DNA from: Proales similis
Taxonomy: Eukaryota; Rotifera; Eurotatoria; Ploima; Proalidae
Length of the DNA stretch: 64,000 bases
Direction of reading: 5' to 3'
NCBI GenBank assembly: GCA_019059635.1
Contig: JAGVRJ010000005.1
Coordinates: 620,001 to 684,000, forward strand
The position numbers and the translations under genes are program-made. The first letter of the stretch is position 1. Each line of letters begins with the position of its first letter. The notes beneath the pieces are model-generated. The model made no database searches and was not told the origin of the DNA. It worked only from the letters and a program-made list of their open reading frames with translations. Below, one piece after another: positions 1-64,000 of this stretch.

Positions 1-3000
1 CGGCAAGATAAAAACTAAAGGACTGTGAGCTTGAGATTGGGCGTATAGGCTTTTGAGAGAGTATGGCGGCGGCTCAATGTATTTAAGGCCCATCACATCC
101 ACCACAAATTGCGAAATTGCCTCTTTAATTCTGTTTGGTCGGAGGATCTTCATGACCATCAAAGTTTGAAACTTGCTCAATTGGATTGGTGTTTTGGCAG
201 CTGACTCTGAGCTAAAGGCGAATGTTTTCCATTGGCCAGCCTGATGTTCAAGTTGAACAAAAGTGTGCCTCTCGTTTGCAAAATGGCACTTACTTGGTTT
301 TTAAGACTCAAAGCCAAGTCAACTGCCGTTATTTCGCTGAATAAAACTGCCTCAGCCCATGACTTTTCACTCAGCCAATCAGGTGCTGGATTAGGAAATG
401 GGTTTTGCTGCATGCCATTTGTGGATAGGAGGAAGCGCCATTCGCTTTCGCTCACCTCTTGGCTTTCGATTCAATTTAGTTAAAAAGAAAACATTCGGCC
501 GGGCAAATAAATGCACTCACTTTTGCTTAGAAATATTGACCGCCATCAAGAACGAAAAGACGAGCTTGTCTCTCTCAAACAGACTTTGACACGCATTTTT
601 ATAGACGTTCGCGTTCAATTGCTGCACAAGGCGCTCTACTCTCACAGCGATCGAATTGTCCTTCTCCGTGTCCTGAATTGACTATTTGTTTTGTTTAAGA
701 ACTAGTTCTCAGCGAATATTTGGCGGCATCGACTTCTTACCATTCGGAACAGACGAATGAACCATTTCAGCGAGAATCGATACATGTGATTTAGTTTAGG
801 CAAGAGTAAAAGCACCATGTAAATCAGCGCTGAATGCTGAGCAAATCGTTCGTATTGGCATCTGACTTGTTCAATTTCGGCTTGGGCTCGGGCAGCGGCC
901 ACTTGCTTTTGCTCGATTTCGATCGCAACACTCTTGCTTGAGGAGAGAATCTCACTAGCACTCTCACTGTCCAATAGATCGCCCTCAGTGCCCGACAGCA
1001 CTTCCAATATGTTCTCTTCGATCGCGTTCAGCTGCTTGCGATTTTTCATTGACTGCAGCAAGAGCTGCACTCGCATCTCTTCAAGCTCGGGCTTTTCCTG
1101 CCCGGTCACAATGCCCAATAGCTGGTCTTGTAGCGCCTCTTTTGTTATCATGAAGTTAATCAATTTCAGTTTGGAACTTGTCTCCGGCAAGTAAAGCGGA
1201 TTGCTCAATTTTGTGACCATGTAGAGGCGGAAGTCTTTGCTATACTGCACCGCGTTCTCGCCAATATGAATAAAGTCCATCGAGTTCTGTTCAATTTGAT
1301 TTAATCGATTCAGTTAGAGCAACCTTTCAACTTTGGTAGAAATCAAGCCGTACTTGTTTGAAAACGTTCTTGGTCAAGACCGGATCGAGAATGGCGTCGA
1401 TTTTCTCGCCTATATGTTCGATAAGCAGAGGCTGTCCGAATTGAACGCAGTTCTCAAGGACTCGGGAAAAATTCTTATCGTCGGGCTTGAGAATTTTCAG
1501 TCCTTCGCCAGCCTCGAGCTTTTTAATCCATTTGTCCGCCTGTTGCTGGGGGTCGATCATCAACGGCCAACGGTCCGAGTTGAACGTGATTATTGCGTTT
1601 TGAATGGAGAATTTGTCTACAGGCAAGCCAAACTGATGCCAAATTCTTATTCGACCTGTTTCCGGGATCAGACCAAGACAACAAAAGCGATTTTCGAGAT
1701 TAAACCGTATTACCCATGTCGCAAAGAGCCGATTCCAACGAAAACGGACTCGAGACCAGAACGAATTCAGTGCGGCATTTTCCGATCCAATCCTCAATGC
1801 AGCTCTTTAAGACCACAGGTCACATGTCAACAATCGAACCAATTTGGCTTGAGACAAATTTTACTTGTCGATAGTCAAGAGAGTACTGGCCCAGGTAGGT
1901 AAGGATTGAAGCAGAGAGGAGCATATCTCCTATTAAATGCCGATGTCTCATTGAGAGGTTCGCAATGTTCAAGGTCCATCGAGCCTTTTCATCACTGAGG
2001 CCTTTAATCAAGCGTTCTGCTCTTTCCAGCCTCAACCTAGTCAGCTCAATTCGGCTTTCGAGTTCCTTGATACCAGAGAGCATTTGAAAGATTCGTGCTG
2101 CCCGCATTCTTCATCAATACAAACCCGTTGCTCAATCTGTTTGCCCGTTAACTTGTCGTTTAGTGTCTGAAGTTTGTCTGTGATCAACTTTAATTCTCTT
2201 TTCTTTCGTTCGAGTTTGCTCATCTGCTCGTTTAAATTCGCCTGCGCCTTCTCGTAACTGTCTCGTTTGGGCGCGATTTTCTACTCAAATTCAAATTCAT
2301 TAGTCATACGAATCTCAGACGTCATTGGCTCGTTTTGAGTCACCTTGTAGACTTCGTCGTACTTGCAAAGCCCTCTTACCCATTTACACAAGCCCTCGCA
2401 GGCCGACGAGACCGTCTTGATTTTCTCGGGCTCAAAATCCGGATTGCTCAGATATTGACGCTTTATTCGCGCTATTATGGCCGGAGGAATATTGTCCTTG
2501 TCATAGTCCTTCAGCGACTGTAAGAAATGGATGTCGGTCAGCATCTTGCAAAGCGAACTTGATCACAACTTGATGACTATTTCAAACCGGCTCCATTTAC
2601 TCACTCGAACGCCAACGGGCCAAAAGTCTTCATAAGTTCGACCGGACGCGTCGATCCTCTTATCCGGCTGTTTGCCCTTTACCAGAAACTGATTGATAAA
2701 TTGCTCAAAGTACAAAATACGTTGAGAAACTTGCTTTCATTATGCAGACAGCTTCAACCACAAGTCTCACTCCAGCGGGTGGATTCTTCAAAGCCTTTAT
2801 CACTTAAACCAAGTAGGATTCCAATTGAATCAGACTTTCAACCATCAATGAATGGATCGAAATTACATCGAATGTCGTCCCTTGTCAAAGTATCCAGGCA
2901 ATCGATGGCCTCCTGGAGCTCAGGCTTTACTTTTTCAAGCTCCTCTTCGCATTCGTCTTTGATTTGTTGCGCTTCGACAAATGTGCGATTGGCTCGTTCA

Positions 3001-6000
3001 GTGTCCGCCTCAACGATTTGCTTGATGGCGTCTACTTCGCTGGCCTCTTTCTCAAATGCGATTATTAAATCTTCGGTCTCCTGACTGGTCTTGAGAAGCT
3101 GGGGCTGAAGATCTCGTAGGTCTCGCTGCATGAGACCCACTCTCTCCTCTGATTCATGTAGTTTCTCCACTCCTTGAGAATAGCGGTCGCGTTGAACATT
3201 CAGCTCGCGTCTCTTTTGTTGGACCAGGCGCTTAAAAGTCGATATCAGCTCCAGAAACGACGATGGCGTCACAAATATTTTTCTCTGCTGCTCGATTTCG
3301 AACCTACGAAATAAATGTGGAGTTTGCTTTTGAATGCAAGTTCAAATAAAAAGAACTGCATCTTACTTGTGCGCCATTTGACTCGAGAATTTGTGAATGA
3401 GTTTGCACAAGTTGGCCACTTTCGGGCGATCTGTTTCGGCAAGTTCAACGTCTTCCAAAAATCGAGCGGCGACCATCACCAACGCTTCGTCTGGCCAATC
3501 CTTTAATAAGGCAGCTATACCTTTAAGATGAGAAAAAGAATTCTAAGGCCGAGCTTACTGAAAAATGGTCAATGGTGCAGCAAGTGGCCAACGAAGGGTA
3601 CGATTGAAGATAGTAGCGCAGCTGACCAGCCGGACTGAATGTCATTATGACATGAAGTTGCGTTCTCACACGGCTGGAATAGAGCTCATAGAGAACATTC
3701 GAGTCATGCTCATCGTTGGCACCTCTCCTCCTTTTATGCGTGTTTCTCATCTGCCAGGCCGAAATGCTTCACTTATCAGGGCTAAGATTAAAACGCTTCT
3801 AATTTACTTTTTCAATAATCTCAGATCGATCATCGGCAGTTAAGAGTCCGGGTATCTCGGCTGCGCTAATAATTGAATTGAGGTCTTCAAGGAGCTCAGA
3901 GTGCTTTGCCAAATGATCGGCGAACAAAACCACAAAATGAGAATCGACGTCGGCAATTCGCTTCAAAATACTTTTCATCTTTATCCTCCAATCTTCAGCG
4001 ACCGCACTGCTGTTGCTGTTGTTCGCCTCTACCTCAACCAATTCACAGTCGCAGATGAACGCAGCAAGCTTGATCAGACTTGATCGGCCGACTCCGGCAA
4101 GCCCGAGCAGCATACTGTGTCCGCTCGGCTGACTAAGAACGCGGCAGATTCGATCCAGATGCTCGATCACAAAACCGAATATGACCAGTCGCAATTGTCT
4201 GCTGTAATTTGCATTAAATTCGCTCAAATATGCTTGAATCGTTTGATGGATGTTTGTCGAATTGGCGTCTATCTCTTCGTAAATCTTCCTCTCGTTTTTC
4301 TTTCTCAGCAAAAAGCTGAACATTGATTGCGTTTTGGAGCCCATTAAACTGTCAACGTTCTCTTTGAAATACTTTTCAACTGCCGCCTATTATGCAGCCA
4401 CGCAGCGATTTGTCAAATTTAAATTTTCAAAGTTATTTTATTTGTAACTTACGTGCAAGAAGCTGTTAAGTTTCGTCTTATCCGAGTCATCGATCAAGCG
4501 ATCGGCGAATGTACGAAGCATCTCGTGAATCCTATTGAGCCTGTGGTGAGGCACGCTGATGCTGATTCATTTTGAAGGTCAATTTACCACAAGCGACCGA
4601 GCTGACGCTGATTTGACATTAAGTTATCGGAGCTGAAACTCTTCGAGGTGAACATCGCAAGGCCCTGAAAAAGATCATCGGACACAATTAGGATCGACAC
4701 TTCTACACTGTGCTCAATAATGTCCAACAAAGACCTTAAGAACACGATCCAAATCCCTCAGATGGAACAAATAGTGAGGACGAGACGGAATTGGGCGGAA
4801 CGTTTCGCTGACTCTACTGTAGACTTCAAGCATCGCGTCGCTCATCATCTGATTCAATAATTTAAAGTAAATCACAACTGACGAGTCTGAGTCTTAAATT
4901 TACGTAGGCGAATTTGGCGTATTCGGGCGCAAATTGGGAAAAGTGTGCGACCAGCCTGGGCCGAAAGATTGACTGAAGAAGACTCAGAGAGAACGAGTCA
5001 AGGCCGAGCACGAAAAAGTGTCTGAGGATGCGACGAGTAGAAATGTCATCGGGTGATCTTGACATTGCCGAAACAATGAAGCACCGTTCTACTTGCACCA
5101 TCGAGTTGTTTTCGCTTTAAGCAGTTGGCTTTAGAACAAAATGCGAATAATTTCAGGAGTGTGACTCACGAAGAGCAAATTGTCTTGTGTTCAATCAAGT
5201 TTCTTAGCGTCTCGATGATGGGTCGTGAGTTGAACTCATCCACTGATGGCATGTGAAGGTCATCGAAGAAAACCACCCGGGACCTATCGGCATCTGGCTC
5301 GTAGACTCGTTTGGTTTTTCTTTCAATTCGAAATTTAGCTAGATGAAGCTATTGCGGAAAAACTTAAGCTCGAGTAACCTAATCATCGCTGAAACAAGGG
5401 TCTCTTGCAGCCTCTGACGGCTCGTTCCAGTCGAGAGTTTTAGACTTATTTGATCAAATCGATTTTTAGGCAGCTGCTTGATCGTTCGATCAATTAGGAG
5501 ACTTTTGCCGGTCCCGCTCGGACCAACCAGTAGCAGAGATTGCCTACTAGCCAGAAGTTTGCTCATTACGAACTCCAGACGCCTGGTCTCAAACGTGTCC
5601 ACCATCAAAGCATTCGAATCGAATTTCTCTTCAGTAAGCAGCTCAGTCCAAGATCGCCAGCCACGGCTTGGCTCTTCGTGATCAAAGAAAAAATCAAAAA
5701 CCAACTCCCTGTCCGGCATCAACTGCATCCGCTTCATATTTAAGCTTTTGGGTCTAGAAGGATTTTCATCTGATATAGGCTAAGTTGAACAAAAACAAGA
5801 ATGCAATCGCCTACCGAGGGCTGTTCGGATCATTGTTGCTGGTCAAATCGTGGAAGTAAGAGCTGAAGCGAAAGCGGTGATTCGGCTTCACAATAGAGCC
5901 AAACGACCAGATCAGAGAAAAAAGGACACAGGCAACTATGGAGTGTAAGCGCCGATCGTCTGTGTTGCTCGCCGCTTCATCCTCACTTTGAGAGTGTTCA

Positions 6001-9000
6001 ATTGAGAAACTGGCCTCACTCCTAATTGATGCGTGTCTTAAGTTGATTTATAGAGAAAATTAGTAAAGTCACAATCTTACTTTAGATCGGTCAGTTGACT
6101 TTCAAAAAGTTTGAAAAACGAATTCGTCAAGTGAGATTGAGAACAGGAAACGATCGTATCACATTTCTGCTCGATGAACTTGGCGCATGGCTCGACAAGC
6201 CAACGAACAAGAGTCTCAATGAGCTGATTCTCATCTTTTGATTTTATGCTTTGAAGTGTTCTTTGCCGGAGCCAGTTCTCAATCAGCTTGGATGCGCTGA
6301 GCTCCGATGAGTCAAAGTAAATCACACCGCACCTGATTCATTTGGTCTCAGTTCTGAGCTTCGTTTGAAATGGACAAGATCGCCTCTACCTGCTGATTGT
6401 GGCCGGCGAGGCCGAGTCCAGTTCGCAGACTTCAAACAAGAGCTTTTGCTCTTCACTCATTCGAATTATCTCGCCATTCATTAGACAAAGCTTGAATTGC
6501 GAATTCTCTTGATGCTGGGCACTGCAAAAGTGCTCGATTTTCAAAATTACCTTTCTGTTGTCGTCCAAAGTTGTGTTGAGATTTTCGACCCAGACAGTGT
6601 CCATTGGCCCATCGAACACAATCCATTTGGCACAGGGAGAGTCGGACCGAGAGTAACTGCGAAAAAGAGCAGAGAAAACGCCGTCCTTCCAACTGCCGGA
6701 CTGAGAGTCAAACAGGCCATGGAGTTGAGTCAAACTCAGGGCTTTCGGATTTATTATGCTGTATTCAACCTGATCTGGCCGATTAGCGATTCAACTAAGA
6801 CAGAGGCGATCAAAGAGGGCCAACAACCTTGGAGTAATCGGGCACGCTGAGGTTGAGCTCATTGAGAGCCGCAGCCAGACTCTGATAAGCTGTCGTCTTA
6901 CCGGCCGATGAATTGCCGATCATAATCACACCGTGGCGAGTATTGAGCATTTCGAACAGTTGCTCTATTCTTTCGATAAAGTTTCTTGGACAGATTTCAA
7001 CCTGAAACTGCGAGAGCACGTTCTCGAGGCTTCGCCGCAGTCTGTAGTTTTGTCGAAGAGGAACGACCGCAGTCGGAAAAAAGTCCGACATTATCCAGTC
7101 GAACAGTGTTACGTCACTGGGCGAAAGCTCGACTCGAAATGAGAGTCTTGTCTGACAATTGAAAATTGGGCCAACTTACTTTTGGTCGATTGATATGCCG
7201 AATTGAATTGAACACAATCTCCTCTTCCGATTGAGTTTTTGAAATTTTTTTTTCACTTCCCGCGTTCAGTATGACCGCCTTGAGTGCTCGCGCTCCGAAA
7301 TCGTAGTGCTTTTGTTTTGAGAGCTGAACATTCCGTTTGAATGATTGAATTTGTTGATTTTTAACTCAAGCAGAGATGACTCACCTGTTCTTCGAAAAAC
7401 CTAAACGAACGAGCAAGCTTGCTGGCTAAATTGGCCGCGTCTGTGAATCCCATCGAGTAGAAGGAAACGCGAGCGATCAGCTCCAGGTCTGGCAGAGTCA
7501 TTGAGACTGGTCGGAATTGAGCCTTGAGATTGTCCGGCAGTCGACTTCGACCAGAATAATTGGGATTCATTGTGACCAAAATGCAAGTCGAACGATCTAG
7601 TCGAATGTCAACGCCCTCGAACATGAAACGTTCTCTTTGCTCTTGAATGGCTCGCATGATGGTCTGCATCTGCTGGGCGACAACAGATAACACCTCAAGT
7701 TCCATTCTGTTGAACTCGTCGAAGCAGACCCAAGCGCCGGACTGTGCCAGGCCCATGAATATTTTTGCCATCGCTCTGTAGTCGATTCCTTCGGAGCAGT
7801 TGAAAACCATGCATTGCTTGGCAATGGCTTTTGCCAAGTCTTTGCAGGTCTCCGTTTTACCGGTGCCGGCTGGGCCCTCTGGGGCTCCACCCAGATGCAT
7901 GCTGATTGCCGTCATTAGAGTTCTGAAGCAGCGTTCGGTTAGCGGAGTGACCACCAATCGACTTGTGCAGCCCAAATACTCGAATGCGTATCTTAAACTC
8001 GTGCTGATCATTTTAACTTTGATCTCTTCATCTTCCAAGTAATATCGCATCTGGCTTATCCATTTAAAGTCGTCTAAATGCGCTACATCGTTCAAATACT
8101 CAATGACATCGCGAGCTATTCATCGAAAATTTAAAAGCTGAATGAATTGAAAAGTCAAGTCAGATCGCCTCTCACCGTGGACCTCAAGCACAAGCATTGA
8201 TTCAACTGTGCCTCTCTTGTTTGCGGTTAGGTTTTCATCTTGCACAAGTTCGACCAGCTGCTTGATTCTCTCTTCTTTTATTTTTCGCAGAGACACCATT
8301 CCATCTTGATTCTCAATTGCCTTTTTAGTCGATCGGGCATTAAAAATGAGGGAAAAAACGACGCTTCTAATCTGCTTCAAACCTGAGTGATTCGGCTGGT
8401 CCACTGAACAAGACCGGCAGTTAAGCCGCACTGACTGGGAAATGCATCTAGTAGCACATTCAGATCATCATCAAAATCAAGAGCTTGAAGCGTTAGATTC
8501 CAGAGTGTTTGTTTCATTTCACTTTCAACATCCATTAGCCAGACTTCAACCAAGCCGTCAGCTTGGTCCGTATCGACCGGGCTTTCAAACACCACCACTT
8601 CTCCTTGGCCCGAATCCATTGCGTTTATTTTGCGGTCGGCGTCGAATTCTAACTTTCTTATTCCTTCGAAACACTTTTTGAGATGAGGTTCAACTCGGCT
8701 GGGTTCTCTTGTGTGCGACAATATGTCCAAAAGCTCATCGTTGGGAATGAAATAGAATCGGGGAAAAGAGAGCCGCTTCTGGTCCAAATATTTGTAGAGC
8801 CCCTTGTAGACAGTTTCCAGCTGGAGGTTGCTATCTTTGAGTCGCTCCAAAAGATCAGCAGACTTGCCAAGTTCTAAGATGTTGTCGACTTGCTTGGCGT
8901 TTTGAATCATCTCCCGCCTAAAGCATTTACTTTTAAATTGCAACAGATAAATGTGTTGGGTTGCAGTGCCCTTTACCAAGTGCAGTCAACTTTCTGAAAT

Positions 9001-12000
9001 ATTTCACCTTCGTTGGGCATCTGCCTGCACAAGTCGCTGGAGCTGTAGATCGGCTCCAAGTAGATCCATGACGACTGAAGAGTCGACCATTCGGCAAAGA
9101 TGTTTTTCAACATTTCCTTGAAATTTTTCGGCCATTTTCGCACTCTCTTGAGTAAATGAGGAGTGAAAAGTGAAAATTACCAGACGCTCGAGCCATTCAT
9201 CTATTTCGGCATGAAATGGCATTGCGAACGGCGAGTTCTGAATTGAGGACGCTTTCATAATATGGTCGTCGAGCATTGTCTGAATCTGATCGAACGTGCC
9301 GACAATGTATGCTCCTGTTGATTTAAAAGGAACGAAGCTGATCTGGAACTCTTTCCAGTCTATGTGCATTTTGGACAGCGCTTTTTCCAGCGCATACTCT
9401 TTACTCGCCAAATTCTTTATCTCGTCAAGGTTGCCCATATGCTTGAGGAGCAGTGTCTCTTTTTTGAGCATGTCCTTGAGCGACGTTTCTTCGGTCGGGA
9501 CCAAGTTCTCGCCAACCAGCTCACTGATGCTTTGCCAGTGTCGATGTTTGAGACCCGGATTGCAAATGATGTTAATCGATGGAATGTGGTCCTTGAGCTT
9601 TTCCAATCTGCTCTTTATCGCGATGGTGACTCTCAATGGCCCTTTCATATCCAAACTTCTAAAATACTTGAGCAGTTGATAGCTGAGTTTCCACATCGAA
9701 TTGACCTTTGAATTTTCAAATTTGCCGCATCAGCAAATGGTCATTATTTGAGTGACGGTCTCACCTCGGTCTCGACTTCCTCGGCGCTAATTTGGTCAAC
9801 TTTGCCGTTCATCCACTTTTGATAGAATGTGTAAAGGTCAACAGCCATGTTCCAGAGCTTGTCGAAAGGTTCTTTTTTGCTGATGATCGCTTCGATTTCT
9901 TCGAAACTGCTCGCTTCCTCAACGCCAAGAATCTTTTCTTCATGCTGGACAATCGCTTTCTAATCATTCATGCAAATGATCAAGCTTTTGGTTAAATCGA
10001 AAGCGCAAATATTCATTTATTTACTTCTCTGATGAACTCGTCAATCTCACGATCAATCTCCTTCAGAGCAGCCAGATTAAGATCGGCGTCTGACATGCGG
10101 TCTCTATTGCGGAAGTCAATGACGCGCTCGAGACAATCGCTTATTCGAAGAACCAATTTGCCGCGTTTCTCTCTCAGACGAATGGACCAGCGTTCTTTCT
10201 CTCTCCTCAGACGTGTGTCCGAGTTTTTCATTATCGGCTCAATATTTTTCGGCCAGACAAATGTGTAATTGTTCCATCTGATGTCTTCGTCACTGAAAAA
10301 CGCATAGTCGAGCAGAAATAGGACATTAGTCGCCGATGCTTGAACGAGCTCGTTCAGCTCGTGGCATTGCGATACTTCAAACTGAGCCAAAAACTCGAGC
10401 AATTGAATGCACTCGTCTGGTGAAGTGCTTGTTTTGATCAGAGTAGCCACGGCTTGGTTGAACTTATCGCATATCAAGCGGTTGAATTTTTGATTCTTCT
10501 CCATCAGCCAGTTGAGAACTTGGTCGATTAGACCCTGGGCTTGGTTTTTCAGCCACTAGTTTCGTCAGTTAAGGTCTCTTCTCTGGAACCGCTGAGCAGA
10601 CACAAACCTGATTGAGCTCGGAGCAGTCAAGATGAAAGAAGTTGAACGCAGCAGTCGGCATCATGTTCGAGGTCGTGGCTTTTAGTGCAAGAAACTTTTC
10701 TAAAATCGTTCGACTCTCTAGGACGCTTCGATCTTGCTCTATTAACTGCTCAGCTTCAATCGAACATTCGGTTCCCACTAAGCAACTCAGGCTCTCATAA
10801 GTTTTCATGAACCTTGAATAGTTTCACACCTGATTTAGGTTTCAAATTGCAGAACAGCTTAAGCTGATACCTTCGAGGACCGATTGAATTTCTCTGCAGT
10901 ACTAGTTCGAGGACGCATTTTGTTTGCAAATACGGATCGTAATTTTCGGCCACCACAGGACCCAATTTAAGCTGCGAGTTGTTCACCTGCTCAAAAAGTC
11001 TTTCTTCAATGCCTGGCAAATCGTTCAAGCTGAACGCAATCGAGTCTAAAATATTGTTCAGGCATAATTGTATCTCGGGAAGGTCAGGAACTAGGACTAG
11101 TCGTCCGTTCTTTCGCTCGGCTTCATATTTGACCAATATTGGACTCACAATTAAAGGCAGGCAGTTCTCGTACTTGTACTCGTCACCGTAGTCGTTTCCG
11201 TTCTGAAACTCGACCAGAAACTGACTCAGCTCACGCAGAGTGCTTTCAACTATTTGACGCAGCAGCAGCTTAATTAAGGCACGCACTGATTCGAAGTGTC
11301 TCTCCATCATTCTGATCCTCTCCGGCTTAAAGAATCTTCATTTACTAAACGGAGCTTTTCAGTTCGTTTCTTCTTACCTCGTCGTCTTGGGGCATCATCG
11401 ATTCGAACATGTCAATGTTCTCGTTTAAAATATCAATTATCAGTTGAAAGCATTCAGTTGTGATTAAGGTTAACGTTTCGTTAGCTTGCTGCTTAACCAG
11501 ATCGAACAGAGTGTGAACACTCAGCGGCATTTGCCTCTTCAGCTCTGTGAGATCAATCATTCTCAGCTGTGAATACTTCAAAACGAACACATTCAAGATG
11601 CATTGTAGAGGTGGCGTAACGCCCAGAACGCATTGGTTCAGTTGCTCTAAAGCCGAGCGGATCGATTCGTGCCAAGGAAATGAAAACCGACCGGCGCTAA
11701 TTGAAACCTTGGGCGTCATTTTTAAATTCAATCGCTTCACTTCAGCCGGATCACGCAGCACGTAGTCTAACGCAGCTTTTCTCAAGCTCCAGTCATAGTC
11801 CTGTTCGATCTCACTGAGTAGACGATCAATCACTTTTGAGTCATTCGCATTTATTGTTCTGATTCGATCCAATATGTGCATACGTTGAATTTGGCCAAGA
11901 CCAACAATTTGCTTTTTTCCGATACAACTCTCAATCAATGAGTAATACTGATCGACGAGCTGATTATCAGGCGAAGCCGGGCGCGAGAGACCTTCCGTGG

Positions 12001-12839
12001 ATGTTTTGTGATTCGGAAATTCAACTTGTAAACATTTTTCTTCCATTTCTGTATGCATGTATTCAGCGAGTCGACTAAGCTCGGTTTTGGGTGAATTTTC
12101 AATCTCATTCAGTTTCGACAGCTGCCGATTGAGTCCATTTTTAAAAGAGAAGCTCTTTGTCGAAGATTTGATCTCTTCGCTCGCGCCCAGAATCGGTTTG
12201 AACAGGCGTTCGATGCGATTTTGCTTTCGTTCTTGTTCAGATTGCTCGGACTCAGCATGAAGACCACGCCTGCTCGACAAAGCATCCGATTTTATCAACG
12301 CATTATTCCAGCCATACTGATGAGATGATTTCAAACTGGCCAAGTCTGAATTAGTGTTCGCAATCAGACGGTTGATAAAGTACGAGCGGCCTGCCGACGA
12401 CTCAGAGCCTCTCAGCCCAAATAGTTCGGGCAGCTTGAGACCTTGAGAGCCTTTACTCTGCAAAGTCTTGAGTGTGGTGAAAGCACTCCTGTTCCAGTCG
12501 GATCTTTCCGCTTTTCCATTTCTTTTTGCATTTTGCTTGCCTTTTTTGGTCATTTTCCTGAGCATTTGAATAAAGTCATTCGCCACCACGTTACTCACCG
12601 TTTAATTTGGAAACATTAGCCACTGACAGCTGTTTGAGGCTGAGCGAGTAATTGCTGCCGATCGAATCGCTTAGGTGTCGATAGCGACTTGTTTCACCGA
12701 CTGGAGCTGCACTAGTGAATGCATCATCAACGAGCACTCGAGGCCTTTGCTTGAGTCCGATGGTCTCGGACGGAGACCGATTTGCTGTCAGCCCTGAAGA
12801 CTGTTCCTTGTGCCGATCAGTAACCCTGTAGCTTTTCAT
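1..12839 (-). CDS. Axonemal dynein heavy chain, inner-arm DNAH3/7/12-like type (3' end outside window)
   Basis: Motor subunit of ciliary/flagellar dynein. Many exons on the minus strand, split by introns of roughly 45-100 bp, join into one reading frame; for example a 63-bp intron at about 2,281-2,343 joins the microtubule-binding domain to the second stalk helix. Order from the N terminus: start ATG at 12,837-12,839, tail to about 8,100, AAA1 near 7,400-8,000 (P-loop GPAGTGKTE, Walker B CFDEFNR), AAA2 near 6,900 (GNSSAGKTT), AAA3 near 5,500 (GPSGTGKSL), AAA4 near 4,100 (GLAGVGRSS), stalk helix 1 at 2,840-3,270, microtubule-binding domain 2,300-2,800, stalk helix 2 at 1,900-2,280, AAA5 700-1,800, start of AAA6 (NPAPDWLSEKSW) at about 330-400, then off the left edge. 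The short tail before AAA1 (about 1,450 residues) fits single-headed inner-arm dyneins. The exact paralogue is not settled. No in-frame break was found in the exons examined. Confidence 0.93.
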
Positions 12840-13615
12840 CGCTTCACTGTCTAATATTTCTCCGACAACCGAAGTGCCTTGCTTTGGTAGCTGGGTCCAA
12901 ATTCAAATAGTCAGGGATTGGCTAGCGACGCCGAGTATGTAAAACACGAATAAAAACAATATGTGTGTGTGCTCTTAGTGTCAGCGGGTCTAAGGAAACT
13001 TGAAATTCATATGTAAATCGGATACTCGCAATCAAAGTTCAAGAGTTTAAGCCTATTTCCGATTTGGGAAGGCCCATTAGCAAGAATGACGACCATTAAG
13101 CGGTTTGTTTACCACCAACGAATGCTGCTTCAATCAAAAAGGACACATTTGCGAAAAAGTGCCGAGTCAAGCAGGGTGATTTAACAATTTTCTCTTTAAA
13201 GGAAAATACTTGAGCAATCGAGAAAGGAAAAGAAAGTTTCAAGTAAGCTTTCAACAACCTTATGCCAGCGCCGAGAAGAGAGAAAAGGTGTCAGAAACGC
13301 GTTCAGATTTAAATTTTATTTATTCGCTCATTTGAGCCAACTACGCAAGCGTGTTGAGAAGCTTGGAACTAAAAGCGAAACCTGGCGGCCAAAACATCCA
13401 GTTTGAAAGACGCCAAGCGAATAAGAGGGCAAAGGGAACTTTGCGCGATGCTCGAGCAAATTACGACCGTATTGTACATTCGAGCCCAGCAGATCATGCT
13501 TTAATCAAATTTATTGACTTTGATTTGATTTCGACTTAATTGAATAAAGTGTTGGTCGAAAGTAAGCAAACGGAAAACCGTTCGATTTGAAAACCAAGTC
13601 TCGCTGTTTGCCAAA
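12840..13615. other. Intergenic region between divergent dynein and WSC genes
   Basis: No convincing gene. It should hold the promoters of the minus-strand dynein gene and the plus-strand WSC-domain gene. A 62-codon ORF at 13,351-13,539 has no recognisable features and is treated as chance. Confidence 0.5.
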
Positions 13616-14470
13616 ATGCCCGATAGTTGTGAGTAATTTAAATTAGGCCAATTCTGCTCAAATAAAAGAAGAGAACCTGTTTAGCTTTCGACTCGATTGG
13701 ATGCTTTTCAATTGAGAATAATTTGGCGGATGTGAATGCGCCGCTTCTTTACAACTTTGAGATGAGCGTGGCGACTTGCGCGCGGTTTTGCCACAAGTTC
13801 ATGTTTTACTGGCTGAGAAAAGGGTGAGAAAACTCTGGACCAAACAAGTTTACCTCCTACTACTATGCTCCAACTGCTACTTTCCGCATTCAAGGCTAGA
13901 GTGTACTTGCAGTAAAACGTTATCGAACCTACGTCGACTGCCGCTGAGCGAATGCAACATGCCATGCAAAGGAGACGCCGCGTACTTGTGTGGCGGTAGA
14001 TCGGATCTAGTCCAAAGCGTCTATTCAATGGGCAAGTTAAAGAAACATTAGCTGCAGCCTCATAAATTGTGCTCATTCGAATTCAAGCAGGAAAGAGTCG
14101 AGAATTGATCATTAGGTCACATGAAGAAACCAGTTTTGATCGTTTTAGGAGAGATTATGAGAATCAGTCAGACTACGGGAAAATGTGTGCAAATCAAGAC
14201 ATTTTGACTTGTTTGAACGCTTTTATCGACAGTAAACTCGCCGGCCTGTTTATAGTTTGCTCGCTAACTCTGGCATTGCTGCTTGTGTTGTTGCTGGTTG
14301 GTCTGCTGGTCAATAATTATGACAAGATTGTTGAACGCTTGAGCGACTTGTCGCAAAAAGTCAAAAATCGAATAGCTCTCTGCCGCGAAAAGAAATCTCC
14401 GACACCTGAGAGCTTGGAAGGCACTTTTGTCAACTCGCCGCATCAATTCATGACGTTGAACATCAGCTAG
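13616..14470 (+). CDS. WSC-domain single-pass membrane protein (5' end uncertain)
   Basis: Predicted small cell-surface protein. After splicing, the exon from about 13,686 to 13,828 reads IGCF...SVATCARFCHK and joins an exon from about 13,898 reading LECTCSK...CNMPCKGDAAYLCGG...SVY. This is the cysteine order of a WSC domain, a putative carbohydrate-binding module. The last exon (about 14,088-14,470) has a hydrophobic membrane span at about 14,240-14,320 and a charged cytoplasmic tail of about 45 residues. The intron inside the WSC domain is about 70 bp. The start is a weak point: ATG at 13,616 gives a four-codon first exon and no signal peptide, so the true first exon may lie further upstream. 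A poly(A) signal AATAAA lies at 14,595-14,600. Known WSC proteins include yeast stress sensors and animal polycystin-1 and kremen, but the ligand here cannot be inferred. Confidence 0.6.
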
Positions 14471-14862
14471 TTCAGGCCAAGTTTATTTCAACCGTAAAGA
14501 TGTTCCAATTTATTCGCTTGAGCATGCTTGCCAACCTTCTAAAAGTATTTAAATTGCCTACCAGAATGAGTGTGGCTCAGAATAGATTGATTGGAATAAA
14601 GTGATTTAAACTCTAGATGTCTTCAAGGCCATTCAAGCAAGGGCAGAACAAGTGGATTAGTGGAAGTCTATAAAACAATTTGTCCGCCTCTTCTGTCCCC
14701 ATAAATTTTTAGTTTCGACACCATATTAGAACGAATGCAACGAGCTAAAAATAAAATCGATATTTTTGATTGCGCCCGTCTCTTCCATCATGACCCATTT
14801 GCGTCTACTAATAGTTTGCTGTTTGTAGTCACACGTCAATTGACAATTTCGAGCCTAGAGAA
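14471..14862. other. 3' UTR and intergenic spacer
   Basis: Contains the 3' UTR of the WSC gene with AATAAA at 14,595-14,600 and the presumed promoter of the next small secreted-peptide gene. No further gene seen. Confidence 0.5.
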
Positions 14863-15224
14863 ATGAGATTCTCTCCACATTTGATGCTACTTCTCATCCT
14901 GCTCTTGACTGCAAATGTTCGACTCGAAGGAAATGGTGAATTGTTTTCTTTGTTTTTCTTTCACAAAATGTTGAAAGAAAATCGGAAGTAGCCAAATGCA
15001 GTGGACTGAACTGTGTGCTGGATGCAAACGTGACCAAAAAGTTAAATGATATAGGGATAGACTCGGACGCACTGAGACCAGTTGAGAACCTGAAAGAGTC
15101 CAATTCTGATCCGGCCATATTAAAATCGCATCCGTCTTATCCGCAAATGGTTCAGATTGTCGAGCTGATTAAGATTCTGCGTCAGCTGTTGATTCGTGAT
15201 CTGACCGCTGTCCTGCGCACTTAG
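14863..15224 (+). CDS. Small secreted peptide 1 (102 aa, novel)
   Basis: Two-exon gene for a short secreted protein that I do not recognise. Exon 1 (14,863-14,935, 73 nt) encodes MRFSPHLMLLLILLLTANVR..., a clear signal peptide, and ends in phase 1. A 53-bp intron (GT at 14,936, AG at 14,987-14,988) joins exon 2 (14,989-15,224). The mature region has two cysteines four residues apart (CSGLNC) and an amphipathic leucine/isoleucine-rich C-terminal segment (VQIVELIKILRQLLIRDLTA). Exon 1 length and phase match those of the peptide gene at 16,865, with the Lines-like gene between them. The splice sites are inferred by eye; an acceptor at 14,976 gives a different frame and loses the ORF. Confidence 0.6.
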
Positions 15225-15346
15225 TCTGTCCAATGCCCACGTCAAACTAGTTGTTCTCAGAATAAAGGGAGAATAAGTCGACAGCTTTGCTCTGTATTTA
15301 TTTCTTTTTTCTTTTTTGCAGCACGCAGTGCACGGCTGAAAAAAAA

Positions 15347-16744
15347 ATGAATATCGAATTTTTAATGCTTCTCTCAAGCAAAGCAGGAGCAATCGAAGAC
15401 AAGACCTCAATTGACCAAGATGATTTCAGAGAAGCCAATCAACTGTTTGCTGATGCCCGGTCTCAGATTGAATCAGATCCCGGAAGCGTTTGTTTGATCG
15501 AATTTGCGTTGGCGCGTCTCGCATCGGCACTCAATCACAAAGGAGCGATAATAAACTGTCTTGACCATGCCCCCGACATAGACGACAGCCTCTGGAGTCG
15601 CACGATTTTTAATGTCTTTATTCGATCGGAAAAAGTCAGAATTAGCCAGCAAGTACGGCTAAACGAACTTCTGGCTCGCTTGATACAAGTCACCGACAAG
15701 CTCATTGTAGCGATTGATCGTCGACAATTCGACTCAATTCTTGTCAATAATTACATTGAGTTGACAAGTTTGGCCAAAAAGCTTATAAAGCGTCGAAGTG
15801 ATGAGTTCAGCTCAGAGCAAAGCGCTACGATCATAAGCCTCGTCCATCGTCTTCTTACTAATAAGGCTGTTCTGGACAGGCTTCAGACTAGCACTTACAC
15901 TGATATAAAAGATCAAATGCTTATGAACCGTTACAGCAAAATGCTTCTACGCTTACTCATGTTTGACGAGTCGAAAGGCCATGTTATCCAGGCACACTCT
16001 CTGAGCCAGCTTTTCGAGTGTCTAGTCACTGTTTGTCAGGCGTCGCAGATTCTTGATATTTTAACATCAAGAGCAAACGAGCAAAGACTTGAAATTCAAA
16101 CTCTACACAGCTGCATGGTCAGGTTTTTAATCTCGCTTGTTTCGCTTAGCTTCAGCACTGGATTGACTGGCGGGAATAAAATGGACTGGCTCTACACAAA
16201 TCTGTTCACAACAACGGCGAATCTCACCGACTATGTTTTCAACGGACAAGACGACGATATTCTAATTGATTTCAATCTAAAATGTCTTTCAGTCGAGTTG
16301 GCGTCTAGGAAAAAAGGCCAAGCTTTGGACGGTGCACTGAAGAAGGCGTTCGATTTCGATCTAAACGCTCATGTGTTGTTTGTTAAATTGGCTGCCAGTA
16401 TTTCATTTGATTACCAAATTCTTATCGACTGGCTTATATCGAACGAGACCAATTTTCTGCTCTATCTGCTCAAGTATCTCAAACATCTACTGGCCGATTT
16501 AGTGAGCGACAAGGGCAAGATCGATTTAAAGCGACTCTTCTCATTCGAGCACGAGGCCAAGTATAGAAGCTTTGAGAAGTGTCTCCAAAGGCCCAGGTCT
16601 TCGCCTGAGTTCTATTCTGAGAATTTTGCACGAATCATGCGCGAGCTCCATTCGAAAATGAGAACATTGAAAAGATCGTTCCCATACAATTGTGAGCCCT
16701 TGATTAAGCTTCTTGATCAGGTAGGGCAGCATCTAAAGCAATGA
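15347..16744 (+). CDS. LINS1: Lines homologue (LINS1-like)
   Basis: Uninterrupted 465-codon ORF, predicted all-helical. The stretch IDWLISNETNFLLYLLKYLK at about residues 370-390 resembles the conserved C-terminal block of Lines/LINS1 proteins, and the overall length and helix-rich composition fit. Lines was described as a regulator of Hedgehog/Wnt-dependent patterning in Drosophila; human LINS1 is linked to cognitive development, and its biochemical role is unclear. I start at ATG 15,347 because the upstream in-frame extension runs through a pyrimidine tract and AG (TTCTTTTTTGCAG ending at 15,321) that looks like a splice acceptor just before the start. No intron is seen in the coding part, unlike most neighbours. 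Assignment is by eye from the C-terminal block only. Confidence 0.62.
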   Translation: MNIEFLMLLSSKAGAIEDKTSIDQDDFREANQLFADARSQIESDPGSVCLIEFALARLASALNHKGAIINCLDHAPDIDDSLWSRTIFNVFIRSEKVRISQQVRLNELLARLIQVTDKLIVAIDRRQFDSILVNNYIELTSLAKKLIKRRSDEFSSEQSATIISLVHRLLTNKAVLDRLQTSTYTDIKDQMLMNRYSKMLLRLLMFDESKGHVIQAHSLSQLFECLVTVCQASQILDILTSRANEQRLEIQTLHSCMVRFLISLVSLSFSTGLTGGNKMDWLYTNLFTTTANLTDYVFNGQDDDILIDFNLKCLSVELASRKKGQALDGALKKAFDFDLNAHVLFVKLAASISFDYQILIDWLISNETNFLLYLLKYLKHLLADLVSDKGKIDLKRLFSFEHEAKYRSFEKCLQRPRSSPEFYSENFARIMRELHSKMRTLKRSFPYNCEPLIKLLDQVGQHLKQ

Positions 16745-16864
16745 CCACAGTCGAGTCGGAGCAGGACGCCCCCTCTTCGCTTTTCTTCAGTCCTCATATT
16801 CTTGAGGCGATTTATAATCTGGAACACTTTGCTTTCGTTGCCCACTCATCATTTTAGAATAAAG

Positions 16865-17139
16865 ATGCGATACCTGAAAAAATTCGTAATCTTGTGCTTG
16901 TTTTACCTGATCGCCAAAGGACTGGCAGAGCAAACAGGTAAAAGAAGAATAAAATGTTTTTGCCTTGAAATGACCGCTTTTAATATGATCGAATCGAATA
17001 CAAAGATACACGAAGCAAGCGACTGAGTTTGCTCGGATCAACAAATCTTCAATCGATTGAGAAAGCCAAGCTGAAGCTCACCGACAGTCAAAGAGTTCTT
17101 CTTGATGACATAATCGCTGCCCTCCAAGCCCTTGAATAA
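16865..17139 (+). CDS. Small secreted peptide 2 (68 aa, novel; likely paralogue of peptide 1)
   Basis: Two-exon gene. Exon 1 (16,865-16,937, 73 nt, phase 1) encodes the signal peptide MRYLKKFVILCLFYLIAKGLA. A 68-bp intron ends with AG at 17,005, and exon 2 (17,006-17,139) encodes a 44-residue mature region. The mature part begins with a dibasic/furin-like RSKR and ends in an amphipathic helix (LTDSQRVLLDDIIAALQALE) with a spacing of hydrophobic residues similar to the end of peptide 1. It has no cysteines in the mature part. The stop codon TAA lies inside an AATAAA hexamer (17,135-17,140); another AATAAA lies about 35 bp further. The family is unknown to me; a processed peptide hormone or effector is possible but unproven. 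Confidence 0.58.
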
Positions 17140-17355
17140 ATCAGAGCCGTTCTAGTTTGAAACAAAAAGTTAGAAATAAATACTTCTATGCTCGATCAGA
17201 CCTAAGCGTACAATTGATCAGTCAGGACATTTTATTAATTCACACGGTAGGCCAAGTACACGTGCTTAACGGCTTGAGTGAGCAAGAGCGAATGCGAACT
17301 GGTCTGAGCGGTTTAAACTCCGAATAATAAGAAAAAAAGAAAAAGCTTGAGTAAA

Positions 17356-20300
17356 ATGCCGGGCGACGATTTGTTCGACGTGTTCGAAGAGGTGGCCAAT
17401 GAGGCCGATGTGCCCGAGTTGCCCGTGCCGCCTGCGCCAGTGCTGGCAGCAGCTCAGAACGGGAAACGAAAGTTTGAAAGTGTAAAAGAAGAGGCGCCGA
17501 CCGCAAACGAGGAGGGTGATGCAGACCGAGCGAGCAAGAGGTTCCAAGAAGAAGAGCTCGACGACTGGCGTGAGAGTGAAAAGTTGCCCCGAATAACAGT
17601 GCATAAACTCAACAGCCTGGACGACTGCAGTCACGAAGTTGCTCTTCCGTCCGAGGTCGAGTATCAGCCGCTTAAGCTCGATCCAAACACAAAACCGGCC
17701 AAAGAGTATCCGTTCACTCTTGACCCTTTTCAAAGAGAGGCCATTCTCTGCCTGGAGAACAAGCAGTCAGTTCTTGTGTCGGCGCACACAAGCGCCGGCA
17801 AGACAGTGGTCGCCGAGTATGTGATTGCCATGTCACTCAAGGCCAAGCAAAGAGTCATCTACACTACTCCAATCAAAGCGTTGAGCAACCAGAAGTACAG
17901 AGAATTTTTCGAAGAGTTCAAAGACGTCGGTCTCATGACCGGCGACGTAACCATTAACCCGTCGGCCTCGTGTCTCATAATGACCACAGAGATTTTACGC
18001 AGCATGCTCTACCGCGGCTCGGAGGTCACTCGCGAGGTTGCCTGGGTTGTGTTCGATGAAATTCATTACATGAGAGATAAAGAGCGAGGAGTGATTTGGG
18101 AAGAGACGATCATTCTGTTGAACGACAACGTTCGATTTGTGTTCTTGTCAGCCACGATTCCCAACGCGCGTCAGTTCGCCGAATGGATCGCCTATTTACA
18201 CAAACAGCCGTGTCACGTGGTCTACACCGACTATCGTCCAACGCCCTTACAGCACTACATTTACCCGGCAGGCGGCGAAGGCATTCACTTGGTGGTCGAC
18301 GAGAACGGATCATTCAGAGAGGACAACTTTAACAAAGCAATGATGGTCATCAAAGACTCGAGCGTGGCGGCCGATTCTGGTCAAAATCGAAGGCAGAGCC
18401 GTGGCGGCGCCAATATATCCAACAATTCACTCTCAGGCGAGTCAAGCTGCTACAAAGTGCTGCAGACTATTATGGAACGCAACATGGCTCCGGTGATTGT
18501 GTTCAGTTTTAGCAAGAAGGAGTGCGAAGCGTATGCGGTGATCGCCAGCAAGTCAGACTACAATTCAGACGAGGAAAAACGTCTCGTTCAAGAGGTGTTC
18601 AACAACGCCATAAGCATACTGTCTGATGAGGATCAAAAACTGCCTCAAGTCGAGTCTGTGTTGCCTCTACTCAAAAAAGGCATCGGCATACATCATTCAG
18701 GCATGTTGCCAGTGCTCAAGGAGACCACAGAAATCCTTTTCTCTGAGGGCTTGCTCAAAGTCCTATTTGCCACTGAGACGTTTTCGATGGGTCTGAACAT
18801 GCCCGCGCGAACAGTCCTGTTCACCTCGTGTCGTAAATGGGACGGCAAAGAAACCAGATGGATCACATCGGGCGAGTACATTCAGATGAGCGGTCGAGCC
18901 GGTCGACGCGGTCTCGACGACAAGGGAATAGTCATTCTTATGATCGACGAGCGTATGAGTCCCAGCGCTGCCAAAGATATAATCAAAGGCCAAGCGAATC
19001 CGTTGAACAGCGCCTTTCATCTCACATACAACATGGTGCTCAACCTGCTGCGTGTCGAGGGTATCAATCCCGAGTTCATGCTGCAAAGATCGTTTCACCA
19101 GTTTCAGAACTACGCCAATATACCGGCGCTGTGCGAAAAGTTGAAGCAACACGAGCAAGAGCACGACGCGATCGAGATCGAACGCGAGTACGAGATAGCG
19201 CACTACTTCAACTTGCGTCAACAGATCGAATTTCTGCGCAATCAGTTGTCGAGCATCATTTCGCAGCCGAAGAACATAATCAACTTCATGAGCCCTGGCC
19301 GTCTCATTCATGTCGTCAACAACAAAGACGACTTTGGCTGGGGAATTGTGATCAACTTCCGAAAGCGGCCCAGTCCGAAAATGAACGAGAGCGAGCCAAT
19401 CTACACGATAGACACATTGCTCTACGTTACCAAAGAGAGCAGCAAGTCCGGCTATCTGTCCGAGATCAAACCGTGTCCTCAAGATCAAGACACAGGAGTG
19501 ATGCATGCAAGTTCAATATTTTCCTTCAACTGCCATTCGCCACTGCTCTTTATTGATTCAATTTCAGGTGGTTCCTATTCAGACGAGTGTAATCAAGGAA
19601 ATTAGCTCCGTGTGCGTGTTTATGCCGCAGAATTTACAAAACTTTGAGGCTCGTCAAAGTTTGTGGAAAACGATCAAAGTAACATTGCCTTTTCGAAGCT
19701 ATTTTTCTTCCCAAATTTTATCGACTCTTCTGTCCATAAGGAAGTGAGAAAAAGAACCAAAGGCAACTTTCCACTTTTAGACCCGATTGAAGATATGGGC
19801 ATCAAAGACAGCACACTGGCTGATGTTGTGTCTGTAAGTCCGTCTCAATCTTCTTTTGTTCGCTCATTCTTCAATTTGGTCTTTTTTGATGAAAAGAAAA
19901 TCGAAAACCTCGAGACGCAAATGGTCAGCCACTCTATGCACAAAGACCCGACAATGAGCGATCTTTACAAACAGTATGAGAGAAAGGCGCTTCTAAAAAG
20001 CGAGCTAAAGCAGGCCAAGAACGAACTGAAGAAAGCTTGGTCTTTGCTGCAAATGGAAGATCTGAAGTGTCGAAAGCGAGTTTTGCGTCGCTTAGGCTAC
20101 TGCAATGAGCAAGACGTTATAGACACCAAGGGCCGAGTGGCTTGCGAAATCGATACGGGCGATGAGCTTGTTTTAACCGAGCTGCTGTTTAACGGCGTGT
20201 TCAACGATTTGACTGTCGCCCAGATCGTTGCATTGTGCAGCTGCTTTGTGGTAACCGAAAACGTAAAAGAAGAGATGCCCAAATTGACGCAAGACCTGGC

Positions 20301-20702
20301 CGGACCGTTTAAAATAATGCAAGAAACGGCGAAACGAGTGGCGACTGTGTCCAAGGAATGCAAGCTCGAGATCGAGATTGACGATTATGTTCAAGGTCTG
20401 AAGCCGTTTCTCATGGACGTGATGAACGCCTGGGTGTCTGGAGTGTCGTTTTCGAAAATCTGCGAGATGACTTCAATATTCGAAGGCAACATAATTCGTC
20501 ACATCAGACGACTAGAAGAGCTGCTACGTCAAATGAGCTGCGCTTCAAAAGCGATCGGAAACACAGAGCTTGAAGCCAAGTTCAACGAAGGTAACCTAAT
20601 CACGCTTTGTCTGTGCGAAATTTAATTTCTCTCAAAATGCCAAAAAAAGGAATCTTGAAAATCAAGCGAGATATCGTATTCGCCGCCAGCTTGTATCTCT
20701 AG
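17356..20702 (+). CDS. MTREX: Exosome RNA helicase MTR4
   Basis: DExH-box helicase that feeds RNAs to the nuclear exosome (TRAMP, NEXT and related complexes). The first long exon has Walker A AHTSAGKTVVAEY, the DEIH box (FDEIHYMRD), SATIPN, and motif V-VI region GRAGRRGLDD. The arch/KOW insertion follows around residues 590-760, then the helical-bundle C terminus (LKCRKRVLRRLGY, RLEELLRQM). Introns at about 19,496-19,567, 19,679-19,740, 19,832-19,899 and 20,591-20,648 restore the frame; the last gives the conserved ending KIKRDIVFAASLYL with stop at 20,700-20,702, so the in-frame stop near 20,623 is intronic. ATG at 17,356 is chosen as the first ATG; the ORF extends two or three codons upstream without one. 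Length near 1,000 residues is normal for MTR4. Confidence 0.96.
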
Positions 20703-21227
20703 TTGATTCAACGGCCGACACTCATCAGCTCCTTTCTTTTCACATTCTCCTCCTTCTATCTCCTTCTTTATTTTCGTCTCTATTTCGCTTGCTCACTTGT
20801 AATATTGTCAAGCAGTCAGCGCAGAATAAAAGAATATGCCTTATGTACTTTGAAATAGACGCAAATCACTGTTTATATTGAGATTTTTGCACGCACGCTA
20901 GAACCGCTCGCATGCTGCTTGCATAATAGTTAGAAGAATTTTTGAATAATAAGTTTTGAACGCTAGTTGCACGCAAGGCCATGGAGCTAGACGCAAAATG
21001 TTTGGGGGGCTTGGCGCAACATTTATTTACAGCTCATTCATATTCTCTCGCTTTGTTTCGTACATTCGACTTCTCGCTCTCTTCTCAAATCTTATCGACC
21101 AGATTGTGTAAGCATTCGTCGAATAAGCTTGGCCGGGTTCAAAGTCACTCGAAATAAATAGTCACAGAGAAAAAGCGAGAAAGAAATAATCCGGGGACTC
21201 GAAAACAAAAGTAGCTTCAATAAGCGA
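20703..21227. other. Intergenic: MTR4 3' UTR and SDR promoter
   Basis: Contains AATAAA at 20,825-20,830, a likely MTR4 poly(A) signal. No further gene or repeat identified. Confidence 0.5.
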
Positions 21228-22383
21228 ATGAAGATTGCCTTCTCTGTCCTTACATCTTTCTTTCATGTTTTTAAAACAATTTTGCTCATTATCAGCTCGA
21301 GTAGTGTAAGCTGGCTGCGTCAACTTATTCCTTACCGCTATTTGGCCAAGCGTGTTGCTGACGAGACAGTTTTGATCACTGGCGCCGCGAGTCTAGTGGG
21401 GAGACTGCTTGCTCAGCGATTCGCTCAAGCTGGTGCCACCATAATTTTAGTCGATATTGATCAAAAGTCAAATCAGAAAGCGTGCGAGAGCCTGCTGGCA
21501 GAGGGCTATCGTGCATTTTCCTACACGTGTGACCTTAGCAGCCGCGAACAAATTTACCAAGTCGCCGATCAAGTAACAAAACTGATCTCTTTGTTTATGC
21601 CACAACTCTTCTTATCGAAGATTGCCTAGATCAAGAGCCAAGTCGGAAATGTGAGCATCTTGATAAATAATGCCGGCATCATTTCGAATAAGAAATTTCT
21701 CGACGCCAATGACTCGACAATAGAGAAGACGTTCCAAGTGAATACAATGTCTCACTTTTGGGTATTTATTAATTTCACCATTGTGGTTTGATTGAAATAG
21801 TTTTTGGCTATCGCTTGATACTAAGCTTAGCCGGGCATTTCTGCCTCACATGGTTGAGACTAATCACGGTCACGTGGTGACTGTGACAAGCGTGGCCGGT
21901 TTGTTCGCGTCGGCCGGCCAATTTAGCTATAGTGCATCTAAATTTGCCAACGTTGGCTTTGACTCTTCGCTCAGGGCAGAGCTTGACCGGCTTAACTTGA
22001 GCGGAGTGAAGACAACTCTAGTCTGTCCGTTCTTCACTCGAGGAAAGAACTCGCAAGTCACTCGAATCGGGTAACAAAACTGTCCTTAAATCTGTGTGTT
22101 TTACGTTAATTTGAACTTTTAAACAGTTGTTTGCCTCTGGTTGATCCGGAGTTCGCTGCTGATAAAATATTTGAAGCTGTGGTGACCAATCAACGCGTTG
22201 TTTTCATACCAAAGATAATGTACTTGTTCTATTTACTAAAGTGGTAAGACTTTGCATTGAAGAGCTCTTTTGATTCATTTTTATCAACAACAAAAAAGCA
22301 TTTCCATCGGTCAATTAGAGGGCTTGATTCTACCTCGGATTTTAGGTCTTGATCTAAAGGAAATAATGCCTGCTCGTTCCTGA
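21228..22383 (+). CDS. Short-chain dehydrogenase/reductase, SDR16C (RDH10/HSD17B11)-like
   Basis: NAD(P)-dependent oxidoreductase, probably on ER or lipid-droplet membranes and acting on retinoid, steroid or lipid alcohols. It has an N-terminal hydrophobic anchor (residues about 1-30), a cofactor loop TGAASLVGR, LINNAGI, a serine in VTSVAG, and the catalytic YSASK. Five exons are joined by introns of about 54-75 bp: after QIYQVADQ (about 21,575), after SHFW (about 21,760; the best acceptor gives SHFW-LSRAFLP), before CLPLVDPEF, and after YLLKW. The C-terminal exon ends LDLKEIMPARS with stop at 22,381-22,383. Oddity: the glycine motif TGxxxGxG reads TGAASLVG, with leucine at the second glycine, so cofactor binding may differ. 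The exact SDR16C member cannot be fixed by eye. Confidence 0.85.
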
Positions 22384-22595
22384 TAGGCACTTTGCAGTTT
22401 GAGTTCTTTTTTGCTCATTCTTGTGGCTTCCAATCAATCAGCTTCAATAAAACGAGTTTTAAATAAAGAAATTATTTTCCGCTACCAAAGTCGAATAGCA
22501 GTTTGACTTGTGAAGCGGGTATGAAAGCCCTCTTCGAAGCCCTAATGTATATTTTAAGATCTAAAAAATGTTCATTCAAAAGAAAGGTTTAAAAC

Positions 22596-22970
22596 ATGCT
22601 CAAGCCTAGCGCTCTAAGAGAGCTACTGTCAAGAGTAGCAACTGGTAATGTGCAAGCAACACTCTTGCTGAACAAATCGGGCGAATATCTCGATTACGCA
22701 GTCAATCCCAGCAACGAGCAGTTCAATCCGAAAAGTGTGGGCGCCATAGTCTCCTCGATGCATTTGTCATTCGCCAAACTCGGCCAAGAGCTGAACGACC
22801 AGCTCAACTTGATTATAGTCGACTGCGACGTCTACCGAATCGCAATCAAGGCAATTAACGGCCATTTAATTTGCATTTGCGCCGACTGCAATGCCGGTAT
22901 TGGCATTCTTAAGCACAAACTTCTTTTGCTGAGCGAGTCACTTGTCCGATTGATCAAGCCTTGTTTCTAA
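22596..22970 (+). CDS. LAMTOR2: LAMTOR2, Ragulator roadblock subunit
   Basis: Subunit of the lysosomal Ragulator complex that anchors Rag GTPases for mTORC1 activation. The single-exon 124-residue ORF begins MLKPSALRELLSRVATGNVQ and follows the Roadblock/LC7 pattern of LAMTOR2 (ATLLLNKSGEYLDY; VAIVSSMHLS-type region; LIIVDCDVYRIAIK; ICADCNAGIGILKHK). Length matches the usual 125 residues. ATG at 22,596 is the start by homology. There are no introns. Confidence 0.92.
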   Translation: MLKPSALRELLSRVATGNVQATLLLNKSGEYLDYAVNPSNEQFNPKSVGAIVSSMHLSFAKLGQELNDQLNLIIVDCDVYRIAIKAINGHLICICADCNAGIGILKHKLLLLSESLVRLIKPCF

Positions 22971-23128
22971 TCAATTTGAAGTCAATTCCATCTCTGCTTT
23001 TATGCACGTATCCTCGGTGTAAACAAATAATAGACAATTTTTCCGAATCAAACTCATGGTTTATTTCACCTGCTTTAAATATCTATGTGAATAAATAAAA
23101 AAGCGGCAAATTGTTAAAAATTGTTCAT

Positions 23129-23753
23129 TCAGACTAAAGGACCGAGATAAGTCGCCCGTGGATACTTTTGGCTTAACTCAGACCATTGGACAATGAACGA
23201 GTCGGCTAAATTGAGATTATAAAGAATTTTGCCCGTCATTGAGAGAGTTTTCACTCGGCAAATGCTCTCAACGAACACAATTTTACATTTGGGAATTATA
23301 TATAAGTGAGACAAGACGAAGGCAACCAAGCAACAAGGCAGGCACGTGCCTGGTCCGTTAACAAGCAGAAGGTCAGGCTTTAGATTAAATATCAATGGAA
23401 TGCATCGGAAAAGGGCGACTATGGTGGTTAGAACCGACGTAAAGTAACTCTGACCGACTTGTCGACTTCTGGGTATTTTAGTGATATCAAAGTCCAGATG
23501 GGACTTGCCTTCTTGTGGTACTTTCTCGAACTGAGCGATTTTGTGCACACTCATCGTGTCCGTCTGAGCGACAATGTACTCTCTGGGTCGATATTTTTGC
23601 ATGTCCATGCCGCTGAGCAACTTCATCATTTCACCAGTGTGGCCCCCTGAAAGTTTGCTCAGTCGACAACCTTGATTTAAAAAATAGAATCTACTGACCT
23701 GAGCCAAGCACAATGGCGGTTTTGACACTTTTGTCTGAGTCACTCTGAGACAT
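23129..23753 (-). CDS. ALG14: ALG14, UDP-GlcNAc transferase subunit
   Basis: Recruits ALG13 to the ER membrane to form the enzyme adding the second GlcNAc to dolichol-PP-GlcNAc in N-glycan synthesis. After removal of a 53-bp intron (about 23,642-23,694) the N terminus reads MSQSDSDKSVKTAIVLGSG followed by GHTGEMMKLL. Family blocks are present: IVAQTDTMS, KIPRSRQVGQSYFTS, KPDLLLVNGPGTC, VFVESICRVKTLSMTGKILY and FIVQW. Oddity: the usual N-terminal membrane anchor is missing; the protein starts almost directly at the nucleotide-binding loop. An internal hydrophobic stretch (CCLVAFVLSHLYIIP) remains. A missed upstream exon is the alternative. Confidence 0.9.
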
Positions 23754-24240
23754 GCTTGTCGAATTGAATTTAAATTACCCATACATTTTTGCATCATCTA
23801 ATCTAAAATCTTTTAGAATCAAAATAAACTTTATGTTACGTGCGTTTAGTAAAACCGTGCATTAAGACTAACGCACGGGATGAGCGTGCATTAAGTAAAA
23901 CAAAAAAAATATAACAAAGTTTTTAATTGGAGGGAAAAAGATTGTTTGAAATATGGCCTATTGTTAAAAAATTACTCAAACAATTAGTAACAACTATAAA
24001 TATAATTAAGGAAACAAGATTTCTTTCTGATCAAATCAGTCTTCGTCCTAATCTATTCAATTCGATACAAAGCAATTTAAATCAATTTTGTTACGAACTT
24101 AGTACTGACGCGTGCAGTCGCATGTTATATAAATCTAAATTAAGCCATTTCTGATCAGACCTCGAATAAACTTCCGACTCCTAAATCACTTTCAGTCAGT
24201 GGTTTTTAACAATTTAAATTAATTTTATTTAAATCAATAA
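23754..24240. other. Repeat-rich spacer before the mobile-element nest
   Basis: AT-rich. Contains a short direct repeat GCGTGCATTAAG-like (about 23,858-23,900) and a 75-codon ORF at 23,927-24,154 with no recognisable domain. May be the degraded 5' part of the LTR element that continues at 24,241, but this cannot be shown. Confidence 0.35.
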
Positions 24241-24765
24241 TTTAAAATGAGCCGAATGAATGAAAATGAAAACAAGGCCAACATGCAAATGCATTTTGAC
24301 AAGTTTATGATTGAATATAAAAACAACCAATAAGGAATTTTTTTACTGCGGATGAGAATCACTCAACAATAGAAAAGTTACTCAAGGCCCGATTAAATCA
24401 AGGCACCAAAACGGCGGAGGAGTATGCCTTACTTCTCCAATACAAAATATTTCACGCCAAGGACAGAAAGTATTTAATTAAAGAAATAATAGAGGAACGT
24501 CCAAGGAATTGCGAAGATGACGAACAAGGAGTCGTACTTCCCTTGGATTCAGACTCCGAACGAACCACCCAGATGTCACAAGTGAAGATGATTGCTTACA
24601 ACCAACAGATGTTCGACATCATTTACTAAGCGCACGGACAAAGAATGTTCAATCAAATATGCAAACATTCCTCGTGAGTTGATCAAGGTAGTGAAAAACC
24701 ACTACATACGATGTATGGAAAAAGCAAAAAAACAAAACCGGGTTTTTACTTGTAACCAACCCAAT
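24241..24765 (+). pseudogene. KRBA2/SCAND3-type integrase element, N-terminal fragment
   Basis: Decayed coding sequence with stops and frame changes. The readable stretch (about 24,340-24,630) includes AEEYALLLQYKI..., the spacing before the zinc-binding region of integrases annotated as KRBA2-like or SCAND3-like, and a following piece (about 24,655-24,740) resembling KYANIPRELIKVVK. The match is to the part that normally precedes the integrase core found at 26,340-27,000. A LINE fragment interrupts the two parts, so this is either the front half of the same insertion or a second copy. Confidence 0.5.
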
Positions 24766-26078
24766 TAATGACCTACCAGCCCAACTCCGCTGTCACATCA
24801 GGAAATTCGCCGATGACGCCAAGCTGCTGGATGTAGTCAACTCAAAAGAAGCATGTCTACGTCTACAAAGTGACCTGAACCAAGTCAACGTGTGGACAAG
24901 AGTTTGGCTCCTGGAACTGAACTACCACAAGTGTTTCGTGATGCACTTTGGGGCTAAAAACCAGCGCTTCGACTATCAACTGAGCGATGTGTACGGGGAG
25001 ACTTACATAAGAAGAAGGAGGAAGGAAGAAGGATAAGAAGAAGCCTCGGCTAAAGATCTCGGCGTGAATATTAGCGAGGACCTAAGCTGGTCAAAGCACG
25101 TTGACGAAATCTGCACTAAGGCAAACCGCACCCTGGGCAGACTAAGCAAAGGGTTCATTGCCAAAGATTTACGTAGCTGGCGGATGCTCTACTCGGCTCT
25201 GGTACGCCCCCTTCTAGAGTATGCTTCACCCGTATGGAACTCCTTACGCAAAGCTGACGCCGTAAAGCTGGAAAGAGTTCAAAGAAGAGCCAGCAAGTAC
25301 CTACCGTCCCTTAGAAGCCTCCCTTATGAACAGCGCATCTCTGAACTCCGCCTGGAGAAATAATCGACAAGGAGACTTAAAGCTGACCTAACCGAATGCC
25401 ACAAGATCCTCAAAGGAAAGTCTACCGTGCGATGGGCATCCGGCAATACGAGAGGCACCAGAGGAAGGCGGTGCGGGAGACTTGCACGTGCTGCGCCGCT
25501 CGCAAGGAGCGGAGAGCGATTATGCAAGCGATCACATACATTTATAGACGAGAAGACTTTTTATGTGTTTCAATAAAGAACGTTTCGAGAAGAGAGCGCT
25601 AAGCCTAAGTGGGACGAGTGTGAGTCAGTCATAAGCCGAAGCAGTGGCACGACACACGGGAATCCTTCAAGGCGAAACATCGCGCAAAAGCCGGAAAATT
25701 TTGCAGCATCAGGCATAGGTTCCTGAAAAACAGAGTTTTTCCACTCTGGAACAAGCTTCAGTTGACGGCCGACGGTGATCAGGCAGGTCACGAGCCCCGA
25801 ATCGTTCGGTTTAAATCTATGCTTAAAGCGAAAAGCCAAATAATATACGAGTACGAAAATGGGAACCCTGAATACTAATGAATCAATTACTTAATTCAAT
25901 TTTTACATGCCAATTCTCTTTCAATTTTTTATACCCCTAATCCGTAATTTATTCCCAATCTTTATTCTTCGTAAAAGACTGACTTTTCAATTGCCTGCTC
26001 TCGTACACGCTGCTGAATTGCCACTAAGGCAAGCGATGCTTCGGCATGCAGCTAAATAAACTAAACTAAACTAAATTA
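24766..26078 (+). mobile_element. LINE (CR1/Jockey-like) 3' fragment
   Basis: 5'-truncated non-LTR retrotransposon. The region 24,770-25,030 reads INDLPAQLRCHIRKFADDAK, the FADD form of the reverse transcriptase active site. It continues after a frame break into 25,064-25,363 (KDLGVNISEDLSWSKHV, ALVRPLLEYASPVWN) and ends with the typical WNKLQ...RFKSMLK block before a stop near 25,878. An A/T-rich tail of CTAAA repeats at about 26,052-26,076 marks the 3' end. Several stops and shifts show it is dead. Confidence 0.75.
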
Positions 26079-26124
26079 AGCTATGATTACCTGACCCAGG
26101 ACCGAAATCTTAAAATGGATCTTA

Positions 26125-26247
26125 TGTAACCGACTCAGCGTTGCATTCGCAACTTGAGTTCGGTTCCGCACTCCCGTTCCCCTGCCTTTATTAATCGTTA
26201 AGCGTAGTTGAAATCAAATAAAATAGAACAAGCTTATCCGCATTTCA
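26125..26247 (+). repeat. 5' LTR-like repeat of the KRBA2-type element
   Basis: Begins TGTAACCGACTCAGCGTTGC and matches the repeat at 27,775 in the same orientation over about 70 bp with few differences, then diverges. It ends near TTTCA at 26,247 and is followed by TGGGGGTCACGACGAGG, which could be a primer-binding site. The end is approximate. Confidence 0.6.
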
Positions 26248-26329
26248 CTGGGGGTCACGACGAGGACCGAGAACTGTTATACTTATAAGATCTTATTAAA
26301 ATAAGAAAGAGACGACTTTCTTGAATGGA

Positions 26330-27652
26330 TCCATCCAAGATTGACTCGACTTTCTTGTTATCTGCTCGAGCAGGGGTCAAGTCGATCTGGTTGATATGCA
26401 ATCCAAAGAGATCAACGGATACAAGTGGATTCTACACTACCAAGATCACCTCACTAAGTATTCGATTTTAAGACCTTTACGATCAAAAACAGCGACAGAG
26501 GTAGCCACCAATCTGTTCCGAATATTTGTTGACTTTGGAGCACCAGCCATTCTCCAATCGGACAACGGAAGGGAGTTTGTGGCTCAGATCGTAGAGTATC
26601 TCAAAGAAATATGGCCTGATCTGAAGATAGTCCACGGTCGACCTAGACATCCTCAATAACAAGGCAGTGTCGAATGCGCCAATCGCGACGTGAAGGAGAA
26701 AATTGGCGGATGGTGCAAGGACCACAGGACGAACGACCGGACTAAAGCTCTGCCTTTCGCCCAAATGGCCAAAAACTCCTGCCATCACTCAGGAATAAAT
26801 CAGATCCCGTTCAAAGCTCTTTTTGGTTCAAACGTGAAAATCGGAGTCAGTTTGGTTCTGCTGACCGATCTCATCGATGCTTTAGTTGAGCCAACGGAAG
26901 AGGCCCTTAATGAGCTTATTGGTGAGACGCTAGTGGAAGCCGAGGAATCCAAAGAGCCAGAGATTGAGGAGGATCAGCCGATAGTGGAGTCCGTTCAGCC
27001 TAAGCGACCAAGAATGCGACTTCTCTCTGACGAGTCGCTTGGCCAATCACCTTCAATTAAGAGCTCGATATTGATAACACGTTTGGAGTGTCGGGACAAC
27101 ATGGAAAACTGCCTACAGGAGATTGCTGCTTAAACAATCGTCTCAGATGTTGCGTAGAAATCGACAGTCTACTTATCCGCGAATAACTTGCACGTACATG
27201 CAGAGACTAGCTATCTTAACTTAACTGCGTTCTAAATCTTTTCTTTTCGTATTAACTTGTTCCTTTCAATGGCCGTGTATACCCGCACCGCAAAACTAAA
27301 TTTTTATATGATCAGCGGCTTGAGTGATCAAAAACTTAAAATTTAAATGGCTCAGCTCAAAATTGGCCTCGAATGGAAGGTGCATCTCCTTCCGAGCAGG
27401 TCAGGTTGCTCCTCTAGGACAACCAACCAATCCAATAAATCCTCCTCCTCCAACATGGAAAAGCAGGCTTCCAGAATGGTTAGAAGAGCTGAACGACTAT
27501 TGATCAGAACCGAATTCGACGATAATGTGCTGGTTTCTATACCAAAGTTTGATCGGGGACCTACTACGCCGGCAAATTTAATCGGGGTGGTATTGGATAT
27601 CAAGGATGATTTGTACCAGCTTAGCTTCAATCGTGGCGTTCTCATGATTTAA
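26330..27652 (+). pseudogene. KRBA2/SCAND3-type integrase core and C terminus (degenerate LTR retrotransposon)
   Basis: Integrase catalytic core in one frame: GQVDLVDMQS, LHYQDHLTKYSILRPL (first acidic residues), LQSDNGREF (second), and VECANRDVKEKI (final glutamate). It is broken by a TAA near 26,657, right before QGSVE. After an acidic tail (ending 27,133) the same frame resumes at 27,347-27,652 with SIPKFDRGPTTPANLIGVV, the C-terminal domain typical of this family. A polypurine tract and 3' LTR follow, showing that this integrase type belongs here to an LTR retrotransposon. Gag, protease and reverse transcriptase are absent between the 5' LTR and the core, so this is an internally deleted copy. 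Confidence 0.7.
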
Positions 27653-27757
27653 TGTGCGAAGTTCCCGCAGCCGGTCGACGACGGTCGTAAATTTACTAAG
27701 CTTCATTTTCACAATGAAAGCCAGCGACCACGCGGCGAGAGAAGTTAAAATTTTTCC

Positions 27758-27774
27758 GGGAGGGGCGGGAAGGA
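27758..27774 (+). promoter_or_regulatory. Polypurine tract of the KRBA2-type element
   Basis: GGGAGGGGCGGGAAGGA abuts the 3' LTR start TGTAAC, the normal place of plus-strand primer selection in LTR retrotransposons. Confidence 0.75.
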
Positions 27775-27911
27775 TGTAACCGACTCAGCGTTGCATTCGC
27801 AACTTTGAGTTCGGTTCCGCCCTCCCGTCCCCCTGTCTTATTTAATCCGCTGCTTGCTTACGCAAGCAGCGCAGAATAGCTGTTTGAAAATAAAAGTTTT
27901 ATTCCCATACA
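27775..27911 (+). repeat. 3' LTR of the KRBA2-type element
   Basis: Starts TGTAACCGACTCAGCGTTGC like the copy at 26,125. It contains a small hairpin (GCTGCTTGCTTACGCAAGCAGC) and AATAAA near 27,888-27,893, and probably ends at CATACA about 27,911. No target-site duplication was recognised. Confidence 0.6.
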
Positions 27912-28016
27912 AAAAATGGGAGAATGCCAAATTCACCCTGTATAACCTACACCATCTTGTAGCGTTTTTCTTAAGCTCTTGATCTGTTTGTGACACTTGG
28001 GTATGAGTTGGATGAA

Positions 28017-28576
28017 TCAGGTGAAGCGTGGTCTTAAACTGAACCAGGTCGCTTTTTGACGAATTAAAAGTTTTAGGACAAAAAGTTTTTTATTTATTTC
28101 AATAGTCGAACCACAGACCCTTCTTTCGATCACTTGACCAAGTCGCTTAGGCACTGACTTAACCAGTTTCTTACACAGGTCTGGAGAAATGTTGCTCCAG
28201 GACCTTGAAACGGCTTCTGTCAGGCCCTGCTTGGTCCGACAGTTTTCCTCCGTCAAATCTCGCTTGAGTTTCGCCCAGAGGTTCTCTATCGGATTCAAGT
28301 CCGGAGATTGACTTGGCCAGGGGAGCCCATCGATTCGCTGGCTCTCGAACCAAGATTTGGTGCTTCTGAAAGTGTGCTTCGGGTCGTTATCCTGCTGGAA
28401 CACGAAGTCATTCCCGGTTAACCTCGTGGCGGAGTCTTTTAAGTGGGTCCTTAGGATCTCCTGGTACTTATGGGAGTCGATAATACCTTCAATGACCTGA
28501 ATTGAACCGACACTGGAGGCCGCGAAGCATCCCCACACCATTATACTGGTAGTGTGCTTCACAGTCTGCTTAAGAT
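28017..28576 (-). pseudogene. Tc1/mariner-like transposase, C-terminal half (split by LTR element)
   Basis: Encodes the second and third catalytic positions of a Tc1-type DDE transposase: FQQDNDPKHT and SQSPDLNPIENLW. The frame runs into the LTR element at 28,576; the missing middle and N-terminal parts resume at 36,166. The two pieces join in frame when the retroelement and one AGAT copy are left out, which shows the insertion order. Confidence 0.88.
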
Positions 28577-28934
28577 TGTTAGCCGAGAGAAAGTCGGTGT
28601 AGGATTTTACAATTTTATTTTCGATTTAACTAAGAATTGTAGAACTCGAGTCCTTCGCCGAAGCGGGACTCTATATAAAGTATTCCACCAAATAAATTTA
28701 AAACATTAACAATGATTTTAATTATTTAATTATTGAATCAAATGAATGGCAACAATGGTTGGGATGGGGAATCGGACTTAGGGAAAACATTAGCCGAGCA
28801 CTGTGGCGAGGCCCAATGTCGACTCTATCTGGAATACATTAAATGATCGAGGGTGGACAATAATAATGTGCGGATGGTGGGGTAATTACGAAATAACAAG
28901 AGCGACTTAGCTGTATAGGACTTGCTCCGTGACA
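28577..28934 (-). repeat. 3' LTR of the gypsy element (left copy)
   Basis: 358 bp, bounded by TGTTAG at the left and TGACA at the right on the plus strand. Reads as identical to 35,808-36,165. Preceded by AGAT. Confidence 0.95.
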
Positions 28935-28947
28935 AGTCCCCCCCTCC
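28935..28947 (-). promoter_or_regulatory. Polypurine tract of the gypsy element
   Basis: On the minus strand this reads GGAGGGGGGGACT directly before the 3' LTR, the expected plus-strand priming site. Confidence 0.8.
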
Positions 28948-28969
28948 GACTGAGGATCGTCCACGGTCC

Positions 28970-29401
28970 TTAGGGCTTTGGCCGACTGAGGTATCGGCAA
29001 CGGTCCACTCTTTCCCCGTCCTGGGTGACCTCTCCGTCCTCCGTGACCTTTATTTTGGCCACCGTCCGGTCCGTCCGTCCCTTTTGGACCTGGTCTATAA
29101 GGGAATATTTACCCTTGATTTCGGCTTCGCTGAGCCAGATTCCCGCCTCCGGGGGTGTAATTGTTTCTCCGTTGGCTCTGACTCCGCCGTCCGGTTCGAA
29201 GTAGAAGAATTCTTCGGTCATTATAATGTCCTGATCATAAGTGATATATTCCAGCATTGCCACCAGATAGAAGTTGACTGATCTTGGGTGAACGATGGCT
29301 AGGTAGTCCAGTCGTTCCCAAACCCGGTCTTGCTTTGCTCCCAGTCGATCCATCATCCGTTCCATTGTCTGCTGGTTGATTTTCTTTTCGTAGGTGTTCA
29401 T
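28970..29401 (-). CDS. Accessory ORF of the gypsy element (143 aa, unknown)
   Basis: Complete ORF between the envelope-like region and the 3' LTR. The protein begins MNTYEKKINQQTMERMMDRL, is mixed-charge, with no signal peptide, membrane segment or zinc motif, and has an aromatic/acidic middle (ITYDQDIIMTEEFFYFEPDG). Its start follows a run of about 24 A residues (minus strand, about 29,403-29,426) placed 64 nt after the polyprotein stop. How it is expressed is unclear: spliced mRNA, internal start or reinitiation are all possible. I know no family for it. An intact ORF beside intact pol suggests selection or simply youth of the copy. Confidence 0.7.
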   Translation of the reverse strand: MNTYEKKINQQTMERMMDRLGAKQDRVWERLDYLAIVHPRSVNFYLVAMLEYITYDQDIIMTEEFFYFEPDGGVRANGETITPPEAGIWLSEAEIKGKYSLIDQVQKGRTDRTVAKIKVTEDGEVTQDGERVDRCRYLSRPKP

Positions 29402-29465
29402 CTTTTTTTTTTTTTTTTTTTTTTTAAGATATCCTTAAATATTTGAATGGTTAAGTGAGTTTCTT

Positions 29466-32400
29466 TTAGTATTGGCCAAGCCTGTTTATGAGGTCCTGGG
29501 CCCGACTTCTCGGCTTTTCTATCAGCTCCAAGTCGTTCGTTCTCGGCTCCCGTCTGCATTTTGCGAGACGCTTGACTAAGATTGCTAAGAGCGCTATCAT
29601 AATCATTCCCGTTCCAAGAACGAGCGCCGTTCTGTATCCTATTATTTTCTCGACGACCTCTGCGAAGTCTGCTGTGCTTTGGACTTCGTCGTCTACTAGC
29701 TGTTCTCTTATCTTTTCTGACAGCGTCTCTTTCACTCCCTCGTTCACGTCTTCTATATGTTTGACGAGCGAGTGTTTAAAGTCGTTGAGTTCTTTAAAAT
29801 TATGCGACGCGTAATTAAATGACTCGCGTCCTTCCATCTTCGTCCTGATTATGTTGATTTTCCTTCCAACGTTCGAAAGCACTGTTCCATTCTTTACGTT
29901 AATGAAATTCATTTCGTCGCATCTCTTTGGTGTGCTTTTCTGAGTTATAAAATTCCCGTCTGTAAGCCAGCCTGTTTGGTTGGCCTTGCCGCTTTTAAAA
30001 GAGACAAATGCTTCTCTCGTGCAGAGTGAGTTGTTCAGGATCGTCACTTCTTTGGCGTCCGTGCATTCCGCTTTGAACATCTCTCCCGCTTCAGAGTAAA
30101 CTACCCAGTCTTTAAGGATGTTTTCTATGAATCCATTAAAGCTGCTAGAAGTAAGGCGCAGTACAGTTTCTGCTAATCTGCACATTTCTTCTGACAGCGC
30201 CTGCCATCTTCTTCTGTTTCTTTCTTCCAGGTGGAATGTCGCTGCATCTATGCTCATTATTGTTAGTGTGTTAACCGAGTCTTGGTTTACGTGCGTCTCC
30301 ATGTTTTTTGCTTCTGACTTGTTGACCACCACGACCCCTTCTGTCGAGTTCCATCCTTCGACGCCGCATGCGTTGATCTTCTGGGTTCTCCTGATGAGGT
30401 AGTCCTGGTCAATCCACAGGTCGTTGTATTGCTTCATCCTCCTTTCGGCTATTTTCGTGAAGCTGCAGTTCTTTATTATTTCCTTTTTCCAAACGAACAG
30501 CCCTTCTTCTGTCTTGCAGAAGAGTCTATCCGCTCTGCAGTATGCGTTTCTTCCGAAATGGATCGGTTTATCCTTGTATTTGCCTTTGACCGACGTCTTC
30601 CTAGTTCTGCAGTTGAGTTTTTTGAAGACTTTGGTTGTCCAGAGCTCGAAATCGACGCTTGGGTCTTCCTCGTAGCTACAGTACTCCTCGTCGCACTTCA
30701 TCGCCTCTTTTCCGCATCTTCCAGCTATTATCAGGGACCAGCAATCCCCCTCTGTCGGTTCCATGACCACTTCGTTCCTGTATTTTTCCCACTTGCCGAA
30801 AAACGGTTTGTAGGTGGTTATGGTGATCTCTGAAATCCTACAAAAGTAAGCGGTTCCGTCTACTTCATACATCCTTCTCTCCAGTAGTGCCACGTCCGTT
30901 TCGAAGCCTCCGTGATCGCCTCCAATCTTCATGCAGTACTCCTCCTGGATGTTTATCACTTTATCCGTTATTTTGCAAGCTTTAAACTCTCCTTCTAGTG
31001 TTAGTGCTTTCGCCAGTGGTGCGAGTAACCATATCAGCAGTATTGCTGTGAGTCCTGTGTGAGTGTTTCCTCCCTTCACTTCTCTCACGAGTTTGATTGG
31101 GGTTATTTCCTCATCTATCGAATTGAAATATTCGTTGATCATGTCCTGATGTGTGAAGTCTTCCTCGTCTACCCATGAGTTATCTTCTTCTGGGTAGCCT
31201 TTCCATTTTACGAAGTACTGTGTCTTTCCTTTTCTCGTCCTATGCTTGAGAATCTTTTCGACTTCGAACAGTTCATCATCTTCCTCCTCGCTGACATGTT
31301 CTATCGCCACGAGCCTAGACCTTGGGTAAGTTCCCTTTAGCTCTTTTCCTTTCCTATTTTTGAGTTTATACACTCCTTTAGGTGTGACTTGTGTTATGGT
31401 GTATGGTCCGGTGTTCTTCGGTCTCAGTTTATTTCCTATTTTGTTGGACATTTGAGGCACCTTTATCATGACCTCTGTTCCGGCCGCGAGTTCTTCTGAG
31501 ATTTTCGTGCATCTCGACTCCTGGTGTCTCTTTTGTCTCGCTTGCGCTTCTGCTATTTTCTCAATTGTTTTCGGAATTGTTTCTTCGTACCATTCTCTTA
31601 TTTCTTGGCTTCTTTGCCAGAGTTGTGCTTGGGTGTCTTGTGATTCCTCAATCGTCCAATCTTCGAGGCCGTTCGGTTTTCGCCCGAACATCAGTTCGTA
31701 CGGCGTGTGTTGTGTCGTTGATTGTTTATTTATCCTGAACGCAAGGCAAACGGCGTCTATCGAGTCTATCCAGTTCGTTCCTTCACCCTCAGTTTGTTTA
31801 GCGAGTGCTTTGATAAACGACTGGTTGAATCTTTCTGTCAATCCGTTGGTCCTCGGGTGGTACGCTGAAGTCTTCTTGTGAACCACGCCAAACTTCTTAT
31901 TCACTTCGTTAATAATTTGGTTAACGAATTCGGTGCCTTGATCCGAGAGGATTTCCTTCTGTGGCCCGAACAGAGATATATATTTGAACAGACAAGAGGC
32001 TATCTCTCCAGCTGCCTTGGATTTGATCGGCAGTACGAACGGGTATTTAGTGAGGTACTCTGTTATCACTAGGCACCCCTTATATCCGTCTCTTGTCGTT
32101 GGCAGTCCGAAAACGAGGTCCACTCCTATTCTGTCAAATATTCCTGTGACCTTTAGAGCTTGAGCGGCTTGTTCTTCTTTGGTGGCTTTAGAGAATCTCA
32201 GGCAAACGAGGCATCCATTGATTATTCTCTTGCATTGCATGTACATCCCTTTCCACCAGTATTTTTCTTTGACCTTTTCGTATGTTTTTTCGAGTCCGAA
32301 GTGTCCGATCGCGTGCGTTTCTTTTACTATCCGTGTTCTGTCCTCTATCTTCGGCACTTCCCGCTTATACCCTTGGTCATCTTTCTTGATGTGGTATACC

Positions 32401-35400
32401 TTTTCGTTTTCCCAGGCATATGATTTTGCCTTTTGATTTATTCTATTTATTTGTTTCCTTTGGAGTCCTGGTGAGTGGCGTCCTGTCCTTAGTAGGTTTA
32501 GCAGGTTATCGTCCTCCCAGATGTCTACTTGCTTATTTTCTTCTTGATCTTCAGGCATCTCTAGTTCTTCCGTGAACATCACTTCTACCATTGCTCTGCT
32601 CACGTAGTCTGCATTGTCGTGCTTTTTCCCTGCTCTGTGAATGATCTGCATGTCGTATTGTTGCAGGACCAAGCTCCATCTTGCTAGCCTTCCCGTGGGT
32701 TCCTTTAATCCCATGAGCCATTTGAGCGCTGAGTGATCGGTTACCACTGTGAATGTGGTTCCGTAAAGGTAAACTCTGAAGTGATTTATGCCAGCTATTA
32801 TAGCCAAGCATTCCTTTTCGGTTATTCCGTAGTTCTTCTCCCTGTCCTGGAGAAGTCTGGAGTAGTATCCTATGACGTACTCTCTTCCTTCGTCGTCCTT
32901 TTGCGACAAAATTGCTCCAAGTGCCAGTCCGCATGCATCCGTGTGCAGTATGAACGGCTTTTCGAAGTCTGGTTCCCTCAAGATAGGGTAAGAAGTCAGC
33001 GCTTCTTTGAGTTTTTTGAATGCATCTTCGCATTCGTCTGTCCATGTCCATTTGGTTTCCTTTTTAACCAAATTATAAAGTGGCGCTGAGAGTTCTGCGA
33101 AACCTTTTATGAATTTTCTGTAGTAGCCACACATTCCTAGGAATCTTTGAATGTCCTTGACCTTCCTTGGTCTCTTGCATTCGCTTATCGTTTCTATCTT
33201 TCTCTTATCCATCTTTATTTCTCCGTCACAAATTATGTAACCGAGTATGTTTATCTCGCTCACTATCCACTTGCATTTCTCCGGCGAGAGTTTCAAGTTC
33301 CACTCGCTTAGAACTTCTAGCACTTTCCTTATGTGTTCGAGGTGCTCTGCTAAGCTTTCCGAGTGAATGAATATGTCGTCTAGGTAGATCTCCACGAACT
33401 TTAAGTGTCCTAGCACCAATTTCATCACTCTATTGAAGATGCTTGGTGCGTTTTTGAGTCCGAAGGGCAACCTCGTGAATTCGTAGTGCCCGTCTGGTGT
33501 GGAGAATGCCGTGTATGGTATCGATTCCTCGTCTAGTTCTATTTGCCAGAAACCCGATTTTAGATCGAGTGAAGAAAAGAATCTCTTTTTTGCCATTCTG
33601 TCTCTTATGTCGTCCGGTCTCTGCTGTGGATATGGGTCTAACTGCATTTTTGCGTTTAGCTGTCTAAGGTCTTCTATGAACCTTGCGCTTCCATTTGGTT
33701 TGATTTGTATGAAGATCGGGAGATCGTAGGGGCTTTTCGAGTCTCTAACGATTCCCGCTTCCTTCATCTTTTGAATCTCTTCTCTGAGCTTTTTGTTTTC
33801 GAACATTGATCGTCTGTATTGTGGCGCCCTTATTGGCGTGTTGTCCGTCAACTTAATATTTTGTTTTGGAACTCTACTTGGTTCCTTCAGGTCATTTATG
33901 TCCTTTGCAAACACTTTCTTGTTTTGCTCCAGGATCTGTTTGAGTTTTTCTTGCGTGATTTCATCTAGGTGTTCGACTTCCCATTCTATCGACTTCACGC
34001 TTGTCGTCGACCAGCTTTCTTCTTGACTCTCCTCGTCTATTTCTGTTTCATCAAGTCTCCTTACCTCGTCTTCTTCGATGAGCCTAAGTGAGCCGTTGAG
34101 TTCGAATTCCACCTGTGGGAATTTTATCGTGTTATTTCCATGGTCCACGATCGCTTTTGTCGCTTCGTGCCAATCTTTTCCTAGCAGGGTCTCATTTGTT
34201 CTTAGTATCAGGCAGTCGAGCAATGTGCTCCTGCCAAATGCTGTTATCTTGACTTCTGCGCTGTGACTCGCTTCACATATGCTTCCATCGCCAAGTGAAC
34301 ATCTTGTTTTTATGTTTTTTAACTCGAGCTTTAATTCTTTTGCGAGGGCGTGTGGAATGACTGTTCTTCTAGCTCCTGGATCTATCATGCATGTCACCAC
34401 TTTTCCTCCTACCTCCGCTTGCACGTAGTTCACTTTCACCGTGTCCGGCGGGGTGTTATGTACCTCGTTTGTGGCCTTCAATTCCACTGATTCTTTCTTT
34501 TTCTTTCCCTGAGGGGCTTGTCTGTCTTTGTTCGGTGCAGTTGCCTTCGGTCTTAGATCCGGATGAGCTATCCAGCAAGAAGCCTCTTTATGGCCTGTTT
34601 TCTTGCAGTGCATGCAAACCGGTGTGTCCTCTTTCCTTTGTGGTTGAGGTTTCTTCTCCTGGGCTGGCATTGTGTTTTGCTTATAGTTCATTTTTGCGTT
34701 TGCTTCGGCTTCTCTTGCTTTGAGAAACGCTTCTTGTAGATTCTTTGGTCTTTGAAGCTGTACGTAACCTCTTATGTAAGGTTTCAGCTTTCTTATGAAT
34801 GACGTGGTTATCCATTCCTCGGATAACTGGCCTTTTAGGTTGATGGCAATTCTCCTAAATTCTTGGATGAAGTCCTGGAGTGAGCCCTTGTGACTCAGCT
34901 CTTCTAGTTTCGCGTGTATGTTTATTGTTTCGAACGTTTGGCCGAATTCGTCTATCATGAATTTTGAGAATTCGCTCCAGGTTATCTCTGCCTCGTCTCT
35001 CCCGTCAAAGTGCCACACGAAGGCTTTCCTCGCGTCGCCCGAGAGTTTAAGCGCAGCATTAATTGTCCATTCTCCTCTGTTGTACTCGTAGTACCTCATC
35101 GCTTTCTCTAACTTTTTTAGCCATTGTTCAACGTCTTCATCTTTGCCTCCGCTGAATCTGAAGTCTTCGGTATCTAGTGATATAATTTGTTTTAGTGGTG
35201 CCCTTTTCCTTACGGGTCTTTCGTCCACCGCTATTATTTCTTCTATCGTCTCCTCATTTCTTATCTCCTGCGAGGGTCCTCTTGCTATGTTTAGGATCGC
35301 TTCCAGCTTCCTCTCTATACCAATGAGTTTATCTTCCACGTCCTTCTTAGTTTGACTGTGGGCTTGTTCCATTTTCGTATTTGTTTTTTCAAACTTCTCA

Positions 35401-35762
35401 TTTATGTTTTCTTGGAGTTGTTCCATCCTACGGTGGTTTTCCTCCGTTTTTTCTTCGAGTTTATTCTGGAGCTGCTCTAGTCTCTCCTTATAAACTTGCA
35501 TTCTTGTTTCGACTTCTATTTGGAAGTCTTCTTTCGCGAGCTGGGATGTACGGCTGGCTTCCAGTATCTTCTCCTCCAGTCTCTCGACCATCTCTTGGAG
35601 TTCCTCTCCTCTTAGTTTGTCCAAGCTCTCCGTGAGCTTGGTTTGTTGGGCAACCATATCTTGCTTTAGCCCTTTAATAATTCCATCCAATTTCTCCATC
35701 CCTTTGATGGCTGTATTTGCCAATTCAGCGGCTTCCATGCTCCTTGTCTGGGCCGAACTCAT
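29466..35762 (-). CDS. Gag-Pol-chromodomain-Env-like polyprotein (2,098 aa)
   Basis: One uninterrupted ORF. Approximate residue positions: coiled-coil N terminus 1-160; Gag domain 200-335; zinc knuckle CMHCKKTGHKEASC near 384; aspartic protease loop DPGA near 459 (usually DSGA/DTGA); reverse transcriptase with YLDD near 792; RNase H 920-1,025; integrase zinc finger 1,150-1,195 and core with SDQGTEF near 1,271; chromodomain (FVKWKGYPEEDNSWV) 1,497-1,545. About 550 further residues look like an envelope glycoprotein: a hydrophobic leader near 1,571-1,585, many cysteines, several N-glycosylation sequons, a basic RNRRR near the middle and a C-terminal membrane span near 2,040-2,065 with a short basic tail. 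Fusion of an Env-like part in frame behind a chromodomain is unusual. Its actual fusion or entry function is not shown. Confidence 0.93.
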   Translation of the reverse strand: MSSAQTRSMEAAELANTAIKGMEKLDGIIKGLKQDMVAQQTKLTESLDKLRGEELQEMVERLEEKILEASRTSQLAKEDFQIEVETRMQVYKERLEQLQNKLEEKTEENHRRMEQLQENINEKFEKTNTKMEQAHSQTKKDVEDKLIGIERKLEAILNIARGPSQEIRNEETIEEIIAVDERPVRKRAPLKQIISLDTEDFRFSGGKDEDVEQWLKKLEKAMRYYEYNRGEWTINAALKLSGDARKAFVWHFDGRDEAEITWSEFSKFMIDEFGQTFETINIHAKLEELSHKGSLQDFIQEFRRIAINLKGQLSEEWITTSFIRKLKPYIRGYVQLQRPKNLQEAFLKAREAEANAKMNYKQNTMPAQEKKPQPQRKEDTPVCMHCKKTGHKEASCWIAHPDLRPKATAPNKDRQAPQGKKKKESVELKATNEVHNTPPDTVKVNYVQAEVGGKVVTCMIDPGARRTVIPHALAKELKLELKNIKTRCSLGDGSICEASHSAEVKITAFGRSTLLDCLILRTNETLLGKDWHEATKAIVDHGNNTIKFPQVEFELNGSLRLIEEDEVRRLDETEIDEESQEESWSTTSVKSIEWEVEHLDEITQEKLKQILEQNKKVFAKDINDLKEPSRVPKQNIKLTDNTPIRAPQYRRSMFENKKLREEIQKMKEAGIVRDSKSPYDLPIFIQIKPNGSARFIEDLRQLNAKMQLDPYPQQRPDDIRDRMAKKRFFSSLDLKSGFWQIELDEESIPYTAFSTPDGHYEFTRLPFGLKNAPSIFNRVMKLVLGHLKFVEIYLDDIFIHSESLAEHLEHIRKVLEVLSEWNLKLSPEKCKWIVSEINILGYIICDGEIKMDKRKIETISECKRPRKVKDIQRFLGMCGYYRKFIKGFAELSAPLYNLVKKETKWTWTDECEDAFKKLKEALTSYPILREPDFEKPFILHTDACGLALGAILSQKDDEGREYVIGYYSRLLQDREKNYGITEKECLAIIAGINHFRVYLYGTTFTVVTDHSALKWLMGLKEPTGRLARWSLVLQQYDMQIIHRAGKKHDNADYVSRAMVEVMFTEELEMPEDQEENKQVDIWEDDNLLNLLRTGRHSPGLQRKQINRINQKAKSYAWENEKVYHIKKDDQGYKREVPKIEDRTRIVKETHAIGHFGLEKTYEKVKEKYWWKGMYMQCKRIINGCLVCLRFSKATKEEQAAQALKVTGIFDRIGVDLVFGLPTTRDGYKGCLVITEYLTKYPFVLPIKSKAAGEIASCLFKYISLFGPQKEILSDQGTEFVNQIINEVNKKFGVVHKKTSAYHPRTNGLTERFNQSFIKALAKQTEGEGTNWIDSIDAVCLAFRINKQSTTQHTPYELMFGRKPNGLEDWTIEESQDTQAQLWQRSQEIREWYEETIPKTIEKIAEAQARQKRHQESRCTKISEELAAGTEVMIKVPQMSNKIGNKLRPKNTGPYTITQVTPKGVYKLKNRKGKELKGTYPRSRLVAIEHVSEEEDDELFEVEKILKHRTRKGKTQYFVKWKGYPEEDNSWVDEEDFTHQDMINEYFNSIDEEITPIKLVREVKGGNTHTGLTAILLIWLLAPLAKALTLEGEFKACKITDKVINIQEEYCMKIGGDHGGFETDVALLERRMYEVDGTAYFCRISEITITTYKPFFGKWEKYRNEVVMEPTEGDCWSLIIAGRCGKEAMKCDEEYCSYEEDPSVDFELWTTKVFKKLNCRTRKTSVKGKYKDKPIHFGRNAYCRADRLFCKTEEGLFVWKKEIIKNCSFTKIAERRMKQYNDLWIDQDYLIRRTQKINACGVEGWNSTEGVVVVNKSEAKNMETHVNQDSVNTLTIMSIDAATFHLEERNRRRWQALSEEMCRLAETVLRLTSSSFNGFIENILKDWVVYSEAGEMFKAECTDAKEVTILNNSLCTREAFVSFKSGKANQTGWLTDGNFITQKSTPKRCDEMNFINVKNGTVLSNVGRKINIIRTKMEGRESFNYASHNFKELNDFKHSLVKHIEDVNEGVKETLSEKIREQLVDDEVQSTADFAEVVEKIIGYRTALVLGTGMIMIALLAILVKRLAKCRREPRTNDLELIEKPRSRAQDLINRLGQY

Positions 35763-35793
35763 TTTTTCTTATTTCTTATGTCGGTTTATCTTA

Positions 35794-35805
35794 GCGCTGC
35801 TACCA
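35794..35805 (-). promoter_or_regulatory. Primer-binding site matching initiator tRNA-Met
   Basis: On the minus strand, two bases after the 5' LTR, the sequence is TGGTAGCAGCGC. The first nine bases are complementary to the usual 3' end of animal initiator tRNA-Met (CUGCUACCA); the match stops after that. Confidence 0.65.
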
Positions 35806-35807
35806 CT

Positions 35808-36165
35808 TGTTAGCCGAGAGAAAGTCGGTGTAGGATTTTACAATTTTATTTTCGATTTAACTAAGAATTGTAGAACTCGAGTCCTTCGCCGAAGCGGGAC
35901 TCTATATAAAGTATTCCACCAAATAAATTTAAAACATTAACAATGATTTTAATTATTTAATTATTGAATCAAATGAATGGCAACAATGGTTGGGATGGGG
36001 AATCGGACTTAGGGAAAACATTAGCCGAGCACTGTGGCGAGGCCCAATGTCGACTCTATCTGGAATACATTAAATGATCGAGGGTGGACAATAATAATGT
36101 GCGGATGGTGGGGTAATTACGAAATAACAAGAGCGACTTAGCTGTATAGGACTTGCTCCGTGACA
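35808..36165 (-). repeat. 5' LTR of the gypsy element (right copy)
   Basis: 358 bp, reads as identical to 28,577-28,934. Followed by AGAT, the target duplication. Confidence 0.95.
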
Positions 36166-36945
36166 AGATGCTGGCTGGTGAGAGCCGTTCCAGGTCGCTT
36201 CCAGCAGTACGACTTCCCATCACTACCGCCGATGTTAATTTTGGTCTCGCCCGACCAGAGGACCCCGTTCCAGAACGACATCGGACGATCCCGGTGGTTC
36301 CTGGCTAGTGTTGGGAAAATGACTCAAGTGCGTCAGAGTCAAATGACGCGACTACCAAAAGTTGTTTGACGCACTTTTTTTTGACCAGCCGCGTCAACTG
36401 ACGCATGGAATTTTGACGCGCGTCGAGTCGAAAATGACGAATTTTTCCAACTTTTTAGAGAGACACCAAAACCACTAGATAGACTGAAATATTTTTTTTT
36501 AATTTTTCAAAAGGCTTAAATTTTCTGATATAAAGGCCCGGAATTCTGGCGAAGTCCAAGCGAGCTTTCTTGTGCTTCTCGCTTAGCAACGGCTTAGCCT
36601 TCCTCACCAGGGACTTGAACCCACTCTCTCGACATCTCCTACGGACCAGGTCGAGTGTAACATCGACCAACTTGCTCTCCTTGAGGTGCTCTGCAACTTT
36701 TTGGGCGCTGGAAATCTTCGTTTTCGCCATTTCTTTGACGATAATCCGATCCAGCGCCTGGTTGGTCTTCCTTGGACGGCCTGTTCTGCGCTGGTCGGAG
36801 TTGGTGCTGGTTTCCTTGTAGCGCTGCACCGTGTAGGAGACCGAGGACTTGCTCACTCCAACGATCTCAGCGATTTTCCGCACACTTTTCCCTTCGCTGT
36901 GATGCTTAAAGATCAGATCAGATCAGATCATATGTATAATAAAGC
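36166..36945 (-). pseudogene. Tc1/mariner-like transposase, N-terminal part (broken)
   Basis: 36,540-36,900 encodes the helix-turn-helix/AT-hook-like N terminus (SVRKIAEIVGVSKSSVSYTV, RRTGRPRK) and reads to LDFAR. The next piece, NHRDRPMSFWNGVLWSGETK, is at 36,170-36,305 and leads into the C-terminal half at 28,576. Between them lies a 237-bp insertion. The usual first catalytic aspartate (WSDE) is glycine here (WSGE), and an upstream stop truncates the N terminus. A GATCA tandem repeat lies at about 36,908-36,930. The gene was dead or dying before or after the gypsy insertion; the order cannot be told. Confidence 0.85.
36306..36542. mobile_element. Small insertion in the Tc1 transposase, possible MITE
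   Basis: About 237 bp with no coding sequence splits the transposase between LDFAR and NHRDR. It starts TAGTGTTGGGAAAATGACTC and carries at least six TGACGC/GCGTCA motifs in both orientations. Flanking 8-bp sequences TTCCTGGC and ATTCTGGC are similar, as expected for an old hAT-type target duplication, but clear terminal inverted repeats were not found at the outer ends. Confidence 0.45.
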
Positions 36946-37912
36946 GTTCTTATAGAAAAGTTTCTAGTAATTTTCATTTTCCGATTCATGTTAACTGTGT
37001 TGCGTTCGCAACGTGGGTTTGGTTTTATCCCCGCATTGACTATAGTGTGTCTAGGTCGTTCATAGATAATTCGCTGATTTGATAAAACCGCTGGTAATTC
37101 AAAGTAACAGAATAGGCGAGTCTCAAGTCCCTCAGCCCCTTCTTCTGCGCATTTTTGTTTCAAAGGCCACACAAAGATGAACTTGTGAAAATTTTCCAAC
37201 TGTCAGCTTATTTCTGACAAAAAAGTTTGCACCCCAAGTTAGAAAAAAAGAATGGGTCGTCTATAAAATCTTGCACGCCAGTCTAACTCCCCAAAAACCA
37301 AAACCTAAAAGATCATATGAACTTTCTTGTAAGTAAAACAATACTAATTGGTAAAGATATTACATAAGATCTGATGAGTGAGTAACTCGAAGCCCGTAAT
37401 AGTTTGGTCAGTTACCGACTATTTGAACCGAGAAAAGTAGATCTTACACTTGGACCTATTGAATTCAAGGTTTATTACGCTATTGTACACAAAAGCTGTT
37501 AACATTTATGAATTTAATGTTACAAAAAAGCTTTGGTTTAGAAGGGAGAGGAGAGAAAATACAAATCGTTAATTGGGTTTGATGGCTCGCTTCATTGTTG
37601 AAAATAATTAACTATTCTTTTTAGGACGCCGTTTTTATTATTCAACAGCCAGATGGACGCACGTACACATGAATTCATAAAAATTGTTTTTGCAAAAACT
37701 GAACATATCAGTGGCTTAAATGAGAACAATCCACCCCTGGCCGAAGTGTTTTCTCTCCGAATAAAATTGAAAGAAAATTTTGAAATTTGAAGGCAAAAAA
37801 AACAAGAAAGAATAGCTCATTCATGGAAAATTTGATTGAACGCTCGTCATGTCCGCCTCAATCTAATTGATCAGCTCAGAGTCTCAACAAATCTCCATAA
37901 AAAGGTAAAGAC
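36946..37912. other. Intergenic, with a third LTR-like fragment
   Basis: TGTTAACTGTGTTGCGTTCGCAAC at 36,989-37,012 and the following about 30 bp resemble the start of the LTR-like repeats at 26,125 and 27,775, including the GTTGC-TT-CGCAAC near-palindrome. The rest is AT-rich with no gene seen and must hold the 3' UTR of the minus-strand TLCD4-like gene. Confidence 0.4.
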
Positions 37913-38912
37913 CTAATCATCTTTTGGCGCCAGGTATCTGCTTAAGTTAATTTTCTTGAGTCCGCTAACGGCCGAATTTAAAAATTTGCCGTTGGCGATT
38001 GTGATCTTTTCCATCATCAGGCGACGATAGGCGGCAATCATTTCAAGTTGATACCGATGCTTTTGCTCATACAAATGCCATTTGCTCGACCAGACGATAA
38101 GGGCGCCCTTGAACATTTTTTGGAACCAGAATATGTTGATAACGTCGAGTGCAACGCAGGTGACCACCATCACGTAGCGAAAGTTCCTCATCATGATCCA
38201 CAATTGATTGTCGAGGATCGAGTATACCTTTAACCAGTAGATTGGAATGGATGCGATTCGTACGCAGAAAAACACGATTGTCATCAGGATGCCGTTCAAG
38301 AAAAATTGATTGGAGTCTTTGGAATAGCCCATAGCGTACAGGAACCATCTTAAGAAGGCGAAAGGTGATTTTTTTGGGGGAGAAAAATCAATATTTCAAG
38401 GTTTACCTCATGTTCACCAAAGGGGTTGAGAGCTCGACAATCAGGCGAAAGTTCGCAAAATAGGGCATCAGCGAGTAATTTAATACATATGAGTAGCCGT
38501 AGAGAGCAAATAAATGATGAAGCAGGGTGAATATGTCGCCGATGGCGCGGTAATTGGCCAACATTACGCTTATGTCAAACAACGTGTAGCCCATCACCAC
38601 AGCCACGTTTGTCTTGATCAAGCCCGAGTTGTATAAGAGCGGCGAATTGTACATTGCATGGTCGACCAGAAATATGTAGATGCAGTTAATGCTGACTATG
38701 ATCGAGAACAGAGTTGAGGTTGCTCTCATGTTCCATTCGATTTTGTTTGAATGCGATAATCGTTCATACGATTGGGTGTATTTGCTCGCAAAATAGGGCG
38801 ACAAAAGGCGATAAAAGAGCGAGAAAAGTATGAAGCTGAGTGAAAGCACCGGCAAGTAATCGACATTATATGAGCCAATGTCAAACGGTAGCTCTTTAAT
38901 TAATCGAAGCAT
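37913..38912 (-). CDS. TLC-domain membrane protein, TLCD4/TMEM56-like
   Basis: Multi-pass membrane protein of the TRAM-LAG1-CLN8 family. Two exons joined by an intron of about 60 bp (about 38,346-38,405) give the junction STPLVNMR-WFLYAMG. Hydrophobic spans occur at residues about 10-32, 57-77, 92-112, 122-150 and two more in exon 2. The motif LHHLFALYGYSYV and the ELSTPLVNMRW block are typical of TLC-domain proteins of the TLCD4 group. It lacks the ceramide synthase Lag1 double-histidine pattern HDxSD. Family members influence membrane lipid composition; the reaction is not known. The C-terminal tail (about 70 residues, many basic and aromatic) is longer than usual. Confidence 0.78.
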
Positions 38913-39210
38913 CTCATCGCCAATCTAAATATCGCCAATTTTACCTAAAGCTGAATAAGAATTAAATTTCATTGAAATTTTACACTTGAAATGTAAGCGA
39001 GAGGGATTCTACTCTCTCTCGTCTGTCTTTTCTCAATCAGACTATTTCAATTATTATTTTTTATTTATTAAAAGTGATTCAATAAGTTTGTGTGAAGTGA
39101 GTCGATTGCATTCAATAGAGAATGTGATCAAGTTCGAATGAGCAGAAAATGACGAATGAGGATATGTGAAAAAAAGAGAGAACCAAAGGGCCCTGGATTG
39201 GTGCGGAAAT
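38913..39210. other. Spacer between TLCD4-like promoter and PSMD6 3' end
   Basis: Minus-strand AATAAATAA (about 39,060-39,068) is a likely PSMD6 poly(A) signal. No gene seen. Confidence 0.45.
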
Positions 39211-40718
39211 TTAAATGTTGATCACTCGGCTTAGTTTCTGAATGCGATTTAGAAGCAGATCGCCTTTCTTTACAGTTTCCTTTGAGGCGAATATCGAGTT
39301 GGTGAATATTTGAAAACTCAAAGTCACTCGTTTAAATTCTTCTTACTTGATATTGGTAGTTTTTGTTGTCCGGTCTGTTTGTTTCCACAATCCCGTTTAC
39401 ACGATCGATTTTTGCGTGCAATCGACCGGCAGCAATAAAGCGCGACAACTCTCTGTTAGAAGATTATGTAAATTTTGATAGATTTGCAGAACCATGCGAT
39501 TGTTTACTTGTCGATGAATTCGACCGATACGCCGAATGCGTTGGCCATGTAACCAAGTGTCAGGCTGGAGTAGGACTGCAGCAGTTGATTATAGGCTATA
39601 ATTCTCATCTCTCTCGTGTAGAATGTGTAATGCTGGTTGAAATATCTGTCCAGTTTCATGTATTGCTCAACGCAAGCTGGTCATTGAAAACATTTAATAA
39701 TAAACCTTGACCGGTATCTGATGTTTTATGCGACTCAAACTTACCAAGGCACTTGAAAAACTCGGCATAACGACATTCATACAAAGAAAGGAGAAAGTTT
39801 TTAACATATGGAAGACCGTGAAGAACCTCAAGAATTTCAGCCCCTCGGGTCACCTTGTCTCGTAGCTCAGGTCGGGAGAGAGCAACCAAGGAGCTGAGGA
39901 CAGTGTAAATAATGAATGTGTTGTAGTCCATGAGCTCGTAAGAGGTAAAAGTGGCCACAGTGTCCAGGAACTGTTTGGCAGCCGACTTGAAGTCGCGAAT
40001 GAGAACTCCGTGAAGACCTTGGTAAACCTTGAGGCGGTTTCTTCGATCCCAGTCGCCGCCCTCTTCGATGAGAGTCTTTGCCTTATCCAAGTTGCGGCTG
40101 ATCAAGTCATAGTCGATGTAGAAAAAGCCGATGCGGATTTGGTGGAACACAAGGTCAAGCTTATGACCGAGGGAAACTGTCTTTTCGTAAGTGTTTCGGA
40201 GTTGCGTCAAGCTGGCCTCCTTAAATTGACTAAGGGTTAGAATACAATGTGATTTAAGAACGGGAAGACGCGAGCAATACTTTGTCGCCGATCAACGAAA
40301 GATATTCGCCTTTAGCCAGGTGAGCTTCGCGGATCTCTGACTCTCCAAGATTGGTTTCTGCGTCTTGAATTTTGGCTTCCAGCTCCTTGAGTTTCTTCTC
40401 ATTCTCTTGCTTCATTCGGCTTAGAAGAGCCTGGTCCACCGGCCAGTTGAGGTCTTTGCAACATTGCTCATAGAACGGGGCCATGTTGTCTTTCTCAATC
40501 TCAGTCATTAGATTCTGCTTGATCTTTTTCATGTCCAGCTCAGCATGGTTCAGATTGTAAATGATGGATAGAGCGGCCAAATTGATATTGGGCGTTTTGG
40601 CCAGCTTGCTCCGATTCGGCGCGGTGTTGGTCGCGCCACCGCCGTTCGACTCATTTGCCAGAATGAATTTGTAATGAGCCAACTCGAGCTTGGGTATCTT
40701 GGCTAGGCCTTCCTCCAT
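39211..40718 (-). CDS. PSMD6: 26S proteasome regulatory subunit PSMD6 (Rpn7)
   Basis: Lid subunit of the 19S proteasome. Start ATG at 40,716-40,718 gives [20 protein letters not shown]. Strong family blocks: [75 protein letters not shown], then the PCI domain ending in [20 protein letters not shown] and [15 protein letters not shown]. Introns of 45-65 bp lie at about 40,211-40,253, 39,700-39,745, 39,454-39,510 and 39,290-39,345. Stop at 39,211-39,213. A coiled-coil stretch ([19 protein letters not shown]-type) lies near residue 105, as in orthologues. It appears complete and normal. Confidence 0.97.
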
Positions 40719-41403
40719 TTCTTTTACGTCTTTGTTTTCGCTCTTTGAATAAATTGAAACTTAGTTCAGATGACTGTGCAATTTGACTGCGCCGCTGTGC
40801 AAATTGCATTCGATCTTAGCGCACGGGCTCGTACACAACTGGGCCAAGTGCCAACACAACCGCTCGCCGATTCTACATACTGACTCAATGCTTGGATTAT
40901 TTCGTCTTATAACAGGTCGCGTCTCTTAAATAACATGTCGATGGGTCTGAAAATTTGAAATCTCTATTCATAATCAAGATTCTGATCAAATAATTCCAGC
41001 TCAAAGAGGAAGAGCAACCTAAATCACGAGGCATACCCTGATGTCGAGAACCTTCTTCATAATCAGATGCTAATTTATGTTGCCACTTCTAATTTTGATT
41101 GCCTTACATTCTTTGATTAAAGCAAAGCCCATTCATTGTGTCCCATGCCTTTATCCACTCCTCTTTCTGAGAAGAAGCCGAAATTCCCAACTATTCTCAG
41201 CAGCCTAATTCTTCCATGTTCTACAAATAGGCTTGAGATAGTATTTGGATGTCGCTTCAACCTGTCCCGAATTAAAATAGGCAAGACGAAAGAATTTGAT
41301 AAAAAAAGATCCTTCTTTTTGTTGGCTGGCAGAATAATTCTGAAAGAATAAATTGACTCGCGTTGTTGTCCCACTCTTGTCAGAGATCACAAACCCAACA
41401 GAA
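40719..41403. other. Divergent promoter region
   Basis: Lies between minus-strand PSMD6 and the plus-strand secreted-protein gene. ORFs of 71-85 codons on both strands at 41,117-41,374 overlap each other, lack domains and are treated as chance. A pyrimidine tract plus AG (CCCACTCTTGTCAG, ending about 41,382) 21 bp before ATG 41,404 looks like a splice acceptor. Confidence 0.45.
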
Positions 41404-41905
41404 ATGAGGACGACGAGCTTTCTTCTTTTTGCATGCGCGACCCTCGCCATACAATTGACAAAAGCTCGTAAGTTTTCGAGATTGTTTGTTTTTGATGTTT
41501 ATGAGGCTAACATACAGGCTAACAGAGGTTCTGGATCAGACCACCCCTCAAGGCCTGCTCTTGGAGCCTGTGACTGAGCCAGAACAGCCTGAACTTGAGA
41601 TTCCTGTTAAAACTATGGATAAACAGCAAGACCAGATGGGCAAACAGCAACAAGCTCAAGACCAGCCTGAAGAAATAGGTGCTGGAGTAGAGGTTCAGCC
41701 TCCATTGACCGACGAGAAAGTGGGCGCCTCGGTTGGCATACAGGACGATGGCGAAGATGATCAGCAGTTTTCTCAGATGGATCAAATGGATCAGATGGAT
41801 CAGTCAAGTGGCTCGAGCAAGTCGTTGCTCTCTGTTCTCAAGAGCAGCAATGGACAGCCGACCCAGAATCAGTTCGTGCTTCGCTGCTCTTGGGTAAAGG
41901 TTTGA
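41404..41905 (+). CDS. Small acidic Q/D-rich secreted protein (about 147 aa, novel)
   Basis: Exon 1 (41,404-41,467) encodes MRTTSFLLFACATLAIQLTKA, a signal peptide, and ends in phase 1. The best-fitting acceptor (AG at 41,524-41,525) joins exon 2 (41,526-41,905). The mature part is rich in Q, D, E, P and S, with a tandem DQM repeat (QMDQMDQMDQSS) at about 41,776-41,815 and one cysteine near the end. It is probably intrinsically disordered. No family recognised. Two earlier AGs give the wrong frame, so the acceptor is inferred. Secreted peptides 1 and 2 share the layout signal peptide plus phase-1 intron, but no sequence similarity is evident beyond that. Confidence 0.55.
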
Positions 41906-42144
41906 GTTCGGCCTAGCCCAATCGAGTCTACTTTTTTTCCTGTTTTTTTTCTTCATTTATTCATGTGGTTGGATGGTGAGTTTTTACGGATTTGCGGACC
42001 ATTTAATATGGGTTTGAGGCGGCTAAATCTATAAAATAAAGTTGGTTTTAACGTGTTTCTAGGCGCCGATTTTACTAAGTCGTGATGATGGTCTTGTGGT
42101 TTTCTTTATTCGGCTGTTTTGAATTTGGAGTTTTAGTTGCAGAT

Positions 42145-43295
42145 TTATTCGGCCGTATCCAACGCAGCAGCGCCCGAAATGATCTCAATCAACTCGCGGG
42201 TGATCACAGCCTGTCTGGTTCGGTTGTAGTAGAGGGTGAGTTTGCCGATCATCTCGCCGGCGTTCTTGCTGGCGTTGTCCATGGCCGACATTCTCGCGCT
42301 CTGCTCAGAGGTGCTGTTCTCTTTGAGGCCGTAGAAGATCATGCTGGCTAGCTGATACTCCTGGTAGCACTTAAGCGTCTCAGCATCGAGCGAATCGTAC
42401 AGTCCAATGTTCTTGGAGCTGTTGACCAAGTTAGTCGAGTAGAACGGCTGCTTAGTGGTCTGGTAGGAGATGGCCGACCTGAATTTGAATTAAATTTTTT
42501 TTTAACACGCCCTTAATTAAATCTTGGCCTTTTCTCACTCACTTGTATCGGTTGTAGAGCAAGTCACCAGAGTCGAACTCAAACTCGCTGGCCAGAATTG
42601 CGTTTGCTACTTTGGATGCATCCAAGAAGGTGATGTTCTTCTTGCCAACCTCATTGGCCGATAACATGATGTTCTTGGCGTGCACACGCTGCAGCTGTGA
42701 GCGAGCTTTATCACCGATGCAGACGATTCTGGTCTCCAAGCCGTCCTTCTGCTCTTGGATGGAGGCCTTCACTGCCTTAACAATCGAAGAGTGAATGGCA
42801 CCGCAGAGACCTCGATCCGACGAGACGGCAACAATCAAATGCTTCTTAACATTCTCTGGGTTAGTTTCAACCTCAGCCTTCTCGGTGAAAACTTGATTTC
42901 AGCCGATCGATTTAGGAATTGCTTTTTTCCAAGATTTTCAACCGCAACTCACCACTGGTCGCGCTTCCGTAAGGTCGGACTTGCTTAAGCTCACGTTCAG
43001 CTTTGGCGTACTTGGCGGCGGAGACCATCTTCATTGACTTTGTGATCTTCTGAATGTTCTTGACCGACTTGAGTCGGATGCTGACTAATTAGGCACCAAT
43101 GGAAGATTGAGATTAGATATGTACTATTCTAGACGGCATTTATTAAAGCTGAGACTCACTTTCTTTAAGGGTGGCATATCCACGCGCCTGGTTGCTAATT
43201 TTTTGGTTGTTTGGAAGCGTTAGAAGACGGCTTGTCGGTCTCTTGCCTGCTTTTACTTACTAGACAACTGGTGTGAGCGACGCTGATCCAAACAT
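42145..43295 (-). CDS. ATP5F1C: Mitochondrial ATP synthase subunit gamma
   Basis: Central rotor shaft of F1 ATP synthase. Conserved blocks include [40 protein letters not shown], and the C-terminal helix [20 protein letters not shown]. Exons are separated by introns at about 42,480-42,542, 42,887-42,952, 43,086-43,158 and 43,207-43,260. The first exon (ATG at 43,293-43,295) supplies [12 protein letters not shown] and joins [11 protein letters not shown], giving a short mitochondrial targeting peptide. The stop is at 42,145-42,147. The gene is divergent from the phosphate carrier gene 562 bp away. Confidence 0.95.
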
Positions 43296-43857
43296 TTTCA
43301 ATACTTCCACTCAAATAGGGGCAGCAAACGCAAGAAATAATATGCGGTGCAGTGTGCTCGGCTTGCAGTATATGGATGGGCATGAACGCCAAACTATATG
43401 TTCTCGTGAAGCAGCGAGTTTTGCAAGCTAGACGCAACCGGCCACAAATGTAAGCTTAGATATGAACGTCGAACGAACAGCGTTGCAGTTCGCATCTTTG
43501 ACGCGTTTTCTCGCTCAAATGAGCCAACTCTAGATGAATGTATTGGCTCAAGGAGATGCGTTTTGGTGTTGAATGATGCAAGTGACGTCATGCAGCCAAA
43601 TGGAAACGAGAATTTAGTTTTGAACATTAACAAAGCTTTCATAGAAATAATATAAATGTATGGTTTTAGCCAGAAACGCTTCACATCGGAGTAGTGAGTG
43701 TAGCGTGTGAGCGTGCTTTCGACTTGCAATGTTTCAAAAGCGCCAACCATTAGGATGCTTTTTATCTTGAATTTCAATTTTTCCTTCGGACATTTTAGAC
43801 AGCTAGGACTTAATCATAGCTCGGGGTTCAGTTTCAATAGCCTATTAACGTATTAGA
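43296..43857. promoter_or_regulatory. Shared divergent promoter region with a CRE palindrome
   Basis: 562 bp separate the start codons of ATP synthase gamma (minus) and the phosphate carrier (plus). It contains the perfect CREB/ATF site TGACGTCA at 43,583-43,590, close to the middle. No obvious TATA box near either start. No coding sequence is supported here. Confidence 0.55.
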
Positions 43858-45104
43858 ATGAAGGACGTTGTTCAAGTTGCCAAATCAAATCCATTCGCCA
43901 GCCCGTTCCTCGACGGAGCTAACAGTCAGCCTAAAAGACGAATGGCTTTTGCTGCTGCCGCTGCCCCGGCTTCAAGTAAATAAGCTATTTTCACTCTTAA
44001 GGCAGCTTGAACCAAAGCTAACCAGCACTCAACTTTTCCAGAGGTTGAGTATGGTTCGACCGAGTACTATCTCAAGTGCGCTTTTGGTGGTGCTCTTTCA
44101 TGCGGTCTTACTCACACTGCTGTCGTTCCACTTGATATGGTCAAGTGCAGAATTCAAGTCGACCCTGCCAAGTACAAGAGCATTGTTAACGGCTTCCGAG
44201 TGACCATTGCTGAAGAGGGTGCTCGTGGCCTTGCTCGCGGCTGGTTCGCTACTCTTACCGGTTACTCCATCCAGGGAATCGGCAAATTCGGCTTCTATGA
44301 GCTCTTCAAGACCCTTTACACCAATGCTCTCGGTGAGGAGAACGCCTACTTGTGGCGTACTTCCGTCTATTTGGCTGCCAGTGCTAGCGCTGAGTTCTTT
44401 GCCGATATCGGTCTCGCTCCATTCGAGGCTGTTAAGGTTCGCGCTCAGACCAAGCCAGGTTTCCCCGCCACCTTCCGAGAAGGCATGCCTCTCATCTACA
44501 AGGGAGAGGGCTTGTCCGGGTATGATTCTGCTCAACTTCACCTGCTCTCAATACTCTTCTTATGTTTGCCCGAAAACGTCAAGACTCTACAAGGGTGTCG
44601 TTCCTCTCTGGGGTCGTCAGATCCCCTACACCATGATGAAGTTCGCTTGCTTCGAGCGAACCGTCGAGCTCCTCTATCAACACGTTGTACCCAAGAAGCG
44701 TGAAGACTGCACCAAGGGCGAGCAGCTGCTAGTGACCTTCACTGCTGGCTACATTGCCGGTGTCTTCTGCGCTATTGTATCGCATCCTGGTAAGCTGAAA
44801 TGATCTTACACTCGTCCTTGATTTGAAAGGTTCTAAATTTTTTCAAATTTCTCAAGCTGATACTCTTGTGTCCAAGCTTAACAACGAGAAAGGCTTGACC
44901 CTTGGTGAGGCCTACTCTCGAGTTGGCTTCGCTGGTCTCTGGAAGGGATTGGGCCCGAGAATCATCATGATTGGTACCCTTACCGCTCTGCAGTGGTTCA
45001 TTTACGATACCGTCAAGGTCGCTCTTGACTTGCCCCGACCGCCACCACCAAGCATGCCTGAGAGCTTGAAGAAGAAGCTCGAGGCTCAGGAGGGCAAAAA
45101 CTAA
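43858..45104 (+). CDS. SLC25A3: Mitochondrial phosphate carrier (SLC25A3)
   Basis: Imports phosphate into the mitochondrial matrix for ATP synthesis. All three carrier repeats are present: VVPLDMVKCRIQ, LAPFEAVKVRAQT, and SHPADTLVSKL, plus the family block RQIPYTMMKFACFERTVE. Introns at about 43,977-44,040, 44,522-44,588 and 44,790-44,857 restore one frame: PAS-KVEYGS, GLSG-LYKGV and SHP-ADTL. ATG at 43,858 gives an N-terminal extension of about 40 residues. Codon use is strongly biased to C-ending codons, unlike neighbours, which fits high expression. It is complete. Confidence 0.97.
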
Positions 45105-45425
45105 ACCAGTTTCATTTCAGAACAACAATCATCACACAGCCAGCCACTGCTCGAATAGGATTCATAGAAATATATTTTTAGACTTTAATTCAATTATTTT
45201 AAGCAACCAAGCCCATCTCAAGCAACAATATATTCTTTGTTCTTAATAAAAGCCACCACTCGCTGAAACCCCGTAAACTGAATGTTTCAATTAGCACATG
45301 AAAGGGCCAAAAACCCAAGACGGAATTCTTCAGGGCAGTAAGCAAACCGACGAGTACTCAATAAAAAGTTCGTTTTATTCTAAGAAATTATGAAAACGGG
45401 ATCGATAGACGTGCCGATTCAGGTC
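45105..45425. other. Convergent 3' region of SLC25A3 and COMMD7
   Basis: Contains AATAAA near 45,245-45,250 on the plus strand. The minus strand holds the 3' UTR of COMMD7. No gene seen. Confidence 0.45.
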
Positions 45426-46161
45426 TCAAGAAAGATAGTCCATTTGAGCTTTGGCCTTGTTCATCTCGTGAAGGAAAGCGTAGAACTGAGGAAGTGTGAG
45501 TTCTGAACAGAAGATGATGAAACCTAAGCGATAATTGTGCTCTTTAACTTAACTCACCCATAAACTGGGTTTCCAGGCAGCCGTTCTTGCTGTATGTCAG
45601 TTTAAGCTGAATAAAAGCGTTTCCGAATTTGTTAATCAGATTAGTCGAAGCAGTTATGCCAAACTTCCATTCAAGGTCGACTAGTTGATTGTTGGCCGTA
45701 AGCTCCTCATCCCAATTTCGTTTTGTCAAACGCTCCCAATTCTTCTCCCACTTGATGGGGGCAAAATACAATCATCAATTTTGTGAATTTTGAACACTTG
45801 TACGAACCAACTCTTTGATTATGGCTAGTTTCCCTTCATCCTGAATGCTGCCGTGTGAATGTAAGTACTTGGCGATTTTGCTGGGCTCGACGTTTTGTGC
45901 CAGAGCGAGGCTGAAATGCTTGAGCAGATGCTTGGCCACATCTTTGCTGTTCTCGACTTGCTCTAAAATTCTGTTCAACCTGTCCAGCTTCTCAAGCGCT
46001 TGGTCGTCGTGCAAATAAAGAACTGCCGCGTGTGCAATCAGACGAAATTCCTTTCCAGTTTGAACTGATCAATTAACAAGTCGACTTGGGTAAATCGCAC
46101 CAACTGAACCGACCTTCTCATCGAACGAATTCAATCTACTCGCCAAGTTGCTCTCTTCCAT
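45426..46161 (-). CDS. COMMD7: COMM domain-containing protein 7
   Basis: Component of the Commander (CCC) endosomal recycling complex. The C-terminal COMM domain is clear: LVDLEWKFGITAS, IQLKLTYSKNGCLETQF and, after an intron of about 60 bp, LTLPQFYAFLHEMNKAK, a block characteristic of COMMD7. An N-terminal helical domain (DQALEKLDRLNRILEQV...) precedes it. ATG at 46,159-46,161 gives MEESNLASRLNSFDEK; the first intron's donor is uncertain (two GT choices near 46,100). Stop at 45,426-45,428. Confidence 0.85.
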
Positions 46162-46574
46162 TTTTTCTCTATCCGTGACTACGAGGGCAACTCTCAATTA
46201 TCTTTCTTATTTTGGCTGGCTGTCACATGACTTGAAATGAAAGCTTTCTTCTCTCTCTCTTTATCGAATCAAAACTCAAATAGCATGCGAATTCTTATTG
46301 TCTTATTTTTGGACTTTGATGATCTGACTTATCACCGGGAATGGAGCCGAATCTCAAGTTTGAATTGAATTAAAATGCATCCAACACCAATCGACTCAGA
46401 TAGTTTATCGGATAGAGAGGGAGAGGGATAGCGAATTGAGTCATGAATGGTTCGCTGACTCATATGCAGCCCGCAGACTTCAAATGCAGGATTAGGGCTA
46501 TTGCCTGAATAATTTGGTATTATGAACGCTCACCGCCTTAAAGCATAGCGGTCGTTGTTAGTTAGCAGTCGAAA
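46162..46574. other. Divergent promoter region of COMMD7 and the DD3-3-like gene
   Basis: No gene seen. Contains short CT/AG microsatellite stretches (about 46,245-46,262 and 46,414-46,430). Confidence 0.45.
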
Positions 46575-48796
46575 ATGAAACTTTCAATTTTATTGACGGC
46601 TTTCTTGGCTCACTTGGCGAGCTCTGACATTTACCTGCATAATCCTCGCGGCTCCAACAATCGCCTTAACGAGCCGAGTGCAACCAGAAGGCAAGCAAAT
46701 CGCTTGTTTGATTCACAGGTGGGCGCCGCTCTTTCTTGGTTGAACCACAGTACACAACATGTTTGATTAATAGAACAACAATCGAGGAGGATATAATGTC
46801 GGCGATGCCACTAACCAGCCATCTACGACCGAGACCGAGCAGTATCAAATGGTCTGTTTTACTCACTTGATCGGAAGCATGCATAGTCTCAACTTGCTCT
46901 TGAACTCTAAAGCGCTACTTTCAAAGCGGATCTGAAGGTTCTTCGCTTTTGAATGTTGAGTGGACTATGCAGCATGGATGCGGCACAGGCGACTGTGGTG
47001 AAAATCCCCTTGAGCAAAACTGCGATGTCCTCATACAGTTCATGTGCCAGCCGAAAGTGGACTCGGGCGGCTTTGACCAAAATGATCGACTTCGCGACGG
47101 TCTCAATACTGATCGCCAGGAATTTACTCTGATGGCCCAGGACAGCGAACAAGCACATGCAGAACGTAAAGCTTCGGATGTGAAGCAAGATCGAGGGCTT
47201 CATGAGACTTGGCAATCTTATGACAACTGTTATTACAGAGAGCGAAATGGCGGCCTTTTCACGGCCGATCAGAGGCTCAGATCGAACGAAAAAGGTTACA
47301 GTGGCTCCATATACACCAGACAAAACCCGAACGGAAATCGAAACGGCTACGAATGCGCTGAAGAGCGAGACTACTGGCCCTATTGGCATCCTAGTGCATG
47401 GAAAGACGTGGCCGTGATGACCAGTGATCCGTCCAAGTGTGACTTTTACCGAGCTCAAAGCTTTAACAGCATTGGAAAGCATTTGTGCATTGAAAAATAT
47501 GAAAAAACAAACCGTCAAAAGCATTGGTCTCGTTGGAACAACAAGGATGAGTGCGAGAAAAACGGAGGAACATGGACGCTTCTCTACAATTATCTGGAGA
47601 AACTGACCAGTAATTTAACGCGTTCATCAGTATTCTGTGGGCGTTTTGCTTAAATTCATTCTAGGCATTAAAAGTGAAGCAGACTGCAAGGCACGTGGCT
47701 ATAAATGGGCAGTGCCGTATGATAGCTCGGACGTGGCGAGGCGGGAATGTCTTGTGCCTTTGCCAGAAATAGACTGCTTGCCAGGGCCTAGTACTCAGCC
47801 GAACCACTTGGGAGATAAGGATGGCGGAGGCCTTCCGACCTATCAGTGGCGGTTGCCTTATTTTCCATCGCAGAAGCTGCAAACTTGTGTGCTCCGTGTG
47901 CGTTACAACATTTCAACAAATGACTACGATCCGCTAAAAACTGATCACAAATCTAACGGAGCCAAGTAAGGCAAATGGAATGTATTAAACTCAATGCGTG
48001 TTTATTTATGTTTTCAAACGTGTGAAGCTCTCCAATTCGTAATAATCCCCAAGTCAAAGTGGGCAGAAACAACGAGACAGTTCAGCTTGCCATCAACACC
48101 GCCCAATATGGTCGAGTGTTCCAGGACCGGTCGCATTCTTTCCTTCTACTGCCAAGGCCACAAGTTGTGGGAAACAAAGTCAAGATTCATAATTTGAATG
48201 TCAGAGGAAAGCGAGGCAACATCGTTCAAGTTTATCCGGCAGTCGAATACGATTTTGTGCCTGACGAGTTTGAAATAAGCTCAAATGATCTGGTTCATGT
48301 GCAGTGGACTGGCTCGAACACGCATCGGAATGGTCCGCCAGGTGGCGACGGCCAAACTGGAGCAGATGGACAAGGACAGGTGGGCACAGATCGAAGCAAC
48401 CTGGTGCAAATCAATCACCCTGCCGAGAATTTTCCCCTGCCATTCGAATTCACCAACATGTGGAGCGAGAGTGAGCTAGTCGGCATGGTCACAGCTCGCA
48501 GTGACCTGAACGACAACTCGAACGAGTATGTGAGCCGCGCGGATTCAATGACGGCCGAGGATCTGGCGCTCTATTTCTCTTCGGCCGGCTACTACAAGTG
48601 CGTAACAACTAGTGCTTGTGGCGCGTCGAGTTATGAGGCCAAGCCTAAGGTCGACGCAGACCTAAACGCAGCTAGTGCTTCTATGCCGGGCGCCCTAATC
48701 CGGTTCACTCGTTCAGGCCGCACCTATTATTTTATGAGCTCTCGCAACAACAACTTTTCCAACCGAAGTCAAAAAGCGAAATTAAGCGTCTCCTAG
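46575..48796 (+). CDS. DD3-3-like secreted protein
   Basis: Secreted protein resembling Dictyostelium DD3-3 and its animal relatives. The signal peptide MKLSILLTAFLAHLASS is followed by the N-terminal hallmark LHNPRGSNNRLNE and RLFDSQ. After splicing come NNRGGYNVGD and VEWTMQHGCG, then CDVLIQFMCQ, YYRERNGGLFTADQR, YWPYWHPSAWKDV, CLPGPSTQPNHLG and, in the last exon, VHVQWTGSNTHRNGPPGGDG. These match the family from end to end. Introns lie at about 46,717-46,771, 46,858-46,917, 47,608-47,665 and 47,969-48,058. The biochemical function is unknown; the motif pattern suggests a cysteine-rich extracellular protein. A poly(A) signal AATAAA lies near 48,798-48,803. Confidence 0.85.
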
Positions 48797-50287
48797 AATA
48801 AACTTCATGTACATTAAATGTGGAATAAAGCGGCCTTGATTAACTATCGATCGGGAAACGGGATGGGCCGGTTTGAGGACATCTGCCGCTCCCAATTATG
48901 AGTCGGCAGCAGCGCTAACGCTTTTTAACGAGCAGCACGCAAGCGGTCTAAGGTCACTGCTGTAAGGTGAGATTATGAGTACCTGTTTATGCCGTGCGCC
49001 TTTTCTTCTCGATTAGTGACAAGCGCTAGTATTGGACTTGGCCTGATGGCGTCTCCTCTTTTTTTTTAGAATCGTGCCTACCTGCCTCGCTTTTACAGGT
49101 GTGCGTTTGTGTGTGCGTACGTGCGCGCCGATGGGTTGTTTCTCTTAGGGCCCATCTCAGGGGAGCTCGGATCGTTATCGAGCGTCCCGGGCTCGTGACC
49201 TGCTGGTGCGCTCTCTTATCTGGAGAGGTAGGACCAAGCGAATTATGAAGTGTCCTGCAAAGAGAAACGGAGCAGGTCAGGCAAACGGCGCGAGGCTTTG
49301 AAGCCGCGCGCGTGACCTGCCTAGCGGCATTGGCGGCCTGCGGCTGGTCAAGCGAATCCTTAGGAGTCATTAGGGCTCCGCCTCGACCATTATGCCCCAC
49401 AATCTACATCCTCAATTTAGCCGTGCAGGAAACAGCCGGGCGCAACTGCTCTCGTGTCGCATTTCACTATTTCAGAATTTTTCATTCTTCTGACTGCCTC
49501 GTCGAAAGGATATTTTTAGCCTTCCTCGATCTTGAAAATTAAATGACGCATGTGCTTTTCATTTGTGAGTGTCTCAGATTTTCCAAAGGCAAGACAGGTC
49601 TATTGCGAAGGTTTCTTGTTAATTCTTAAATAATCAGTTTATGCCAGAGATCTGATTGGACCGAATAGCCCAATAGGAATACAAGTGACAATTAGCACAG
49701 GCTGGTGCGAACATTGTGAACAACAACAAGCGATTCCGGTCGCAATCTACTTGTAACATTCAGCTGGCTGGAGCGCGTGGCATCAGCGGCGACCAGCAAG
49801 CTGAACCAGTGCCGAGCGGTGCTTCGGTCAGCATGCTCACCAAAGTGCTCAATCGCATAATTAGGCCCGTAGGAGCAGTGGCACCGTTCGCATAATTTAT
49901 TATAATAGTGGGTGCGCGAACCCCGGGGTTGCTTATGCTGTTGGCGGCGGAGTGGAGGGAGCGCGTGTTCGAGAACGCGCGCGCGCGCAGAGGGAGAGGA
50001 GGATGCTGTGCGCGTATAAAAGATTCAACGACGACGACGACGACGTCGTTCTCGACGACTTTTACTCTTCGCCTCGTTTAGTGTGTGTGATCGCTCGTTC
50101 CTGCATGTGTGCAAGCAATTTTGGAGTGTGAGCCGATGAAACATGGCGCGCTCTTTGCTTGCAAACTTTTCTAATGCTTTTCACTTGTTTTATAGAACCG
50201 GCATACAGGAGACGCATAAGGCTGCGTGTATGTTCAAGAAAGCCGAAAACCACGCATAAGGTATCAGACGAGACACACGCGAGTAAA
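48797..50287. other. Long GC-rich 5' region of the zinc-finger gene
   Basis: 1.49 kb with no supported gene. Contains a CG dinucleotide run (about 49,976-49,988), a TATA box, a GAC trinucleotide repeat (about 50,029-50,048) and an acceptor-like TTGTTTTATAG at about 50,185-50,195. A 124-codon minus ORF (49,026-49,400) is low-complexity and not supported. Confidence 0.5.
50015..50022 (+). promoter_or_regulatory. TATA box of the C2H2 zinc-finger gene
   Basis: TATAAAAG, 266 bp before the chosen start codon, in a CG-rich setting and followed by GAC repeats. Likely core promoter with a 5' UTR that may contain an intron. Confidence 0.6.
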
Positions 50288-53200
50288 ATGGCGTCGCGTC
50301 GCAAGCAGCAAAAGCCCAAAGCCTTGCTGGATAGTGAAGAATCATCAGTCGTGGTTGCAGCAGGCGAAATTGGCGCAACCGTACCGCCAGTTTCACTTCC
50401 GCCTCAGTTGCTGCCTTCGTTGAAGCGAAAACGTGAGTCGGCCGACTCTGTGCCAGACGAACAGGCCGATAGCGAGGACGAGGAAGACGAAGAAGAGCAC
50501 AATCCAGAAGTAGGAACAGACCAGCTGCTTGATGAACAAGAGCTTGCAAACAGTGCGGACAAAAACGAAGCTGGAAGCTTTGAAGACGACGACGAAGAAG
50601 AAGAAGACGATGAAGACGACGATGACGACGAGGATGAAGATGACATGGGCGAAGACGAAGAGGACGAGGGTGTGCCCATGAACTACTCGTGTCTAGTCGA
50701 TTACCTTGGCTCGAATGGACTCAACGGCGAGCTGGATGTAAACAACGCCACAACCAGCGAGCTGATGGCATCAATGCTTCTCTCGTTCAAATGCAAGGTG
50801 TGCGGCAAAGGCTTCAAGCATCGACGCAGTCTAAACAGACACGTCAAGCTGCACTCGGGCGAGAAAAATTTCAAGTGTCCACATTGTGCAACTGCGTTCG
50901 CTCGCAGTGATCATCTGAAGGCTCACTTGCGCACACACAACAACTCGAAGCCGTTCAAGTGCTCAATTTGCCAATGCGGCTACAACTCGCCGGCCGCATT
51001 GAAAGTGCACATTGCTCATCACCATTCCAAATCCAAGTTCCGATGCGTATTGTGCAACGACATGGAGTTTCACTCGCAATTGGCGCTCGAAGGTCACATA
51101 TACACAAAGCACAAGCAGCCGAACGACGCCGACCTAGACAGTCAGATCGTGCGAAAGCGATCGTCTTTACCTCCGGCAGACGCCGAGCATCTAACCGACA
51201 AGGTGGTCGCCAACAAGCGAGCCCGTATCCAAGCTCAAGTGCCAGTAAAATCGGAAGACTCCAACACTTACTGCGAGGCGTGCAACGCTCAGTTTTCCAA
51301 CACGCAGAGCTTTGCCGCTCACATGCGCAACTGCCATGCCGAGTTAAACGGCCTTGCGTCTCCACCTAGTCAGCAGCTACCTCGCGCTGACCTGAGCGAG
51401 TCTAAATTTAGCAAAGAAAAGCATTACTCGTGTGCCCAGTGTCAAGCCACATTCCAAACTATGAACGACTACACTAGTCACATAAAGAGCGAGCATTGTG
51501 TCGAGATCTATCGCTGCATGCTCTGCCCTCACATGCAGCTGTTCGATAACGAAAACCTACTCCGCGAGCATTTCATTCGAATGCATGAGACGCGCGAGTC
51601 CGAGGTGTACCGGTGTCGGCTGTGCGAGCCGGACGCAGCCAGCGTCTTCGCCACCTGGGATGAGTTTGATTCACACGAGCGCACTGCTCATGTTCCGAAT
51701 TCGGAGGCCGATTTCTCTCCTGCGCCCAACGGCAACCAGCTCTCCTGCAAACACTGCCGCATAACCTTTTCCAACCGAGCTCAGCTTGAGCGTCACATGA
51801 AAATTCACTGGTCCAGTATTGATACAAAGTGCAACATTTGCGATCGCACATTCGACTCGCACGATGCCCTTGCACAGCACAAACTTAGCCATGCGCGTAC
51901 TCTATCGGCCAAACCGCAACAGCAGCAGCAGCAACAGATCGCTCGTGTGGTCTGCACGTTCTGCCGGCAGAACATTGAGAATGAAGTACAGTTCAAACAG
52001 CATTTTAAATTGCACAATAACATCGGAGTGAACGGACGCAGCCCGTCACAGCCTTCCAACTTTCAATGTATCGTTTGCCGGCAAACTCTGTCGTCAAACA
52101 GCGAGTACAATCTTCACATGAAGCATCACTTGCGTCAGAGTCTGGTCGCTCAAAGAATGGCCGCCCAACGCACAGGCGTCGAGCGGTCAGCATCCGGTGG
52201 CTCAGTGAGCAATTCGTCAGTTGCCTCTTCGACCTCGTCCACCTGTGATCCGAACGAAGCGCCCATGATCACGCCTGTGGCCCGTCAGGTGCCCTGCAAT
52301 TTATGCTCAAGCTCGTTCAATTCCAATAGCCGCCTTCAGTCGCACTTGCTTGGCGAGCACGAATTCCGCGACTCAAGCTGCATGTTCGTCTGCCCGGTTT
52401 GTGACGAGACATTTGAAAGGTCCGACTTTCTGCTTGCTCATACTCAACAGCATGGCCAAGCGGCTCGAATTTACAAGTGCAACCAGTGCAGCCAGGCGTT
52501 TGTATTCAAATCTCAACTGCTCAACCATTCTTACTGTCACATTGAGAGCGAGAACGGAGCTCCCGCGTCGGTCGCCGACTTGCAAAACGAAACTGCGGCC
52601 AACAACTGCCTGATTACGACTAACGATGCAGGCGTGAAATGCTTCACTTGCATGATCTGTTCAAAGTCGTTTGCCAGTCAGCGCAATCTCAATGTGCACA
52701 TGAGAATCCACACCGGCTTCCGTCCGTTCGAGTGCGATGTGTGCAAGCGCAAGTTCACCAGACGCGAGAACCTTCGCAGTCACATGAAATGTCATTTGAA
52801 CGTGAGGCCATATCCATGCGCCATTTGCGGCAAGACGTTCAGGCGACGCTCGCATGTCAACTCGCACATCGACGTGCATCTCAAGTCAAAAATGCACACA
52901 TGCGTCGAGTGCAACATGCAGTTTGACTCGCTTGATCAGTTCCTGAAGCATTCGCTGCGCGAGCATCTTTCATCAGTAAATCTGCCGCAATTAGCCGAAC
53001 TAGTCAAAGAGAGAAAGGTGATGGATTTGGGCGAGTTCAATGATCTAATCAAGGAGCTTGGCGTCGAGCCGAGCTCGCTCGTCATGCCCAAACAGTCCAG
53101 ACGAGGTGGCCCTGGCGTGAAACGTAGCACCAGTGATCTAAAGGGAGATGCGCTCACCGAGAGAACAAACAGTCCAAGCGAGTTTGATGAGGAAGATGAA

Positions 53201-53485
53201 GAAACGCTGAACGATGAAGAGAATATTGAGGCCGAGCTCGACTGCGGCGGCCCAATCGACAGCTATGTTGCCTCCGACGATGACGACTATGCTCAAAACG
53301 GCACCGAGTACAACAACGATATGGACGATGACGATGCAGACGACTCCGAGGACAAGTTTGTCATTGACGACGAAAAAGTGCCAGAGCAGACAACAAACGA
53401 CACAGAGAACAACAACTCTTTCATGGCTGACGATCTTAATGAGCTCAACGAGCAGATAATGAACGACGAGCTGGCTTGTGCCTAA
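50288..53485 (+). CDS. C2H2 zinc-finger transcription factor, 19 fingers (1,065 aa)
   Basis: Nuclear DNA-binding protein encoded without introns in the coding region. From ATG 50,288 (context AAAATGG): basic N terminus MASRRKQQKPK, an acidic block of D/E runs at residues about 58-128, then 19 C2H2 fingers from about residue 167 to 890, and a second acidic C-terminal tail at about 966-1,050. Only two groups have TGEKP-like linkers: fingers 1-3 (HSGEKNFKC, HNNSKPFKC) and fingers 16-18 (HTGFRPFEC, HLNVRPYPC); these probably make the main DNA contacts. Fingers 4-8 have irregular spacing (HxxxxH or CxxC with long inserts). The ORF extends 43 codons upstream to an ATG at 50,159, but that part crosses an acceptor-like site. 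The arrangement recalls dispersed-finger regulators such as ZNF423/ZNF521, but orthology is not established. Confidence 0.9.
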   Translation: MASRRKQQKPKALLDSEESSVVVAAGEIGATVPPVSLPPQLLPSLKRKRESADSVPDEQADSEDEEDEEEHNPEVGTDQLLDEQELANSADKNEAGSFEDDDEEEEDDEDDDDDEDEDDMGEDEEDEGVPMNYSCLVDYLGSNGLNGELDVNNATTSELMASMLLSFKCKVCGKGFKHRRSLNRHVKLHSGEKNFKCPHCATAFARSDHLKAHLRTHNNSKPFKCSICQCGYNSPAALKVHIAHHHSKSKFRCVLCNDMEFHSQLALEGHIYTKHKQPNDADLDSQIVRKRSSLPPADAEHLTDKVVANKRARIQAQVPVKSEDSNTYCEACNAQFSNTQSFAAHMRNCHAELNGLASPPSQQLPRADLSESKFSKEKHYSCAQCQATFQTMNDYTSHIKSEHCVEIYRCMLCPHMQLFDNENLLREHFIRMHETRESEVYRCRLCEPDAASVFATWDEFDSHERTAHVPNSEADFSPAPNGNQLSCKHCRITFSNRAQLERHMKIHWSSIDTKCNICDRTFDSHDALAQHKLSHARTLSAKPQQQQQQQIARVVCTFCRQNIENEVQFKQHFKLHNNIGVNGRSPSQPSNFQCIVCRQTLSSNSEYNLHMKHHLRQSLVAQRMAAQRTGVERSASGGSVSNSSVASSTSSTCDPNEAPMITPVARQVPCNLCSSSFNSNSRLQSHLLGEHEFRDSSCMFVCPVCDETFERSDFLLAHTQQHGQAARIYKCNQCSQAFVFKSQLLNHSYCHIESENGAPASVADLQNETAANNCLITTNDAGVKCFTCMICSKSFASQRNLNVHMRIHTGFRPFECDVCKRKFTRRENLRSHMKCHLNVRPYPCAICGKTFRRRSHVNSHIDVHLKSKMHTCVECNMQFDSLDQFLKHSLREHLSSVNLPQLAELVKERKVMDLGEFNDLIKELGVEPSSLVMPKQSRRGGPGVKRSTSDLKGDALTERTNSPSEFDEEDEETLNDEENIEAELDCGGPIDSYVASDDDDYAQNGTEYNNDMDDDDADDSEDKFVIDDEKVPEQTTNDTENNNSFMADDLNELNEQIMNDELACA

Positions 53486-54351
53486 GCAAGCTGAACCGCT
53501 CAGGCAGACAGGCGAATCCAATGCTTCATATATGATATGTTCATTGAGAGCAGCTGTGCTGGTAGTGCTAACGGCCTTGCTCCCAGTCCACCTCTTCCCT
53601 TTAAGCAACCAGTATTGTATTAGTTTTGCGTTCAGATAAAACAATGAAGCCATGAGTTGTCGCTCACTCCACGCTGTGCCTGGTTCACACTCGGGCCCTT
53701 TCCGTACAGAAATTATTTCCTATTTATTGTTACTTGTCTCATCATTTCAAAGGAGAACGTTCTACGTTAGTTCTCGACTTTTTTTCTTTTGGATTCTCTT
53801 TATTTTTGTTTCTCATTCTTTATACATTTGCTGCTTTCTAAACTTTTGCTTCTTCTCTGCTGCTTCTAACTCAACTCAACCTCTCTATTTCTACATGCCT
53901 TTCTTCAACACTGTCTTGTTGCAACCTTAAATTGCAAGCCTCCTGTTATTGCCTGACAACGGCCAGCCTGCTTGTCTAATTGTTTCTATTCATGCCTTCA
54001 TCTTCGTCTTGATTCACATCATCAGCATCTTCGTCATTAAACTGTCCAAGCAAACAATGTGGCTAAACTGAATGATTATTGTTAACCTTTCATTACGAAC
54101 ATAGGTTGAAAACAGAATAAAAAAAATTTTCTATAAGAAATTTGATTTTTGTCTGCTCGAGTGTGGACTTTGACCAAAATAGACAATACACTGGAGTTGA
54201 GCAGCATTTGTCAAGTCTTTATTTGGATTTAATTTAAAGCGAACGAGTCGTCGAATTTATCTAAAATTAAAAACAATCAAACGAAGCTGTGGCCAACTGC
54301 TAGATATTTGATATTCCAGCTCCTCTCTGGGGTTTATTTGGCTTTGTTGAT
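53486..54351. other. Long 3' UTR of the zinc-finger gene and convergent spacer
   Basis: Pyrimidine-rich. AATAAAA near 54,115-54,121 is the likely poly(A) signal, giving a 3' UTR of about 0.6 kb, long for this window. A 92-codon ORF (53,652-53,930) is hydrophobic by composition only and not supported. Confidence 0.5.
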
Positions 54352-55976
54352 TTAGATTATTTGAGAAGAGCCACTATGAGAGAAGTAGATGACTGCTCCG
54401 ACCAAATTGACCAGAGAGGCGAGCAAAAACACAGGCGACCATCTTCCGCCGGATTTTGTAACCAGCTCGGCTGTCAACGGTCCCATGAGGACACCTGGTA
54501 TCGTGGCCTTGAGCATAGCATTCAACTGATTCAATTGAGCTACAAGAGCTGGGAAATCATTTCAAGCTTACGATCGTGTTGGAGATTCCAAAGGTAATGG
54601 CACTTTGAGTTGGAGCGACGTCAAGATGATTCGCCAGATGTCCGCACGAGTTGGAAGAAATCAGTGCCATACAAATCGATATTGCTCTAAATTCCCGATT
54701 AGTTTAATTTGACCAATGAGTTGAAATTTGTTTCCTTACAAAATGGCCAATGCCAAATTGTCCAAAGTCATGAAGATGAGAAGAAAAGCGGCAGGACCGA
54801 CCAGACCGATCGTTGTCATTATTCGCCTGACCGAAAGGACAGTCCAGTCGTTTACAATCATCCAGTCGGCGAGATGTCCCGCAACTACAAACAAGTGAAC
54901 TTAAATTGAAATATTAAGAAAACTCTCTGCTTGTCTCACCGATTCCCAGCATTGAGTGCACAACAAACGGAACAGCCGTGAACGAGAGGGCCGTGGCCGA
55001 CACGCCCAGATACTTTGATAAATAGAACGGAAGCCATGTGGTGATGACTGTAGTGGTCCAGCTCATTGCAAAATGCGCGGCGTATATTGACAATAGCTCG
55101 GGATGTTTAAAGTAGTCGATCCATTTGACTCGCGTGTTTTCCTTTCAAACGATTTAAAGGAGACGATGATGGGCTGAGTGCTTGCTTCAGACTGGGAACG
55201 AGTTTATACCTTGGAGGACATGAACATGTAGTTGGCCGCTTCGTCCACGACACGAATCTGCTTGGAGGCCGACAGCCACGCAGCCACCCACAGAAAGCCG
55301 ATTGATCCGAAAATGAAAAACATCCATCTCCAATGAAGATGTGGACAAATCTAAGGAAAATGCTATCACGTCAATCGAGCTAAGCACTCATTTCAGTAAT
55401 TTACTATAGCTGCTACAGTTTGGCCCACACTTCCAAACGAGACCAGATAACTGAACGCTCTTGATCTTTCGTCCACTCGGACGCATGTTGAGAATATTTG
55501 CACTACTGCTGGCAGTCCTGTTTAATAAATACGATTCTAAGCCGGATAGCTCATGGATGTCTATAAGAGTTCACTTACCCAGGCCTTCGGCCATTCCTAA
55601 CGCCATTCGTGAAACAATTATCAAACTGAGCGAGGAAGCGAAAAACGGCGTGAAAAAGGTGAGCAGGGACCAGATCAGCACAGCCAAAGTCAGGACATTC
55701 TTTCCGCCGAATCTTTTCGAAAAACTGCCACCAATGATCTTTCGAAAGATAAATTGAACATTGATTGAAACTCTTTCGCTTGAATAGTCGGCTATATACC
55801 TGGCTGCTGAAATAGCCGATTGGGAAAGCGGATAGGACCCAGCCTTGATAGTGCATGTTCCATCCGTATTCGGGCGCCATTTGAAGCACTGCGACCGGCA
55901 TGATTGCTCTATCGGCCGCATTGATCAGATTTGAAAATGAGCATAGAGCCACAGTCCTGGAAGTGCTAAAAAGCAT
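54352..55976 (-). CDS. Major facilitator transporter, SLC17 (anion:cation symporter)-like
   Basis: Twelve-helix membrane transporter. The N-terminal exon (55,976 leftwards) reads NAADRAIMPVAVLQMAPEYG and GWVLSAFPIGYFSSQ, the first two helices of SLC17-type carriers. The next exons encode FGGKNVLTLAVLIWSLLTF and a SRMALGMAEGLG loop. The last reads LKATIPGVLMGPLTAELVTK and WSPVFLLASLVNLVGAVIYF, as in the last helices of SLC17 members. At least six exons are split by introns of about 45-65 bp; not all junctions were resolved, so the internal structure is approximate. Substrate (phosphate, sialic acid, glutamate or nucleotides) cannot be told. Confidence 0.8.
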
Positions 55977-56414
55977 TCTGGCTCGGCTCTGTTCTCAGTT
56001 CTGTTCTAATTAGTTCAACGAGCTAGTCAGGTCCGTGTTGATTTCTTTGCTTGGGATTAGAATCTGCATTGGAAACACGTCACAACCGAAATGATTATGC
56101 AAAAGAGAGAAATAGAGAGTGAACTAGGCAGCTTGTATTTTGAAAGAAATATCGAGTTCCATTGCACACCTATAATTACATCGTGTTTGACCATCGACTT
56201 GAGTCGAGCAACGATTATTCGATTCGATCAAAAAGCTGATTTCACCAAGCAATCGATGAAAAGGGGGCTTCCCTCTAGGAGCTCGATCCATTTCTAGACA
56301 GAGAACTATGTTCACATTTGTCTGGTTTGATGCATGAGAAGGATTGCACGGCGGTATGCTTGTACGTAGTGAATCAAGAGAGACAGAGAGAGAGCGAAGC
56401 CTCATTCTTCAAAT
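55977..56414. other. Divergent promoter region of the SLC17-like and mL64 genes
   Basis: No gene seen; includes an AGAGAGAGAG-like stretch at about 56,380-56,397 just before the mL64 start. Confidence 0.45.
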
Positions 56415-57373
56415 ATGCTTTGTACATTGAAATTGCATCGAGTGGGCGCGCGAGCCTTCTCGTTCAGCCCTCGAATTTCGGCCGACAAAGGAGTCGAGTC
56501 GGCCAAGTCGACAGATGCGCAGCCGGTCGAAAAGCCTGATGAAGACTTCGAGCTGAGTGTCAACATACCTGAGGCAGAGGAAGCGCTCGAACGAGAGGAA
56601 AAGTTCAAAGAGTTTGTAGAACAGGCGCGCAATGTGAGTCGATTCTCGACCGAGCGAGCTCGACGAAAGTTTAATCGAGAGCCTCCGGTTCGAAACGATC
56701 GATCAGCCGCTTATCTAGACAGCGTCAAATTCATGCAACGACGATATGCTCTGCTTGGCAAGGAGTCAGGAGTTAATCCGGCCATTGGATGGCCTTCTCT
56801 CGATCAACTTCGGCAAACAGTCGCCGAGGAAAAGGAGTATGATTTAACACTTGAGCAAAAGGTTCAAACGATAATCGAACGCAAGCGCGAGCAACTTGAA
56901 GAGCGAAATCGAGAGTAAGTTCAATCCAGTTGACGCTGCCTGTCGCGGCGACAATTATTATTCAAACTTGATTGTTTATTCAAAACTCAGAGTCGAGAGT
57001 GTGGACACAGCTTTGAAGAAAATGCCCAAGCAGGTTGAAAACTACTTCCAGCGTCTGATAAAACGCGAAGAGATCGAAGAAGAGAAGCAAAAGAAGAAGC
57101 AAGAGCTGCTTGACCAGGCGCGTGACTTTTACGGCTATGAAGTCGACCTGAGAGACATAAGGTACGAACCCTAACCAAGCCGATATTTGTTCTTTCTTCG
57201 TCCAATTAGTGCTCATTTTTGTGCCAAACAGAATTCAAGAGATGATGAAAAAGCTGCAGGACGAGAAGAAGGCGGCCGAGAAAGCGAAAAAGAAAGAAGA
57301 AGAGAAGAAAAAGTCGCAAGCGAGTGCTCTTCAGCAAAAGCTCAAGGGCTCGGCAGATTCGGATAAAAAGTGA
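56415..57373 (+). CDS. GADD45GIP1: Mitochondrial ribosomal protein mL64 (CRIF1/GADD45GIP1)
   Basis: Animal-specific subunit of the mitochondrial large ribosomal subunit, near the exit tunnel, needed for insertion of mtDNA-encoded OXPHOS proteins. The N-terminal arginine-rich amphipathic start (MLCTLKLHRVGARAF) fits mitochondrial import. The family pattern is clear: GWPSLDQLRQTVAEEKEYD, MPKQVENYFQRL, LLDQARDFYGYEVDLRDIRY, then a lysine-rich C-terminal helix. Introns at about 56,916-56,990 and 57,164-57,230 are removed. The stop (57,371-57,373) overlaps an AATAAA hexamer. Confidence 0.9.
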
Positions 57374-57916
57374 ATAAATCCCTACTGAACGGATAGCGTT
57401 TATTTGAATAGGCATGGGGTGGGACGAGCATGAGCAGGCGCTTGTTTGCCTAAGCTTGTGTAATTAATTAGAATTTCATGGCCAATTTGATCTTTATTAA
57501 AAAGAAATCAAATTTAAAATTCAAAAACGATGTTCAGCAAAGAGTATTCATTGCAGAGGTAAAAAGGATTGTCAGAAAAGCTTGCCCAACTCACTCGGGC
57601 GCCTCTGGTGTGTTGAGTTTTTTTTGAAACAGACCCTTAACAAATCAATTCTGCATCAAAGCAGGCGTGATGATTGGTTTCTCTCGATCGCTGGTGGTCA
57701 TCGCTCATGTTTATCTGATTTGGCCAGAACGCGGGTGCACTGAAAGAGGATATGCAGCCGACCGGTCTGTTTGCGCAGTAATTATGTTAATTGTTGTTAA
57801 GAATAAAACCAAGAGAAGTGCGTGGGTCACATCTTAAAGGCCAATGAAGAGCAGGAGGGTATTCATTTAATTGATTGTGCCAGATACCTTCTTTCTTTAG
57901 AGAATAGCAGACAAGC
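57374..57916. other. Intergenic region before ZDHHC23
   Basis: No gene seen. A pyrimidine tract with AG (CCTTCTTTCTTTAG) ends near 57,900, about 100 bp before the chosen ATG of the next gene; it may be a 5' UTR splice or trans-splice acceptor. Confidence 0.45.
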
Positions 57917-58000
57917 TTGACATATAGGCATAATGATCGCCGCTCGAAAATTGTCCCTGCTCACTATTTAATAATCACAAATAGCGCAATACCAAACGTG

Positions 58001-59284
58001 ATGGAACAGCATACGAACGTAAACTTGGTAAATTACGAAGACGACCACGAGAACCCGCTGTGCCTGTGTGAGTACTACAACCATGAGAACAAACGAACTC
58101 ATTTGGCCATGTGCTGTTGCAACTGCGACGCATTTGACACTTTGTGCACATCGCTGCTCTGCTGCGATGACAGTCTAGTGCCAGTCCGAGTAGATGACGA
58201 CTCGCTCAAAGGCTTTTTGCAACGACGCAAGCAGTTGTTCATGCAGGCGTGCGAGGAAACGGCCGATCGTATTCGAGTTCCATGCCCCGGAGGCGCCAGA
58301 AGACTCAACTACGACTATCTGCTCTCACTTGTCTGTCTAATGGCCTACTTATACATCGGCAGCCAAGGTCTCTTGTATTCTATACTCTCCATCTTCCTCA
58401 TTCCAGCCGTTCTTTACGTTCGCTTTTTCTGGTCGCGATTCAGCCAATCCAACAATAATTCGTCTGCCCAAAAGCCTCGAGCCCAGATCGCTTATTTCAC
58501 TTTCCTGAACTGCCTTCTTATTATTTGGTATCTATTTAACGACTCGTTGTACATCGAGCTAGAGTTTGTCTTTTCAAAAGTGGACTATTACTATTTCAAT
58601 TTTCTTCTTCTGGCGGCCATAGTGCAGCTTTGGTGCCTTCACAATTCTAACCCTGGCATAGTAGCCAGAGAGACGAGAAAATCGGCCAATCGAAATTCAG
58701 ACGAGAATTACTGTCTTAAATGCGACCGTAAGCGAGACACAAACACGGGACATTGTCCCACGTGCGGCCAATGCATCTACCGCCGGGACCATCACTGCTT
58801 TTGGATCGACAACTGCATCGGCTATTCAAATCATAAATACTTCCTCATCTTTCTCATCTACTTGATTTATTTTTTCACGTATTCACTTCGAGCCATTCAC
58901 ATGCGAATGTCCTTGCTCGAATGCAAGCTGACCGCAATAACCCAAAGCAAGATCGACGACCCTTCATCGTTCAGCTGCCTATTTGACGTCTACTATGCAA
59001 ACAGCAATCGCTCCGTTCTGACCCTAATGTTCATTCAGCTCATACCAGTTGTGATTTACCTCTTTCTAATAACCATTCAGCAGATACTTTTGATCAGCAT
59101 TGACAAAACGCAGCAAGATCTGTACCGAATATCGCAGAGAAATTACAAGTTCTCACTGCTCGTCTACATCGCCAACAGTATTCGCTTCAAGTCCGCTTTG
59201 ACCAATCTGACTCGATTTGTATTCAAATGTCGAAACGCCGGAGATTTCAGTCAGCTGTCCCAAGGCGACGATCACGTTGTTTGA
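58001..59284 (+). CDS. ZDHHC23: Palmitoyltransferase ZDHHC23-like
   Basis: Protein S-acyltransferase in Golgi/plasma membranes. The N-terminal block PLCLCEYYNHENKRTHLAMCCCNC and ADRIRVPCPGGARRLN match ZDHHC23, separating it from other DHHC enzymes. Four to six hydrophobic helices flank the cysteine-rich domain CLKCDRKRDTNTGHCPTCG...YRRDHHCFWIDNCIGYSNH, whose DHHC cysteine is the acyl acceptor. I chose ATG 58,001 because it puts the CEY block at the usual distance from the start; the ORF is open to an ATG at 57,917. There are no introns in the coding region. It appears complete. Confidence 0.93.
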   Translation: MEQHTNVNLVNYEDDHENPLCLCEYYNHENKRTHLAMCCCNCDAFDTLCTSLLCCDDSLVPVRVDDDSLKGFLQRRKQLFMQACEETADRIRVPCPGGARRLNYDYLLSLVCLMAYLYIGSQGLLYSILSIFLIPAVLYVRFFWSRFSQSNNNSSAQKPRAQIAYFTFLNCLLIIWYLFNDSLYIELEFVFSKVDYYYFNFLLLAAIVQLWCLHNSNPGIVARETRKSANRNSDENYCLKCDRKRDTNTGHCPTCGQCIYRRDHHCFWIDNCIGYSNHKYFLIFLIYLIYFFTYSLRAIHMRMSLLECKLTAITQSKIDDPSSFSCLFDVYYANSNRSVLTLMFIQLIPVVIYLFLITIQQILLISIDKTQQDLYRISQRNYKFSLLVYIANSIRFKSALTNLTRFVFKCRNAGDFSQLSQGDDHVV

Positions 59285-59609
59285 TTTGAACATTTTTTAA
59301 ATTAAATCCTTAGCCTTTGAATTTGCTGTGTTCTCCTGCTTTTTTAAACCGTCTCGGCTCAGAATTGAAGCGAGAAAAATAAAAAATTTGGGAGCATTCA
59401 GCCATCCATTGTGCACATCACTGACAATCCTTGCAATGAGATAATCATTTAAACTGAATTCAATTGTCAAAGTTGATCTGCAACTTGGTCAGTTGGATCG
59501 AGTTGGAAAAACTGCATAATCTCTTGGGACCAGTTGTTCCGTCAGATTGGAGATATATTGAAAATATTGCGTTAAGATTGGAGGCTGTAAGAAATTCGCG
59601 CCGCTCTGG
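59285..59609. other. Spacer between ZDHHC23 and BORCS6
   Basis: 3' UTR of ZDHHC23 with AATAAA near 59,378-59,383, then the BORCS6 5' region. No gene seen. Confidence 0.45.
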
Positions 59610-60164
59610 ATGAAAATGAACTCATGGGACGAGATTAAATCGCTTAACAGCACTAATTCATCAACGCAGAACGGTAAGACGAGCGAGGAAAACAAACGAT
59701 TGAGAGATCGAGTGCTAAAATGAAAAATAAAAGAACCAGCCGATTCAAGAGGCAAATTCAGAGAGCTGCCCAGAATAGATCCGAACGGTAAGCGATGATT
59801 GATAAGAATATTCTAATTTTAAAATCGCAGACAAGCAACAAGCCGATAAATATAAAACTGATTGAATTTAGCCATATTGGAGATCGAAAGAGAAGCGACC
59901 ATAGTTGCGCGAGACTTTTGCCGTCTGAGCAAGAGCTTGCAACAGTCACTGCACCAGATATCAGCGTCAAGTGTGTGCTGTATGCAAACATACGAAGAGT
60001 CAGTGCAGAAAGTGTGCAAATCTGTCGATGAGTGCGTGAAAGAAAAAGAGCTGCTCTTGCAAAAAGTAAAGCAACTGAATCAGGCAATGCAGCCTGTTTA
60101 CGGCCTACAGGAGAAGATTGACACCATAAAGACGGTGCTCGGCTCGCTTGAAAGTCAAATTTGA
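59610..60164 (+). CDS. BORCS6: BORC subunit BORCS6 (lyspersin)
   Basis: Subunit of BORC, which recruits ARL8 to lysosomes and directs their movement. Three exons: 59,610-about 59,672 (MKMNSWDEIKSLNSTNSS), about 59,735-59,788 (EPADSRGKFRELPRIDPN), and about 59,873-60,164. The last exon holds the conserved C-terminal domain: ARDFCRLSKSLQQSLHQISA, CMQTYEESVQKVCKSVDE, and LNQAMQPVYGLQEKIDTIKT. The second intron (about 84 bp) removes stops otherwise in frame. It lacks the long disordered N-terminal region of vertebrate BORCS6. Two nearby ATGs (59,610 and 59,616) are both possible starts. Confidence 0.85.
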
Positions 60165-60375
60165 TCCAACTCTTCGGAATCAATTCACTTATTTATTCAA
60201 ATAATTTCTATTTGATACTGAATTTCAAAGCACCTGTTCAACAACGAAATAAAGAATAGAACGCAAAAGAAAGAGAATTGAGTTTATTATTTCATCAGCA
60301 CGTTCGCTTCTGCTTTTCCTCACATTTGCTCCTGTTTATTATTCCATCAAGTTCCGAAATTATCGCGTTCGAATC

Positions 60376-62535
60376 ATGCCGAGTTTTATTAAGTACTTGA
60401 TCGCATTCATGTCGATTGTCGGCCTAACAAGGTCACAGTCGTCTCCGTTTGACTTTGACTCGACTAGTATCTCAACAGTCGATTACTCATGCAAAGGAGA
60501 CGACTTGTTTAATACTCCAGGAGTGGTCCAGTCCGTTATTTCCTCGCCCATCTCATCAAGTGATCAGGCGAGTAAAAACGGCTCTCTTTCATTTGATTTG
60601 AATTCGACCGAGCAGCCGATTGAGGTCATATTTAGTTTGGACCGGAATTACACGATTTGCTGTTTTTCGATTCGACCAACGATTCAAGACGCTCTCTCGC
60701 TCAATTATTCTCTTTCTGTTTCTGATTCGTCCGAGCAGCAAAATGTCCAGTTTAGCTCAAGTGACCCAATAATGAATTTGGAATCTACCAAGCCCACTGG
60801 CTTTCTTATCAGGACCCAAATTCAACTCATGAGCAATAGTTCATCTGCCTCGGTTTCAATTGAGTTCAAGCTCTTTTCATGCGATAAGTTAATCGCTCAA
60901 AGCTCTACTACAAGTTCAGATTCGACGCCAACTGGACAAGAATCAACTCGAATATTGCAGCCGACTCAAAGCAAGAAGCCGGAAATATCGAGCGAAACGA
61001 TTGAGTTGCTCAAGCCGCAGAATCGTTCCTATTCTTTCGCTGAGCTTGGCCAGCTGCCGTGCAAGCAAGACAAAGACTGCAGCAGTGCTTTTGGCGATTA
61101 CAACATGAGATGCAGCTTTCAGGTGTGCATCTGCCAGCTGGGCTACCGTATCGTTCAAGATTCGAGTTTAGTCGTAAAATGCATCAAAGCGAGTCGAGGC
61201 GCCACATTTCGATCACCGCTCAACTGCTCAGCTCCCAACTGCGAGCTCCAACTCAATTTCTATTATTTCGAATCTGAACCGCGCCCGCTCGTTTCCCTCT
61301 CAGTAGTCAACGATCAATATTTTCATTTAAACGAGTATTTCGAGCTGAACACCACTCAAGGCCGACTGAGATTTTTTATGGACGACAACGATCAGATGAG
61401 ATTGATACTCATGGATCAGTTGGATCAAATATTCCGACAGCTGACTCAGCGTCGTAGAAGAAGTCTAGCGCCCGGCGAGACGGGTGGCAGTGAATCGCAA
61501 GCAGTTAAAAGTCTATATGAACGCTCGATAAGAACCAGGCGCTACGTGATAAGTGCGCTCGCGTCGGCGATCATCATGCGCGAAAAGCTTAGCGAGCTTG
61601 TCATGATCTATGATTTTGAAGAAGCCGAACGAGTAAAGAGTTTGATACGAACCTTCAGCTACACGCGTGCAAACTTGACTTATTACCACATCGAGTTCGG
61701 AGAAGAGTTTTCAAAAGCTTTAATGTCCGCGGCTGATGCCATTGCGTCGGATCGCATCTGCAGTTCAATGAGCTTGCGCAAAAGCAACTTCATTCAGATA
61801 AATTTGAGCAGCCAGAAGCAAATGTCCATCTTTTTTGATAACAAGCCCTTGCAACGCTACGATGGTCTTTCCTTTTGCATTCCTCCTTCGACTACGTCAA
61901 ACATTCAATGCCAGAACGGTATAAGTCTGAGCACTGTGAGCTTTTCGTCGAACGCCACAAGCAGTTCTATTTGTGAATGCATGGACGGCTTCTACGGACC
62001 ATTGTGTGATAAACAAGACCCTTGCTTCAGACTAGATAAAGTAAAACTCAAAAATGGCACCGACTTTCAAATGGTGCGTCTGAACAAGCTTTGTTTAAAT
62101 GACGGCCTGTGTACGCTGGCTCCAGCTAGCGAGTTTTATCGGTCTAAAACCGGAAAAGACGTTATGCCCGTGTGTGTCTGCAAGCCGCAATACGAGGGCC
62201 GTAAATGTGAAATCAATCAGGACGGATGTGAGTTTCCGTTCTTATATGGAAACAAGTTTTACAACAAGTGTCTGATCGATCCGACCAGTGGCCAGCCTTG
62301 GTGTGCCACCCGATTCAGGGACTATAATAAGTACCAAAGTTCGGGAAGCTGTAAAAACATTCCGTGCAAAACTCCCTTCAAATATGAATCCAATCTTTTC
62401 TTCCAAGCTTGCATACCCAAAGACTACAGGGATGCTCAAGGCAACTATCAGAAGCTCATTTGTAGTCTGTCCAGAAACTTTGATCTCTATCGATCTTGGA
62501 AATTCTGCGAGCTTTCTGATCTCAATAAAATTTAA
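60376..62535 (+). CDS. Secreted EGF-like/FN2 (kringle-like) protein, 719 aa
   Basis: Large secreted protein encoded by a single exon. The signal peptide MPSFIKYLIAFMSIVGLTRS is followed by a beta-rich N-terminal region with many N-glycosylation sequons (residues 20-170), a serine/threonine linker, a cysteine-rich segment CKQDKDCSSAFGDYNMRCSF at about 230, a basic RRRRS (about residue 358) that may be a proprotein convertase site, an EGF-like repeat (CECMDGFYGPLC, about 535-550), another (CVCKPQYEGRKC, about 597-608), then an FN2-type module (CEFPFLYGNKFYNKC...QPWCATRF, about 616-660). A second partial FN2-like module follows (CKTPFKYESNLFFQAC). No membrane span. Overall architecture not recognised; adhesion or extracellular-matrix role is inference. 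Confidence 0.85.
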   Translation: MPSFIKYLIAFMSIVGLTRSQSSPFDFDSTSISTVDYSCKGDDLFNTPGVVQSVISSPISSSDQASKNGSLSFDLNSTEQPIEVIFSLDRNYTICCFSIRPTIQDALSLNYSLSVSDSSEQQNVQFSSSDPIMNLESTKPTGFLIRTQIQLMSNSSSASVSIEFKLFSCDKLIAQSSTTSSDSTPTGQESTRILQPTQSKKPEISSETIELLKPQNRSYSFAELGQLPCKQDKDCSSAFGDYNMRCSFQVCICQLGYRIVQDSSLVVKCIKASRGATFRSPLNCSAPNCELQLNFYYFESEPRPLVSLSVVNDQYFHLNEYFELNTTQGRLRFFMDDNDQMRLILMDQLDQIFRQLTQRRRRSLAPGETGGSESQAVKSLYERSIRTRRYVISALASAIIMREKLSELVMIYDFEEAERVKSLIRTFSYTRANLTYYHIEFGEEFSKALMSAADAIASDRICSSMSLRKSNFIQINLSSQKQMSIFFDNKPLQRYDGLSFCIPPSTTSNIQCQNGISLSTVSFSSNATSSSICECMDGFYGPLCDKQDPCFRLDKVKLKNGTDFQMVRLNKLCLNDGLCTLAPASEFYRSKTGKDVMPVCVCKPQYEGRKCEINQDGCEFPFLYGNKFYNKCLIDPTSGQPWCATRFRDYNKYQSSGSCKNIPCKTPFKYESNLFFQACIPKDYRDAQGNYQKLICSLSRNFDLYRSWKFCELSDLNKI

Positions 62536-62874
62536 CTTTAAAGCGCTTTATTTATCTATTCAAAGACCCGATTGCGAGTGTATGCTTTGATAAGATTTCA
62601 AATGTCCATATGCAGAGTCAGTTGGAAAGAACTTGTCGAAGCGTTTGGTCGAAAAGCTTTCGAAAGTGATCAAAATGAAAAGATTCTATCGGCTACCATG
62701 TTTGTGCTGTGCTAGATAAAACCCGAGAAATGAAAGCAGCTCTACGTTACCAGCTTCAGAAAGGTCAAAGAGAGTTTTTGAATCACCTTTATGATGCTTT
62801 TCTAAATAAAGCTCAAAAGCCTGCATCAAGCTAACTAGGATCTTGACAAATATTTTAAAAGCATTTGATTTAGT
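62536..62874. other. Convergent spacer
   Basis: 3' ends of the EGF/FN2 gene and the acyltransferase-like gene meet here. No gene recognised. Confidence 0.45.
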
Positions 62875-64000
62875 CTATTCGGCAAGAACTCGACTGATAG
62901 TTTCATCCACATAACTATGAAACTTTTCAAAGTAGGGCGAGGCAAAGCAAGCAGCGTTTGCGCCCAGCTGTACCATCACCTGATTATTCCAGAATATCAA
63001 GTGATTGGCTATTGCCGGAGAAATGGCAGGTTCAACTTGAAGACAGTCGACACAGTATAGCTCGGTAAGTTTAAGCGGACTCTCTGAAGCCTCCATCATA
63101 TCGTCCACGAACTTTCCGAGATTGCTCAGGGCCATGTCGGCTACTGTATGGCCTTGGAGAAGCTCGATGGCTTGTTCGTTAGTCTCAGTCTTATAGTAGG
63201 CTTCGTTAAACTCTTCAATTTCGGGAGGATAGTGAGAACTAGAAAACAGGCTGCCTGTTTCGGTGGAAACATTTTTTTGAATCAGCTTGTGAATGTACGC
63301 AGCATCTTTCCAAAAATTGTCAAACTCGCCAAATTCACCGGCCTCGGTTGACGTTGTGATCATTGTTGTGTGAAATCTGCAGTGGGAAGGACTCAGAGGC
63401 GGATCATAGCGTACACGAAGACTAATCGGTACGAGAAGAGAAACACGCTTCGGAAACTCAACTGCGCTCTCGTCGTAGACTTTTTTCAAAGCATAGAACA
63501 AAGCTGCATAAAAGAAACCAGTGAGACGAACTCCGTGCTGGCGACTCTTGCTGATTATCTTCTCGGTGAGCTCGGCGTTGATCGGATAGAGCTTGAGGAG
63601 GAATCCGCTCTCCTTCGGACATTTAAACTTGTCGTCGAGCACAAACTTGGCCTTTTCCTGTTTGCTGAGCGCTTCTATGTGCGCCCGGTGCTCCTCTTTG
63701 AACAACTGTGACCTTTCGCAGTGAACGTACATGTTCTCCGAGGGCGACAGGCTCTCGGTCATCTCTTTGCAGGTCTGGCCGGTCAGCATAGCGTTGAGGA
63801 TGTTGGTGATCTCAATCACCAGCGCAGTGGTGTTGAGTCCATCGGTGATGGCGATGTTCACGCACAAGTTCAGCATGTAGCCGGTGGTGAACGGGATGCA
63901 CTGGAGTCGCCAGAGGAACTTGGTCGGGTCTTGGATCGGAAAGAAGATGACGTTGTACTTGCAGGCCTCGGCCACAAAGGCATCGCGATCAAAGTCGCGC
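62875..64000 (-). CDS. Condensation-domain/alcohol acyltransferase-like protein (5' end outside window)
   Basis: Open to the right edge of the window, so the N terminus is missing; the frame continues past 63,975 with no start. The C-terminal about 375 residues have the two-lobed CoA-dependent acyltransferase fold pattern: CVNIAITDGLNTTALVIEI near the visible start, LTGFFYAALFYALKKV, VSLLVPISLRVRYDPPLSPS and MALSNLGKFVD. The position of the HHxxxDG active-site motif reads NIAITDG, so both histidines appear replaced, which would argue against normal acyl transfer. Related proteins are alcohol acetyltransferases, PapA-like enzymes and stand-alone condensation domains. No intron in the visible part. 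Confidence 0.65.
   Translation of the reverse strand, partial: RDFDRDAFVAEACKYNVIFFPIQDPTKFLWRLQCIPFTTGYMLNLCVNIAITDGLNTTALVIEITNILNAMLTGQTCKEMTESLSPSENMYVHCERSQLFKEEHRAHIEALSKQEKAKFVLDDKFKCPKESGFLLKLYPINAELTEKIISKSRQHGVRLTGFFYAALFYALKKVYDESAVEFPKRVSLLVPISLRVRYDPPLSPSHCRFHTTMITTSTEAGEFGEFDNFWKDAAYIHKLIQKNVSTETGSLFSSSHYPPEIEEFNEAYYKTETNEQAIELLQGHTVADMALSNLGKFVDDMMEASESPLKLTELYCVDCLQVEPAISPAIANHLIFWNNQVMVQLGANAACFASPYFEKFHSYVDETISRVLAE

What the first reader, a model, noticed from the sequence alone, without database searches (positions are those of the whole stretch)
28577..36165. Intact chromodomain gypsy element with an envelope-like region in the same ORF
A chromodomain (chromovirus trait) and an Env-like glycoprotein (errantivirus/retrovirus trait) are rarely seen together. 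Here both lie on one uninterrupted 2,098-codon ORF, with Gag and Pol upstream and no frameshift, stop or splice signal recognised between them. LTRs read as identical and the target duplication is clean, so the copy is young and possibly mobile. Envelope regions normally need a separate spliced mRNA or a start of their own; the hydrophobic leader near residue 1,571 would have to act as an internal signal sequence.
Basis: partly seen in the sequence, partly recalled or inferred. Interest (0 to 1): 0.85.

Follow-up and report, generated by a model that had tools for sequence, protein, structure and literature searches.

The report
Rotifer retroelement with built-in viral envelope
A young jumping gene in a marine rotifer encodes its capsid, copying enzymes, chromatin reader and what looks like a rabies/herpes-type membrane-fusion glycoprotein in one uninterrupted reading frame, and relatives in other genomes share this layout.

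Summary
On the minus strand lies a complete Ty3/Gypsy element (28577-36165): 358-bp LTRs identical to each other, 4-bp target duplication ATCT, and one 2,098-codon ORF (29466-35762) running Gag-PR-RT-RNaseH-IN-GPY-chromodomain-Env. The assembly matches that of the rotifer Proales similis. The C-terminal ~545 residues have no Pfam hit of their own. Low-confidence AlphaFold models of two families match class III fusion glycoproteins (rhabdo/chu-type G, herpes gB): all 50 PDB rows shown. Three database relatives also pass Pfam's cut-off for the rhabdovirus G fusion domain. It is not one freak copy. Four families in this genome (Env 18-23% identical to the window's) place Env in the chromodomain's frame, three in frames of 2,049-2,107 codons. 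Of 120 listed pol relatives, 64 reach the chromodomain's end; all 22 of these with over 200 further residues carry this Env. Sixteen cysteine columns are nearly invariant. Env-bearing rows fall in one supported group, and Env and integrase distances covary. I found no open-access report of chromodomain plus class III Env. Env release through an internal signal sequence is inferred; a spliced Env mRNA is not excluded. Env-less copies with nearly identical LTRs have transposed.

The parts
35808..36165 (-). 5' LTR (358 bp)
   Evidence: exact repeat of 28577-28934
28577..28934 (-). 3' LTR (358 bp)
36166..36169 (-). target duplication ATCT, 5' side
28573..28576 (-). target duplication ATCT, 3' side
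35790..35805 (-). putative primer-binding site TGGTAGCAGCGCTAAG, two bases after the LTR
   Evidence: sequence; similar TGGTAGCAG in the C7 family; which tRNA it fits was not tested
28936..28947 (-). G-rich polypurine tract before the 3' LTR (approximate ends)
   Evidence: sequence
29466..35762 (-). single ORF Gag-Pol-chromodomain-Env, 2,098 codons
34644..35054 (-). Gag capsid (PF19259, residues 237-373)
34281..34424 (-). aspartyl protease (PF13650)
33231..33701 (-). reverse transcriptase (PF00078, residues 688-844)
32655..33044 (-). RNase H (PF17919/PF17917)
31854..32345 (-). integrase: H2C2 zinc finger and rve core
   Evidence: Ty3 and PFV integrase matches
31401..31409 (-). GPY of the GPY/F module (residues 1452-1454)
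   Evidence: read by eye
31122..31268 (-). chromodomain (PF00385, residues 1499-1547), HP1-like
31011..31046 (-). hydrophobic core of the putative internal signal sequence (residues 1573-1584)
   Evidence: also present in the other three local families
29469..31097 (-). Env piece analysed (residues 1556-2098)
30261..30923 (-). class III fusion-glycoprotein region by predicted structure (residues 1614-1834)
29574..29630 (-). C-terminal transmembrane segment (residues 2045-2063) followed by a basic tail
28970..29401 (-). small ORF of 143 codons, function unknown, kept in sister copies
29403..29425 (-). run of 23 A between main ORF and small ORF; 24-33 A in six other copies
28017..28562 (-). DDE_3 (Tc1/mariner-type) transposase remnant next to the element; whether its other half lies on the far side was not checked
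   Evidence: PF13358, 3.8e-10

Best explanation
This is a young, full-length chromodomain Ty3/Gypsy element (chromovirus architecture) that has fixed a class III (rhabdovirus G / chuvirus G / herpesvirus gB type) fusion glycoprotein as the last domain of one Gag-Pol-Env polyprotein. Most likely mode: ribosomes translate one ORF from the full-length RNA. A linker, often basic, followed by a hydrophobic core just after the chromodomain acts as an internal signal sequence (N-side cytosolic, C-side lumenal) and inserts Env into the ER. Signal peptidase and the element's own protease then separate Env from integrase-chromodomain. Env is anchored by its C-terminal TM and lets particles pass between cells, while the HP1-like chromodomain steers integration to heterochromatin. 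Shown: the ORF, its domains, leader, TM and cysteine pattern, and their conservation. Predicted: the class III fold. Inferred: ER entry, cleavage, fusion, cell-to-cell passage, heterochromatin targeting.
Against: Models have low confidence (pLDDT 51.3 and 54.3, pTM 0.34 and 0.33) and share the same four sequences; whole-length gB alignments have rmsd over 20 A. No Pfam hit for the window's own Env; PF00974 absent at E<=0.01 in 3 of 6 relatives. The protein database can only show relatives whose Env is fused, so the fusion there is partly ascertainment; the local families are free of that bias. 35 of the 64 relatives end within 50 residues of the chromodomain and 2 of 7 with 50-200 show no Env; several look genuinely Env-less. 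In the C3 family integrase and chromodomain-Env lie in different frames. Env-less copies with nearly identical LTRs have moved. Three full-length sister copies have a broken frame upstream. No expression data.
Confidence: 0.68

Rival explanations
1. Same element and same class III Env, but Env is translated from a spliced subgenomic RNA that brings an upstream AUG to the signal sequence, as in insect errantiviruses; the shared frame is incidental.
For: Insect iERV Env starts come from a leader exon, an AU dinucleotide or gag (passage of PMC12992720). 19 of 32 Env starts lack an AUG of their own after the chromodomain.
Against: The frame is kept in four diverged local families although splicing would not need it. 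No YAG with more than 8 pyrimidines in the preceding 16 nt, in about 240 nt before the Env start, in 3 of 4 local families; the fourth has one with 12 of 16, about 200 nt upstream (a crude scan without a host splice model).
Confidence: 0.22
2. The Env-like domain is kept for a job inside the cell (membrane targeting of particles, superinfection exclusion) rather than for infection.
For: Env-less forms with nearly identical LTRs transpose, so Env is not needed for retrotransposition, at least when other copies are present; some relatives have no Env.
Against: The hallmarks of an entry glycoprotein are kept together: leader, 16 cysteines, predicted class III region, TM.
Confidence: 0.08
3. Chance or artefact: a hydrophobic ORF extension, a host membrane protein, or an assembly chimera.
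For: No Pfam or PDB sequence hit for the window's Env.
Against: Copies at separate sites with their own target duplications, four families, 28 relatives in other public sequence sets, fold matches.
Confidence: 0.02

Closest known systems
Chromoviruses (chromodomain Ty3/Gypsy; Metaviridae)
   Same: PR-RT-RH-IN order, GPY, HP1-like chromodomain at the end of integrase
   Different: The passages I saw define them by the chromodomain and name Env captures only for other groups (PMC12440569; PMC2774666); this group adds a class III Env in the same ORF
Errantiviruses / insect endogenous retroviruses (gypsy, ZAM)
   Same: Ty3/Gypsy element with an Env
   Different: Their Env is the baculovirus F type in a third ORF; here a class III-like Env, no separate ORF, and a chromodomain
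Anakin (element with a chuvirus glycoprotein; mosquito host and BEL/Pao placement recalled or inferred)
   Same: LTR element whose Env came from chuvirus glycoproteins (passage; abstract starts), class III by recall
   Different: Another retroelement superfamily (recalled); no chromodomain known to me
TelKA elements of bdelloid rotifers
   Same: Rotifer LTR elements with an Env taken from negative-strand RNA viruses
   Different: Paramyxovirus F in its own ORF3; no chromodomain found in any bdelloid lineage of that study (passages of PMC5408684)

Membership tests
Chromovirus | Ty3-type PR-RT-RNaseH-IN order | tested here: met
   Ty3 Gag-Pol match 1.5e-25 over RNase H-IN
Chromovirus | chromodomain at the integrase C-terminus | tested here: met
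   PF00385 1.4e-16; HP1 chromodomain 1.8e-13
Chromovirus | GPY/F module before the chromodomain | tested here: met
   GPY at residues 1452-1454, read by eye
Chromovirus | RT/IN phylogeny inside named chromovirus clades | not tested
   the tree has no named reference chromoviruses
Errantivirus / insect ERV | Env as a separate third ORF | tested here: not met
   Env lies in the Pol frame
Errantivirus / insect ERV | baculovirus F-type Env | tested here: inconclusive
   no F-named row among the 50 shown in each; absence from a fold list excludes nothing
Class III fusion glycoprotein | fold of rhabdovirus G / herpesvirus gB | tested here: met
   by predicted model only; low confidence outside the core
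Class III fusion glycoprotein | sequence match to the rhabdovirus G fusion domain | tested here: inconclusive
   above cut-off in 3 of 6 relatives scanned; not in the window's own Env; E 0.1 in one of four local families
Class III fusion glycoprotein | signal sequence, ectodomain cysteines, C-terminal TM | tested here: met
   hydropathy and counts only:
Class III fusion glycoprotein | trimer with hydrophobic fusion loops; triggered membrane fusion | not testable with these tools
   needs structure and assay
Anakin (chuvirus-Env BEL/Pao) | BEL/Pao-type pol | tested here: not met
   pol matches Ty3 and carries a chromodomain

The most novel reading that the evidence does not exclude
An old and diverse lineage of animal retroelements, present in rotifers and in unnamed public sequence sets, is retrovirus-like by a route of its own: a chromodomain-guided integrase and a class III glycoprotein are made as one Gag-Pol-Env polyprotein. 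An internal signal sequence replaces the spliced env mRNA, and a short, often basic and sometimes AT-hook-like linker stays on the integrase side.
Probability: 0.5. Interest if true: 0.85.

Novelty: new variant of a known kind. Interest (0 to 1): 0.74.

Why it matters
Capture of an envelope is what can turn a retrotransposon into a retrovirus. The animal cases I met in the literature use other Env types, other retroelement families, or a separate env ORF. Here the capture is shared by a diverse group, co-varies with pol, and is arranged in a single frame. Three families of one 32.7-Mb rotifer genome each have an element with one frame open from RT to Env and LTR pairs 99.5-100% identical. Because Env-bearing and Env-less copies with nearly identical LTRs sit in the same genome, the switch between infectious-type and purely intragenomic life can be studied directly. 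The combination would also couple heterochromatin-seeking integration with a possible means of horizontal spread.

Tried and rejected
Env as an orphan: single-sequence and four-sequence profile searches of the 5.8-billion-protein set gave no hit. The likely reason: only proteins of 0.55-1.75 times the query's length are candidates, so fused polyproteins were left out; searching with pol found them. The same limit (about 1,850 aa for that query) hides longer Gag-Pol-Env proteins. IMG/VR gave no relative, PDB by sequence none.

Env-less form as reverse-transcribed spliced RNA: rejected. The deletion joins chromodomain and small ORF at a shared ATCAGGACAT stretch (10 identical bases; the BLAST alignments overlap by 13), not at GT-AG. 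Two insertions with different target duplications (AATT, GATG) share the junction, so the deleted form itself moved.

Proales similis fits: 32,722,929 bases, 15 contigs, longest 3,837,811 in PMC11954553 against 32,716,893 bases, 15 contigs and a contig C1 of 3,837,811; the small difference in total is unexplained.

Small ORF: no Pfam family below E 0.09, none in PHROGs. Not tested: tRNA identity of the primer site, a phylogeny with named chromoviruses, a host splice-site model, whether frame breaks in sister copies are real or assembly errors.
Full report
WHAT IS THERE. The window is G000:C5:620001-684000 of an assembly of 32,716,893 bases in 15 contigs. Contig count, size and the longest contig (3,837,811) match the published Proales similis assembly (32,722,929 bases; PMC11954553, passages), a monogonont rotifer listed there as marine. 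The neighbourhood fits an animal with cilia: an axonemal-type dynein piece and fibronectin type II, C2H2, Lines and DHHC domains.

The element lies on the minus strand between 358-bp LTRs that are identical to each other. ATCT flanks it on both sides, and a DDE_3 transposase remnant lies next to it. The single ORF 29466-35762 is open for 2,098 codons. Pfam in pieces gives Ty3 capsid, aspartyl protease, RT, RNase H, integrase and chromodomain, in that order. GPY precedes the chromodomain. The chromodomain matches solved HP1 chromodomains (1.8e-13). The last 543 residues have no Pfam match at E<=1, a hydrophobic leader, 17 cysteines, 6 N-glycosylation sequons and a C-terminal TM with a basic tail.

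OTHER COPIES. One search lists 20 Env matches in the genome: five full-length ones at ~100% including the window's, one cut by a contig end, pieces of broken or diverged copies at 63-96%, and diverged families at 22-30%. In the C15 copy the frame is open for 2,100 codons as in the window. In the C3, C4 and C9 copies the frame containing Env is open for 965, 928 and 1,355 codons and breaks further upstream; I cannot tell mutation from assembly error. Env-bearing copies have different target duplications: C5 ATCT, C15 GGTA, C3 AGTA, C4 TATA; for C9, which lies in a row of LTRs, none was resolved.

Two copies, C15:511365-517039 and C4:1684532-1690201, have LTRs 99.7-100% identical to the window's but lack Env. 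Both join the end of the chromodomain to the middle of the small ORF at a shared ATCAGGACAT stretch, and they sit at different sites (AATT, GATG). This is a microhomology deletion, not splicing. The deleted form has itself transposed, so Env is not needed for transposition inside the genome, at least when other copies are present.

OTHER FAMILIES. Three further families (C1:1836023, C7:654511, C3:1943955) have the chromodomain followed in frame by a hydrophobic leader and an Env 18-23% identical to the window's over the alignment. RT and Env share one open frame in the C1 (2,107 codons) and C7 (2,049) elements. In the C3 element they lie in two frames of 1,327 and 767, the shift lying between integrase and chromodomain. 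LTR pairs are identical over 352 bp in the C1 family and 99.5% over 201 bp in the C7 family, so these too are recent insertions. Of 25 chromodomain matches in the genome I assign 9 to host genes, only because no pol or Env match that I saw lies near them, and 16 to elements. Of those 16, 12 have Env downstream, 2 are the Env-less derivative and 2 are undetermined (C9:25 at a contig edge; C7:1459655). A separate Ty3 family with a 1,555-codon frame (C1:2465839, C9:724299) shows neither chromodomain nor Env in the stretch read.

HOW WIDESPREAD. The pol piece finds 779 proteins at E<=1e-30 among the 7,984 scored; the 120 listed were analysed. With an Env profile made from the four local families, 28 of the 120 carry Env. 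Of 64 that reach the end of the chromodomain, tails over 200 residues have Env in 22 of 22, tails of 50-200 in 5 of 7, tails under 50 in 0 of 35. One Env-bearing row (P0061) and six rows with long tails but no Env (P0029, P0070, P0074, P0083, P0091, P0112) do not reach the chromodomain end by this alignment. Among the 35 short ones several look like whole Env-less elements that end soon after the chromodomain.

In a quick tree of the integrase-chromodomain region (97 rows, SH-aLRT only, no named references, root unknown) all 32 Env rows fall in one 78-row group (99). Env and short rows are mixed inside it, with at least 11 changes, so one gain with losses or several gains remain open. Env and integrase-region distances covary (26 rows, r 0.446, 0 of 5000 permutations). 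Env identity has median 0.23, and each of 16 cysteine columns is kept in all or all but one of the 21-26 rows with a residue there. Against two decayed sister copies Env dN/dS is 0.26 and 0.245; near-identical copies differ at too few sites to tell.

HOW IT PROBABLY WORKS. Between chromodomain and hydrophobic core lie 15-59 residues, often rich in K and R (P0061 left aside, where the core was misplaced). In 19 of 32 there is no Met, so most Envs have no start codon of their own there. Basic residues before the core favour an N-in, C-out orientation (positive-inside rule, recalled), which would put Env in the ER lumen and leave Gag-Pol-chromodomain in the cytosol. I therefore favour one polyprotein with an internal, cleaved signal sequence. 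A spliced env RNA as in insect ERVs (PMC12992720, passages) is the main rival. My crude acceptor scan found no candidate shared by the four families, but there is no host splice model and no RNA. The local families are free of the ascertainment bias that affects the database set.

NOVELTY. In the passages I saw, chromoviruses are defined by the chromodomain of pol, and Env captures are named for errantiviruses (baculovirus) and Anakin (chuvirus) (PMC12440569). An older survey stated that chromoviruses are missing from cnidarians, molluscs and protostomes on the data then available (PMC2774666, passages). Bdelloid rotifer elements have a paramyxovirus-type Env in ORF3 in one lineage and no chromodomain (PMC5408684, passages). 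Searches listed no paper that I recognised as reporting a chromodomain element with a class III Env. I saw listings, abstract starts and passages only, the library lacks most subscription papers, and repeat-library entries cannot be excluded. I file it as a new variant of a known kind: an Env capture by an LTR element, in a new combination and with an unusual single-frame layout.

Noticed in passing
window 28970-29425 and loci L059-L066: A 143-codon ORF of unknown function follows Env behind a run of A, 23 in the window and 24-33 in six other copies. The C2 copy keeps it open, with 9 synonymous and 7 nonsynonymous codon differences.
   Followed up: partly
L067, L068 (C15:511365-517039, C4:1684532-1690201): Env-less sister elements with nearly identical LTRs, formed by a deletion at a short direct repeat and then transposed; the junction puts the second half of the small ORF behind the chromodomain.
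   Followed up: yes
proteins P0007, P0027, P0030, P0032, P0033, P0042, P0043, P0062, P0071, P0080, P0085: In 11 of 28 Env-bearing relatives the 60 residues after the chromodomain hold an AT-hook-like RGR(P/K/G/A) or KGRP motif, which would stay with integrase after Env is cut off. The motif name is recalled.
   Followed up: partly
L015 (C2:1688859-1690322) against the window: Env differs little (dS 0.11) while the integrase part of the same copy differs much more (dS 0.53), which suggests recombination between subfamilies.
   Followed up: no
L022 / L092 (C1 family): The last ~38 codons of Env lie inside the 3' LTR (repeat L022:637-988, Env piece ends at 874).
   Followed up: partly
contig ends: C1 up to 6170, C9 up to about 16000, C5 from 2447770, C12 from 1583319: Copies of this element, some with several LTRs in a row, sit at contig ends and may have stopped the assembly there.
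   Followed up: no
L022:1-696 (-), beside the C1 element: A tandem repeat of about 57 residues per unit, open in one frame for 232 codons.
   Followed up: no
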